Source: Plicaturopsis crispa FD-325 SS-3 (Eukaryota; Basidiomycota; Agaricomycetes; Amylocorticiales; Amylocorticiaceae). From it: DNA of 64,000 nucleotides. The DNA lies in NCBI GenBank assembly GCA_000827205.1, contig KN832556.1, positions 1,080,120-1,144,119 of the forward strand, in the 5' to 3' direction. Below, piece after piece: positions 1 through 64,000 of this stretch (positions are counted from its first letter, which is position 1; every line of letters starts with the position of its first letter). The notes under the pieces were generated by a model. It worked only from the letters and a program-made list of their open reading frames with translations, was not told where the DNA came from and did not search any database. Position numbers and translations under genes: made by a program.

Positions 1-340
1 ATAGAAGCTGAGCCGCGCTCCGTGCCCTCGATTCCGGGCGTCATCACCCTCCAACCCACCTCCTGCACTGGCGGATTCGGCAACGGCACAGTGTTCACAG
101 TTCCGTGCGGTGATCTCGGCTTCCAGGAGGTAAAGCGCTCGTTAATCGAGAACTTGTCTCCCTCCGACATCCAGACGATCCTCGATAAGCTCCAGAACCA
201 CAAGTGAGTTCGATTAAGGCTGCCTGCCTGTGGTCGTGTTTCTGACTGGCCTTGCTTCCACCAGGCGCCGCGGGTTCTTCCACAGCAAATTCCCGGTCTA
301 CCCCGAAGGAACCCTTCTTCCCCAGGGAGGAGCTGACTGA
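1..340 (+). CDS. 3' end of an unrecognised protein-coding gene (partial)
   Basis: The frame is open from the first base. The exon runs to about 202, a short GT-AG intron follows (gtgagt ... ccaccag), and the last exon ends in TGA at 338-340. The visible tail has a Cys-containing stretch with an N-G-T glycosylation sequon (CTGGFGNGTVF), then a helical segment (VKRSLIENLSPSDIQTILDK), and ends RRGFFHSKFPVYPEGTLLPQGGAD. I do not recognise the family. The sequon and cysteines would fit a secreted or lumenal protein, but that is only a guess. The 5' part lies outside the window. A GTG at position 22 is simply in frame and is not a start. Confidence 0.55.
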
Positions 341-708
341 TTGGCATACCCTCAGGCCGGAAAAATGAAACATTCCGACCATTTCATCGGCTAGGGATGG
401 GTGTAGTGCTTGGGGACCGTTGTGAAGTAGTGTCATCAGGATGTTTTTACGATTTGTTGCATGTAGCGAGCGGGTATTCGGGATATATTTATATTGGTTG
501 GAGGAGATTAACATTAACAGGTCAGACATGAGATATTAGCACCCAAGTGTCCCCATTATCCACGCAGGTGATACGATCTAAGTATCACTGATTTGCCCTC
601 ATTGAAGGTTAACAACTTCACGACCAAAGAGCGAATTGATATTAGGTGACCTGTGCAATATACAAAGCTATGATACCAAGTCCAAAAAATGCTGTTGCGA
701 TTCTGTAA
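341..708. other. Intergenic, convergent 3' ends
   Basis: This 368 bp gap lies between the 3' end of the left-edge gene and the 3' end of the PNS1 gene. It is AT-richer than its neighbours and presumably holds both 3' UTRs. I see no further gene or repeat. Confidence 0.5.
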
Positions 709-3220
709 TCAAACTTGCGAGACGCCCTGCGTGACATGGGGGTATGTCGCAGCAATCATCTAAAGCAATGATGCACAATGAGCCTCAGTCTGGACCAGAA
801 CCAAAAACAGGACCGTACGTTGAACAATTCCGGTGCACGAACAGCCAGCACCTGCGGGTCTTCCCCCAGTCCGACGAATCTGCGCATCATCTTCAGTACA
901 CGGGGAGGTCAAGGAAATTACGCCGGGCGCAACGTACATGGTGGATACGCCAGCCTCTATCGCAGAGGAGAGCGTCAACGCTGTATATTTGACACGTTAG
1001 CGCCGCTATTTCCTGTGTTTTCATATACACAGCACTCACAGCATTGCAGGCCGATGAGGAACGCGAACAGTATCACAGGTGCAGTGTACTGGCCATCCGC
1101 ATTGTACGACGGGGAAGTGACTAGTCATGCCATTAGCAATTTATACACAAGCTGGCGGGGAGGAGTAGCCACTCACAGCGAAGATAGAGGTACGCGAAGA
1201 GTGAGGACAGCATGCCGACCGCATACGCGCCCCAGGTGAGCGCTAGCGTCTATGAGTTTTATGCAACGGAAGACGCAGACACGGAAACTCACTCATTCCC
1301 ACCAGCGAATCGTTGACGATCGTGTCAATGCCTGATTTCGATGCAGCATAAGCAGACTTGAACGTCATACAGGAAGGAAGGTTGGTGGCTTACCGCGATC
1401 TTTGAACATCCTCCATGTGTCCTTTGCGGCCTGTATATACGGTTTTCCGTACAATGCTGGCACGTCATGCACTTAGCACGCCACATAGTTCCAGAAAAAA
1501 GGAGATTGATATTACCTATCTCGATTTATGCATATCTTCAGGACAATGGGAGGTTAGCACTCAAACCCAGCAAATCGCGAGACGCTAGCGTACCTATTAA
1601 AGTACTCGACCATCCCTTGGATGCAGCCCACAAAGCACTCCGCGCAACATGCCAAACACGCCTCCACAGCTGCAACATGTGTTGTCAGAACAAGCCAACA
1701 ACCCGCATAACGCGATACCGAATACTCACGGTGACCGTCGGCGTTCGCGTTCTGCCTCACGGCGTTGAGCACCATCTTGAGAATTTCGAGGAGCGTGACG
1801 ATTAGCGACCCAAACGCAATGGATCCGAGGGAGAGCGTTGAGGCGCGGCTGAATGCCGACAGAGTAGGGTGTTTCGGCTATTGACGCAGAAATCAGGGCG
1901 TCAGCGTCTTCGACATGTAGCTTCGATTGTGAGTACGTACCATCTCGCCCTGCTCTCTAGGACCAAAGTAGTACCAACCTATTCGCCATTATCAGCATAC
2001 CTGCCCTAGCTATCACGATGAAGGGGAAAAAGACAGACTTCCGTACGGGCCGCCAGCAAGCGTAGCGAGAGCGACATTGCCGATCACCTGGGACGTCCAT
2101 AGGTAGGAAAACGTCTCGAAGAATATAAGTCCCGCGACCTTCCCGGATGAGCAGGAGCTGCCTTGGCCGCAAGCTACGACGCGCGATTAGAAACACTTAT
2201 ACAACGAACATTGGTTTTCTTGACTAACAGGGGTTGTTAGGCGTCCATTTCGAGTACGTCGCAATGGCGGTGAAAGTGAACCAGCTGTCCGAGCAATTTC
2301 AGGTCAGTGTATTTTGGAATGCTGGGCGTATGCGGGAAAGAGGCTTACACGCTCAACGCGGCCTGCAAGAAAAGCGCAATAAACGCGACAACGTAGACGC
2401 TCTTGTGGTGGTTCGACACATCTATGACGACTTGCAGGAGGAGCGATGCTAGAGGGATGCGTGATCTCATCCCCCAGTATGACAGGACGGAGAACAAGGC
2501 GATGATGGTAAATATTATGGCTCCAGCTGTCGTCCCTCAGGTCAGTGGAGAGATCTTTGCGCTAGGCCATGGACACGAACTCACAGTAGTATTTTGTGAT
2601 CCAGTAATAGACGCAAATGCCGCTGATATTAATACCAAATTAGCAGTTTCCAGAGGCCACACCAGCAACAAATAACCTACATATTCAACGCAATAGATAA
2701 AATGAGCGTAGCGTGCATAATAAGGCGCGTAAACGTGCGCGTCAGCATAATATACGCGGTGGACAGGAGCAGCGCCGCAGCGGTGACCAGCAACAGCAGG
2801 TACACCGTCGACTTATTCAAAGTCACCGCCGTCCCCGTACTGCCTTTCCCCAGCCCGCCACCGAGTCCACCGCTAGATATCCACGTGTTTATGGCTATCC
2901 CAGAGAGAGCCGCAAAGCCCAGAAACTGAGACGACGCGTTAGCACCAAGTGACAAGTCGCGGAGGCAGGCTTGGGACAAGGCGCACCTGCAGGATGAAGA
3001 GGACGAGGAACGCTACATCGTTGACGCGTTTTTTGGGCTTGAAGCGGTCCCCCTCGTAGGGCGATTTGGCCTCGTACTCTCCTGCTCCCGTCTGATCGCC
3101 GTATGGCGCTGGCTGGGCGTATGCGGGCGCGTACCCGGGAGAGGGGCCGCCGTTGTTCTGTGCATATTGCGCTTGAGGCTGGGGCTGAGCGCCCCACTGG
3201 TCCTTGTTCCACTGTGACAT
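709..3220 (-). CDS. PNS1: PNS1/CTL-family choline-transporter-like membrane protein
   Basis: Multi-pass plasma-membrane protein of the choline transporter-like (CTL/SLC44) family, whose fungal member is Pns1. The substrate in fungi is unsettled. The N-terminus (ATG 3220-3218) is a Q/P/Y/G-rich cytosolic tail ending in the family motif RFKPKKRVNDVAFLVLFILQ, the first membrane helix. Downstream exons give further family blocks: NISGICVYYWITKYY, AIIFTIIALFSVLSYWGMRSR, and a segment read as YAYIEIALYGKPYIQAAKDTWRMFKDRGIDAIVND. Near the 3' end, splicing at 940 to 887 joins SAIEAGVSTI to FVGLGEDPQVLAVRAPELFN. A last intron leads to MIAATYPHVTQGVSQV and TGA at 709-711. About ten short introns interrupt the gene, so no long uninterrupted frame exists. 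Family assignment is secure; individual exon borders in the middle are less so. Confidence 0.88.
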
Positions 3221-3830
3221 TCAAGTTGCGGCCTTGCCAACGTCAAAGAAGAGATCGTAAGTGCTTTCCGGTCAATAGTTATGGCGTTGGCGTTGATGGT
3301 TGTGGTCAGTGAAATCGTGGCGAACACGAGTGTGCGAGAGGGAGTCTCGAACTTTTGAATACGAAATGCTGTAGTACATAAAGCGAAATACCTCCGGGCC
3401 AATGACGACTCGGAAATGATCGAGGACCGTCGCGGACTGGCAACCTTGATTTTGGCTGCTGCCAGCCTGCAGTGAACACTGAACAGTGGATTTAAGATTG
3501 TGATCTGTTATATTGTGATGCGCAATGCAGTGCTTTATAGTGTTCATCGACCGTGAGGACCTGCTACAGTTCAGTATACGAAGAATACACAACGCTCTCA
3601 CAAAACAAAAGAGTGGCGAGATCGGGAAATGGAAAAACTGTTCGTGTTTAATGTGGCCCTACAACACAACCGGATGATTCAGTATCACAGCAAAAGTCAC
3701 ACCAAGCCCATCGACCAGTCAAGCTAGTCAACTCTACTCGCCTCAAGGTAGTCAAAAATCGATGGATTAGCGCGCTGAAATGCCGCGGACAGAGTATCAT
3801 TGCGTGTACAATTTGTTGAAAATGAGGGTG
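3221..3830. promoter_or_regulatory. Intergenic: PNS1 upstream region / PP2C downstream region
   Basis: This 610 bp stretch separates two minus-strand genes. It must hold the PNS1 promoter and the PP2C 3' UTR. Short frames in it have no recognisable homology. No clear TATA element or repeat was seen. Confidence 0.4.
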
Positions 3831-5410
3831 TTATGCTGAAGGGTTGCTCTTGAACCGTATGATGAGCACTGTGACGTTGTCCGTGGTATGCTGGCTCAGC
3901 GCGTATTTGAGGAGTTTCTCGCTCGCGTACTGCGCATCCTCGATCTCGCGCACGAGGTCAACCGCCGCCTGATCGCTCGCAACATCCCAAAGCTGCACGA
4001 AGCTCAGTGTACGCAGCAACACGATATAGAAGGAGGACTCACCCCATCGCACGCCAGGATCAAGAACTCGTCCTCACTGCACAGCTCGGTCTCCGTGGTG
4101 TACGGTGCGCCCACCACGAAATCCTTCATAGACGAATCGCCCAAGCTCCGCGTCACCGCGAGCACGCCATTCACCCTTCCGCTCATCACAAAACCCCCCG
4201 CGTCCGTAATCCGCTTCGCCTCCTGCTTGTCCGTCCCCTTATGGTCGTACGTCAGCCGCACAGCCTTGCCGTTCCGACACAGCACCCCGCGCGCGTCGCC
4301 CGCATTCGCCGTATACAGCACGCGCCGCGCGTTACCGGGCGGCGAAACGATGACGCCACCCTGCGCAGTATGCACGAGGTGCCGCGGATCGGGGGTTCCT
4401 GGCGACGCGGATCGGGGCGTAGACGGGCCGGAGGAGGATCCGCCTCCCCCAAGACTCTTCAGTGCGTGTTTTATCCGGCTCGTGCTGCTCTTCTTTTTCT
4501 TCTTGGGCCGGTCGTCCTCGCCGGAGACGGGGCTGTGGCTTTCCGACCCGCTGTCGACGTTGGCGCTGTCCGCGTCGCCAATCGTGGGCGATTCGACGCG
4601 CGGGGCATCGGGGATCGCGTGCAGGAAGGATTGCTGCCCGTCTGCGTCCTCGACGCGGAGGAACGCGGTCACGGCCGTGCAGCCCGAGTGGATCTTCCCT
4701 TCGGACTCTTCGCACATCTGAGATAAGCGCAGGTCGACGTTGTGGAACGTCTGGTTGAGCACATCAGGGATCGGCAATGCAGGTGAGGCGCGTAGGGATT
4801 CGAGGAGTGTCTGCATAGGAGTGTCAGACTGAAGAGTAGCCGGGGCAAGATCTGCCGAGCTCACCTCGTGGAAATGACCGCCACACCATTCCGCCGCATG
4901 TTTTCCAGCATGTCCATCGAATACAGCAAAGAAACCTTGACCCCGCACACCTGCGAAATCGACAACGAAGGAATGTGCATCTTCCATGGTTCTTCGCGTG
5001 CCCTTGTCTTCTGAGACGCCAATCTGGTAGGCGGCATTGTTGAGCGCGTGGCGGTTCAGGATCTACGGCTACGTCAGAGCATATACGCAGCGCGATGCAA
5101 AGACACGACGCACGCCATGAGTCTCCACGCCCTCCGCGACTGTGATGGTTTTGGAACGTGCATTTGGAGAGTCAGAGAATCGGGGTGTGGCCAATGGCAA
5201 GTCGAGGGCGGCGGGGTTCCCGCCATCGCTAATAGTAAGAGAGAGCAGTCAGATATGCCTTCACGTAGGCTGAATTGGTTACACACCGAGTAGGTTGTGC
5301 TGAAGCGGGCGAGGTCGCTATTGTGAGGCTATGTAGTTAGCTCACTACTGTCGACCGGAGCTTGTGGACTGAAACCTACGGCTCTTTTCAACTTGCGATT
5401 CCACGGGCAT
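3831..5410 (-). CDS. PP2C-type Ser/Thr protein phosphatase (PTC1-like)
   Basis: Metal-dependent PP2C phosphatase; the fungal Ptc1 group dampens MAP-kinase signalling. The preferred start is ATG 5410-5408 (MPVESQVEKSRRFQ). Spliced exons give QYDLARFSTTYSVDGGNP, then VETHGILNRHALNNAAYQIGVSEDK-GTRRTMEDAH, then the catalytic core. Visible motifs: GTRRTMEDAH, FFAVFDGHAGKHAAEW (metal-binding DGH.G), SGCTAVTAFL, YTANAGDARGVL, DHKGTDKQEAKRI, AVTRSLGD, FLILACDG, and after a last intron LWDV with the terminal DNVTVLIIRF. All metal-ligand aspartates expected for the family are present. About 90 residues of low-complexity sequence (acidic, then five lysines, then Gly/Ser/Pro) are inserted between TAVTAFL and VLYTANAGD. 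An in-frame ATG lies further upstream (5584), so the N-terminus could be longer. Confidence 0.9.
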
Positions 5411-5751
5411 TCTGGAGCAAGAGGTCAAGATAGAGATGAATGGTGTGTTGAGGATAAGGGAAAGACGGAGGACGTCAAAGTAGGAAGACAAGAGGAGGCG
5501 GCGTCTTGGAGCGAGGCCTTGTCCGCATCCATCACGTGCTGCGGAATGCGCGTAAGCACTCGCGCCGCTCACACAGCTCATCATTGAACAAAGTGGGTCA
5601 ACAGATACAAGGTCACAATGTTAATGATAGTCGACGTCGCGGACACTAGTACTGACAATATTAATGGTATGGAGAGGATATAAGAGGATAGCTTCAAGGT
5701 CAAGCCAAAATAAACGCCACGATCTGAAGAGGGACTCGGAAAGTGCAAAAA
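5411..5751. promoter_or_regulatory. PP2C upstream region and tRNA 3' flank
   Basis: This 341 bp gap lies between the PP2C start and the tRNA gene, both on the minus strand. The minus-strand T5 run just downstream of the tRNA (plus positions about 5746-5750) is a good RNA polymerase III stop. No other feature was seen. The PP2C frame stays open upward, so part of this could be coding or 5' UTR. Confidence 0.4.
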
Positions 5752-5852
5752 TGTCCCGAGGAGGATTCGAACCTCCGGCTTCTCGGTTGACGATTGCAAC
5801 TCGCTGTTGAATCTTCCACAACGAGATGATTTAACCACTAATCGACAGGGAC
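5752..5852 (-). tRNA. tRNA-His (GTG anticodon) with a ~29 nt intron
   Basis: A cloverleaf can be drawn by eye. D stem GATT/AATC with loop AGTGGTTA. Anticodon stem TCTCG/CGAGA, with anticodon GTG at minus-strand tRNA positions 34-36 (plus 5819-5817). A ~29 nt intron follows position 37, the canonical place. T arm GGAGG-TTCGAAT-CCTCC. Discriminator A, and a T5 terminator immediately downstream. The spliced length is 72 nt. The acceptor stem (GTCCCTG with TCGGGAC) has a T-C mismatch at pair 6-67 and a wobble at 7-66, and the variable loop has 4 nt. A G1-C72 pair with A73 fits fungal tRNA-His, to which G-1 is added after transcription. The mismatch leaves some chance of a decayed copy. Confidence 0.68.
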
Positions 5853-6062
5853 TTGATGGCAGAGGTCATCGGGTGGCTTTGTAACCAAGAGGCGTCCCAA
5901 CTCTATAAAGTGGAGACAACGTGAAGCCGTGGGAGAGTCTGCATGCCTAAAGTGGGTGTGGCGCGTCCAACCGTCATCTGTGCTGCTTGTCGAGCAACAG
6001 CCGACTGTTCGACAGCTGTGGTGCTGTAAACGCTCTCTCTTTCCCTCAGACCGTCACCCAAG

Positions 6063-6947
6063 ATGAGGAAAACATCCTATGTGGTCACCTTTTTTATGGT
6101 GCTTGCAACCCTGATAATTGTGCGTCTCCTCGACCAACACTCCCGCTATTCGGATGGGCACTGACTCCTTTCGCAATACCTCAGAATATCATCTCTGCAC
6201 GCCGTGGGGATTGGTGCGGTCCAGCGATGCTTACTATGCTTACCGTCGGTCTCACGCGTGCATTATCTCAGGTTGACTGTCAAGGGCACAGGAATAGCCC
6301 GCAGCAAGACCATCGTTCGCTATGGGTTGACGAAGCGGTGCGAGCGTCAGGTCGTCGAAATCCCGGGACCGGATAACAGCAGTGTCATCGCGTACACCGA
6401 TTACGAATGCCGCGCTTTCCCGCTCCGCGTGCGCGATGCTTGCGAGACGGATAACAGGGGATTCTGCACCTCCTGGGGCAGTGCTACATATCTGACCGAG
6501 CTGGGTATCGGGTTCGCTGCCATGGCGCTGGTGGCCATCCTGATCGGCGTCAGCACCCACTCGAGGAGGAGGAGGGTCTGGAGAGCTATCGCTGCATTTG
6601 TAGCTGTTCACGGTATGATTTACGCTATATACGTTTGATATGACATTAAACTCGTTCTCATAGCCGTTTTCCAACTCGCGACCTTCATCATCGTTACGGA
6701 AATCTATCGTACCTCGAAGTTCTCTCACTTCAGCGAGGCAAAACCAGGTAAGTGACTGGTTCGATATTTGGTACTCTAGAGATATCTACTTACATTGGCG
6801 CGTGCAGGCACCGGTTACATCTTAAACGTGGTGTCTTGGGTCGTCGGCATCTCCGTCACAGCTGGTGTAGTCACGACCGGTATATCGGCTGACAAGGGCC
6901 ACAAATGGGCTGCCGGGAACAGAGCCTACAGGCCAATCGAAGGATGA
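6063..6947 (+). CDS. Claudin-like / SUR7-PalI-type four-helix membrane protein
   Basis: ATG 6063 opens the hydrophobic helix MRKTSYVVTFFMVLATLII. After splicing, the text continues NIISARRGDWLTVKGTG...TIVRYGLTKRCERQ, then a cysteine-bearing external loop (YECRAFPLRVRDACETDNRGFCTSWGSATY). Helix 2 is LGIGFAAMALVAILIGVS, helix 3 begins at VWRAIAAFVAVHG/AVFQLATFIIVTEIY, and helix 4 is NVVSWVVGISVTAGVVTTGIS. The stop TGA is at 6945-6947. A short first loop containing D-W-L and R-Y-G-L..C, paired cysteines and four helices are typical of fungal claudin-like proteins at the plasma membrane or eisosomes. There is no catalytic motif and the specific function is unknown. Three or four short introns are required. 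Confidence 0.7.
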
Positions 6948-7400
6948 ACATTGAACCCTCATGGATATATGTCTGATGTGGAACCCCCATGATTATATCC
7001 CCGCTCGTGTTGTCCGTAGCCCCCGCTCAACCTTCACATTCATAGATACACGAAAGTTCTTACTAGCGCATACCACCCCTTTTCATGTGTACATTACTGC
7101 CGAGCGTTTGTGTTTTGCAACTTGCTATTTTTTACCCCGGAAATCTCGTCGTTCACCTCCCTTTGAACAAGTCGCGATCCGTGCATCCCAGCTCTTAGGC
7201 CATCTCATCGCGATATTATGTAGCACCTAACTTGTATCCTCGCTCAGGGGCGTCACAATGATTTGTACTTGTCTTCAACCAGGCTTTAGTCGCACCAGTT
7301 AGAGACGAATATGATACACGACTCCATAAATATGTCATCCATACTATGCGCAAGAAAGATGCCAACATTCAGTAAAGTCTCTATCTCAATACCAACTAGA
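6948..7400. other. Intergenic, convergent 3' UTRs
   Basis: 453 bp between the ends of the claudin-like gene and the acyltransferase gene, which converge. It is AT-rich. A frame at 6961-7230 has no recognisable content. No repeat or RNA gene was seen. Confidence 0.45.
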
Positions 7401-9456
7401 TCACCCGTCCTCCGGGTAGTCGACCTTGTCGTACAGCCGGAGCGTCTCATTCCAATCCCTCTTTCTCCGCCTCCTCACCGAAAAGTACCGTGCCCCGCTC
7501 TCCCACTTGCTGCGCACGCGCCCCTTCTCCTTCCCCCCGCTCTCCACGAAATACACCTCCGGATCCTCCGGCAGCTCGAGCGTCCCCACCGCGAGCCCCA
7601 TCACGCGGCTGTGCAAATCCGCGCGGCGCTCGTGCATATTCCCCAGCGTCGCCTTCCCCACACGCAGCAGCCGCACCAGCGCCGCGAACGCGCGGAACGC
7701 CGAGACCGCGTCCTCGAGCCAGCGGAGCGTGATCCACATGAGCGCAGGCACGAGGAAGAACGTGATGAACGCGAAGGGGAGGGTGAGGAGCACGGCGGCC
7801 GTCCATACGCAGAGCCCGGACATGAGTCCGTAGATGAGCTTGTACTGCGCGATTTCGTCCCAGGTATCCCAGATGGGGCCGCTTTTCTTGAAATTGTGCA
7901 CGGCGTAGAAGGTGGTTAGGAAGACGGGGACCCAGAGGGCGAGGCCGGGGAGTGATATCGTGAATAGGAACAGGGACCACACGAGACGGATGACGATACG
8001 CTTAAGGATAACGCGGCGAGTCAGTGGTCGTCGGATGCGATCGTCCTTGATGCCCCAGCGCGACAACTGGTCTTGATAGGTCTGTGATATACCGTAATGT
8101 AAGTACTTGTTTGTGAAAGTGGGATAGTACTTACCTTTAGGTCACGGCGCAGTGACTCAAGAGAAGGATGCTCGGGCTCATCCTGCTCGTCGTTCTCGTC
8201 ATGGCCCATGATCGCATTCTCGTGCCGAGCCTCTTCAGAAGTCTTGAACGCATCCAGAAAAGTCGCAACCACGCGCACATGATCCCCCAGACTCATCCTC
8301 GTTCCCAGCGGCGCGTAGAGTCGAGCGGCAAGCTTCGCGGTCCTGACGAGATCCCACGACGGCGAGTCGATGGTGCCGGAGCTGATCTGCTGGTACATCC
8401 GCGCGGTGAGTGAACGGATCTGCTCGTACTCAACGGGTGCGAGCAGTTCGGGGTTGTCCTGCACGCGGAATTTCATCGGTGAGTGGAAGGTGATCAGGAC
8501 ATCCGAACGCCAATGTTGCCGATGCCTGAGATGGATGTAAGAAATCAACGGAGCAGTATGAAGAGGTATTGACCAACATATAGGTGATCGAGCACGTCAG
8601 TAGGTCGACCTCGTAGTCGGGCTTGTCGCGATTTCGCGTGAGGGAGTCCGATATGATACGAGCAACTAGCACGCGTTTAGTGCTATTTCTCCCACAAAGT
8701 TGTAGATTTACCTCCGGTCTTGAGTGGAGCCATGGTGGGATGATATCTGCTCATGCCTTCGGGGAAAAGGCAAATAGCGTCCCCAAGTTCCAATACCTAG
8801 ATGTTGAGGCCGTTAGAGACGACATGGAGCGAACATGCACGACCCAACCTCCAATAACTTTTCCATAGCGTCGGTGTTGTCGACGGCACCGTCCACAAAG
8901 TCTTTCCGGCGTTTAATGGGAACTGTACCAGCAGATTCTATAAGCCAGCTGGTGAACGTCTTGTGGCCGAATTGCGTAGATTTCGCAGTGAGCCTAAGCA
9001 TGTTGCGTTTCTAAATTCGTAACTGTGAGCAATCCGCAATTTCTTTCGGGAAAGAGAAAAATACGCACCTTGGACGAGACCGCGCCAACAAGCAGTCTAT
9101 ATCCAGGCATCTCAGCATTTTGTGAGACAAGGAGATAAAGAATCCTCACACTGCATCTGTGAGGGAATTGCTATGGTTCGCAGACACAATGCTATATAGC
9201 GGGGTAATATACGTCAGACATGGAAAATGATGAAATGCGCAGAGCTCACCATGGTACGCCATTCGGAGGTATGAGCTCGGCGTTCTCGACAACGATCGTC
9301 CCGTAAAATATCTTGAGCACGAACTTGAAGAGAAGCCTGTAATTCACAGCGTTCGAGCGCGCCGTTAGCGCTGTTCCAAAAAGGAAAGAACTGAAGGATG
9401 CAAAAGGCGTACCGGACCAGAAAATACGACCAGGGTGTCGCCGTTCCTTCTGCCAT
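7401..9456 (-). CDS. Glycerol-3-phosphate/dihydroxyacetone-phosphate acyltransferase (SCT1/GPT2-like)
   Basis: ER membrane enzyme for the first acylation step of phospholipid and triacylglycerol synthesis. The start MAEGTATPWSYFLVRYAFCILQFFPFWNS (ATG 9456-9454) leads into LLFKFVLKIFYGTIVVENAELIPPNGVP, which matches the GPT2/SCT1 N-terminus. The acyltransferase motif NHSNSLTDA (the N-H-x4-D box) is on the exon around 9150-9180. It is followed by VGAVSSK, RLTAKSTQFG, IPIKRRKD-like residues, LFPEGMSRYHPTMAPLKTGVARI (FPEG motif), and a long C-terminal part with two hydrophobic segments (VWSLFLFTISLPGLALWVPVF and LTLPFAFITFFLVPALMWI). The C-terminus ends LRLYDKVDYPEDG. The gene is divergent from RRP12 across 309 bp. 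The substrate preference (G3P versus DHAP) cannot be told from the sequence. Confidence 0.88.
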
Positions 9457-9765
9457 GGTACTAATGGACTGCTACTAGTCCTGATACTTGGTGTGCGCTC
9501 AAAGCATGGGTGTTTGTGATGCGTAAGGAGAGAAATAAGTAACGCACGGCGACCGACGACGTGCATCGGCAGCAGACCACGTTCTCCCCCGTCCCCGCGC
9601 ACGTGGCATAGCCGATCATTCTAATCAAAAATTATTGCAATCCTCTAAACAGCAGAACGGTCGATTTCTCGACTTGAAACTAAACCTAGCTCGTTTTCTT
9701 CACCATCTGTCGTGCGTAGAAACCGCACCGAGGATCTCGTGCGGAACCCCCATCTCGAGAGCAAC
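9457..9765. promoter_or_regulatory. Divergent promoter, acyltransferase / RRP12
   Basis: 309 bp shared upstream region of two head-to-head genes. No obvious TATA box or repeat is visible. The RRP12 frame is open back to about 9712 but only via a GTG codon, so it is treated as untranslated. Confidence 0.4.
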
Positions 9766-12700
9766 ATGGAGGACGCTCTAGCAAAAATCCGGCCGCACAC
9801 ATCCTCCAATCTTGCACACCAGAAAACGCCGGCGACTCTCCTGCGCGCCTTGGAGTCTACGTTCAAGGAGCAGAATGCTGAAAAATCGCCAACAGCATAC
9901 TACGCCGCTCTTTTGACCACGCTAGAAGGGACACTACAGAAGAAGGACTTGGGCTTAAACGACGGCGATGTCTTGCCCGCTGAACTCTACCTGCTTGCTC
10001 TAGTCGCCCCTTTCGTCCCTCCACCGATTATACGCACGAACCTGAATACCGTGTTATCTCTGACTGCACCACTATTTCCCCTTTTGACTGCAAATGCGCC
10101 GCCTTTGCGATCCCAGCTGTCCCTATACAGCGCCATCCTCCAAGCACTTGATCGGGTGCAACTCGAAACGCAGGGAATACGGCAGTCGTTCGCATCGATA
10201 TTGCAGCTATCTCTCGATTCGAGACCGAAGGTGCGGAGAAAGGCCGCCGATGTGGTGAAAGACGTTTTGGCGGTTCCTCCCAGCCCGATGGCACGGCATC
10301 CGTACGCTGATGTCGTCGCGGACTGGGTCATATCCTCGCTTGGTACGGCAAGCACAGGTGCGATTCCGCGTACGAAAGGCGCCTCAAAAACATCTGATAC
10401 ATCTGCGACCGATTCCGCTATACACACATTGGCCTTCCTGAGACCGATACTTCTCAAACTCCCGCCTACAGTGAGCCTGTTTGTTTGGACGAGCACGAAC
10501 GAATATCTCAAGCTTATCTTGTATTCTAGTCGCTGCCCTCTATCACTACATCGTTACTCAGTCTGCCCCGCCTCGGCAATCCGTATCTTTCGCAATCAGC
10601 CTATTCCATATTGTCGGATCTGTTTTCCGCAGACAGCGAGGAAAGCAATGTCACCGGAGAAATTCCTAACGTGCTCAAAGCCGTATTATCGTCACCGCCA
10701 TCCAGAGCCGACGTCACCCTGCCCCCGGCGTGGGTCCAGGTACTTGGCAGCGCAATGCTTGCTTACAGTAGCGCGGACGCAGACGCCTGTGCAGGGCAGC
10801 TTGGGAAAGTGTGGAAAGCGGTTTGGAATTTCCTCGAGTCCGGCGACGCATCTACGCGAAAAGCTGCCGCAGACTCCTTGGACATGCTTGCGCAATGTTT
10901 CACCCCGACACTTATCGCTGCAGCCATCCAGGAAGCTCCAGGCGGCGAGGATAAAACCTTCCTTCGAAAAATCGTTTCGCAGGCCAGCAAGGCACTGGAC
11001 TCCTTGTCCTACGCGCAGTCGATCCCGGAGCTTCTCTCCGTCATCTCATCTCTAACGACAAATCTACGTTACCGTGGAGGAGGCAGGACGTCGCCCACAG
11101 CGGCCGAATTACTTGTCATGCCCCTTATCGAAAAAATTGCCGACCTACGCATTCAGAAAGGATTCGAGTATAAGGAGGCTGCAGATGCTACGATTGCCGC
11201 CACTCTGCGGGTCGTTGGCCCTGAGGTACTCCTCAACGCTCTCCCTCTCAATATCGAGCCCGCCGATCGGTATGTGTAGATATGCCCATCTAACAACACC
11301 AGCTCACCTTCATTGATAGACAAGCCGGTCGTGAGCCCCGCGCTTTTCTTCTGCCTCTCCTCGCCCAGCCACATCCAGCCCCACTGGGTCACTTCGTATC
11401 ATATTTTGTACCACTGAGCGAGCGAATGTTCGATTTACAGCAGAAAGCTGAAACAGAAGGTCGACAGTCTGAGGCGAAAGTCTGGAGTGTCCTCGTCGCA
11501 CAGATATGGACTGGATTTTCCGGGTATTGCTATGCGACTGCGGACCTTAAGGAGGTATTTTGTCTTTCATTTTATTCTTCCGCAAATGCTCAAATTCACG
11601 TCTGTTTTCTAGTCCCTTACACCTGCGTTCTCTCAGCTACTCTCTCAGCTATTGTACAGCCAGCCGGAATTGCGCCCAGCGGTTTTGAAGGCTCTGAAAG
11701 TCATGGTCGACTCCAATGTAGCTCTCGCCTCTCCTGAAAGTGCCCAATCTAGTAAAACCGGCGCGGCTCCCGCTGAACCCATCTCCTCGGAAGAGGCCCA
11801 AGCCAATGTCGCGTTCTTACGAACGCAGACAGAAAGTTGGTTCGCTGTTTTCTTCAACGTTTTTGGTAGCGTGGGTAGGGATGGTCGGGGCACTGTTGGA
11901 GACGTCATAGCTTCCTGGGCTGCCATTGCCGGGGAGCAGGTATGTGCCCAAAAATTGCACCTATTGTCATGGTATTCTCATCTGTTTTTTCCCAGGAAAT
12001 AACGCAGGCGTATCGAAAAGTAGTCGATCTATTCAAGCAGAATATGGCTACTTCGCAGAACTTCCACCCGCCCAGCAACGGTTCTGGCGAGACAGGCAGC
12101 GTAACAGCCACTACCCAGGATCTCCTTATCCTTTTGCTTCCTTATCTATCGTCAGCCGACGCTACAGCTCTGTTCCAGCTATGCCTTATACCCGAGGTTC
12201 TGTGCAGCAAGGATAACGGTGTGCAGAAGCGTGGCTACAAGATCCTTGCGAAGCTCCTCGAGAGTGGAAAGGTGACTGTTGAGGCCGAGCCTGTTCTCCG
12301 CAAGCTGGATGAGCTTTCTGAAGGCTTGTCACCTGCGGCGAAGAAAGTAGGTCGCCTTTGCTTGCGAATTCTCTACCGTCGTATGTTACTTACAGACGCA
12401 TAGGACCGATTTACCTTGCTGTCAAATTTGGTTCCCTCAATCCCGTCCGCTGCCATGCATGTCATCCCTTCGTTGATACCGGAGGCTGTTCTTGGAACCA
12501 AGGAGCCATCAGAGAAAGCCCGCACCGCGGCTTTCGACGTCGTCGTGGCCATGGGTAAGAAAATGAGCGAAGGAGGAACGGTCAAGCGCAGCATGGTGGA
12601 CGGAATGGATGAAGATGGCGGAGATACTTCTGAAGGTACGTAGTAGTCATTTGCTTTTGCATTGCCTTTGTTGATTCCGCAATAGCCGTTGCAAGCGTTG

Positions 12701-14066
12701 AGGAATACTTGACGATGGTCGCTGGTGGTCTAGCTGGTGCATCTCCGCATATGATCAGTGCCACCATAACCGCAATTTCGCGTCTCGTATTCGAATTCAA
12801 AGGTAGGTCTCAATCGATCGATTTCTTCAGTGCTCCTACTCACGGTGCGCAGATGTCCTCTCCCCGCATATGCAAAGCGAAATTTTCACAACACTGCTCG
12901 TCTTTTTGACATCCGCAAATCGCGAGATTGTGAAGTCCACGCTTGGGTTCATCAAGCTCGCCATACACACGTTACCCGCGGATCTGCTACGGCCACATCT
13001 GAAAGAACTTGTGCCTGCGCTCTTGGGGTGGTCCCACGACCATAAGAATCACTTCAAAGCCAAGGTTCGACATATCTTCGAGCGCATGCTCAGGCGATTC
13101 GGATGGGACGATGTATACTCTTGCGCTGGTGAGGAGGAGGCCGCTAAGGTCCTCGTCAACATCAAGAAGCGCAAGGAAAGGGCTAAGAGGAAGAAGGCGC
13201 GCGGAGCTGACGATGAAGAGGAAGACGATGTAAGCTCTATCACAATCTCCTCTGGCCTGTTGTTTATTTGGACACAAAAATCAGGGGCCGACCGTCAAGC
13301 CTGCCGCTGGCGACGCTTTCGAAGACGTCCTCTATGGCAGCGAGAGCGAGCTCGATGACAGCGATGACGAACGACCGGCCGCTCAATCGAATGCGCAGTC
13401 GAAACGAAAAGGAAACGAGCATGGTGCCCGCCTTCGCGTGGACGATGACGAGCCGATGGATCTCTTGCAGGGCGCGGCCTCTCGCGTGACCAGTAAGTCC
13501 ACTCAGGTTCTGCGCAGTAGGGATGCTCACCCAGGACCTTACTTCAGATGCACAGTCGAATCGGAGGCGCAAGCCTGGCCAAGATGCTTCGCGCTTCAAG
13601 ACCGACGACGAGACAGGGAAAATGGTCATCGACGAAGACGCTGATTCTGATTCTGGCGCAGCCAAGGCCGCTGCGACTGACATTGCCGGCACCGCATATC
13701 GCGAAAGTATCACCTCTGTGGACGGCTTCACGCGCGGGGCGAACGGGCGCGTCAAGTTCAACAAAGACACGAAGAAACGGAGACGAGAGAATGAGGATGT
13801 GGAGGACGTCGAGATGGGTGAAGCTGACAACGCCGCGGGTAAGGGCAAGAAGAACAAACGGCGATCGGACGTCAAGCTTGGCCATGAATTCAAGGCGAAG
13901 GTACGCTGTAGACTCTGAATCACCGGGATCGTACACTGACAGTGACATGATACAGAAAGCAGGAGGAGATATCAAAAAGGGGGGTGTCGATCCCTATGCA
14001 TACATGTCGCTGTCACAGGCGGCGAAGAAAAAAGGAGGGCGTATTGGTATCGCCGGTAAGCGGTGA
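9766..14066 (+). CDS. RRP12: RRP12-like ribosomal RNA processing / ribosome export protein
   Basis: HEAT-repeat nucleolar protein needed for pre-40S and pre-60S maturation and export. ATG 9766 gives MEDALAKIRPHTSSNLAHQKTPATLLRALESTFKEQ, the conserved N-terminus of the family, followed by TPTAYYAALL-type text (SPTAYYAALLTTLEGTL). The exon run 9766-10472 contains helical repeats. Later exons carry the NUC173-type region (around 10610-11270, AEL-LVMPLIEKIADLRIQKGFEYKEAADATIAATLRVVGPEVLLNALPLNIEP). A conserved block follows at 12870-13230 (FTTLLVFLTSANREIVKSTLGFIKLAIHTLP, then HNFKAKVRHIFERMLRRFGWDDV). The C-terminus is Lys/Glu/Asp-rich with nuclear-localisation-like basic runs and ends AAKKKGGRIGIAGKR before TGA. 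Around a dozen short introns are needed. The predicted length, about 1,250 residues, is normal for the family. Confidence 0.9.
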
Positions 14067-14302
14067 AGCGGCGTACGTTCAGAGTGCCCACGTCACTGTT
14101 TGAAAAGTACGGTTGATCTTATGTTGCTTGTATGTTGCTTGTATGTGCCGATACTAGAGTGGATAATGTGCAAGCTGAGCTACAACGCGTAGCATCGGAG
14201 TCCTGTGCAACTGGCCTTCCATTTCAGCCTCGAAAATTTTGAACTGCATTGTCATATCGGATAATATCGTACATTTTCTGTCTATTCGAAAACCTTTGGC
14301 CA

Positions 14303-15283
14303 TCATCCGTACAATGTCTGGTCATGCGGTGTGCCGAAGAGTCCCTGTTGCCAACTAGACGGCTGCTTCCACACACGGATGTCAATGGCCAATACCTTCG
14401 CCGCTACCGCTGCCAGTAGATTCGCGTCCGCCCGGTTATCTCCCTCAAGAACAAACTGCAGCAGAGCCGCTGTCGACACGGACCACGAGGGGATGGAGGA
14501 CAATATACGGCGCGTGAGGCCACCTCCAGGTATGAAAGGGATATCAGGCTCTTCTGACAAGCTCGATGGGCGCTGAGGGACTGGTGAGGTATATGCAGGT
14601 ATCGGGAGGTCTTTGATGCCAGATAATGGCGCAGACGATAGTTCCGGTGCATTCGGGGGACGAATGAAGTACGTCGGAGTCCTTTCAGAAATGATACGTG
14701 TAAGGGCACGAAAGCATCGGAGGAGGAGGCACGCACATCATTTGAGCGTCCGTTCGATTGGAAAGATCGACACCCGAGAGAAATAAGACAGAGGATATTC
14801 CAGACTCCTTTATGAAGCCCAAAAGAGAGTCGATGTAGTCTTGTTTCCGAGACTGTTTGTCATCAATATAGGGCATAAAATCACTACGACGCAGAACCGC
14901 ACCTTCAACGCAGGTGACCGTTGCTGTATGACGAGTACCTCCGAGCCCGTACTGCCATGTACTGAGAGTGCAAATCAGTGATAATTGAAGCCAAGTAGAG
15001 GGCATCACGTACGTTCAAGAGGTGTAGTGATTCCATCCTCCCCGTCCTCTCTCCCGCCTACGACGGGAACGAGATCTCGGGGATCAAATATACCAATGCG
15101 ATGTAGGCCAAGCGACGCGATCAGTAAGTCCGCTGCTAGTTGCGAGACATTTGCAGTAGAAACTACCGGCTGTTTTCGAGCACACGTTGAATTTTAGGCT
15201 ACCGCAAAGCTGACAAGAGTACGCACGACGACGAGGACCTTCCCGGCAAGGGTGATTTTTTCTGCCGGATGGAAAAAAGGCAT
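14303..15283 (-). CDS. Proteasome assembly chaperone 2 (PAC2/ADD66-like)
   Basis: The PAC1-PAC2 heterodimer chaperones assembly of the 20S proteasome alpha ring. ATG 15283-15281 gives MPFFHPAEKITLAGKVLVV. After one intron comes PVVSTANVSQLAADLLIASLGLHRIGIFDPRDLVPVVGGRED, the canonical PAC2 block of beta strand plus VGN/VSQLA-D-LI. The next exon gives LQLSLICTLSTWQYGLGGT... and DSLLGFIKESGISSVLFLSGVDLSNRTDAQM, matching the family's SGI-VV-LS pattern. The last exon ends IPFIPGGGLTRRILSSIP...ALLQFVLEGDNRADANLLA and LFGTPHDQTLYG. The PGGG-TRRL motif is diagnostic. It converges with RRP12 across 236 bp. Confidence 0.87.
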
Positions 15284-15737
15284 TCGATTCTCTCACTTCC
15301 GGAGACAATACAGGTGAAAGAGATATCAAGTTTAACGGTGGGAGCGTTCTATACAGGTGGTTTGGCAGGAGCAAGAAGGAGGAGAAGACTCGGACGCGCG
15401 GCCACCGTATTCACGACGCGTCTCGGATCGGGGATCGGAATCGATCCTTTGCCTCTTCCCTTTCTTTCCCTGCCGCCGTAATGTGTTACTGTGTAGTGCT
15501 CCGACCATCCTTTGGGTGGGGTCCACAGCTCAAGAAAGTGTCCTAGGAATCGGATACAACGTCTTCTGTTTGACCATAATTCTAGGAATGAACTTTTTGA
15601 TTCTGATGAACGAAACTTCCCTCTGAATGGCTACAATTTGTACACGGTCCTTGCACGGGAACTTCCTTTCTCATGGTCTTTCAGGCCTCAGCAATTGGCA
15701 TGAATGAAGATGCGGCCTATCTTCAGCCTCTGGTAGA
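15284..15737. promoter_or_regulatory. Divergent promoter, PAC2 / FAD monooxygenase
   Basis: 454 bp between two head-to-head genes. A frame at 15357-15626 is open on the plus strand but has no recognisable protein character. No repeat or RNA gene was seen. Confidence 0.4.
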
Positions 15738-17487
15738 ATGACCTCTGCAATGGCCTCCGTGCCTAGGTTTCGAGTAGCGATATGGTGAGTCGTACAATTG
15801 TATCTACTAGACGCCACCAAGTTGACACTGAAATCACTACAGTGGTGGTGGCATTAGCGGCTTATGCCTAGCTGTTGCACTGTGCAGAGTCCCAGACATT
15901 GAAGTCGCCCTGTATGAAGCTGCAGGACGATTTAAAGAGATTGGTGCAGGCGTCATGATTTGGGAACGGACGTGGCGGATTCTCGAACTCATGGGTCTCG
16001 CACCGGATTTCTCAAAAATTGCGCACGCACCTCCAGATGGGTCCACAGGTGCCGACTGCGGCGCATCTTTCACGCTTTATTTGCTAAACGCCCCTCATCA
16101 GGTGTCGGTTTTGATTATCGTCGATCGGACCAGCCAGAGGAAGGTACACGCTTCCATCTCGCCAAGATGCCATGTGCGGTCGATATTTGCTCTCTTTGCA
16201 GCACTGCGTATTGACTCGCGAAATTTCAGATGGATGCATTCGCTTCCACCGCGCTGACTTTCTCGATGTTCTCGTCAACCATCTTCCTGACAAGATTGCA
16301 CACTTCGGAAAACGACTGACCTCGTACTCAAAATCCGACTCGTCGTCTGAAGTAACGCTCGCATTTGCAGACGGGTCATCAGCGACATGTGATATTCTCG
16401 TCGGATGCGATGGTATCAAATCCCTCGTGCGCACGCTGATGCTAGAGAGCAAAGCCGCGGAAGGGTCCCCAGAATTACTGGATTACATTGAGCCCAGGTG
16501 GACTGGAACAATCGCGTATAGAGGGTTGATACCTGCCGACAAATTTTCGAGGAACCACAGAACGCTCAGTAATCCCATGATGGTGCGTAGGTTTTCTCTT
16601 TGTCGCTATGATGAATTGTCTGGACATATGTACTCCGCTGCAAGTATTGCGGTAAAAGCAAGGTATGATGCTTATCATTTTTCGAGCGCCGCCGGTATTG
16701 ATTCGGGCTATTTCAAGCACATCGTTAGCTATTCCATCTCTCAAGGTAGCATCGTGAACGTGGTAGCCCTTACATCCCAACCGCATCTCGCTGGAGCTGC
16801 CTACGACGGCCCGTGGGTAGAGGATTGCAGTCGGGAAGAACTCCTGGCATGCTATGCTGGCTGGGAGCCCGAAGTCATACATCTACTCGAGGTACAAATT
16901 TCCTTTTGATCCTCAAGGGTCAAATCTTACGCCCCCTACGCATCAAGTGCATCGACAAGCCAACGCGCTGGGCGTTGCATCAGTTACGACCGCTGCCAAC
17001 ATGGACGGCCGATAGAGTAGTTCTCGTCGGAGATTCCGTGCGTTTTAAACTCGCTCGTTTTAATGAGGGCTACTAACAGGTATGTTCAGGCGCACGGCAT
17101 GGCACCACACCAGGGTGCCGGAGCTGGTCAAGCCATCGAGGTCAGTAGCAATGCGGTTCCCCCTTACGCCGAATGGCTGATATACGCATTGCACACCAGG
17201 ACGCGTATTTGTTGGCATCTCTCCTTAGCCAATCGTCTACAAACATCACGAAGCTCGGACTGGCACTTTCTGCATACGAAAAGGTCCGCCTGCCCATGGC
17301 CAATGCCGTGCTATTGGGATCGTACGAAGCTGGCATGAAGTACGAATTCAACAGCGTCTTCGGGGAAGATTACGCATCCTTAGGACCTGCAATACAGCGT
17401 CAGTGGGATTGGGTTTGGAAAACAACACCAGAGGAAGACGTGGACAGAGCTAGGAATATCATGAAGGGGAGCCTCGCAAAGTTGTGA
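15738..17487 (+). CDS. FAD-dependent monooxygenase, salicylate-hydroxylase-like
   Basis: Flavoprotein hydroxylase of the PHBH/NahG type. Such enzymes oxidise aromatic or polyketide substrates with NAD(P)H and O2. Start ATG 15738 (MTSAMASVPRFRVAI). An intron splits the nucleotide-binding motif, which reads VAI-CGGGISGLCLAVAL (GxGxxG). Further exons give YEAAGRFKEIGAGVMIW, MPYGCIRFHRADFLDVLVNHLP, the DG motif CDILVGCDGIKSLVR, then DRVVLVGDS and, across an intron, AHGMAPHQGAGAGQAIEDAYLLASLL (GD motif and substrate loop). The C-terminus QRQWDWVWKTTPEEDVDRARNI is typical of basidiomycete members. Seven or so introns. The substrate is unknown; no metabolic gene cluster surrounds it. Confidence 0.88.
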
Positions 17488-17610
17488 GCTTGGAGGAGAG
17501 TAGACGTCCTTTTTCCTTGCAATCGATTCAGTTCGAGTGTTCGCTAGGCACTTTGATGATATCAGATAGGTCGTGTGTATTTCATACAAGTATGCTCTCG
17601 TTGCCAGGCA

Positions 17611-18756
17611 TTACTGCTTTAGTTTTTCTACCAAGGCGGGAACGGCGTCATACAAGTCTGCCACAAGTCCTACATCCGCGACCTGGAAGATGGGCGCGTC
17701 CGGGTCCTTTAAGGGGACATGTGAGTTAGCCATACAAGAAGAGCAGCCGTGGAACACACCTTGTTAATCGCTACGATGAGCTTAGAGTCTTTCATACCGG
17801 CGAGATGTTGAATAGCCCCGGAAATCCCCACTGCCATGTAAAGCTCAGGAGCGACAATTTTGCCGGTCTGACCGACCTGGAGCGAGTTGTCCGCATAGCC
17901 GGCATCTACGGCAGCACGCGATGCACCGACAGCAGCACCTAGCACATCGGCTAGCGGGTATATCGTGCTTTCGAAGGTCTCGGCGTTCTTCAGTGCCCGT
18001 CCACCGGATACCACACGGCTTGCAGCGCCTAGCTCTGGCCTGTCCGACTTGGTAGACGACGTGTTCACGTGCGTGGACGGCGGGTCGGCGACCTCGACGG
18101 GGTCCAGTGCCGTCGTCTTCGCCTCACTGTCGCCCTCCGTCGCAGCGGGGAATGCAGTGGATCGGACGGTGAAGAATTTGATCGGGATAGACGAGGAGGC
18201 ACGCACGGTGGCGATAGCGTTTCCTGCGTATATGGGGCGCGTGAATGTGGTGCTATTAGCAGCAGCGTCATGCTCGAGGGACGTGATGTCGGATACAGCA
18301 GGGGTATCGAGGATTGCTGCGGCACGAGGCAGAATCGATTTCGCAGAAGACGAATGCGCAGAGACAACGTGTGTGAAGGGCGAGTCTTTCGATAGCAGAC
18401 TTTCCAGAAGAGGTGATATGGTCTCTGGTAAAGGTGTCGAATATGCTGCGGAGGTGGAGTGCAGCAAGGAGGTGAGGCCCTTCAGCCTGGTGGCGTCAGA
18501 TGCAACGCCTTCAGTATGGCTTAGAAATTACTTACTTCTTGGCTTTTGCGACTACGCTATCGAGCTCATTGGGTCCGCCGACGACCAGACCTGTGACCTC
18601 CCCGCCCAATTGGCCTGCAGCGGTCAAAGCAGACAGAGATCCTGAGTCCAGTATTCCCTCTCGGTGTTCGAGGAAAACAAGTGCGTGCGGCGAGGGCGAC
18701 GTCGCATACGCACGAGCGAATGCTCTGTAGCAGAGCGCAGACCGAGTTCGCAGCAT
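17611..18756 (-). CDS. Electron transfer flavoprotein alpha subunit, mitochondrial
   Basis: ETF-alpha pairs with ETF-beta to carry electrons from acyl-CoA dehydrogenases to ETF-ubiquinone oxidoreductase in the mitochondrial matrix. ATG 18756 gives a basic, Ser/Ala-rich presequence ([21 protein letters not shown]), then [29 protein letters not shown] and LVVGG. The FAD-binding C-terminal domain is unmistakable: [82 protein letters not shown], then, after an intron, [31 protein letters not shown] and TAA at 17611-17613. Only two introns. It converges with the preceding monooxygenase and is divergent from the helicase gene. A longer in-frame upstream ATG (18924) is less likely given the presequence. 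Confidence 0.92.
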
Positions 18757-19277
18757 TTTCGTTTCTAGATGTTGGCAGAACGATGCAAGAGTGAAATTGG
18801 CGGAAATCACAGTGACAGAGGCATTTCGGTATAGGTACCGGCTATATCGGTCGCGTCTCAATTCCGTCACGGTCGCGTCCAATTCTTGGACCTTCACCTC
18901 CTCGTACTGCATCGACGTCTGCACTCTTGTCTATCTTGTAAGCTGCAATCACAGCCTGTCTCGCTCTCCTTCCCGCAGTCTGCATATCTTGTTGTGTTCC
19001 TCGGCTACAGTCACCGCAGTTACGCAGTTACGGTGGTTCTCCAGCGTTCCTTCTCCGGCGTCTACAGACGCCTACACATCCTTATCAGCGAGCAAGTTTC
19101 TATATCGATCGACCAAATGAAAGCCATCTGCACGCCTCAAGGTCGATTGGGCGGTGGCCACCGTCACGATTCGCTCTTTGGAGCTAACACTTAGCGCCGG
19201 TCGTCCTACATATGCCATTGACCTCTTGAATAGTTTGTCTTTCTGCTTTTCCCGTCTTTCCTGAAGAACTAAAGCTC
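18757..19277. promoter_or_regulatory. Divergent promoter, ETF alpha / ZNFX1-like helicase
   Basis: 521 bp upstream of both genes. It contains pyrimidine-rich tracts on the plus strand (about 18940-19080 and 19240-19275), common before fungal start codons. Open frames here look non-coding. Confidence 0.4.
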
Positions 19278-22200
19278 ATGTCTCAACAGCAGAAACCCTG
19301 CAATTTTTTCAACAAACCTGGCGGCTGTCGCCGTGGGCAAGCATGCCCATACAAACACACGAATTCAACTCCACGTCTACACTCGCCCTCGTCACTGACC
19401 GCGTCGTCAAGCCAGTCACCGCGGCAGAGCCCAAAATCACCTCCCCGACCAAACGCCCTTCCAAGAACGTCTCCGAATGGCGTCTGCGAGTTCTATTGGA
19501 CCACTGGTAAATGCACGAGGGAGTTTGATTGCAAATATCGGCACGAGATGAAGCCCTCTGCGGCATCGGGAACCTCCTCCCCTGGCCATAGCGCTCCAAG
19601 GACTCCGAATGCCGGGATTGGCGCCCTAGCGCCGTTTCTGACTGAAGGTGGTATGGCAAGGGTTTCGGGCAGCGGGACAGATGTTTACTCGACTTCGACC
19701 AATCTCTCCCCTACTCAAGCTCATAATTCCATCAAACGGATTCTTATGGATCACTATCGCTTCACAACAACCTTTGACGTCTATCAGTTTATGACCGCTC
19801 TTGGTAGCGCGTCATCCGCCAATCCAACATGGGTATGTCATCTGTATAGATATCGTAGCAATTGTACTGACCGCCGTGCCGAGCAGTCAGAGGAGGATGG
19901 ACAGGTTCGTGTACACGTTACCACTATATCGCCGTGCTTATCATTGTTATCCAGTTATTCCTAAAATCTGTAGCTTCGGTGAGTAGACATTTTTTTGTCC
20001 ACCTGCAGACTTTGTAATGATGCTGTTAAAAGGACAACGGTCTCTTGAGAATCGGCGATGTCGTACGATGGGAACATATTTCAACGCAAGTTGGGACCCA
20101 TAGATCGATCCTGTCGTTCCAGCGAGGTTATCTACCGTTGCTCAAGGTTCGTCCTTCGTTAGTTATGCACCCTTTTGATGCCTTACAGTGCTACACTTTG
20201 TTTATCGCAGTACTTGACCTCGGACTTCGTTGTCAAAAGCACTTTGAATACTTTGATCAAGTACGTATGTTAACAATTGATGGCACTGCTGTCTATCACT
20301 AAGCATTTCTTTAGTGCTCTCTACACCCAGATATTGGGAGATTTCGATCACTTTGTACAAGTTATAGAACAATGCATGGACACCATGATCGCTGCACGAT
20401 CGTTCAAGGATCCTAGGTCTACGGCTCACCACGAGTCATCAATAGGAAGTCAGATATTGGCTTCTTTAGCAAGTGTTTTCTACGAGTAGGTGACGGTTTA
20501 CTTATGCTCTCCTCGACGAGGCTAACATATATATCTAGATGTCTCACTCGATTCAAAAATGTAGTCGCAATGCAACCTCGTATGGCTCCTGTTGTTCAGA
20601 AGCTCCGCGACTGGACCGAGGCATGGGTCCAAGGAGTTTCCGCACATCCTCCTACCTTCGAAGACCCGTTCGGCACAAGCGACGTCCGTACTCACGTCAC
20701 GAGCCATATACAGAGCAAAGTAAATCGATTGGTCGCCATCGTCGACCGAGAACGGAGCAAGCTCGATCGGTCTTCGGGTCCAGCTGCTTCAGCGCGTCGT
20801 CTGGGTGGAGGCTCAGCACTGAGCGAAGGCGTTATCGCAGCGCTGCAAAGCACGTATGAGGGGCCCGGTACAGAACGCACTGAGGGCCCTCGACACGATA
20901 ACGATTTCGTGGAAATACAGAGAATTCGCATTGCGCCCACCCACGAAGAGTTGATCTCCCGCGTTCGGCCCTTCCTTCCGGTCAACGCATACAATGCCCC
21001 ACATCCATTTCCCTCAGATAGTATGGAAAAACTTCTGGATATCCAGTTCCGACTTCTCAGAGAGGAGTTAACGTACGCGTGTTTGATCTCGCTTCATCAT
21101 ACCTAAACTGACTCTGCAGTACATAGAGCGCCGATTCGAGCATCGATACAACTTATATGGGATGACCTGCAAGCGTCCCCGCAAAAAAAGACCAGCTTAA
21201 GCGAAATCATTTCGAAGGGCGGAGGAAAATATCGCGGGCAAGTCGTCGGACAGGACAGCGTCATGTTCAACGTCTACACGGAGGTCGCATTCGCGTCCAT
21301 TGTCCCCGATCGTCGTGGCATCTCCGCAGGCATCTCCTTCCAAACCCCTCCCGGCCGTGCTCGCTCGCATAGTGCGAAGGATCGTGCGTCGTTTTGGGAG
21401 GGAATGGGCGGGAAGCGCCTAATGCAAGGCGGACTTATTGCTCTCATTTGGAAGGAGGGTGCCAACGTGTCCGTTCATCTGGGCGTGCTTGCCAGCTCAA
21501 CGCGCGAGGTGACCGATTCTGCCAAACAGACAAATGGTGCCGAACGCCTCACCGTGCGCATATCGTTCTTCGACGCGGCCGTCGAGCTCAGGATCTTGAA
21601 TTCTCTCAAGCAACGAGACACCCGTTCAGGTGTAAAGATTCTGGTTGAGGCTCCGGTCATGTTTGAGGCGATACGCCCTTTCCTCGAGGCCCTCCGTGTC
21701 GAACCTGAGGATGTCCCATTTGGGCAATACCTGGTCCACCGACCTGCAAACTTTTTTGAGTCTTTCACTATCAAACCCCCCGCCTACACTTTATCACCAC
21801 GATTTCGATTCGATCTAGCGTGCCTTTTCCCTCCATCGGCCGGCGTCAAGGAGCTGAAGCTGAACGTCTCTGACCCTGCGTCAGTCGAGGTTGCGCGTCA
21901 CGAGTTGCGGCATCACAGTCGTCTCGATATCAGCCAGGCCGACGCGGTCATCGATACCCTCACTCGCGAGGTGTCGCTAATTCAAGGGTGAGTGCAGCTT
22001 CCATTCCGTATGGTGATATTATTGATCTTATATGCGACTCAGGCCACCGGGAACTGGTAAAAGCTACACGGGCGTTGAGCTTCTTCGGGTTCTCATTGCG
22101 AACAACGTACGGCCTATCTTGATGATAGCCATGACCAATCACGCTCTGGATCATATGCTGTGCTCTGTCCTCGACGCCGGCATTACAACAAAAATCGTAC

Positions 22201-25200
22201 GGCTCGGGTCCCGTTCTGCGGATGAGCGAATCTCCGAGTATTCCATCGAGAAGATGGAAATGGTTACGGGGAGGTCCCGCCTCGACCAGGCCTTCGCCAA
22301 AAATCACTGGAGTCTCAAAGTCGTGGAGGATGAGATTCGCAAACTCATGGAGAAATTTCTCAAAACGACAGTGGACTCCGAGGAAATTGTCGCATATCTT
22401 CGAATCTACTACCCCGAGCACTACGAGTACATCACCGACGAGGTCCCCGAGTGGATCAAGAAAATCAAGCTTAGCGAGGATGGCGACGGGACTGACGAAG
22501 GCTGGCAACGTGCTGGTCGAAACGGTCGTCCTGCTGATGCCCCGGACAACTCCATGTACTCGTTTTGGAGGGAAGGCCGCGACCTCGCATTTCTCTGGCA
22601 GGCCCACCATCCAGACACGGATGGTACCTCGGACGTGATGGGTACACAAGAAACGCGTGCACCTAGCCATAATACATTCAATGTTCTGGCCGAATCAGAC
22701 ACTAAGCCTGATGCATCGGCAGATGTGTCAGAGACGGATTCGGACACTAGTAGTGACGACGATGATAGCGAGGAGGATCAAATTGCCCCCGAAGAGCGTT
22801 GGAAAAAAGTGTCGGCACCCGTCGCTCCTACTTCCTCTTCGCCACTCCAAACAAAGGCCCCCGCAGCTCCCACTATTCCTCGAAATGTATCACCCATTCC
22901 CGATATCCTCCACCCATCCGACCTACGCAATACTGCAGATTTCTTTCGAGATGCGTTCGGTTTGGACGAAATACCAGCCATACCATCGGCAGATCGCGCG
23001 TTGGACTTCCTCCTCGAAAATGGCGAAATCTGGCACATGTCTCTACCCGAACGTCAGCGGCTTCATGATCGATGGACCGCAAGTGCTCGTATCAATGCCC
23101 ATGACACCCTGGTAGGAGAATTTGAGCGTTTGCGTACAAGGCACGCCGAAGCGCTGCAAAAGTTCAATGAGGGCAAAGACGAGGTGGGTCTTTCCTACTT
23201 TGAGTGTTGACATGCATACCGGGTCCTCACTTTGGGACACGACAGGCTCGTCGCCAGCTTTTGAGGAAAGTTGATATTGTTGGATGTACTACCACGGGCA
23301 AGTTGGCAACTTCCTCCTCTCATTCGAAATTCGTTACTCATCTACGGCAACACCACCCAGGCGCCGCAAAATTGACCTCTTTGCTGAAGGTGTGCATCAT
23401 ATAGCCCTATACTGCTGAGCTGCTACCAATACCTAGCTTAGGGTCTCGAGCCACGTGTAATGCTCGTCGAAGAGGCCGGTCAAGTGCTCGAGGCTCATGT
23501 TCTGGGTAGTCTCGTCCGCTCCGTTGAGCATCTTGTACTGGTCGGAGACCCGCTGCAGCTTCGACCGACACTCAACAATTACAGCAAGTATCAAATCCCT
23601 GCACTGTCACATATCTCCTCGCTGATCGTTATACCTAGTGCTTTCTGTGGAGAATAATCGAGGGGGTTCACTGTATAGTTTCGACGTGTCCTCCATGGAA
23701 CGACTCGCCAAGGCAGGACTGCCCATGTCACAAATCAATGTTCAGCGCCGTATGAGGCCTGCAATCTCCAGTCTAATCAGGTGCGTTGAATGATGCTCCT
23801 CAGCATTGACCGGGCTAGAACGTAGACCAGGAACACCCTATATCCACAACTTCAAGACCACGACCTCGTTAAGCAATATCCTCCGGTCCGCGGCTTCACC
23901 AAGAATGTATTCTTCCTATCGCATAATCACAAGGAGAGTGGTGGCGGCGAAGAGTCTGTGAGCAAGTATAACACTTATGAGGTAGGAGTGTGAACAGGTA
24001 AAACGAGTCCGGTTGGCGAATCTAACACATATTACACAGGTTGAAATGATAGCCGACTTAGTTCTATATCTTCTGCGGTAAGTTATATCATTGTACCAAG
24101 CTGTGACGACCGATTGAATCGTCGTGCACAGGCAAGGCTGCTACTCGAAAGAAGGCGATATTGTCGGTACGTCGAATGATTTCTATACTGTGTTTTCCTT
24201 TCTTGACATCTCCTTCACAGTGCTATGTGCATACCTGGGACAACTCGCGCGTGTCCGGGATGCATTAGCGGGCAAAGTTGCCGTCGTTATCGACGAGCGA
24301 GACCAAGTAGAACTCGCGGACCAAGAGGCTGAGAAGGACGATGCCAGCCAAGGAAGCGTCGATTATGTCAAGGTCGCCCAAAGAGTAAGTCAATAGGCAT
24401 CGCATACCAAGCTTTTTGTAATAATTGCTACCCTTAGGTTCGTCTACGGACTGTCGATAACTATCAAGGCGAGGAAGCAACAGTAAGCGCCTTATGCTCT
24501 GCGATCTAACGCGGACTAACATGATCTCGACCCACAGATTGTCATCTTGTCACTAGTTAGAAACTCCGGTGGTTCTAAGGACGACACCGACCTCCCTTCT
24601 CGTACAAATATTGGATTCCTCAAAGTTAATATGTTCTTTAACTCTTACCGATCCATGCTAACACACTTATGAAAGTCTGAAAACCGGACCAATGTGGCTC
24701 TCTCTCGTGCCCGCGAGGGTCTCTTCATCCTTGGCAATGCAACCGATCTATCGTCGAGGAGTCAAATGTGGCATTCGATCATTGGCGAGCTCGAATCTGA
24801 GGAAGCTGTTGGGGAAGGAATCCCAGTCGCGTGCCATCGTCACCCGGATACAGTACAGTTTATCTCTCAACCTGGTAAACTCCCGAACTTCTCGCCCGAT
24901 GGTGTGCCCACTTTGTTTGTTATCTGGAGAAAACCTCCACTTAAAATCGTTCTAGGGGGTTGTCTCCGTCCTTGTGACGCCCGTCTCAAATGCGGTCATA
25001 TCTGCCCATACAAAGTACGTTTATCCGTGGTCCATAGCTGGAAAAATTGAATTGTAATGACATCAATTCTAGTGTCATCCTGACGATCCGAACCACATAG
25101 CTGTCGCATGTGTCCACCCGTGTCGGAGACTTTGTGAAAGAGGCCATCCGTGCCACAAAGATTGCGCGGAAGATTGCGGCAAATGCCAATTTCCCATTCG

Positions 25201-27683
25201 CGATGTACTTCTCCCCTGTCAGCACCGGAAGCTGATTGTCCCTTGGTACGTGCTCGTGACTCTTCTGTGTGCAGATACTTATCTACTCCGTAAACAAGCC
25301 ATATGATGAGCTCCCTCGACGAGATTATCTGCGACGAGGTCGTCACGAAGAAGCTAACGCATTGCGAACACACCGCACGACTGAGATGCTCAGTTGATCC
25401 AGCTACTCACCTTTGTCAGGCGACGTGCGGTAGCAACATGTTGTGCTGTGGACAACAATGCCAAGCTCGGTGTCACCAATGCCAATCCGCTAACGGCACT
25501 GACGGCGAAACGGGACCTCGCCAAAGAATATCGCACCACCCCCACAGCTGTCGCAAGACGCTCTACTGTGAACATCAATGCCAGAACCCCTGCTCACAAG
25601 ACCACGAATGCACAACTATCTGCAAGGAGCCCTGCTTGCAAGTTTGTGCTCACGCCAAATGCAAGTCGTACTGCTCGACTCCTTGTGCGCCGTGTCAAGA
25701 GCCATGTGTATGGAATTGTCCTCATTACTCGTGTCCGGTACCATGTGGATCTGTGAGTGTCTCGCACTGATAAATGCCCTGCATCTAACCGCCGGACTGG
25801 TAGGTATGTGCCCGGTTGCCTTGCGATCGCAGATGCGAGAAGTTTTTGGAGTGTGGACACCGTTGCCCCTCGGGTGAGCCAAGAACCCCTCAAACATCAT
25901 GAAGATATAGTATATTGATGATAGATTTAGTTTGCGGCGAACCGTGTGCCTCTCAAATATGCCCTTCTTGCGCATCGGAGGACGTCAAGCAGAATATTGT
26001 CGATTTCATCATGCAGCGCACACTGGAGGATATCGATGTCGAGCAGGGAACACTGGATGAGCTTCTCATCACAAATCCGACCTGTGGCCACGTCTTCACT
26101 GTCGAAACTTTGGACGGACACTGCTCGATCGCCGAATATTACCAGCAAGCCCCTGACGGGACATGGATGGGACTTCAGGCCCCTCCGGACGCGTACAAGG
26201 CACCACCCAAGTGTCCGAATTGCCGTTCCGCCATCACAGCTCCTCGTTACGGCCGCGTCTTCAAGCCGGCTAACTTGCGTATATTGGAAAACGATGTCGC
26301 AGGACAGATGTCGCATTCGCTTAGTCAAGTTCACAGCACGATTGACGCGGTGACCAACAGAGATGTCGAAATCCAAGAGCGGGTAACAGCCGCTGCGCGC
26401 ACGATAACGGCTGGAGAGCCATCCCAGGACAAGAAATTGCGCAAGCAACGGGAGAAATGTCGATCAAAAGCTCTTCGGTTGGACATCTCAGGTGATCAGC
26501 CAGCTCCCCTCGACTCCATTGATCCGGGGAACAGACTTTACCACGGAGCATTCCCTGTCGGTGCTGCTGCGTGGCGCAAACAAGTCCAGCCACTCTTCAG
26601 AGCGTACCAACAAACCCTCGCAATCGCAGCTACACGGTCTGCGCATGTCAATGCGTGGCAGTCGGCATTTTCGTGCTTGTACTCGCAGGAAATGGAGCTC
26701 GCCCTTGCCGACCCCGCCTATGCGCCGAGGCGACCCGAAGAGTACGCTATGCGGGTGGCCCGTATGAAAGTAGGGCAGCCTCAACCGCGTGCAGATAGAA
26801 GATTCCTCGTCGAGGCATTCTGGGCATCCCTCAACATCCGCTTCACTCTAGCCGGATATGCACGCAAATGGCTCGACACTCTTAGCGACCGCCCGACGTA
26901 CTCCCCACATGACAGGCAAATCTGGGCCACGTATATCGACTTCGTCCTCAGCACATGCGTCCGGGACGCCACTGCTGCCATCGACGTTGCTCGTGCATCG
27001 GAATCGCACCGACAGGTCGTGCAGACTTCATTGTTTGTCTTACGCGCCGAGCTCGAGAAGTTCCGTTTCAACATTGACGAATCGCGTCGGGCCGGCGCAC
27101 TGCGAGAACATCGCGAGGAGCTCATTGCCAGTGCCTCCCAAAAGAAGATTCGCGCGCGTGAAATGAAGCTCAAGGAGCAATCATCGCTCGAGGCTCGACG
27201 CGTTTTCAAGGCAAATCCTGACATCCGAGAGACGTTTGAGCAAACTAGCGCTTTAATCATCGAGGAATACGGCAAGATCGAGGAATCCCTGCGTCGCGAC
27301 ACGTTCTACGAGCCAGTCTCCGTCGAAGAACGAATGGGTATCATCAAGGCTCTCAATTTTTGTGAGTTGACTCTTGTACTTAGATGGTCACCATCGTGCT
27401 AAGAGGTCCTCAGCGCACACCGGCCATTTCTACAATTGCCCCAACGGCCATTCATTCGTCATAGGAGAAGTTCGTGTCATTTTCGTTGATTTCGCCTTCG
27501 ACTCACCGACTGATCATCTCTTCGCAGTGCGGAGGAGCTATGGAGCGCGCTCGATGCCCAGAATGTGGTGCTGCAATCGGTGGGGCAAACCATACATTGG
27601 AGGCCAACAATACTCGTGACGTTCAAATGGAGGCGCTGCTACGTCAAGGCGCCGAACGTAGTCCTTGGGCATGGGCGCAGTAG
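19278..27683 (+). CDS. ZNFX1/NF-X1-type SF1 RNA helicase with CCCH, NF-X1 and RZ zinc fingers
   Basis: Very large protein (more than 2,000 residues, about 20 introns). Order of parts: two CCCH fingers at the N-terminus (CNFFNKPGGCRRGQACPYKH and CEFYWTTGKCTREFDCKYRH); a ZNFX1-type linker domain (PFLTEGG...YRFTTTFDVYQFMTAL; LEN-RRMGDVVRW-like region); and a UPF1-like SF1 helicase core. Core motifs are motif I LIQG/PPGTGKSYTG, split by an intron at about 21988-22042; MIAMTNHALDHML; DIVGCTTTGAAK; motif II VMLVEEAGQVLEAH; motif III LVLVGDPLQLRP; VRLRTVDNYQGEEAT; and NVALSRAREGLFILGN. Then come several NF-X1 Cys/His repeats (25000-25960, e.g. C-x-H-x3-C clusters). A long alpha-helical region follows, and a C-terminal RZ finger (GHFYNCPNGHSFVIGECGGAMERARCPECGAAIGG). 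Homologues (S. pombe Hrr1, nematode ZNFX-1, animal ZNFX1) act in small-RNA silencing or RNA sensing. A similar role here is inference. Confidence 0.9.
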
Positions 27684-27953
27684 ACACATGCGTAGGTGAC
27701 CACGAGTCAAGTTGTATACACGCTGAGGAGTTCTTCATGCTTGAGGTCCATGTTTTGCTTTCCTATACCGTCATGTCACATGTCACACATAAATGTACCA
27801 ATTACCGAATTATCCAACACTTTCTTGTCCCCCTAGCTAGCGAAGCAGTTGAGTCAACTCGGCCAGTCCATTCATTATCTATACATGTCATATGGTACAC
27901 AAAAACACACCGAGAATAGAGGTGCACAGAGCAGATAACAATCAAGACCAGCC

Positions 27954-29248
27954 TCAGACCAGCTTCGCCTCTCGTTTGGCCTGCTGCACTTGCGCAAGCC
28001 GATGACTCCGCAACGTCATGTTGGATCCTTGCGCCGACTTTTTCGCGTTCGCTGCAGCAGGGACAGCCGGCGCTACAGATGATTGCGATAGTGATATCCG
28101 AGTCTCGTCGGATGCAAAGCCGGGAATGCGAATATTGTGATTTCGTTCTGTAGAGCAGCGGCAAATAAGCGACAGGGCTCGCATCGAATACGGGGCATAC
28201 TTACCTAGGTGAAGCTGCAAGTCACGCACTTCGAGCGTCTCGCTGCCACGGTGCTTTGCGAGGCGGCACCCGAAGTTGGTGACAGAGTCTATGAACTCGT
28301 CCGCGATGTTCAAGAGCAACTAATGAGAAAGAAAACACAGATCAATTAATATTAGACGACCGCAAGAAGACAAGGGAGACTCACATCCTCTACATCAGCT
28401 TCTATCTTCACGCTCGGGTCCACGCTGGACACCAAATCCTGTATCGACCTGCGCATGCTCTGGTCGCCCGGCGTACTCTTCCTCCGCGAGCGGTTATCGT
28501 CCAAATTGAGCATACTCGCGTCGTCACTCCCACGCGAAATTTGCGCAGGTGTACCTGCGTGTGGCGCCACCGTCAGCTTCCTCCTCCTCATCCTCCTACG
28601 AGTATCAGGATCTTGAAGGCACGCACCAGATACCCTTCCGCTGGGGATGCCGCCGGTGAGTGTGGGTCTGCCTTGCTGCGCGGTGGACCACTGGACGGGC
28701 CCGGGGTTCGTGGAATTAATCGTCTGGCTTATGGGGTAGCTGCTGAGTCCAGGCGCCGAGCTGAGGAGAGGCGCAGGGGATCCGCCTTTGATGCCTGCAG
28801 AGTGTCCGCCCAGAGCAGCCTTCACGACAATGATGAGTTTTGGAACGAAAAGGTGGGGACAAGGGGGATTCAAGAAGGAAAGGGGATATACCTTTGAAGG
28901 GCCGGCCACAGCATTGGAGTTCGCGGCAGCAGCAGTTGCAGCCTTGTGTTTGTCGGCGTATTCTTTCAGCTGTCCAAATTCAAAGGGGGCCCTCCCTTTC
29001 AACCCCATTGCACACAACACATCATATTACGATTGAAAACGGCGTACCTGCAGGACCTGCTGGTGGTTAAGTTTGCCCTGTTTCGCGAGCTCGCCAAGCT
29101 GGCTCATGTTCGCGATGAGCAATTGTGCAATGCGATCGCCGGAAAGAGGGTCCCCGGTCTGTGTTTTGAAGGCGTTTCCTAGTGCCGTTATGATGCTGGC
29201 GGCATTGGGATTCGGTCCTTGAGCGGGAATGGCAGTGTTTTGCGACAT
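27954..29248 (-). CDS. TAF12: TFIID/SAGA subunit TAF12 (histone-fold)
   Basis: Transcription factor subunit that pairs with TAF4 (TFIID) or Ada1 (SAGA) through a histone fold. Start ATG 29248 ([27 protein letters not shown]). The N-terminal part is a Gln/Ser/Pro/Gly-rich linker spread over several exons ([33 protein letters not shown]). The histone fold is at the 3' half: [26 protein letters not shown], then across an intron [38 protein letters not shown], and across another [15 protein letters not shown]. That arrangement, with R[14 protein letters not shown], is the TAF12 signature. The C-terminus is basic and ends [13 protein letters not shown] 27954-27956. Confidence 0.92.
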
Positions 29249-29530
29249 GTTGTGGATTCTTGCGACGGTCCTTCGTCAAGGTCGGTAAAGAAAGCGGGGC
29301 GGGGTCAATGCACGTCGTTACGTAAGTCACACGCCTCGAGGCTCGCAAACGCCCATCTGCAAGATCCTTTGCCTTTTTTATCCGTCAACTCGCGAAGTTG
29401 AAAACAAACGATATCTATAATATGCTACAGTCATCTAAATGCTACGTGAGATAAATGCTACATGTGTAATTGATACAAGGTGATAGTACTTCCTGGGTAA
29501 TAATACAGCCGCATCGTGGTATAGTGCACA

Positions 29531-32151
29531 TCAAGCAACCAGGAGGAAAGCTACAGCCACCCCAAAAATCACCACCCACTCCCCACTCCCAGCGCGCGCA
29601 AACGAGCTCAACCCCGCGCTGCTGCTCTGCACCTGGTCGTTTTGCTGGGGCATGCCCGACCCCGGAAGCGAGCCGATCGGAAGAATGTCCTGTGTGCCGA
29701 TCTGGCCTGACCCCACCATGATTTGTACGCCGATCGAGGGGACGCCGTCGACGACGACGAAGAGGACTGTAAGGGTAGATTTAGCCAAGTAGCATATGGA
29801 ATGGGAATCTAGAGAAACGTAAACGTACGGGCAGGACCGGGTGCGAGGATCGCGGGGTTAGGTGGGAGCTGGCTAACGTGCAGCACAACACTACCATCCG
29901 GGTTCCCGGTATACGTCGAGTCGAGCTCTACCAATCGCTGTCCCATGTTCTTTTCTCGCACCAACACCAAATGAGTATCCAAGTCGACACAACGCGTGGT
30001 ATATGCACTCACGATCGAATGCGTCGAGAACCCCGTCCGCACGACAACAACACTAGCATTCTGCGCGTTCCAGATATTCCCGCCCAGATCGTCCTTGCTC
30101 AGCTGTACGTCGAAGGACGGCCCGCCATAGCTGAGGTTCGCGGGCAAGCCACGCGGCTCCGGCCGCCGCTCGTTGTAGTACAGCGGATAGAACTTCTCGA
30201 CCCGGTATTCCGTGGCGTACGTGACGTCGGTGTTGTAGTCCGCGTTGGGGTTGGAGCCAGATACAAACACTGAGCCTATGCAAGTGCAGACGGTCAATGA
30301 TCCGCTTGAGTAGGGGAAAATACACGAGACGAACCGTCAGGCAGAAGGGTCGCGCCGGAGTGGTATAGACGCGGTACAGTGCTGGGGGAGAGACCTTTCC
30401 GTGACCAGCGCGTGCCCGCAGGAGCAGTAGGGTCATAAATAACGGGGGACAGCACAGGGTTGTCAGCGTAGGATTGTCCTATCGACCACGAAGTGTTCCC
30501 ATACCCCGCCGTCCCTATTTCGCACGTTCAGTTCAACTTGGTATGCACGGAAGACAGCAGTGGGATCAAGCATACTTACCGGTTTGCGCGCCGTTAAGAC
30601 ATAGGATCTGCCCATTCGGCAGGATGATAAGGTTGGCCATGCTGCGGCCCTCGGGCAGCGGGTCGTCTTCGCTATACGTGCTCGCCACGTCCGGGGTGAT
30701 TTGGACACAGGAATTCGACGCGGGGTAGGTAGCAATATCCCAATCCTGAGTCCATCTGCAGATACCATGCGCCCCATAAGTCACGCACTCCGTGCCCGAG
30801 GGAACCAACGCACCGATCAGACTGCAAGTTCGTCCCACCACAGAACAAGATCGTCGCAGTCCAGTTATTCTTAGGCGTCAGCGGCATCATCACCGTCCCC
30901 GCGCTCGCCGGGTACGTCCTCACCGCATCCGGAATATCGTCCAACTTGTACTCTTTCTTGTTCTTGTAGTCCAGCATCGCGGTCGCCCAGTTCGACTGCA
31001 GGAGGACGTTGCCGGAGGGAAGGAGGAACGTGATCGGGTACAGGTTGACGGGCAGGGTGGCGGTGAGGATGGGGGATACGATGGGGGTGCCTGTGCCCCG
31101 CGGAGGGAGGAATTCGTAGGTGGGGTTGGTTTGGTTTGCGTCGTTGACGTAGCCGCCCCATTGGCAGCCTCCGAGCTGGTAGTATGCGATAGTGAGTGTT
31201 TTGGATTTGGGGGACAGCAGGGAAAACGTACAATCATGACGCTTCCGTCCTCGAGAGTTTCTCTATTTTTTGGGGAACCCGTGAGTTAGGAGCTAGCCCA
31301 CTACTGGGAACAACTCACAAAGAAGGATACCATCGCCTCGTCGACAGGCCGGCTGTAAGGACCCAATCACAACTATCATCATCGCACGGTGTTAGAAGTC
31401 TACAAAGCAGCCGTTAGAGATAATCTGGTGGCGGTAAGCAGCGGGAACTGACCGAACCCTGCGTTTAGTATGGATCAGTAAATACGGCAAGAGACCAGCA
31501 TTCGATATCGAGCCCAAATACGCACGATTTTCCACCATCTGGGTCATTGTACCGTCCGCCACCATTTTGACTGTTCGCCTGCCCCCCTCCATACGTGACG
31601 GCCTGGTTCCCACCTACGTTGACCCAGGTCCCGTTCCCCAATAAATTTCCTCCCTTTACGCCGAGCGGCATTCAGCCATAGTTTCGTATAGATATTTACG
31701 ATGACTTACCGCGCAGAAGGAATTCGTGACAACATCCATCCCGCGGGCTTTGTTAGACGTCATGCTAAATTCTGGAATATAGGTCAATGCCAGCTACCAA
31801 GCTCTGCACAAAGAAGGCATACCCGCAGCCCACGCCGGGTGTCCATTGACCTGCGTCGGGTTGTTTTCCGTCTTGTCGACGATGTAAACTTTATCTGGAG
31901 TTCCTAGGAATAGCTAAGAAGTTTCGTTCGATTATTAACGCTGTTCAATTCCAGGGACCAAAACCCACCTGCTGCGCACTGACGAGACTGTTCCCGATGA
32001 TCTCGAACTGCCCGACAGAGCCTGTTTTCTTCGGCTGTCCTGGAGATGGTGTGGTGTTAGCGATAGACTGTGTGTAAGCTCGACCCGCGCCGGCGAGAAA
32101 ATAGATGCAAAATGTAGCCGCCGGGGCAATGTGTCGGGATAGTAGGATCAT
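29531..32151 (-). CDS. Glyoxal oxidase / copper radical oxidase, probably GPI-anchored
   Basis: Extracellular copper radical oxidase that oxidises aldehydes and produces H2O2, which in wood-decay fungi feeds peroxidases. ATG 32151 begins a signal peptide (MILLSRHIAPAATFCIYFLAGAGRAYTQS). Then TGSVGQFEIIGNSLVSAQQ, LFLGTPDKVYIVDKTENNPTQVNGHPAWAAEFSM, and FCAGGNLLGNGTWVNVGG, with the Cys expected to form the Cys-Tyr cofactor cross-link. The motif LYHSGATLLPDG (about 30330-30370) supplies the axial Tyr-His. RTGFSTHSI followed by NMGQR supplies the other copper-ligand His. PTY-type beta-propeller repeats fill the middle. After the last catalytic exon the chain ends in a Ser/Gly-rich spacer and a hydrophobic tail (WVVIFGVAVAFLLVA), which suggests a GPI anchor. 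About ten introns. Confidence 0.9.
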
Positions 32152-32697
32152 TGTCGTAGATAATTGTGTGTTGGGTATAGTGTGAAATGAGTGGACAGGC
32201 TGGCGGGACTAGCGCGCAGCCATGGAAGTAGAAACTTGAAGACTTTCGACGGTGGCGTCGCCAGACTTTCGTGTCGCGTTTGGGATCACATGTGATATTC
32301 AGACTCCGTGCCATTCAACTTGCAGCAGCCTTGTGCAACACCCTGCGTCTCTCCACCATGTAAAAAGTCGTTACCATCGTAAATCTAATAGTACTGTCGT
32401 CGAGTTTCAGCAAAGCAGGTATCAATAACTTGAGTGTTGATTCAGAAGTCAAGCTCGAGGCTGAGGTGCGCGGAGATTTGATCTTCGGACTCTTCACATC
32501 TCTTCACATGTCATTTTATTAGGCACCGAGGCGATTTTGATACCCTTCTGAATTCGACGTCAAGCAGCAAGCTTTTCAGTGGACAAGGCTGTGTAAACAT
32601 GTCGCAGACCGAATATTTCAGCTGTGCATCCTGTGTGCATCTATCCCTTCAACGCACACATCCTGCCCAACGACTGCTGTAGCCTCAGCGCCCCGTG
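32152..32697. promoter_or_regulatory. Divergent promoter, glyoxal oxidase / 7TM receptor
   Basis: 546 bp between two head-to-head genes. No repeat, RNA gene or convincing extra exon was seen. A minus-strand frame at 32315-32497 has no recognisable content. Confidence 0.4.
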
Positions 32698-34376
32698 ATG
32701 GCCTACGTACAAATAAACGCCAGTGCACCAGACTTGACGCTGTACGGAGGAGTCGTGTGCAAATGGGACGAATTCCAGATATCCCGGAGCAGCCCAGACG
32801 CCCCGTTGCACTGCCTGACTCGCGGGGAAAGCATTGGCCTTACTGTGAGTGCACCGTCATCCCCACGAGTACTTCGAAACTGATAAGATACTGGACGCAC
32901 ATAGCTCACTGCAGAGGCTTCTATTATTTCGGCCATAGCGGTCCTCATCGTCTTGAGTCTCATAATTGTCCGTATCTTTGCGTCATCGTCATTCTCCAGG
33001 AACTCATAAATGGCCTGCAGCGCAACTACGTACACCACCTTCGGCTATATCCACGCGGCAAATGGCGATTGATCCAAGAGCCCATGGATTTGTACATGGT
33101 ACGCGCTGCCACCTAGTCCGAAATGCACCGGATCACGATTTAATTGTGCCCCAGCTTTCGCTCTTCGCATCGGATCTGATCCAGGCAATGGGGACGGTAC
33201 TTGACGTGAAGTGGGCCCATGCAGGGAAACTCGAGAACGGGTCATTCTGTACCGCGCAAGGTGCGTAGTGGTGTCCCTACTAATCAATACATAACGCTGA
33301 GCTACCTGCTAGGCGTCGTTCAGCAGCTGGGAGAGACCAGCGTGGCGATGGCAACATTCGTGCGCCTCTACACTACACATATGCGTCAAAATGGTACTAA
33401 CACGCGTGCGCGCAGGCTATCGCGATCCACTCGTTCTCCGCCGTGTGGTGGAGCAAGGGCGTGCACTCCATGAAAGTCGCGTGGGCCGTCGTCGGTCTGC
33501 TCTGGCTGTATGTAGTGCTGTTCGTCGGCCTCGGAGAAGGCCTGCACCGTTCAGGCGCGTACGTCACCCCAATCGGCACGAAGAATACGTCATACGAAAC
33601 GCCCACACCAGTAAGTTGCTTTCCCTTCTGTCCACTATCAGATATACTGATCCAAGCATTCTAGTATTGGTGCTGGGTGGGCAGTAGCTACGGCAAAGAG
33701 CGCATATGGGGCGAATATTTCTGGCTGTGGCTGACACTCGCGACGTCCATCATAGTGTACATACCGCTGTACTTCTGGAAACGCGGCAACCTGGATATCG
33801 ACGGCAGCAGGTGGTTCAGCGTCAAGTTCCACCGCACGGACGGCGCGCGGCACGACCCCGACATCGGCAAGCGGCGCTCCTTCGACATGCTCGCGTACGT
33901 CGCGCGTCCCCTCTAAATGTTCGCTGCGCGTCTCCCAAATTGTGCTGACACCCGCCGCGCTATGCAGGTACCCGCTGGTATACTGCGTGATCGTGCTCCC
34001 GCTGAGCATCGTGCGCTGGTACACGTTCGACGGCAAGGCCGTCCCCTCCGTCGGAACGTTCTTCGTGATATTCGTCTACGGGCTCTCCGGGTTCTTCAAC
34101 GTGCTGCTCTTCCTCACCACGCGCCCGCACCTGCTGCTGTTCACCCCGCGCGCCGCGCGCGTCGTGGAGGGATTACCGCCGTCGTCGACGTTTGACTTGC
34201 CTGCGGAGACGTTCGGTCTGCCTGCGGAGGCGCGCGAGGAGGAGGAGGAGCACGCGCCGGTGACGCCAGCGCTGCGGATGGGGTGCTTGCCCGACGAGGA
34301 GGACAGCGGGTGGACACCGTCGATCGAGATGGGCGCGGACGGCGGCTCGTTCACCTCGAGGGAGTCTCACCATTGA
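32698..34376 (+). CDS. Seven-helix receptor, Git3/cAMP-receptor-like GPCR
   Basis: Integral membrane protein with the layout of fungal glucose/Git3 or cAMP-receptor-like GPCRs. ATG 32698 gives a short external tail (MAYVQINASAPDLTLYGG). After an intron the first helix is ASIISAIAVLIVLSLII, and a basic loop follows (YPRGKWRLIQEPMDLY). Helix 2 is LSLFASDLIQAMG. Helix 3 is preceded by the conserved Cys (SFCTAQGVVQQLGETSVAMATFV-IAIHSF). Helix 4 is VAWAVVGLLWLYVVLFVG, then an external loop YWCWVGSSYGKERIWGEYFWLW. Helix 5 is ATSIIVYIPLYFWK. Helices 6 and 7 are YPLVYCVIVLPLSIVRWY and FFVIFVYGLSGFFNVLLFL. The cytosolic tail is acidic and Pro-rich. No ligand can be inferred. The start is supported by clean splicing, but an alternative 5' exon cannot be excluded. 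Confidence 0.77.
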
Positions 34377-34382
34377 TACTGT

Positions 34383-34436
34383 CTCTTCCTCGATGTGCAT
34401 CTATTCCTCGGTGTGCATCTCTTCCTCGGTGTGTAT
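34383..34436 (+). repeat. Three tandem 18-bp units
   Basis: Units at 34383-34400, 34401-34418 and 34419-34436 (consensus CTCTTCCTCGGTGTGCAT) differ from each other at one to three positions. They lie just after the receptor stop codon, in its probable 3' UTR. Confidence 0.85.
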
Positions 34437-34454
34437 ATTGGACATGTAAGTATT

Positions 34455-34592
34455 AGGCACTGTATCCACTTGTAATTTATTATGGTGAGTGAGATTACTG
34501 TATCTCCCATCGCTCGCCATCTGACGGTCTATTTGATAGTCACTATCATACCATCAGATACATATACCGTTACGGCCTGCGCTTTGGCCTTG
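34455..34592 (+). repeat. Direct repeat, copy A
   Basis: Shares blocks in the same order with the copy at 35343-35490: GCACTGTATCCACTTG, GGTGAGTG.GAT, GCTCGCC.TCTGAC, GATAGTCAC, CCATCAG and CAGATACATA, ending in a similar CTTT.GGC. The match is imperfect, with small gaps, so this is an old duplication. Confidence 0.75.
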
Positions 34593-35055
34593 TGTCGCAA
34601 CCATCGCCAGCGGGGAGTTTACTTGTAAGAGGGTCGTTGAGCACGGTGAGAGCCGTATTTTCGATTTTTTTTGTCGAAGTTCTCGTATCATCGTGGCCGT
34701 CCACAAACTCTCGCTTTCCGTGGGGGCTATGCGGGGACGTTGAATTGCATGCCGCCAACCGCTGAATTCGTCGAGGGGGAACACTTCTTGTCGGGGCGGA
34801 GTTGTTTCTCAGAATTTCGCTGAACTCTTTTTCTCGCCTATAACAGCTGCTCCTATTCAGCAGGGAGCACTTTTCCACGTGCGAGACGTCGATTCCAGAC
34901 CTCCCACAGGTGAATCCGTCCGGGGGGACGCCTTTTTTCGGTGCGGCGCGTTTTCTCAATTTTTCATGCCGACGTTGTTTTTCTTCTAGGGCATCTTCTG
35001 CAAGTACGCTGCCTCTGCGAGGAGCGCTCACGCACGACTCCCGCGTCGATTTCAC
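34570..35055 (-). other. Unassigned 161-codon open frame
   Basis: An uninterrupted frame from ATG 35055. The protein is basic with many Arg/Ser residues and the short motif GFTCGRSGIDVSHVEKC. I recognise no family. It overlaps direct repeat copy A at its 3' end. It may be chance or a relic of whatever lies between the two repeats, and I would not call it a gene without transcript support. Confidence 0.2.
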
Positions 35056-35342
35056 GTTGTTGACCGTCGAACTCGTCGGTCAGTGAGAATTGGTTTTCCT
35101 TCAGAAGGTGTGCCTTTGCGGGAATTTGCTTTTTTCAGAGATCGCTTGGTCAACACAGAGATTTGACGTCCATCGGCGCTTCGAGGTGACCCTATCAGTG
35201 TTTCCGCACTCGTCAGTCACTCGCGAGGGGTCGCCGATACCATCGCGACCTTGACAGGCGGGAAGGCTCCTAGGCGAGGCACAGTGATATACTTTGCGCA
35301 GACTCCCAAGTGCTTTCGGGTCCGCATTCGAGTTTTACAGTA

Positions 35343-35490
35343 GCACTGTATCCACTTGAATTGTTTCTAGCCCTGGTGAGTGCGATGATCATACCTTGCG
35401 TGGCTCGCCGTCTGACAATCTGGTCGATAGTCACCATGGCCATCAGTTAATCAGATACATACATGATCAATCTGCCACCGTGCACTTTAG
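35343..35490 (+). repeat. Direct repeat, copy B
   Basis: Second copy of the imperfect repeat starting at GCACTGTATCCACTTG, about 890 bp downstream of copy A and in the same orientation. Copy B is slightly longer than copy A owing to small insertions, for example TTAAT before CAGATACATA. Confidence 0.75.
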
Positions 35491-35764
35491 GCTCAATTAT
35501 TGCAGGGGGCAAAACCAGGCGAAACCTGATGCATTCCGTGAGACACGCGTTCAACAATAGGGCGCCGTGGAGCGAATTCAACGGCTGGGCTATGCAAAAT
35601 TGGCCCGAATGAGACGATGCGCTGAAGACGATGCTCCGGCCCCACTTCGCGGTTCAAAATTTGGCATCCCGGTGTACAATGCAGGGCGAACAGATGCAAT
35701 GCCGCCTGTAAAAGCTACAGGCCGGTGGAGTGCCGCTGTCCACCGCACAATTGACGTCAACCCT

Positions 35765-36063
35765 CGCCAAAATATATATGTACTTTTATTTGGCACCCAA
35801 ATTTGCGCCACAATTTCTCCCCCCGCCAAATGTCTCCGTCAAATGAAGATTCTTGTCTCTGCACTTTCGACGTTGTCCGAGTCGACCGCCAACGCCCTCC
35901 CTTTTCTCCCCTTCACAAGCGCGCGTTTTCATCTCCTTGTATTACTTCGCTTCTCCTTGCTTTGGACACCAGTCGCTGCTCTCTTTCCCCGTCTCAAGGC
36001 CCTTCGTTTTCATCGAAAAGACCACATCTCCTCAAGAGCCGATCCGTGCTCTTGGCCCCCAAA
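35765..36063 (+). promoter_or_regulatory. Probable promoter/leader of the Hsp20-domain gene
   Basis: A TATATAT run near 35773 is followed by a pyrimidine-rich leader (about 35890-36060) and then the ATG at 36064 in AAAATGG context. No clear heat-shock element (repeated nGAAn) was seen. Confidence 0.35.
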
Positions 36064-38172
36064 ATGGACGTAGACGACGGTGCCAGCGGCAGCAGCATCT
36101 TCAGCGCAGACCAGAGGGACATTGAGTTGGGTCGGGGCAGGCACGGTATGTACCTTGATTTAGCTGTCATGCGCGCGTACCTGTCTAGGGGTGCGCGTTC
36201 GCTCTTTGCTTTCTGTCTGTTTGTCTGTCTGTCGCGGTGCATTGCGTTGCGCTTGCGAGCATAGGCTCGGTGCCATGGGATCGGCATGGAACTTCATGTG
36301 TCCATGGTACGCGGCTATGTGCCTACATTGCTGAAGAGAGCGGGTGTGACTAGACGCCCCTCATTCGCGCCGTGCGTCTTTCACCGCCGTCTATATTGCA
36401 CCGCCGTGCAGCTACTCATGCTGGGCTGTGGGCTTCTCGTCGTGCACTGTGCTGGCTAACGAGGGTCTGCTTGCGCCATCCGAGTCGACGCGGCCATCGT
36501 GTGCTCGACGCGGCTGTGTCCGAATACCACGACGCGGGCACCACAGTCCCACATTGCACCGTCGTGCATCCATCACCGCTTGGCTGACGGCCATGTTTTC
36601 GGATGGCGCTCCGTGTCGATCCCAGGACGTCGGGCCTTGCTTCCGGTGTCTGTAGCCGTTATCGCGACCGGCCCACGAGACATCATCAGCGCAAATTTTT
36701 ACTTAACGATTCGTTTACCCGTGCATCCATATGTGCCTACAATGTGATTGACTCTTTTTTTCTCCTTTTCCCTCCCATCTCGCAGACGCTCGCCCCCTCC
36801 TTCCGTCCCGCCAATCTTCATACACGAAGCGCCACGCTTCCTTCGACTCGCCGCGCGAGGTCCCATTGCCGCCCTCGCACCCGCCCTATCCGTCCGCGAC
36901 CACGGCGTCCACCCTCTCACACCCGCCGCTCAGCCAGGGCGGCCGCCACGCGCGCACGCCGAGCACACCATACGAGCCAGATGGATCAGGCGACGACAGT
37001 CTGCCGAGCGCACCGTCATCGCCTGAGCGGGCACCGCGCCGTCCGGATGAAGGCGTGGACTCGCCGAGGCAGCCACCCTCCAGCCCGCACCACTCGCGAG
37101 TTCCCTCCGGGTCGAGGTCGCCCGCACATCCGCCGGTACAGCCTTTGAGCCCAGCCGCCCCCGCCTCCACAACTGGACCCGTCTTCCCCTTCTCGCGGCC
37201 GTACTCCCTGCCCGAGTCAAAATCATATGGGTCCGAACTCATCCACTCCCCTACGCCGACGAAGCCACAGTGGCCGGATCGGACCTCTAGCGCAAGTTTG
37301 CCGTTGCCAATGCAGACACCGTACTTTACACTGCCCAAAGCCCCAACCGGATCAACTGTGGAGGAAGGTCGTGAGTGGCGTCAAGGCGGGATATTTGAGG
37401 GTTCAGTGGGAGAGCCATCCGCAGCCGACGCGCCTCAGCAGAAGGATCCGATTCCGCAGCCAGCACTCAAAGTACGGGCAAATAAGGCCCCGGGGTCGTC
37501 ATCGTCCGCACCTGCAATACGGAGGCCTCGCACTCCTCCAGCCTCTTCTCGGCCATCTTATCTCGCATCCCTATCCATGGATCGATCATCTCCTGCCTCT
37601 GCATCCGGCTCGCGCTCGCTGGCCTCGTCGCAATCGAGCTCCACCAACTATCCACCACCAGATCCCCCCACAATATTGACACCGCCGCCACCCCCGGAGG
37701 CAGAGGTAGCGGACACGCGGATGCGAGCCCCGTACGAACCTTTCCTGAGCCACGCTCCGCCGCCTGAGGACAGCTGGATCGCCGTGGAAACCAAACCGAC
37801 CGAGTACGTACTCATCGTCCGTTTGCCTGGTTTCCGTCGAGACGGAATGTGAGTGCTCTGTTCTTGTCTCCATTTGCGAGTGATCACTCACGCCATTCGA
37901 TGGTGCTCTGTAGTACGCTAGCGACGAGACGGCGACGGATACTGCACGTTGTCGCGGACTCGTGGGAGCCAGGTGGTGGTATGTAGCTCCGCGAAGATGC
38001 TCAGATGTCTTCTCACAACCATGTTTCATTCTATGCAGGTCACTTCGAGCGACGCATCTCCTTTGGTTACGATGCGGACATATCGCAGGTTCGAGCCGAG
38101 TTTGATGGAGAGCATCTACGGATTATCGTTCCCAGGAGAATGCCGCCCATGAACACTTGGTCGCGGCAATAG
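36064..38172 (+). CDS. Hsp20/alpha-crystallin-domain protein with long disordered N-terminus
   Basis: Exon 1 (MDVDDGASGSSIFSADQRDIELGRGRH) is joined to exon 2 at 36785 (DARPLLPSRQSSYTKRHASFDSPREV) by an unusually long intron of about 640 bp. Exon 2 is roughly 350 residues of Pro/Ser-rich, low-complexity sequence (PSSPERAPRRPDEGVDSPRQPP, PPPDPPTILTPPPPPEAE). The conserved part begins DSWIAVETKPTEYVLIVRLPGFRRDGI, continues TLATRRRRILHVVADSW and then HFERRISFGYDADISQVRAEFDGEHLRIIVPRR. This is the alpha-crystallin beta-sandwich pattern, with the G-x-L-like GEHLRIIVP strand at its end. The stop TAG is at 38170-38172. The domain call is solid. Chaperone activity and what the long tail does are unknown. 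Confidence 0.8.
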
Positions 38173-40008
38173 CCGCTGCTGCTTGACCGCGGGCCGCGAC
38201 CTAGAAGAAGAAACAGATCGATTAAGTCCAATGGACTCTACTCACTCATTTATTTATCGTCTCGACCATATCTCAAGCATCATCATTTCCCGGCGCGGCG
38301 CTCCTCGACGGCGGGTCACCCCTACATTACACCACGGCTCAGCTTCATATCGATTATGGCACTCACTCGCGTTCGACACGACTTTGCACGTCTTCTACTC
38401 ACTGGACTGCGCACCACCCCCGTATGTACAATATCGCCCATCTATCTATCTATATGGACCCTACGCCTGCATCACATATCGTCCACTAATCTGCCATCCA
38501 CACCCGCGTTCCGTATCTCACCGACTCTGCTCGTCGACTTCGCCTCCGCTGCGTGTATACCATCCGCATCTGTCAATACCACCCCAGTAAAGCACAACGG
38601 ACCTGCCTTGCTATTCCCTCTTCCCTTTTACTCGACCTCTCGACCCCTGCTGCCTCGCAGAATTCTTCGGCGAACGTTCCTTTTACCCTTGCTACTATAC
38701 TATGTCTTTTTTCTTGCCCTTGGATGCACTCGGGTTTCCTCTCGCGCCACATGATTGCATCACCCCATCGCCTAGTGCCTTCGGGCCCAGTGTGTTCTTT
38801 ACGGCTGTATAATAGCATCTTCATCGACATCGATGAAGCCCTCGTAAGCCTCTACTTGCCCATTGTAGGGCTCTCTCGCCTCGGGCCACGTCTGAATATC
38901 CGATAACACAACACATGGCAAGTCACGTTCAGCGGTGTGTATCATCGTGGAGATATGTTTTTGCCTTTAAACAGACACAAGAGCATTTAATTGTGCGTCG
39001 GGCTTCCCGTGTTCCGCCCGCACCTTAGTTCGTGTTCCAATTGCAGCATTCTGATAATCCCTGGCGATAGTAATTGCGTCTTCCACATGTGCCGCACGCC
39101 TTGTGGCGGCGCCCCCATTTTATGTGGGCCTGAAAACAACTGAGCCGCCGCCGGGAAGCTATGGCCAGGCCGACTCTCGGTATCGCGCAATACAAGAACG
39201 CAGAGCGTACGAACTGCTCAAACTAGACTTACCTGCTAAATCTTCCCTCCCGTCCTTCTCTCCTTCCTTGCTTCTTCCTTCCTTCCTGCAGCGAACTGGG
39301 GTAGGAAGTGTTTACCGTCGAGTACGGGGCCGACCGAAGCTGTAGAAAAAGGTACAGCTCGTGGTGGGCTCGTGCAGAAGAGCGCTAATAAGCACGACCG
39401 CATAGATCTCTTATGTACAGACTTTCTATCTGGTATCTTAGCGATGCAACGCAAAAATGGTTCCGTCTCGTACAGAGGAATTATTCCCCGACACGGCGTA
39501 CATTGACGCCTGCCGACGCCTTGCAGCCCAAGGAAGCCCTGAAAGACGACGACGAGACCGCACTGAATCTGACGATCCAAGGTTGATTCTGCTACTTAGG
39601 TCCCCGCTAGCCTACGCCGTGTGTGAAAGTTACGAGAGGTGGTGGCATGTCTTAACAAAGGGCGAGTCTTTTCGGGTCGGGTGTGTTGAGCGCCCTGGGC
39701 CTGGCATGGCTGCTCCGACCGTGACCGGTGGGTGCTCGTACGCGGCGCGCTGAGCGCCGTTCTGTAATTCTTTCTCCTTCAGAGAGCAAAGGAGGCTGAG
39801 AGAGTATTCTCATTGGCGCCGTAGGAGTTATTTTTCATCAGGTCGATTTGATGTGACGGTCTCAGAAGTTGAACTTAGAGTTCACCGATCAAGGTAGCCG
39901 CTTCCCGAGTTCCTGCCCCAAATACTATAAGCCTTGTTCTTGTTGTCACACTACGGGCCCCCTCTCCTCATTACTATCGTTCGTCTGCCCTGCACATCGC
40001 CAACCGCC
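38173..40008. other. Gene-poor 1.8 kb intergenic region
   Basis: It contains a TCTA microsatellite-like run near 38440, pyrimidine-rich stretches (38600-38710 and 39240-39300), and the upstream region of the second monooxygenase. Open frames at 38356-38906 (plus) and 39457-39753 (plus) are Pro/Ser/Arg-rich and not recognisable. I find no gene that can be supported. Confidence 0.45.
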
Positions 40009-41845
40009 ATGGATTACAAGGCCACATTACCCTTGAAGTTTGTCGTCATTGGGGCTAGCATTGCTGGGCTATCGTGCGCGTATTCGCTCAGGCGCGCAGG
40101 TCACAATGTGCTCGTACTCGAGGCGAACGATGGGAAATACCGTGTAAGTCGCCACGGTCTGTACCAGTCGTGCAAGCGTTCTAATTGATATCGTCGTGTA
40201 CAGAGCCACGGGGGAATGCGTGTTCCACCTAATATGACCCGAATATTAAACGATTGGGGCCTTGGTGACGCCTTGAAGAAGGTAGCCATTCAATGTCCAG
40301 AGTTCATATTCCGCTCGGGTGCGTGCTGTCGCTGCGTAAGCTCTCCTCGGAACTCATGGGTTTCTGACCAGGCGCAACAGGAGAACCTGTCGGCATCTTG
40401 AAGTTGCATCGACAGATGATGGAAGCCTTGAATGCGGAGTTTGTGTTTGTCCAAGTGAGTTGTCTCCACCTACGTGCGCGGTATATCGTGTCTGAACCGC
40501 CTTCAAACAGCATGGCGATCTGCATACACTCCTTTACAACCTCGCTGTGGATGCTGGCGTGGAGATCAAATACGATACCCCAGTGGATAAGGTGGACCCT
40601 TACACCGCCACCGCATTCTCGTCGAACGGGTCGACGTATTCGGGGGATGTGATTATAGGCGCGGATGGACACCGTAGTATGGTTCGGAATGTGGTCTTGG
40701 GGTCGCAAATACCATCCGATCGTTATGGGAAGCGCGTATCGTTCGAGTGAGTGCATATCAGTGCTATGACCCACGAGTCCACTAACAATTGCTAGTGCGA
40801 CCGTCCGTACAGATATCATGAAACAAGACCCAGACCTTCTGGCACTGACTGAATCGGCAGAGGTGAGCGGTAGTCACGTTCAGGCTGAGATGATCGTGCT
40901 AACGTCTTTATCAGTGGTTCGTCTGGATGGGTAACAATGCGTCCGCATATGGGCATTTGATTGTGAGCGTCGCATACTGTTCGACATCTTCTCTTCTAAC
41001 CGTGACATCTAGCATGGGGGCGAGGAATTTGGCTTAAATGTCACATTAACGGTAGAGGACGAGGATGCATGGGAGGAGTCGTGGACAGATCGTATATCCC
41101 TATACGATCCCAAATATGGATTGGAGTTTCCATTATTTGATCCTAGGTGAGTCCCCAATATTGGCTTAGGATGCGCCCGCGATTGACTCGGGTTTCTATT
41201 GATTTAGAGTACACAAGCTGCTGAAGTTGGCTGAGACAGCCACTCCAACTAAGTATATCATACGGGAACCTTTCGAAACGTGGGTACACGAAGCAGGAAA
41301 GGTCGCACTCGTCGGCGAGGCAGCGCATCCGATCATGGTCGGTTTTCTCATTTAAGTCTCTCGTCGGCAGCTTGTTGACTAGTTCCCTGCAGCCTAGTTC
41401 GACACACAATGCGGCAATGGGTGTCGAGGATGCCGCCACCCTTGGGGCTCTTTTCTCGCGACTGAGCAATGAGCAGCAAATACCCATGTTGCTCTCTGCG
41501 TACGAAGAGATTCGCGAGCCACGTTGCTCCGAGACACAACAATCCGAGCACCAAAATCGCGAGTTCCTGTGTATACCGAATGGGCCGGAACAGCAAGCAC
41601 GCGACGACGGCCTACGGGAAACCATCAAGCACTCGTCGCTGGACTGGGACGACGCGGATGAGGAGTTCCTCAAGGCCACGTACGAGAGCTACATCGTGAT
41701 CTTCGCGTATGATGCGGGTGAGATGGCGGACGACTGGTGGACGAAATGGGGCAACATGCTCGATCGGGGGACCACCGTGAACCAGTCTTTTGGGGCGTCC
41801 GCATTCCAAAACATGCAGGTCTCGGTGTCGAGCACCGACTCATAA
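40009..41845 (+). CDS. FAD-dependent monooxygenase (second copy type, GEAAHP variant)
   Basis: PHBH-fold flavin monooxygenase. ATG 40009 gives MDYKATLPLKFVVIGASIAGLSCAYSLRRAGHNVLVLEA, the FAD-binding beta-alpha-beta with a GASIAG variant of GxGxxG. The next exons give SHGGMRVPPNMTRILNDWGLGDALKK, HGDLHTLLYNLAVDAGVEIKYD, and the DG motif YSGDVIIGADGHRSMVRNVVLG. The last part has KVALVGEAAHPIMPSSTHNAAMGVEDAATLGALF, the usual GD-A-AH motif with Glu in place of Asp. The tail is acidic and W/Y-rich (DDADEEFLKATYESYIV). It is distinct from the enzyme at 15738 and not a recent duplicate of it. Seven or eight introns. Substrate unknown. Confidence 0.86.
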
Positions 41846-42560
41846 AATCCTCCCCGCCCTGGGCGGCGGCGTTGACCGGCGGCGCACGGCATCCTTACGA
41901 CTTGGACTTCACGATTCACGATTGCTTTCAGGCTATAGAAATGGAGCTTCCATATACTTACTATCCAATATGTACCCATGTACCCTCAAAACTACCATTC
42001 ATATGCATCATTTAAGTAAACGTTCGTACCGTGGGTGCTTGGGGTGCGCACACCCCCCGTCTACGGCAGTCACGCCCGAGCGCAACTCGTTCAAGTTGTT
42101 TGCATGTTACCGGTTCAAGTGCTTGCTCTGTACTGCCATGTGTTTGCGCACTAAGTTGTAGCTCGGCCATCCGTCTATTTAACGCTTCAGTATAAACTTA
42201 TCTCGGCCAAGCGCACCAGACGTCTAGACATCCAGGCTGGCAGGCGCCGCATATTTGCTAGTAATTGCGCGGCCACTAGTACTCCTGGACCTCCTCGGAA
42301 CGTTTCGAGAGGTTTCGAGTCAACGTTTGTGGATTGGCGTTGTACCAAAAACTTATCTGCAGTATACGTTTGGTGGTTCCACAGGGTCCTCCTCCGACAC
42401 ACGCACACCATAGGTGAGTCAAGTGTATACTGTCGATTGATTACCGAAAAGTTCTCCTTAAACGTTCGCCTAGGTCATATGGGACCCGACGGAGTGCCGT
42501 ACGTACTCCCCCAAATCCTGCGTTAAGACCATACCACTTTCGCCTACTGGAGTGTCCACG
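41846..42560. promoter_or_regulatory. Intergenic, upstream of AFG1-like gene
   Basis: 715 bp holding the monooxygenase 3' UTR and the AFG1 promoter. No repeat, RNA gene or convincing exon was seen. Confidence 0.4.
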
Positions 42561-44878
42561 ATGAAGCGTGCTGCTATCTCTGCATCTATGCGCCAGAACC
42601 ATCCATTCGCCCTAGCCTTCCGGGGTCAAGCTGCATTTTTCAACTACAAATCGGTGGCGTCGGCAGTACCACTCACCGCCGTATCGCAGTCGAATGTACC
42701 CCAGCAGGTAGATCTTCTGGAACGATACCGCGGTCTGGTGCTGCTCGGGAAAATCAAATATGACGAGGAGCAAGTCCGAGTCGTGATGCAGGTGTGCATA
42801 CTCAGCTTTAAGACCCCGTTCCCTGCACTCGGCATAGACCATCTTGTCATTAACGCCTTCTTTCTCCTTTCAGCTCAGAAAATTGCAGAAAGAACTGCTT
42901 AATTATGCACCGCCCGCTCTGCCGTCTCATCTATTAATTAACTCGCGTGCAGGCGCAGAAAACGTCACGGATGAATCATGGTGGTCGTATTCTGAACAGG
43001 AATCCCAAGTCGCATCACATTCAAAGGCTATCATGCGGATCAAAAGCCACGCAGAAGATTTGGCTGAGCTCACCACGCCCAAGGCAAGTGCCGTGGCCGC
43101 CTTTGCCTATCCAACGCACATCCAACGCATGCTCGCATCGCTAATTGACCGACGTTCGGGCAGGGACTTTTTCTCACTGGCCCTCCGGGATCAGGGAAGA
43201 GTTTTCTGATCGACCTCTGGCTGTCCGCGCTTCCTACCCCTTACAAGACTCGCAAACATTACAGTCAGCTTGTATTGGAGATCTACCGTGCCGTCTGGGT
43301 AGAAACCCAACGCCGTATGACACACGTCCAGTTGTCTCAATCACCGGCAGAGGCACAAGCACCGTGGAATCGAACAATCCGCCAACGATGGCGGGAACTT
43401 TTGAAGACGGACTCACTTCCCAAGTACTGGACGCGGAGTTCCGCCTCGACCTCCCCGTATACTCGCACTACGGACCCTACGATTGCTTTCGTCGTCGCCA
43501 GGCGCCTGCTCTTGCACCACTGGCTGCTTGTGTTCGACGAGATCCAGCTACTCGACGTCTCCAGTGCGACGCTTCTGGCGGATGTGCTCTCGTGGTACTG
43601 GCGTATGGGCGGTGTCATCGTCGGCAGCTCAAATAAAGTGCCCGACGACTTGTACAAGAACGGCGTGCAGAGGGCGAGGCTCGAGCCGTTCGTGGAGGCA
43701 TTGAAAGTGAGATGCCCGGTCATGAGCATGCGCGGTGAGAAAGACTGGAGAGAAGTAAGAAGCGGGGACGGTGCTGCGAGCACCTGGTTCAAATGGGGCG
43801 AAGAGAATGAATTCGAGGAACGCTTGAAGGCGATTTCTGGTGAAGGACGTAAGCTTTCATGAGCCCTGGCAGCAGACATTTAATTGACAACCGCTTTGCA
43901 GCCCCGACCAGTGGTGAATTACATGTATTTGGCCGAATATTGCGCGTCCCCTTTTTGTCGGATGGCGTGTGCAAGTTTACATTTCCTGAGATATGTGAAG
44001 AGGTAAGTATGGCCTACTATAATCATGGCATATCCCGGTATCTCACCTTCTACCTGTCTACACAGTCATTAGGACCGGCTGACTACCTGACCCTTGCCTC
44101 TAATTTCCATACCGTCGTAATCACGGACATTCCCATCCTCAAACTCGCTTCCAAAAACCAGGCCAGGAGATTCATATCCTTGATCGACGCGCTGTACGAA
44201 ACGCGGTGCCGACTTGTATGCCTAGCTGAATCTGCACCCCAAGACCTGTTTTTCCCGGACGCTTTGCAGCAGGGAGGCGATGTTCCAATGGATCCCATCA
44301 TGGCGGAGTCGGTGACCGAGACGCAGGACATTTATCGTCCGAATGTTGCGGCGTATGACGCGCCGAAAATGACTGAAGCACCAGTAGCGCCGTCGACTGC
44401 ACTCCCATTGGATACGTTGTCCATATTCTCCGGTACGTCTGCCCATATGTCTGCCAAATACTAACTCACAACCTCGTTGAATGTATCCGTAGGAAAGGAC
44501 GAACAATTTGCATTCAAGCGCGCGCTTTCGCGCCTGTTGGAAATGACGAGCGCGAGCTACGGCCAGGAAGAACACTGGACGCCCCTTCCATCTAGCTCTC
44601 GACAATGGGAACGAACGGTAGCAGCTGCCTCTAGCCAACACCCCAGGGTCCCTGGCAGTCGTTCTCCCAGCCCTGATGTGGACGAAGAAGACGACTTCGC
44701 ACTCGAGGCGGCATACCATACACGCCAGCCATGGAGTGACCGTCCAAGTGCCCCCCGGCTGAGTGAAAATCATATGTGGGGTGTCCGTGAGGATTGGGCG
44801 GATCGTGGCGAGCGCGGTAACGCGCGGCTTGGCCGGGTTGCGAACTCTTGGAAGAAGGACGCGTCGAAAGGCGACTAA
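42561..44878 (+). CDS. AFG1/LACE1-like mitochondrial ATPase
   Basis: AAA-like P-loop ATPase of the AFG1 family, linked in yeast and animals to turnover of mitochondrially encoded inner-membrane proteins. The start MKRAAISASMRQNHPFALAF (ATG 42561) is basic and fits a presequence. Then VDLLERYRGLVLLGKIKYDEEQVRVVMQ and LRKLQKELLNYAPPALPSHLL, the family N-terminal helix. Walker A is assembled across an intron: GLFLTGPPGSGKSFLIDLW. Walker B is LLVFDEIQLLDVSSATLL, followed by GGVIVGSSNKVPDDLYKNGVQR (sensor region). Later exons give the RPVVNYMYLAEYC / CASLHFLRYV region and LGPADYLTLASNFHTVVITDIPILK and ARRFISLIDALYETRCRLVC. The C-terminus has a Ser/Asp-rich insert and ends WKKDASKGD. Several introns. 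Confidence 0.88.
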
Positions 44879-45280
44879 TATCTCCAGCAGGATCACAGCC
44901 TTGCGCGCGAAAACAATGAGAGGTCAGATCTAAACAGTCTACCCTCGGATTAAAGAGATGGCAGAGGCACTCTTACTTTCGCCTGGCTAGAGGTATACAT
45001 TCATCTACTTGACGTTGAACTGAACTCATCGGCTGTGCTAAGGTCCTCAACAAGCATCGCATGGACGTCGCAGCTGTTTGGCCATTGTGTTCGATTTATT
45101 CCATTTTTTGGACAAATGGAACACGACAGCAACAAATAATTAGAGCAGGGATTCCAAGATGCGGCTATTACAATACACTGCACGACTAGCAGGGATGCGC
45201 TCACGTAGTACAGTACTTATGTCAATGAAGTGGGGGTATCGTTGATGTCCATATCGCCGGTTGGATGTTGAGCCCTTGAA
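44879..45280. other. Intergenic, convergent 3' UTRs
   Basis: 402 bp between the ends of the AFG1-like and kinase genes. Nothing else was seen. Confidence 0.45.
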
Positions 45281-46595
45281 TCAACCCTCGGAATCCAAAG
45301 AAATCTCATCATCGCTCACTAGCCGCCGCCGCATGTCCCATTTGAGCAGGTACTGCCGCGCGCGCTCGCCAAAGACATCGCAGCCGTCGAAGAAATCTTT
45401 GGGTATCAGGTCCTTCCGCGCGTCCCACGGCTTCACGTCGACGAGCGTACAGCGATCGAGGCACACGAGAATCATCCCGAAGGAATACGCGTCTGCTAGC
45501 AGCGGATCCGTGCACTCGCCGCGCAGGATCTCCGGTGCGGAGAACGGCCGCGTGCCCGGGTGGATCTGCTCGACCTGCTGGAGCTGCGGGCGCTTGATTA
45601 CGGATGAATTATTTGGGGCGGCAAGGGAGGCGAAGGGGTCAACGGGCTCGGCGTCTGGCGAGGTATAGCTCGAATACGCGGAAACGGACCGCCCGAAGTC
45701 GAGTAATTTTATGGTATCGGAACCGTGCGTAACCTGTACGTTGAGCAATGACAAGTCGCCGTGGCTCAGGCCGTACGAATGCAGGTGCGTCAGGCCCGCA
45801 AGTAGTTGGTTGTGGTAGTCAATTTTCTTCGCGCGCGTCAGTGCCGGCACCTCTTTCACGACATCGTACAGCGTGCGGCCCTCGACGAACTCGAGCACCA
45901 TGCCGACGTTCTCGAGACATCCGAGAAAAGCCGCGATATTCCGATGTCGCGGGAGGGTCGTATATACGCGCAGCTCGGCGAGGAACTGTGTTGTGACGTC
46001 GACGGCATTGCTCTGCATCTCGCCGTTGATCTCGAGCTGGACAACGTCCGGCTTTTTGACCACACATTTAAAGAGCTCAGACGCAGATCCCTGCGCGCAC
46101 GGTGCAAGGTTCATGGTAGGATTTGGAGGCGCTGCGTATGCAGTTGGGGTTGGAAATGAGAATATAGACGTTGGATGGCGAGGAGGATTGTAGATCGGAG
46201 GCGACGGTGGTGGCGTCGGTGCTCGGAGATGTGCGAGGGATTGGTGTGTTGGGGGATGCGGGTAATGAGATACAGCTGTTTCCTCGGACGAGGCAAAAGA
46301 ATTCGCGGAAGTGTTGATGTTCTCTTCCTCCTCGTCCATCTCGACTGTTCGGGGTTAGCGGTACGGCGTAAAGCAGCACCCAAGGGCATGACGTACCCAT
46401 CCACCAGTTTTTCTTTGAGGTCAACGTGACACGTTTAACGTGCATTGCTGCTGCGTTAGATTGCGCGCGCGGTGGAGGCGCTGGGCGCGGGGTAATGCTC
46501 CCTGTCATGATCGGTGTACCAGGTGCAGGTGTGTCTATTGGCGATGTTGCCATCGAGGCAGATGCTGATCCACGACGATACGGCGGATGATGCAT
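45281..46595 (-). CDS. Protein kinase-like protein with weak N-lobe motifs
   Basis: ATG 46595 gives MHHPPYRRGSASASMATSPIDTPAPGTP, a Ser/Pro/Thr-rich tail, and an intron after NWWMG. The kinase fold follows. The expected Gly loop is reduced to GSASELFKCVVKK, with VVKK the likely ATP-binding Lys. The alpha-C glutamate lies in FLAELRVYTTLPRHRNIAAFLG. The hinge is GMVLEFVEGRTLYDVV. The catalytic loop is LSHGDLSLLNV (HGD instead of HRD). The metal-binding motif is IKLLDFGRS, then GTRPFSAPEIL (APE) and DAYSFGMILVCL. The C-terminus is RQYLLKWDMRRRLVSDDEISLDSEG, TGA 45281-45283. It is a member of the loosely defined fungal kinases with an HGDL loop; the target is unknown. Confidence 0.8.
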
Positions 46596-46955
46596 GGCCT
46601 GTGAGGAATCTGGTAGACAAACTATGTTAGTTTCAATGAAAATGGGAGCAAGGAGCAGCAGCAACTTGAAGCGCGCCGCGTTCCACTGCTATCGACTTTG
46701 AATTAACCCCTATCTGTCTTGGACGTTTCCCCGCTTGCGCCAGCAACTTGGCGCGAATTTGCCTAGCATTTAGTGTGCCCTTCAGCTATAGTTTACGCCC
46801 TGAGATACGAGGGCATGTCGAGGTAAGTCTGTGCGTAGTTTGCTGAACGAAAGGAAAGGCCTGAGCCAATTGCAACCTGGGGCGAACGCTTTCCAGTGGT
46901 TTGCAGCTCGGCGCGTCGGATCGGAAACCGGAAATCCGTCCACCGGTGCATTTTC
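46596..46955. promoter_or_regulatory. Upstream region of the kinase, up to the transposon edge
   Basis: 360 bp, including the kinase 5' flank. The left copy of the transposon's target-site duplication, GCATTTTC, sits at 46948-46955. Before insertion this stretch would have been joined directly to the NKAP upstream region at 53091, making an ordinary divergent promoter of about 490 bp. Confidence 0.45.
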
Positions 46956-47050
46956 GAGAACATCAGAGCGACTGGGGCGGACGTTCGGCGGACTCGTTCG
47001 GCGGACGTTCGTCGAACTGGTGCCTGGGTGGCCTGTCACCACGTGGTGAC
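46956..47050 (+). repeat. Left terminal/subterminal inverted repeat of the transposon
   Basis: It begins GAGAACATCAGAGCGACTGG. It contains CGGACGTTCG twice (46978 and 47002 regions) and ends with a perfect 16-bp palindrome, GTCACCACGTGGTGAC, at 47035-47050. The outermost part pairs with the inverted right end. Confidence 0.8.
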
Positions 47051-47277
47051 AACAATAGAGCGCAGAACTCCGCGGCCGGCTTGTCCATTGTCCTCCTCGT
47101 TCATTGTTCTCCTCGATCGTCACGTAGCCGCAGCTCAAGATCAAGTACCTGCATCTTGAGCAGGAGGCGGTATGTCTCACTTACCGCCTCGTATTAACAA
47201 TTACAGCCCACCAATATGTAAATACTCGCCGAATATACCTCTTCTCCAATATTCCCTGCGGCGTCACTGCACGGCTC

Positions 47278-49680
47278 ATGGATTTCAATGCCTTACTGGA
47301 GGCACTCAACGCCTACCCTCCTCTTCGCTCTGCTGTTGATTACGATGCCCTGACTATGTATATGGATTTAGTCCGTCTTCTCAAACCCACCCTCACCCTG
47401 ATCAAGCCATCGTATCAAGAAGGGCCTCCCGACGCGCTTCCTGTGGGAGTGCACGACTTTCTGCGAGTTTCCATTGGTGTTGAGGACGAGACCGCAAAGC
47501 TTATGTGGATTGCATTCCGTGACTTTGCATGGCGCACGAACTCTTCAGAGGATGAGGAACGCGTATGGCGTGCTAGTGCTCGCGTGAAGTACATGCGCGT
47601 ATTTCTTGAGAATGGGCTAAGCCGCGGTGTCGGTAAGTCGTGTGCTTAACATTGGTCGTATCATGCTGACATATGCGAGTTATAAGGTATCTACGATGTT
47701 GGACCACCCACCCGCATCTGCCTTGACCCTGCGTGCCGCCAGCAGGTCCGGGTGAACCCAGATTGGCTTCGAGAACGTGAACTCGTCGAGCCGCTCTCGC
47801 ACCCGATTACGGTCTTCACAGCCGACTTTGGTGCCATCCCGAGCTTCACTACGTCAATGTACTGCCGCGGTAAGTGCTTATTTCAGTTTCTTGTGTCTCC
47901 CGTCCTTATCTGTGCTATCTAATACCAGGGTGTCACTCGCGTTACCACCCCAATTACTACGTTCACATAGGTGCTACACGTCGCACATATTACTCCCGCG
48001 AGATCCTTGAGCGGTGTGAATTTTTGCACGTTGCCAAGCATCATTTCTTCAGTGTAAACCTGTGTGAATTGATCACAAACATGCTCGGGACCTGGTGAGT
48101 TCGGCATTGCTTCGAGACATCTATATATGTACTAATGATTTCGAACAGTACCTCCGCGTCAAATATCGTGCGCGTTTATAGTGAAGGGATAGGGAATACA
48201 TCTTTTCGCGATGCGCTTCCCGCCTCACCAAGCACCAGCTTGCAGCTCACCGTTCAGCTTGCCCTGGATGCCTTCTTCCTTAATGCACTTCTGCACGATC
48301 ATGCAGAGCAAGGGACCGTCCTAGAGCTTCCCCACGATGCGGCTTCGCAAGCGCTGCGTCTTCAGCCCGCCCTACAAGCCAGGAATGCTCGCATGGCTGG
48401 ACCTGGCCAGGAGGAATGGAGCCATGCGTGCGACAGTTGCTGCTGGGTATACACGGATAATAACGGAGTATTGCGTGAGTTTTTCCGCGTGTTCCACGTT
48501 CTCAACCGTCTGATGAATCTCATTGTATTTTAGAGTATCTCCGATCGACCGTCACCGACGGCGTTACCTTAGGGCATCCGTGCTGCGGTGTGCAAGACTG
48601 TACTACCCCCCTCGCCTCCGTCAATGATCATTTTTGCCCCAACCACCGTGACCGCCTCCGTGTTTGTGTCGTCACAAGCTGCGAGGCTCGTGTAGAGCCA
48701 GGGTTTCGTACCTGTCCCGACCCGAGTCATCGAGCGCTTGAGCTCTACCATTACGAGCAGGGAAAATCGATGTTCCAGCTGAAGCGCCGTCATGAGCGCA
48801 CGAAAGCCCTCCGACTACATGATCCTCTGCCCACGGTATCCCAGCCACTGCCGAACCGCTTACCAAGTTACAACGAGCTTCGTGACGAGCTTCATGCCAG
48901 TCCGCTCGATCTACGCCCTGCGGAGACCAACAATGAATCAATCAATCAAGAAGCGGATGGCGAAGACGGTACTGGTATCGACGACGACGAGCTTCTCGTT
49001 GACGCCGACGGCATCTGCGACGGCAAGCCCGAGGCAGGAAACGAGAAAGTCCGTGCACGTTTTGGTCGTCGTCGCACACACAACGAGGAGCTCTGCGTTG
49101 GCTCCTGTGGAATGGTTCTCGGGCGCGGCACGTTCTTTGGTTCAGAAGCCCCGAATGGTGTTCGAGTAAGTGGAATTTTCCCATGTTGTTGTGCTGCTAA
49201 ACTGATGCTCTGATCCAGACCTTTTGGAAGCGCTTATTCCCTACGAAAGAGTCCCTCCCAGGCGTCCTGTGGTACGACAATAACTGCCAGATAATCAAGA
49301 TGCTCAACAATGATCCGCCGGATGAACGCGAGTATTTCGGTAATGTAGCACTGCCGGTCGACGTCTTCCACTTCAAGTGCAAGCACAAAGAGAGCGATGA
49401 AGTGTGCGGGCTTTACTGCAATCCATACAATTGGCAGGAGCTACGCACTGAAGACGACAAGGCATGGCGCTTCAACTCATCTGCAGCTGAGCAGACGAAC
49501 GCATGGTTTGGAGGGTTCTCTTCTATCGTTCGGGAGATGCAGGTCGCACGGTACAATTTTTTTCTCGATGAAATGATCAAGCGCAGGAATAGACTGATAA
49601 AGAAGGATCTCGAGCGGCGAGGAAAGGCACCGTGGAATATACCTAGGGACAGTTTGCTGCGTAGTTGTACGATCACGTAG
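47278..49680 (+). CDS. KDZ transposase (CxC5/CxC6 cysteine-cluster type)
   Basis: The transposase is assembled from six exons, each junction keeping frame: RGV-G-IYDVGPP, YCR-GCHSRYH, GTC-TSASN, VLQ-YLRSTV and GVR-TFWKR. The N-terminal half has Cys clusters (ICLDPACRQQ, CRGCHSRYHPNYYV, CDSCCWVY, CCGVQDC, CPNHRDRLRVCVV) of the kind called CxC5/CxC6 in KDZ transposases. The catalytic half has GICDGKPEAGNEKVRARFGRRRTHNEELCVGSCG, then LPGVLWYDNNCQIIKML, then FHFKCKHKESDEVCGLYCNPYNW, and FNSSAAEQTNAWFGGFSSIVREMQVARYNFFLDEMI. I infer Asp in CDGK, Asp in YDNNC and Glu in AEQTN as the RNase H-fold acidic triad. About 700 residues, no internal stop. It ends SLLRSCTIT and TAG 49678-49680. Confidence 0.87.
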
Positions 49681-49753
49681 ATAGAAATCAATTGATTCGT
49701 TGCTTGCGCTCATTAGATGTATTGCGCTTCGATGAATACATGCTCAGTAGATA

Positions 49754-52700
49754 CTAGTCGTCAATCTCAAGGATAAGTTTACCATCTATAACCGTTTCTG
49801 TGAACCTTGTTTCCGTGCGGACCAACTGCCGTTCAGCTTCCAGCTCATCAGTTTCCTCCTTGACTCCGTCAGCGCCGCCTTCCCGCTCCTTGAACCACAA
49901 GTTGAAGCCCGCCTGACTGCCTGATGCCTCATACTCATCAAAAGCGGCCAGGTTACGGGCAACAGTATCCGCAATCAAGCGTTGAACAGCCTGCACCGAA
50001 TCGCTGTCTGCGCCCGGATGCAGAACCCTTCCAAACTTGCTGCTCTTCACCAGGATGTTAGCGGCCTTCGTCGGATCAACAGGAAGATCACCCTGGATGA
50101 GCAGTAGCAGCGTTTCCGGAAGCAAGAACTCGCGGATGAGAGTCGCCCAAGGAACCGGTTTGAAGGGCGTCAAGTCGAAGCCACCGTCGGGGAATAGATA
50201 CGTGAGTGTGAGCCACACAATCTGGTACCCCTCGATCCCGTAGCTGAGTCGTGACGTGGTTAGTACAATATACACCGGAATGAGCATGACCACTCACTAT
50301 CCAGCTGAGTTTCCTGTGAATGAACGAAACGTGCCGTCAAGTCTATCAGCGCGACTCGGTCCCGGTGCGTACCGCGCCTTGCAAGCCTTGAAGTATAGGC
50401 TTTCATTGGGACGGTGTAGTACAGCGATAAGGACCTCCTCGAGAGTGCAAATGCGATTGAAGAGGGCGGTGAAATCAGGATCGAATGGCCATTCTTCGAG
50501 CCGGGCAGTTGGGAGGTCGTCGCGTTCCATATCATGGCGCTGGCAGAAATCGTGATGGACAACATAGTTGTCGACCGCGTAGTGACCGGAGTTGTGTATA
50601 TTGGGATCCAACCAGGTCCGTGGCGACGCCAGTAGATTGGCACGCATCTTCGTGAGGTCATCAGAAAGTGTGTCCGGGAGGAGCTCGTCGCAAAAGGGGC
50701 ACAGCTTAGTTGTGTCGTCGTCAAGATCATCAGACTCGGAGGCGCGGCCTTTGCCAGATGAGCGAGTCTCCGAAGACCTGGTGAATGCGTCCTGAATGTC
50801 GGGTAGGTCCTCGTCGTCAAAATCCTCGTCCAAATTGTCGGTCGGGCGCGCAGCCGGCAGAGCAAATTCGGAGTTCTTCTTCGCCCAGTTGCTGTATGCG
50901 GCTGCGAAGAACGTCCACGGCGTCGAGCTTGCACGAGTATAATGTTGCTTGATATCGTCCGGGGTGTTTTTCCAGTTGCGCCGGTGCTCGTAGAAAGTTG
51001 TCCGTGTCCAGTCCGAGTGTGTGAAGACCTTCTCAAAAACGTCCCGAAGTAGTAGCTTAGGGTCAGCCAAGCACCGCGTCACGATCGTGTCCAGTCCTGC
51101 GATAATCTCGCCGCACGAATAATCCGATGGCCATCGTCTTCGCTTTTCCGCCGGGAAAGACGCAGTCGAAGCTAACCGGGTCGCCTGAGTCAGATCCGGG
51201 AATGGTGTCTGGGGCCGTCGAGGGAGCGGCGCAATGGCGCGCGCTTTTCCAGCAGCCTTAGAAGCCGGCCTAGGGGAAGGGGGAGGTGTGTCGTCGATCT
51301 CGATGATGCGCGTGTCGTTCCGGGCGGCGGACTGAGGGGCGGTGGATGTCGTGTCCCGACGTGGCGCTTTCGGAGGCGAAACAAGAACTTGGGCGGCCCG
51401 CTTCCCAAGGGCAAGAGGACGCGCCGCCAGAAGCTTTAGCTGGTCCTTGATTCCCGGACAATCTTCGTCGTTAGGGGGGCGTTGCTTAAGGTCCCTCCGG
51501 AGTCGAAGGACGGCGCGCTGTCCCCTCTCGAGGAAGCGCAGAATTGCGGTAGACAAAACCTTGGTCTTCCACTCGCCTTCCCACACGTCAACGAGAGATG
51601 TATCCTCTAACGTGAAGATATCGATGAGCGCAGCCACGGTCCGTAGTCGCAGTGTTGGAAAGGTGTCGCAGGGATGTTCGAGGACAAACGGCTCCAAGCC
51701 ATGCTACATAAAAAGGATGAATACCTGCACATCCTGATGGATTGTAACAGCGACACGTACCTCGTGATATACCACAAGATTAACCATACGCTTCTCGAGT
51801 TCGTCGATCTCTTGGCGCTTCGCCTTCAGTGTGACCGTCGAGTCTCGTCTTGCTTGGGCATCATTGTAAGGCTCTAGCCAGTCCGGATGTAAAGGCTGCG
51901 CCAATGGCGCCCGACGTTGCGAGGCCTCCGCCGTGACCGGCTGCGGGCGTGCGAGCGTGCGAGGCGCAGTCCGTTGAGAGCTGTTAGGTAGCGGCTGAGA
52001 ACCATTGGAAGGTCGCTGAGAGCCGTCAGGAGGCCGTCGAGAGTTTGCGGGGATATGAGTGGCGGGTGCGGGGACATGAACGGCGGGTGCGGGGACATGA
52101 GCGGCGGGTGCGGGGATATTGAGAGCGTCGAGAAGGTTGGCCGGACGTGGTGGCTGAGCGTTTTGAACGATGGGTACGAGTGGTGCCACGGGGTCCAAGA
52201 CTCGGATCGCATCTTGTCTGTGAGTGCGACACTCGTCGCGTACAGTACCGCCGTGTCTCGCGTTGTCAGCAGCTTCGATACAGCACCTCTTACACTTCAG
52301 CTCTAGGCAAGTTTGACTTCCGCGGGTACGAGACCCCGATTTTGTCACGCAAGTAGCGACTGCACACAGTAGAGTGCCATCGGGCGCTCGTACAGGCAGT
52401 GGACGTGGAGACCGCGGACGCAGGGGGGCCATCTGAGCGGCTGCAGGGACGGGGCGGTTCAGTCGGCGTGCTTCGAGGCGGATTATGAGCTGTTCTGCGT
52501 CAGCTACGTTGTATGGACCAGCGTAGCATGTTGTCCAGTTGCAGCGCTTGCACTGCGCGGTCATGAACTAATTAGTTTGTGTGATGCCTCGCGATATTTC
52601 AGCTACTCACCGATTGGCAGATGCTCCCTCGTTTGTGCGCGTTTTCGGCAGTCGACCCTTGATGCACGCGTAGTCCTCCCATGTCTCCAGAGCATTCCCG

Positions 52701-52757
52701 ACATCGCTCTACACGATTGAAGTCAGGATCCTGGAGTTGGTCTTCTGCAGGAAACAT
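49754..52757 (-). CDS. Transposon accessory protein: Cys-rich N-terminus and RTC4-like C-terminal domain
   Basis: Convergent partner of the transposase inside the element. The N-terminal exons carry Cys motifs (CRECSGDMGG; CKRCNWTTCYAGPYNVADAEQLI; CLELKCKRCCIEAADN), a Pro/Ala/His heptad repeat (PAPAAHV/PAPAVHV/PAPATHI), and a coiled-coil-like KAKRQEIDELEKRMVNL. The C-terminal half has CPFCDELLPDTLSDDLTKMRANL, HHDFCQRHDMERDDLP, WPFDPDFTALFNRI and, joined across an intron, AGYYGIEGYQIVWLTLTYLF...LIREFLLPETLLLLIQGDL. That is the layout of the RTC4-like domain, named after yeast restriction of telomere capping 4. Introns join VVYHE to HGLEPFVLEHPCD and NSAGY to YGIEGYQ in frame. The start is uncertain: ATG 52757 (MFPAEDQLQD) is used, but an upstream exon from ATG 52896 (MTLKLKALHCGKAG) is possible. 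Confidence 0.72.
52047..52119 (+). repeat. 21-bp minisatellite in the accessory gene
   Basis: Three full units and half a unit, at 52047-52067, 52068-52088, 52089-52109 and 52110-52119 (unit begins GCGGGGACATGA). On the minus strand they encode the PAPA(A/V/T)H(V/I) heptapeptide repeat. Units differ at one to three bases. Confidence 0.85.
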
Positions 52758-52989
52758 AGAGGTCGGAGCGTCGAGACTTGAGAGGGTTGGTTTGGCAGCG
52801 CTAACATAGCTGGATTTGCTTGCAAGATATACTACATACCGCTTTGCCTTTACCTCCTGCTTTGCCACAGTGTAACGCTTTGAGTTTTAAGGTCATTGTT
52901 GAGTGTCCAAGATAGTAGAATTAATAGATCTAGCCGTGTAGATGCGAAGGGTGGCCCCGACACGCCAAAGGGTCGTACCAGTCACGGGA

Positions 52990-53082
52990 GCATGCTCTAG
53001 CCGGTGGCGCCAGGGTGGCACCGTCCGTTCGTCGTCCGGCGAACGGCGGACGAACTCGGTCCCCGGTGGATCTGATATTCTG
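52990..53082 (-). repeat. Right terminal/subterminal inverted repeat of the transposon
   Basis: On the minus strand it starts CAGAATATCAGATCCACCGG at 53082 and continues through TTCG/CGGACG-rich DNA that mirrors the left end. It also contains internal inverted repeats, for example around 53027-53055 (GTTCGTC...GGACGAAC). Confidence 0.78.
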
Positions 53083-53222
53083 GCATTTTCGCTGCAACTG
53101 CTCTACCACAAACTCACCACCAATATCTGCAGTTTTGGACGCCCTGCCGCCTCTTTCTTTTGAAAACGCGATAGACAGGAACATATCAAGTGAATAAGGC
53201 TGCTGCTTTATCGACCAACGCT

Positions 53223-54655
53223 ATGGCAACAGTCCACCCATCGCGCATGGGCCTTGTCCCCGCCTCCGCCCCGCCCAAGGATGCCTACCCCGAGCGCCGT
53301 GGCCGGTCACCGTCACCCACATCCAGTCGGCGTAAAGACTATGATCGCAGCAGGGAGCGCGACAGAGATTACCGGAGAGACCACCGTAGTGGAGAGAGGG
53401 ACCGCCGTAATGGTGACCGGGACGGAGACAGAGGTGACCGCCGTCGAGCGAGTCCGGATTATCAGGACTACAGTCGACCGCCGCCCCCTCCTCGTGAGAG
53501 TGCAGCGGCGCCTTGGAGGCAGGAGGAGAACATGTACCCGAACCGCAGGGAAGGCGGAGGCCGTGACAGACCTCGTGAAGGATATGGGGGTGGAGGTGGA
53601 GGCGGTGGGTCTGACTTTATGGAGAGGTGGGGTTTTGCGCATTTCGTGACATTCCTACTGAGTTTAACCTCGCATATCTTGCAGCCGACGGCTACAAAGG
53701 GAATCCATGACCGTTGATATATGGCCGCCATCACCAAAGGCGCCCTCACGAGCATTGTATGTACTCTTGTTCGGTCCACGTCTACGCATAGTAACTCATT
53801 TGTTTTTCGCATTGCAGGTCGCCTGCACGTGGCTCCAAATCTCACAAAAAGAAGAAACGCGCTCGCTCTGCGTCGTCTAGCGACATATCGTCCTCAGATG
53901 ACGATCGTCACCGGCGTAAGGAGAAGAAGAAGGCGCGCAAAGAGCGGGATAGAGAGGGCCGGCGCGACAAAAAGGAACACAGGAGACACAAACACCGGCA
54001 TGATGATGACAGTGAGGACGAGAAGGATCGAGGCAGAAGCAGAAAGAGTCGAAGCAAGAGCAAGGGCAAGGAGGTGCGCAAACGCAGCGCGAGCCGGAGC
54101 CCAACGAAAAGTCCTTCTCGACCGGCACACGCAGACGAGGAAGATGAATGGGTCGAGAAACCCTCCACCGCTATCGCACCCGTCCCTGCAAGCTCCGCGA
54201 AAGACGACAGTGCATTAATGCCCCCGCCGCGCAACCCTCCCGCCGGAGACGATGACTCCGACGAGGAGGTCGGGCCGCAGCCGCTCCACAAGATATCGAA
54301 GAAGACCGACGAGCGCGCATACGGAGGTGCACTCCTCCGCGGCGAGGGCAGCGCAATGGCCGCTTTCCTGCAGGACGGCACTGACTCGCGTATTCCCCGC
54401 CGTGGTGAAATCGGTCTGACGTCCGACGAGATTGCGACGTACGAGGCGGTCGGGTACGTGATGAGCGGGAGTAGGCATAGGCGCATGAACGCTGTGCGGA
54501 TGCGGAAGGAGAACCAGGTCATTAGCGCGGAGGAGAAACGGGGTATCTTGAAGCTGCAGAAAGAGGAGAGGGAGAGGAGAGAGGCAATCTTGAGGGAGGA
54601 GTTCAGCGAGCTAGTTAGCGAGAGGTTGAAGGGGACGGAACCGAAGGGTCAGTGA
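53223..54655 (+). CDS. NKAP-like nuclear protein (NKAP C-terminal domain)
   Basis: Nuclear protein related to animal NKAP, which associates with splicing and transcription-repression complexes. ATG 53223 gives MATVHPSRMGLVPASAPPKDAYPERRGRSP. A long Arg/Asp/Ser-rich low-complexity region follows (RDRDYRRDHRSGERDRRNGDR) and a Gly run. A short middle exon codes a basic/proline stretch, and the next exon is Lys/Arg/Ser-rich (SKSHKKKKRARSASSSD). The conserved domain is YGGALLRGEGSAMAAFLQDGTDSRIPRRGEIGLTSDEIATYEAVGYVMSGSRHRRMNAVRMRKENQVISAEEKRGILKLQKEERERRE. RIPRRGEIGL(T)S and GYVMSGSRHRRM are diagnostic. The stop TGA is at 54653-54655. Two introns. The gene's upstream region was split off from the kinase's by the transposon. 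Confidence 0.88.
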
Positions 54656-54817
54656 ACAGGACTGCCGCAGACTTGTTTACTTGTAACCTGGTATCACACA
54701 ATTCTTGTAAGTCTTACTATTAGGACGATATTCATCCAACACATGCATCATTATTTCCATGTATGCAGACGTCTGAAGGAAATAACATAGGCTCGTAAAC
54801 CGTATGGTGACAAGACC

Positions 54818-55494
54818 TCATAGCTCCTCGCGGGGCGCCTGCTTGGAGTCCAAGCCCACTAATTCGACGGAGAATACGAGCGCTGAATTGGGTGGGATGA
54901 CCGATCCGAATCCACGGGAACCTGTGTAACTTGTGTCAGATCCACGGGGACAGTGTAAGCAGGAGAGCAGCTCACCATAGGCCTTGTCTGAGGGGATCGT
55001 GAGGATACGTTTCTCGTTGAGGCACATGCCCTGGAGACCCTGTACGTTGAAACGCGCGTCAGACGTATTGCAACATTCAAGGCATGATTTTCACGCACCT
55101 CGTCCCAGCCCGAGATAACCTGGCCAACACCAACTTAATTTCGTCGTAATGTGAGGCGTGAATCAGCGTCACTATCCAACCCCGGTAGAGAACATATATA
55201 ACTGACGCGTCAGAGGCAATGGGCTGTTGCGGTCAAGGCTGGAGTCAAATTTGTTTCCATTGGCAAACAGAGTGCCGGTCTGAAATTCCAATGCATACAT
55301 CAGCATAAACGCCTTGGTGGTGCCTGCGTCTGTGCACTCACATAGTGAACCTTGATCTTGTCCCCCTTCGCAGCCTTGACTGGGCAGTCCTCAGGGAGGT
55401 AAGTCGTCTCGATCTTCAGTTCCTTGGGCGGTTCCGCGGCGAGAACACAGGCAGCCAAGAAAAGAGCGGACAGGCAATATTTGAACAGCTGCAT
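54818..55494 (-). CDS. FKBP-type peptidyl-prolyl isomerase of the ER lumen (FKBP2-like)
   Basis: Catalyses proline isomerisation during protein folding in the ER. ATG 55494 begins a signal peptide (MQLFKYCLSALFLAACVLAAEP), then LKIETTYLPEDCPVKAAKGDKIKVHY. After an intron: TGTLFANGNKFDSSLDRNSPLPL, then VGQVISGWDE, then GLQGMCLNEKRILTIPSDKAYG, then SRGFGSVIPPNSALVFSVELVGL. The active-site pattern (Y, FDSS, W, Y, F) of FKBPs is complete. The C-terminal REEL is a plausible HDEL-like retrieval signal. Four or five introns. Divergent from the eL39 gene across 226 bp. Confidence 0.92.
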
Positions 55495-55720
55495 ATTTAC
55501 GATAGTTGTCGAAGAACGAATCGAAATGCAGCAGAACGAGGAACGGAAGTTACAAGTTCTTCGATCACTGGCACTAGTTGGAGACGCGACGTGGCGCGGT
55601 AACCGGAAGGCGGAATTCGGCATGTCCTCCGAAACCGCAAATTGCCAGAACCTTATTTTTCCACTCAACGCCGCCCACCACAACACAAACCGACCCCTCC
55701 ATCGTCGTCGAAACACAAAA

Positions 55721-56070
55721 ATGGTACGCCTCAGTTCTGGCCGGAAGTGCAGAGAGAATGAATGCTGACGATTTGATTGTGCACTATAGCCTTCCCAAAA
55801 GACTTTCAGGACAAAGCGGATCCTTGCGAAGGCGTCGCGCCAGAATCGGTGTGTACATGCCCTGCCGATGATGAGGAGAGACATGCTGACAATTTACCTC
55901 GTAGCCCCATCCCCCAGTGGTTCCGCCTGAAGACGGACACAAAGATCCAAGTACGCACATCCTTGCTCAAGATATCTGACTCCGATGGATGCAGTGCTAA
56001 TATTGTGATTTTTCATTTGTAGTACAACGCAAAGCGTCGTCACTGGAGACGCACTAAGCTCAACATCTAA
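55721..56070 (+). CDS. RPL39: 60S ribosomal protein eL39
   Basis: Tiny, strongly basic ribosomal protein of the large subunit. The mature reading is [51 protein letters not shown], which is complete (51 residues) and nearly invariant in eukaryotes. Exons: 55721-55723 (only the ATG), 55790-55848, 55905-55950 and 56023-56070. All three introns have GT-AG borders. The exon holding only the start codon makes the gene invisible to frame searches. Confidence 0.95.
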
Positions 56071-56508
56071 TCTCCTCGCTTGGGGTTCTTTGGCGTCGAT
56101 TGGGGGTGGAGAGGCCCCGGCAGCACACACACACGACACATCCGCACGCATGTACTTTCGGCATATGAAATAATCGCTATGAATCATGCCTCCTTTTTTA
56201 TCACTTCAGCATACACCGATTGCGAGTCATGGGAAGCAAATAGATGTCACTTGCACTGCGTCGCATACGCCCTAAGGTTTCGCAAGGCCTTGTGCGCCAA
56301 CCGCCCGCCTCTAGATAAGGTCTGTACCTACTTAACGCTTCTGCAGATGCATGCTGGCCGATAGGTCCCCGTCTTCATCGTGGATAGCCTGCATCTCAAG
56401 AGTCAGAGGCGTGAATGCATGTTTACCTCTGACAATGATGCGGCCTGCGGCCCAGCGAAGTTATGAAAAACAGAGCTCTATTGGAGTCCAATCGATGCAA
56501 CAGCAACA
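56071..56508. other. Intergenic, convergent 3' UTRs
   Basis: 438 bp between the ends of eL39 and GET1. No gene, repeat or RNA was seen. Confidence 0.45.
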
Positions 56509-57284
56509 TCATAAGTCCTTCTTGGCTTTCGCCTTTTCGCCTGTCGTCGATTGAGCCGCAACGTCTACAGGCTCGGCTGACTTTACATTGCCCTCTGTAT
56601 ATCGAGTTGTCAGTCATTCAGGTGTCAAAGGTATAAGAAAAGACGCACTAGCGAGGTCTTTTACAACGCGCTCCCCGAGCCTGATGACTCGCCGACAGGC
56701 CATCTGCCACACCCCCACACTGACAGCCCCCTTCGGCGCGAATGGCAGCGCGAGCGTCCACGCAAGCGGCCCAAACCACCCGGGCGGGAGATAAAATACG
56801 GCGGCACCTCGATACCACCAGCCCACGATGAACTGCACGCCCGTGGTACTCATCCACAACACACCCTTGAACTTGAGCGCGAACGCCGACTTGGACGCTG
56901 CGGTCTCGGAGTCTTAAGTGCCCTTGGTTAGTTGTATGGCGCGTCGCGGCTCGATGACAACGCAACTGTGTTTCTCAAGGTCCGCCAGGCCTTTGTCGAC
57001 TATCCGTCGTAGCTTTGCCCATCGCGCGAACTGATCCTGTGCGCTGGTCTGGAGGAGTTCTTTCTTTGACGCAAGGATCTCGGCCTGTAGCTTGCGTTGG
57101 CGTGACACGGCGGATGCGTTGAATATGCGCTGGTAAAGCGCGTATGCCTGTGAACACGGTGTCATTAGAAATTCAGTAAATCCCATAGTGATCTACTGAC
57201 GAGTTCGAGGAGAACCGACTGGCCGATCCAGGAGACGAGCTCCGTGAGGAATACGATAACAAAAATGGTGAGGATGAGAGACAT
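56509..57284 (-). CDS. GET1: GET1-like receptor subunit for tail-anchored protein insertion
   Basis: ER membrane protein that, with GET2, receives the Get3-bound tail-anchored cargo. ATG 57284 gives the first helix [28 protein letters not shown]. After an intron comes the cytosolic coiled-coil ([55 protein letters not shown]), the Get3-binding segment. Then comes [75 protein letters not shown], with helices 2 and 3 in the classic GET1/WRB layout. The last exon is [31 protein letters not shown] 56509-56511. Divergent from VPS8 by 301 bp. Confidence 0.88.
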
Positions 57285-57585
57285 CGTTCCGAGTGACTTG
57301 AGACGGTTTCTCTCTCGAGAATCCGAATTATCTTGAGCTATTACACGAGTACGAGGACATGCAAGGGTTCAGTGTACAGCTGCTGGCACGACGGAAAGGC
57401 GTGTGTTCGACGGCAGAGTCACGGTTGGCAGTGACTTCATTTTACCAGTGCCCCCGATCCGGATCTGCTATATACGTGGTTTAAATATTTGCCACCGCGC
57501 TTTCTTTCCGCTCGACGTCGAGTCTCGACTGTTCCGGGCTATTTCACGGTCGTTCCAAGCGTCCGCTGGGCTTCAGTGAAGCAAA
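57285..57585. promoter_or_regulatory. Divergent promoter, GET1 / VPS8
   Basis: 301 bp. There are AT-rich TATA-like sequences near 57470-57490 (CTATATAC and TTTAAATATTT) upstream of the VPS8 ATG at 57586. Nothing else was seen. Confidence 0.4.
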
Positions 57586-60500
57586 ATGTCTTCACCTCCT
57601 TCGTCTTCGAGTCCGCTGGAGCTCGAAGATGATTATGCTAGCACCATACGCGCACCGGCACTCGACTTCTCGGACAACGAAGATCAGGAGGGCGAGGAGG
57701 ATCAACATGAGGGTGACTACTCTACGCGTATGGAGGAGCTCATGGACAGCGACGAGGAGGACAAGGGTGCCGGAGGCGAAGATAGCGAGGAAGACGAAGG
57801 AGGGTTTATATACGAAGGCGTAGACGCCGCAGACGCCTCTACAAATTATCGCGACCAACTACGCGACGTTCTTGGGCCAGACCACGAAGAAGACGAGGAG
57901 GAATTATTGGAAGAGCAGGAGGTCGAGAAGTCTCTCATTCACGACGATGACAATCCGCAATTCTTCATTGAAGAGGCACCGGTGAGTTTCAAACGCATGC
58001 ATATCGTGCGTAACTAACATAAAGTTCTCCCCGCAGCATGGCGATATGCTCTCCGACAACACTCCGTCGAGCTCCTCTACGCACCCTTCACTTCCAATGA
58101 CACCCCCAAGGGTAGCATCGCCTTCGGTGAACGGCACGCCGTCAAGGCTTTCCAAGCCATTCTTACACCCTACCGTATCGCGGCTCCGTTCATATACTCC
58201 GCAGGGCTCGCGCGAGCCTTCCCATTCAGGAAGCTTCGCGACTTTCCACTCGCAAATTTTCGATGGCATTGCCTCGCCTTCGCATTTCTCGGCTATGTCA
58301 CGCACGTCGTCGACATCCAATTTGCGACATGATGCTCCTGAGGGGTACACAAAGTCTGAACGGGAGGTATTTCGGTGGACGCAGCTGCGAAATCTAGGCC
58401 ACCACATCTACGGCAAGACGTCCTCGAAAGCATCAGCAGTACTGGGCGCAATTGCAGGAGGTTACCCCATGGTTCTGGCAGCAAATGGTCTCATTTGCGT
58501 GGGTACGGATACTGGGCGGATATTCGTGTTTGACTTCAAGCAAACTTTGAAATGTGTATGTGGTAATGACGCGTCTGGTAAGTAAGCACGCGCTTGTTCA
58601 CGGACATTTCCTAATTTATTGAACGCAGCAAAGACCGTTGGGCCCGTAACCGCGGTCTCCCTATCGCACGACCATACTTACGTCGCGTCAGGTCATGCCA
58701 CGGGCCACATTCTACTATATGATCTCAACAATCCTCAAACGCCTGCACGCTCAGTACCTCCCACTTCTATAACTGCGGTATCCTCTGGAAGACAGGAAGG
58801 TCATCTCGCTGGCTCTCGCATAATCAGCATCGGATTCGTTGCGGGAAGACACACGGCAGTCGTCTCGGCAGACGAGCACGGCCTAGCGTTCTATCATAGC
58901 CTCGGGAAAGTGCTATTCGTAGACGCCTCAGACACCCTGCGAATCCTCGGCAAATACCCAGACGAAGAAATATCTTCCCCGCCGCGACCTCTCCAAAATG
59001 GTGCAATTCCTCACGCGGCACCTTTCCGACGGCGGAGGACGCGGTACACCATCCTCGACATGATGCCCCTCCCGCTGGGCACTGCGCCTCATCCGACAGA
59101 CGCCTACAATGTGGTCGCTATGCTCACGCCTGCTAAGCTTGTTGTGGTTGGGCTGAAGCCGACGCCCAAGACGTGGTTCAAGTGCCCGCGCAATGCCAAC
59201 GAAGAAAACGGGTCGAAATCGCGGTCCAGGGTGAAGGGTGCCATGTCCTGGTGGCCAAGCGTTTGGTCGAGCGCTACAGGCAAGCCGGAGCAGGGGTCCA
59301 AGAAGAACCAAGTGAACGGAAATGGTCACTCGATAGCGACACCGCCTACACTGGCGTACTCCTGGGGAAACACACTTCGAATCATTCGCATATGCGAGTC
59401 GAAAGTCAAGCAACCTGTTCGAAACTCGCGCAGCGGAAAGACGAGCGAGGTCGAGGTAGGCACGATTGTGTTCGAGGAAGCTGGAAAATGGAGCACGGAT
59501 GAGGATATTTTCGCATTACAGTGGTTGAACGCCAATGTGGGTTCGTTTGCATCAGTTTTTAAACCTTTCTGCGAGAATGCTAAACCTTGATGTTTCTTAT
59601 AGCAAATCGTCGTTTTAACTACCTCCCACCTGAATATTTACGACGTAAATCACTCCAAACTGGTTGAGCGAGTCAATTTCGATCCCTCAACCTTGGTTTC
59701 TCCGTCTCTGAGCAGCACCATAAATGGCGCGATCCCGTACGCCGACTCCGTGGGTGACGTCGCTCACAGTGTCAGAGTATACAAGGGCAAGATATTCCTT
59801 CTGGTGGGTCTGCATTGATTCAGTTTGCCTATCATTCCAGCTAAAATATGATGCATCTTTTAGGGTAGGCAAGAGCTGACAGTTGGAACGCTTCTGACCT
59901 GGGCCGACCGCATACTGTTCTTCGTTCAAGATGGCGATTTTTTGAGTGCGATCGACTTGACACGGTCATACTATGTTGGCGAAGCTCCTGGGAATAGGAA
60001 CGGCCTCCCGGATGACCCTACACTGCGTCGCGACGTCATCGGCGAGAAGATGCGTGAGCTAATGGTTGCGTCCGCTCGCTATGCCTTCTCGGAAGATCGG
60101 ATGACGGACGGGACACACTCTACTCCGGATGGTCGCGGGGTCGATCGTACATCCTTGTTCGAGGGCCTTGTGTCGACGTGCGCGCGGGCCTGTGTAGCAT
60201 TGGATGACTTCGACTTCCTGTTCGAAGACCTGTTCCAACAGTATGAAGACGCTGGAATCTTCCGCATATTTCTGGAGCAGCTCGAGCCGTTCATACTTGA
60301 CAGCCGCATCCGATTTGTCCCTCCACGTATCACCCAGCGTCTCGTCGCTATGCACGCAGTGGACGGACACTCAGATCTTGCGGAACGGCTCATTTGGCAC
60401 ATCGACCCGGCGTGTTTGGACATCAATCAAGCTATCATTCTGTGCCAAAAACATGGCTTATATGATGCTCTCATCTACGTGTATACACGCGCGCTGCGGG

Positions 60501-62587
60501 ACTACGTCTCTCCTGTCGTCGAGCTGCTTGGTCTCATCCGCAAAGTCAACCAGTATCGGAAGTCGCGCGCCGAGGGGCCCGATAGTTCATCGCCCCATGG
60601 CGCACTTCCGGATGACGCCGCCCTGGAGCCCGTTATCATGAACGCCTACAAGATATATCCGTACCTGGCCAATGTTCTCTCTGGGCTGACTTACCCCAGC
60701 GAGGAGCCGCTGGATGCGGATGAAGCATTTCAGGCGAAGGAAGACGTCTACAGGTTCCTTTTCTTTGGTCGCTCCAGTGTCTGGCCTGAGGGTGAGGGCG
60801 GCAAACTGGTTCTGACATCCGACGACGAGGGCGGGGTGGAGCCCACATATCCTTATGCACGTCTATTGCTCCGATTTGACGCGGAGTCGTTCCTTCATTC
60901 CTTAGACATCGCCTTTGAGGACGGTTATCTCAACGATAACGCACTCGCTGTAGGCCGTCTAGTGATCGTGAAAATTCTGCTCGAGATATTATCCTCTTCG
61001 ACCGACCTCCATTCGTCCGACGTCACCCTCGTGAACATATTCGTAGCACGCAATGTGCCCAAATATCCGCAATACTTGGCATTCGGCCCGACCGTGCTGC
61101 ACAATATCCTCGTGGGCCTTGCAGAAGACCCTGATCCCAGTACGCGTGAGGATCGACAGCTGGCAGCGGAATATCTACTATCAGCCTATAATCCGCACGA
61201 AAGCCACCGTATTGCCTTCCTCTTTGAGCAGGCAGGTTTCTACAGGATACTGCGCTCATGGCATCGACATGAACGCAAATGGGCACCCCTCATATCGACC
61301 TATCTGCAAGACCCCGAAATCCACTCGCCCGAACTCTTTGACAGCGTCGACGATATACTCAACGTGTCGACAAAAGCCAATCATGGGACGCTACCGACCG
61401 ATGTTCTTGCCACAATTTCGGATGCACTTCCGCAGCTGTTGCAGGCCAGCCTCACCAGTACCGCGCTACTTGTCGAGAAACACATGCCGACATTCCATGA
61501 AGAAGCTCTCGATGCTCTTGGTCCGGACGCAGACCATGAACGATTCATATATCTGCGTTACCTCCTCGGCCCGCCCCACGCAGACGAAGACGAATATGTG
61601 GCCCCACCACGACGATCCACGCCCTCTCCAAATGTACCACAACCATTGCGACACCTCTACATATCGCTCGAGTGTCAGTATCATCCGGCGGACGTTATTC
61701 AAGTGTTGAAGTACATTCCCCGCGAACTCCTCGACTGGTCCGAGGTCATGCAGATATGCGAGGATAAAGAAGTCTACGATGCCGTTGTATGGGCATCCAA
61801 CACGGCTGGCAACCCTAGAGAGGCACTTGCGAAGGCCGAAATGTTCGAAAAGCGATTGACGCTGAAGCTGGTGGAGGGTTTATCTTCCGGCTCGAACATA
61901 TCGCCAGACACTGCCGCAGATGTGTGGAAGGAGGTCTCCGCTCTTCAGTCGGTGGGGCGTATCGGGATATCGATATGCTTGGAACATTCGCGGGGTCCCT
62001 CAGTCACCGAACTTCCTCTGGAGGATATCTGGTTCCAACTTCTGAGCAGTCAGGTTAACTGTGTCCAGAGTGTATCCGCATGGTGCCCTCAGGATCTAGG
62101 TGGAAATACCGTATCGACAGAGACAACGGAGCTCGAGCAATCCACTCTTTCTTCTTTGCGGTCGCTTGTGCAGGACACATTCGGGGCACTGGTGTCCATC
62201 AGCTCCACGCGCGCTGTCTCTTTCCCGCGATTATTCAAACGTCTTGTCGAAACCGCAACGCATATTCCTTCCTCGGCTGGAACGCCGTATACCGAGTTCC
62301 GTGCGATCTTGACAGGGATGCTGGAGTCATACAGGTCCGACGGGGATATGCTCATCATCACAAAACACCTGGTGGACCGAGACTTGTTTGAAACGGTGGA
62401 AGAGTGCTCTCGCGCGCGGGTACGTGGATGGGCACCAAGCCGCGGGATATGCGCATACTGTCGGAAGGGCCTGCTAGACCCGCACCGACAGAGCACGGAG
62501 ACTAACGATGCCGCTACGAGTGAGAAGGTGATTGTTTCACGGACAGGTGCCATATATCACTCCGGGTGCTCACCACCGGAGGACTGA
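57586..62587 (+). CDS. VPS8: VPS8, CORVET complex subunit
   Basis: Rab5-effector subunit of the CORVET tether at early endosomes. The N-terminus (MSSPPSSSSPLELEDDYASTIRAPALDF) is followed by a strongly acidic region. Then FRWTQLRNLGHHIYGKTSSKASAVLGAIAGGYPMVLAANGLICVGTDTGRIFVFDFKQTLKCVCG and further blades of the beta-propeller (VTAVSLSHDHTYVASGHATGHILLYDLNNPQ; IISIGFVAGRHTAVVSADEHGLAFYHSLGKVLFV). Introns join LNAN to QIVVLTTSHLNIYDV and FLL to GRQELTVGTLLTWADRILFF. The last exon, about 2.7 kb, is the alpha-solenoid (MRELMVASARYAF, IVYTRALRDYVSPVVELL). The C-terminus has a short CxxC...HxxC motif (GICAYCRKG...IYHSGC), a reduced form of the RING seen in some homologues. The stop TGA is at 62585-62587. 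Confidence 0.93.
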
Positions 62588-63154
62588 TTAATTCACGCAA
62601 TGTATATTGGGGACACATTATTATCGGAATTATTCATAATGAAAACTGTGGATTCATACGACAGCATGCACTCAGTACTCAGTACTTGAGCTTGATGAGC
62701 CTGGCACTGGTACTATCCGCACGCCCTGTCGTCTTGCCTGCATGTTTCAATTCTACCCAAGCTTTACCCGTAGGCCGTACAAAACAATGAATTGTGAAAG
62801 GCCCTTGCTGTGAGGACCATGCAACGGTACCAGCGAGGCAGGGAAACAAGCACCGTTGTCTCACGACACGGTCCCCTGTGATATCCTCGCTGCGTCAAGG
62901 GCTATCACGGGGAAGGGAAAAACACAAACCAGAACACAGATAACCAAAAACCAAACCATAAACACTATCCCTAAACCAAATATCCATCCGTTAACAAATC
63001 GACATGATCACCCGCCAGAAAGGCTTACGAGCGCAGTCAGAAATTCCTCGAAAGAGTAGAACGACAGCGCAGAGGTGGGTAGGGAAAATGCCCTTTTGCA
63101 TCCCATTCCGAGAATTTTTAAACCACCGCAGCGTTTCGCATTATCCTAGACAAT
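62588..63154. other. Intergenic, VPS8 3' flank
   Basis: 567 bp between VPS8 and the probable LTR. Unremarkable AT-rich sequence. The boundary with the retroelement is not certain, so part may belong to it. Confidence 0.35.
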
Positions 63155-63780
63155 TGTGAGTCTAACTATCCGTGTGGACAGAAAAACCGTGCTGAGTTCG
63201 GTGGGATATAGTTAGCCAAAGATGTGATGTTTAGAGATGAAATACGCAGCGTATAGTACGCGGCGCGCGGATATACGATAACTTCGAGACGAGTGCGGCG
63301 AGCGTTACGAGAGACGAACGGCGAGTGAAACGAGACGAGACGTGCAAAGCGAGTACGAGATGATGCGAGACTTTAGACGCGAACGGTAGCTTTCGAGGGG
63401 GAAACTTTCGATGCATTACAAGGACAGACCAGTACAGGCTTTATAGTAGACAGGATAAAGGAAAACGAGACACGTAGGTAAAGTGACGTAGAGACCGAGT
63501 CAGAGACGAGAGATAAAGGAAAAGTAGAAAGAAATGCATGAGGAAGACGCGAGGTGATTATACTGAGCGGTAGTGTACGAAAAAGGAAAGAATTGTGAAA
63601 GAAGAAAGAGGAACGAGGCGGTAAGCGCAGCACAGCACAGGAAACGCGGCGGTAAGTACAGAAAAGAAAGGGAAAGGGACACGACATGATCATAGAGAGG
63701 GGAAATGTGAAGGTAAGTGAAAATGGATAGACGAGCCTTTGCGCGAGCGCTCCTCGACGAGCCGCATGCCAACCCTACAT
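63155..63780 (-). repeat. Probable LTR downstream of a truncated retroelement
   Basis: On the minus strand it would begin TGTAGGGTTGGC at 63780, right after a purine-rich GAAGTGGGGAGCGGA, as LTRs do after a polypurine tract. A TATAAAG box lies on the minus strand at about 63447-63441, preceded by long CT-rich DNA. The inner end at 63155 (plus-strand TGTGAGTC, i.e. minus-strand GACTCACA) is a guess based on TG...CA rules. The second LTR is outside the window. Confidence 0.4.
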
Positions 63781-63798
63781 CCGCTCCCCACTTCGAAT

Positions 63799-63818
63799 AT
63801 CAACCATCCCTGGTTGAT
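63799..63818. repeat. Perfect 8-bp inverted repeat (hairpin)
   Basis: ATCAACCA-TCCC-TGGTTGAT: an 8-bp stem with a 4-nt loop, located between the polyprotein stop and the putative polypurine tract on the minus strand. Confidence 0.8.
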
Positions 63819-63832
63819 CCTCCAACCACAAA

Positions 63833-64000
63833 CTAAACTTCATCGTCGTCGGGTGTGAGGGTGTCGTCGCCGATGAACTCCGTGATGTCGAGCGTGTGTG
63901 ATGAACGCGGGAAGTAAGGGATAAGACGAAAGGCGGCGTATTTGAGTTTCGAGACGGCGCCGTCGACTTCGGCGAGGCGGTAAGAACCGTTGCGCGAGCG
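63833..64000 (-). CDS. C-terminal end of a Ty3/gypsy-like retrotransposon polyprotein (partial)
   Basis: Open on the minus strand from the window edge to TAG at 63835-63833. It reads RSRNGSYRLAEVDGAVSKLKYAAFRLIPYFPRSSHTLDITEFIGDDTLTPDDDEV. The pattern G-S-Y-x-L-A-E-x-D-G-x...AAFR-x-I-P-Y is what I recall from the C-termini of gypsy-type integrase polyproteins in mushrooms. The acidic ending and the LTR-like DNA immediately downstream fit. Only 55 codons are visible, so the identity is inference. The whole upstream part lies outside the window. Confidence 0.55.
   Translation of the reverse strand, partial: RSRNGSYRLAEVDGAVSKLKYAAFRLIPYFPRSSHTLDITEFIGDDTLTPDDDEV

Follow-up and report, generated by a model that had tools for sequence, protein, structure and literature searches.

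A DNA transposon of Plicaturopsis crispa with exact ends, a probable KDZ-like transposase and an RTC4-like gene

Zisupton and Zisupton-1_PGr (a Dileera) have been described with 8-bp target duplications, and for Zisupton inverted repeats are stated as well, in the passages of PMC12730594 on these elements. The same passages give two Laccaria Kyakuja families 7-bp duplications and CA..TG termini, without inverted repeats. In Cryptococcus, 8-bp duplications are reported for KDZ1 and duplications of 4-8 bp for KDZ2 and KDZ3 (passages of PMC12810828), and Kyakuja and Zisupton are both included in a table of transposon families in PMC7473861.

In sporeless Pleurotus ostreatus the gene poMSH4 is disrupted by a 6,792-bp insert with a 739-aa CxC5/CxC6 ORF (PMC7641404, main text). 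According to that text, CxC5/CxC6 regions number 44 and nearly 60 in two P. ostreatus genomes, and the KDZ transposons of this species have CxC2 ahead of them instead. The authors tied the CxC5/CxC6 ORFs to Copia retrotransposons and reported that KDZ-type transposons were missing at the distance expected; the terms 'inverted repeat', 'target site', TSD and RTC4 are absent from the main text. RTC4 proteins number 45 in Puccinia novopanici as compared to 15 in P. sorghi (PMC9370660), and RTC4 is presented there as an enriched gene family, in passages from which the word transposase is absent. Our literature searches turned up no transposon described as carrying an RTC4-like gene, a point on which the founding KDZ paper (PNAS 2014) may say more.

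The window analysed here is a stretch of 64,000 nucleotides from P. crispa FD-325 SS-3 (assembly GCA_000827205.1, contig KN832556.1, positions 1,080,120 to 1,144,119). Positions 46956-53082 of the window were found to be a structurally complete DNA transposon of 6,127 bp with the terminal bases GAG..CTG. The left end (46956-47017, + strand) consists of an imperfect terminal inverted repeat (TIR), the first 22 bp, and two sub-terminal CGGACG motifs, and the right end (53022-53082, - strand) of an imperfect TIR and three sub-terminal CGGACG/CGTCCG motifs. When the outer 22 bases, GAGAACATCAGAGCGACTGGGG and CAGAATATCAGATCCACCGGGG, were compared as one end against the reverse complement of the other, 17 of 22 positions matched. 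The element is flanked by an 8-bp target-site duplication (TSD), GCATTTTC, with copies at 46948-46955 on the left and 53083-53090 on the right, placed by a repeat-pair scan and by comparison of insertions.

As a control, the 64-kb window was scanned for all exact 8-mer direct repeats separated by 500-15,000 bp, which gave 15,654 pairs. Only the pair at the element has inverted 22-mers just inside it that match at 17 or more positions. Dinucleotide shuffles of the window gave no such bracketed inverted ends in 40 attempts, the best being 16 matches in one shuffle. The CGGACG/CGTCCG motifs were also concentrated at the ends, with two in the outer 130 bp on the left and three on the right, whereas 130 bp of the window hold 0.10 of them on average. 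Among 983 sliding windows one held three of these motifs, and it was located at the right end of the element.

A 401-bp probe from the left end was searched against the 33.2-Mb genome and gave three more loci besides the window, each of them a short element with both ends. Two lie on contig C18, one of 749 bp (C18a, C18:218773-219521; TSD ACGACGTC/ACGACGTC, exact) and one of 730 bp (C18b, C18:76426-77155; TSD CGGAAGGC/CGGAAGGC, exact), and the third, of 752 bp, lies on C13 (C13:703079-703830; TSD ACGGAGAC/ACAGAGAC, 7 of 8 positions). An 8-bp duplication is thus present at all four insertions, the 6,127-bp element included, and is exact in three and 7/8 in one. The short copies share with the long element the first 56 bp on the left (89-91%) and the last 49 bp on the right (82-86%); the remaining blastn matches between them span 12-62 bp and fall mostly among the sub-terminal motifs. 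Each short copy carries four CGGACG/CGTCCG motifs on the left and three on the right, within the outer 130 bp. The copies on C18 are 81% alike over 776 columns including gaps.

By blastn the likeness of the short copies is confined to the ends, and the interior of the 6,127-bp element was not found in them. The copies are MITE-like; since they have only the ends in common with the long element, their source may be a sister element. No second full-length copy of the 6,127-bp element was found in the genome among the best candidates scored. When the genome was searched for the end patterns, allowing 3 mismatches at most, all four left-end matches and four of the five right-end matches were the four elements. 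The fifth, on C28 and with 3 mismatches, was rejected as a further copy; it reads as an exon, and its 9.9-kb locus had no blastn match to the window.

The preliminary description of this DNA had proposed a DNA transposon whose ends can be placed almost to the base, and this was borne out, as the repeat-pair scan singles the element out and three further copies stop at the same points. Copies with clearly different end points, which had been named as the outcome that would speak against it, were not seen; all four insertions stop at the same bases. The count of 17/22 was obtained again on re-alignment. The range given at the time, 46948-53091, includes the duplications; the extent of the element is 46956-53082. 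The duplication had been given as 8 bp, or 9 bp if the next G is counted. Three of the four insertions have a G directly after the duplication on the right and are compatible with 9 bp; C18b has a T there, where a 9-bp duplication would need G. As C18b has a T at this position, the duplication is 8 bp and the G is part of the element; the longer alternative was dropped.

Gene 1 (47278-49680, + strand) has six predicted exons (47278-47632, 47687-47869, 47929-48094, 48149-48474, 48534-49165 and 49219-49680), and its frame is open over 707 aa once the predicted GT-AG introns are removed. Pfam identified CxC5 (PF18718) at residues 120-247 (E 3.2e-25, 89.0 bits, cut-off 26.9) and CxC6 (PF18721) at residues 350-413 (E 2.1e-26, 92.4 bits, cut-off 27.5). 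Both KDZ-associated cysteine clusters are therefore present over their cut-offs, and the earlier claim of a CxC5/CxC6 transposase-type gene with an intact frame agrees with this. Otherwise Pfam gave only a weak, sub-threshold match to PF10433. The Pfam KDZ model PF18758 did not pick up gene 1 even with the E limit raised to 5, and a genome scan with it gave no match within the element. In the genome this model had at least 43 matches, at least 42 of them over the cut-off, and several are exons of one gene. The genome scan with CxC6 had at least one match, the one listed being gene 1 itself, and none of the best candidates scored across the genome was a relative of gene 1 with an E of 1 or lower.

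We also built a KDZ profile from 20 KDZ segments of this genome. Gene 1 scored 17.2 bits with it over the whole protein (E 2e-7 for one target), with 11.2 bits for the best single domain. From 5,000 shuffled proteins 2,090 were reported, and the best of these reached 6.9 bits (domain 6.0). The profile was also run on 545 ORFs (80 aa or longer) taken from the window and four loci; the highest score, 17.2, belonged to gene 1 exon 6, and the next ORF had 8.4. Alignment of gene 1 to the KDZ segments with hhalign placed YD..CQ, FH..H and a common E in register, with P 0.0012 and a probability of only 19%. From these profile comparisons the core of gene 1 is read as divergent KDZ-like, the 17.2 bits being set against the Pfam miss and the low hhalign probability. 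By alignment to KDZ proteins, D574 and E645 would be two of the catalytic residues, and D352, assigned by eye, is proposed as a further one. D352 falls within the first few residues of the CxC6 match, before its cysteines; if this reading holds, CxC6 would be inserted within the catalytic core. As the pattern search found no KDZ gene elsewhere with these ends, gene 1 is the candidate for the matching transposase, and it is the probable transposase of this element.

Gene 2 (49754-52757, - strand) is convergent with gene 1 at a spacing of 73 bp and has four predicted exons (52757-52611, 52567-51761, 51703-50298 and 50243-49754). It is open over 949 aa after predicted GT-AG splicing, in line with the intact second gene first noticed at this locus. 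An RTC4-like domain (PF14474) was found at residues 752-863 (E 6.1e-8, 33.3 bits as compared to a cut-off of 23.7, profile positions 5-121 of 121), and no other Pfam family was found in gene 2 at E up to 5. The N-terminal region has two Cys/His-rich stretches, recognised by eye and without a Pfam match. Residues 322-573, a middle module, match a gene on contig C1 (E 5e-12, 26%), a contig on which the RTC4 scan had no match. Searches of PDB sequences gave no useful match for either the gene 1 or the gene 2 protein (best E 1.6 and 0.6 for the two). In viral contigs, exon 6 of gene 1 had no pattern match, and for exon 3 of gene 2 none of 114 pattern matches was confirmed.

The genome scan gave three more RTC4-like genes, on C10, C8 and C13, with 30-33% identity to gene 2 in aligned stretches; among the best candidates scored, gene 2 had no close relatives in the genome, only these distant ones. 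The motifs CPxCD..LP and CxRH are common to the RTC4-like proteins of the element, C10 and C13. A predicted phase-2 intron that splits a Tyr codon is at the same position in all four RTC4-like genes. The shared intron position makes the capture of a fungal RTC4-like gene, as DNA, the most likely origin of gene 2, and a capture from this genome was most likely not recent. Part of the region around the RTC4-like genes on C8 and C13 is duplicated, including a 2.3-kb block that is 95% alike, at which no paired inverted ends were found. Pfam, run at E up to 0.05 on ten ORFs at the C8 and C13 loci, matched two of them, namely RTC4 itself and a sub-cut-off TMD0_ABC. Among the KDZ matches listed, none is on C8 or C13, and those on C10 are more than 600 kb off. 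The tests at C10, C8 and C13 speak against transposons as the usual carriers of RTC4 in this genome.

Compared with the described systems, the element resembles Zisupton and Dileera in its 8-bp TSD, its inverted repeats and the KDZ-like features of its probable transposase, and it resembles the TET-bearing elements in having a captured second gene (passages of PMC12730594). Unlike Zisupton and Dileera as described there, its core is too divergent for PF18758, its clusters are CxC5 and CxC6, and its second gene is RTC4-like, not TET/JBP; Pfam at E up to 5 on both proteins found no TET/JBP dioxygenase gene in the element. Kyakuja belongs to the same broad transposase group, but the published families have 7-bp duplications, CA..TG termini and no inverted repeats, whereas the element has 8 bp, GAG..CTG and inverted repeats. 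By the published descriptions in PMC12730594, the duplication and the repeats fit Zisupton/Dileera and not Kyakuja; with a core too divergent for PF18758, the Zisupton-type label first given to the element is a candidate one. KDZ1-KDZ3 of Cryptococcus likewise combine KDZ with zinc-cluster domains, and KDZ1 also has 8-bp duplications; in the passages of PMC12810828, however, these elements are about 9.2-11 kb long with inverted repeats of 139-241 bp and CxC1, as compared to 6.1 kb, 22-bp imperfect repeats and CxC5/CxC6 here.

We consider it very probable that the locus is a two-gene cut-and-paste transposon related to KDZ elements, with its own transposase in gene 1, an RTC4-like passenger or helper in gene 2, and short copies that were moved by the same or a close transposase. 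The mechanism is most likely a cut-and-paste one, in which an RNase-H-type transposase would stagger its cuts in the target. Gene 1 would make the transposase of the element, the CxC5 and CxC6 zinc clusters of which probably recognise CGGACG and TTCG, GC-rich motifs close to the ends, and an RNase-H-like D-D-E core would cut at GAG...CTG. The 8-bp duplication would result from joining the element to a target cut with an 8-bp stagger. The three short copies may have been mobilised by the transposase of gene 1 or by a close relative, and we infer that the element may be mobile at present. Gene 2, with its RTC4-like domain, could be a passenger or a helper. Its role as an anti-silencing helper is a guess by analogy with the TET/JBP-bearing elements in the passages of PMC12730594.

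The ends could also be cut by a canonical KDZ transposase of the genome, in which case gene 1 would be an accessory cysteine-cluster protein. In favour of this, PF18758 has at least 43 matches at other places in the genome and leaves gene 1 uncalled, and the main text of PMC7641404, which links CxC5/CxC6 ORFs to Copia, reports no KDZ-type transposon as near to them as expected. However, the core of gene 1 has the YD..CQ, FH..H and E motifs and scores 17.2 bits against at most 6.9 in the 5,000 shuffles, and by the pattern search of the genome these ends occur only at the four elements and one chance-like match, so that we regard this explanation as quite improbable. It is just as improbable that a former transposon was domesticated and is now kept as host genes: both ends and the exact duplication persist, and both genes are kept together in a short host intergenic spacer, even though the finding of one full copy with both frames open would suit domestication. 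With three other loci that have these ends, each inside an 8-bp duplication of its own, and with 0 of 40 shuffles reproducing the arrangement, it is next to inconceivable that chance repeats surround two ordinary host genes, despite the imperfect match of 17/22.

Under the preferred reading, a transposon with its own CxC5/CxC6 transposase, the element also bears on the poMSH4 insert of Pleurotus, compared here by its published description in the main text of PMC7641404. The two are of similar size and both carry a CxC5/CxC6 ORF; several genomic copies are a feature of the poMSH4 insert, and its authors, unlike us, tied it to Copia. By analogy, CxC5/CxC6 ORFs such as the Pleurotus one may be transposases themselves, as the comparison suggests. 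The locus provides a fully bounded element for the CxC5/CxC6 class, which in print, for Pleurotus, is said to be without a nearby KDZ transposon, and the insertion behind the sporeless oyster-mushroom variety can be simply reinterpreted in its light. More tentatively, it is possible that CxC5/CxC6 proteins are the transposases of a separate KDZ branch that carries an RTC4-like working helper for anti-silencing, DNA repair or end protection. If true, RTC4 expansions in basidiomycetes, such as the 45 proteins of Puccinia novopanici in the passages of PMC9370660, would partly be transposon cargo. The little-understood RTC4-like family is now tied to a mobile element, and a transposon-driven expansion of RTC4 becomes testable.

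The CpG ratio of the element is 1.13, as compared to about 1.11 in the rest of the window; it shows no sign of methylation decay and gives no date. Nor do the exact duplications date the element, since C18a and C18b are only about 81% alike yet keep perfect ones. As no second full copy turned up among the best candidates scored, the recent and autonomous status first proposed for the element is conjectural. On its left the element has a kinase-like gene on the - strand and on its right an Nkap_C gene on the + strand, which confirmed the position between two divergent genes. The likely start codons of these neighbours, placed by eye at 46595 and 53223, would have been about 0.5 kb apart before the insertion.

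Residues 322-573 of gene 2, the convergent minus-strand gene of the element, form a middle module that was also found in a gene on contig C1 (L066; C1:4081952-4082689, minus strand), where the RWPxDYS and HR..W stretches are present. The C1 gene had no RTC4 match and is perhaps a relative of gene 2 or of the host gene that gave rise to gene 2. Gene 2 also contains a 21-bp unit repeated three times (window 52046-52119), and these units fall in a proline-rich part of the protein.

Other RTC4-like genes of the genome, on contigs C8 and C13, adjoin a common block of 2.3 kb (L025 1024-3376 on C8; L026 6161-8504 on C13). The two copies of this block are 95% alike, whereas the adjoining RTC4-like genes are about 75% alike. 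Paired inverted ends were sought at the block and none were found, and a Pfam search of its ORFs gave no matches.

The final base of the 8-bp duplication was C in all four insertions (the element in the window and its short relatives at L006, L007 and L008), and in three of them a G lies directly 5' of the left duplication. These bases possibly indicate a target preference, in a pattern noticed post hoc at four sites.

In the genome, at least 43 KDZ (PF18758) matches were detected, in comparison to one CxC6 match among the matches listed. The KDZ matches visibly fall into several sequence groups.
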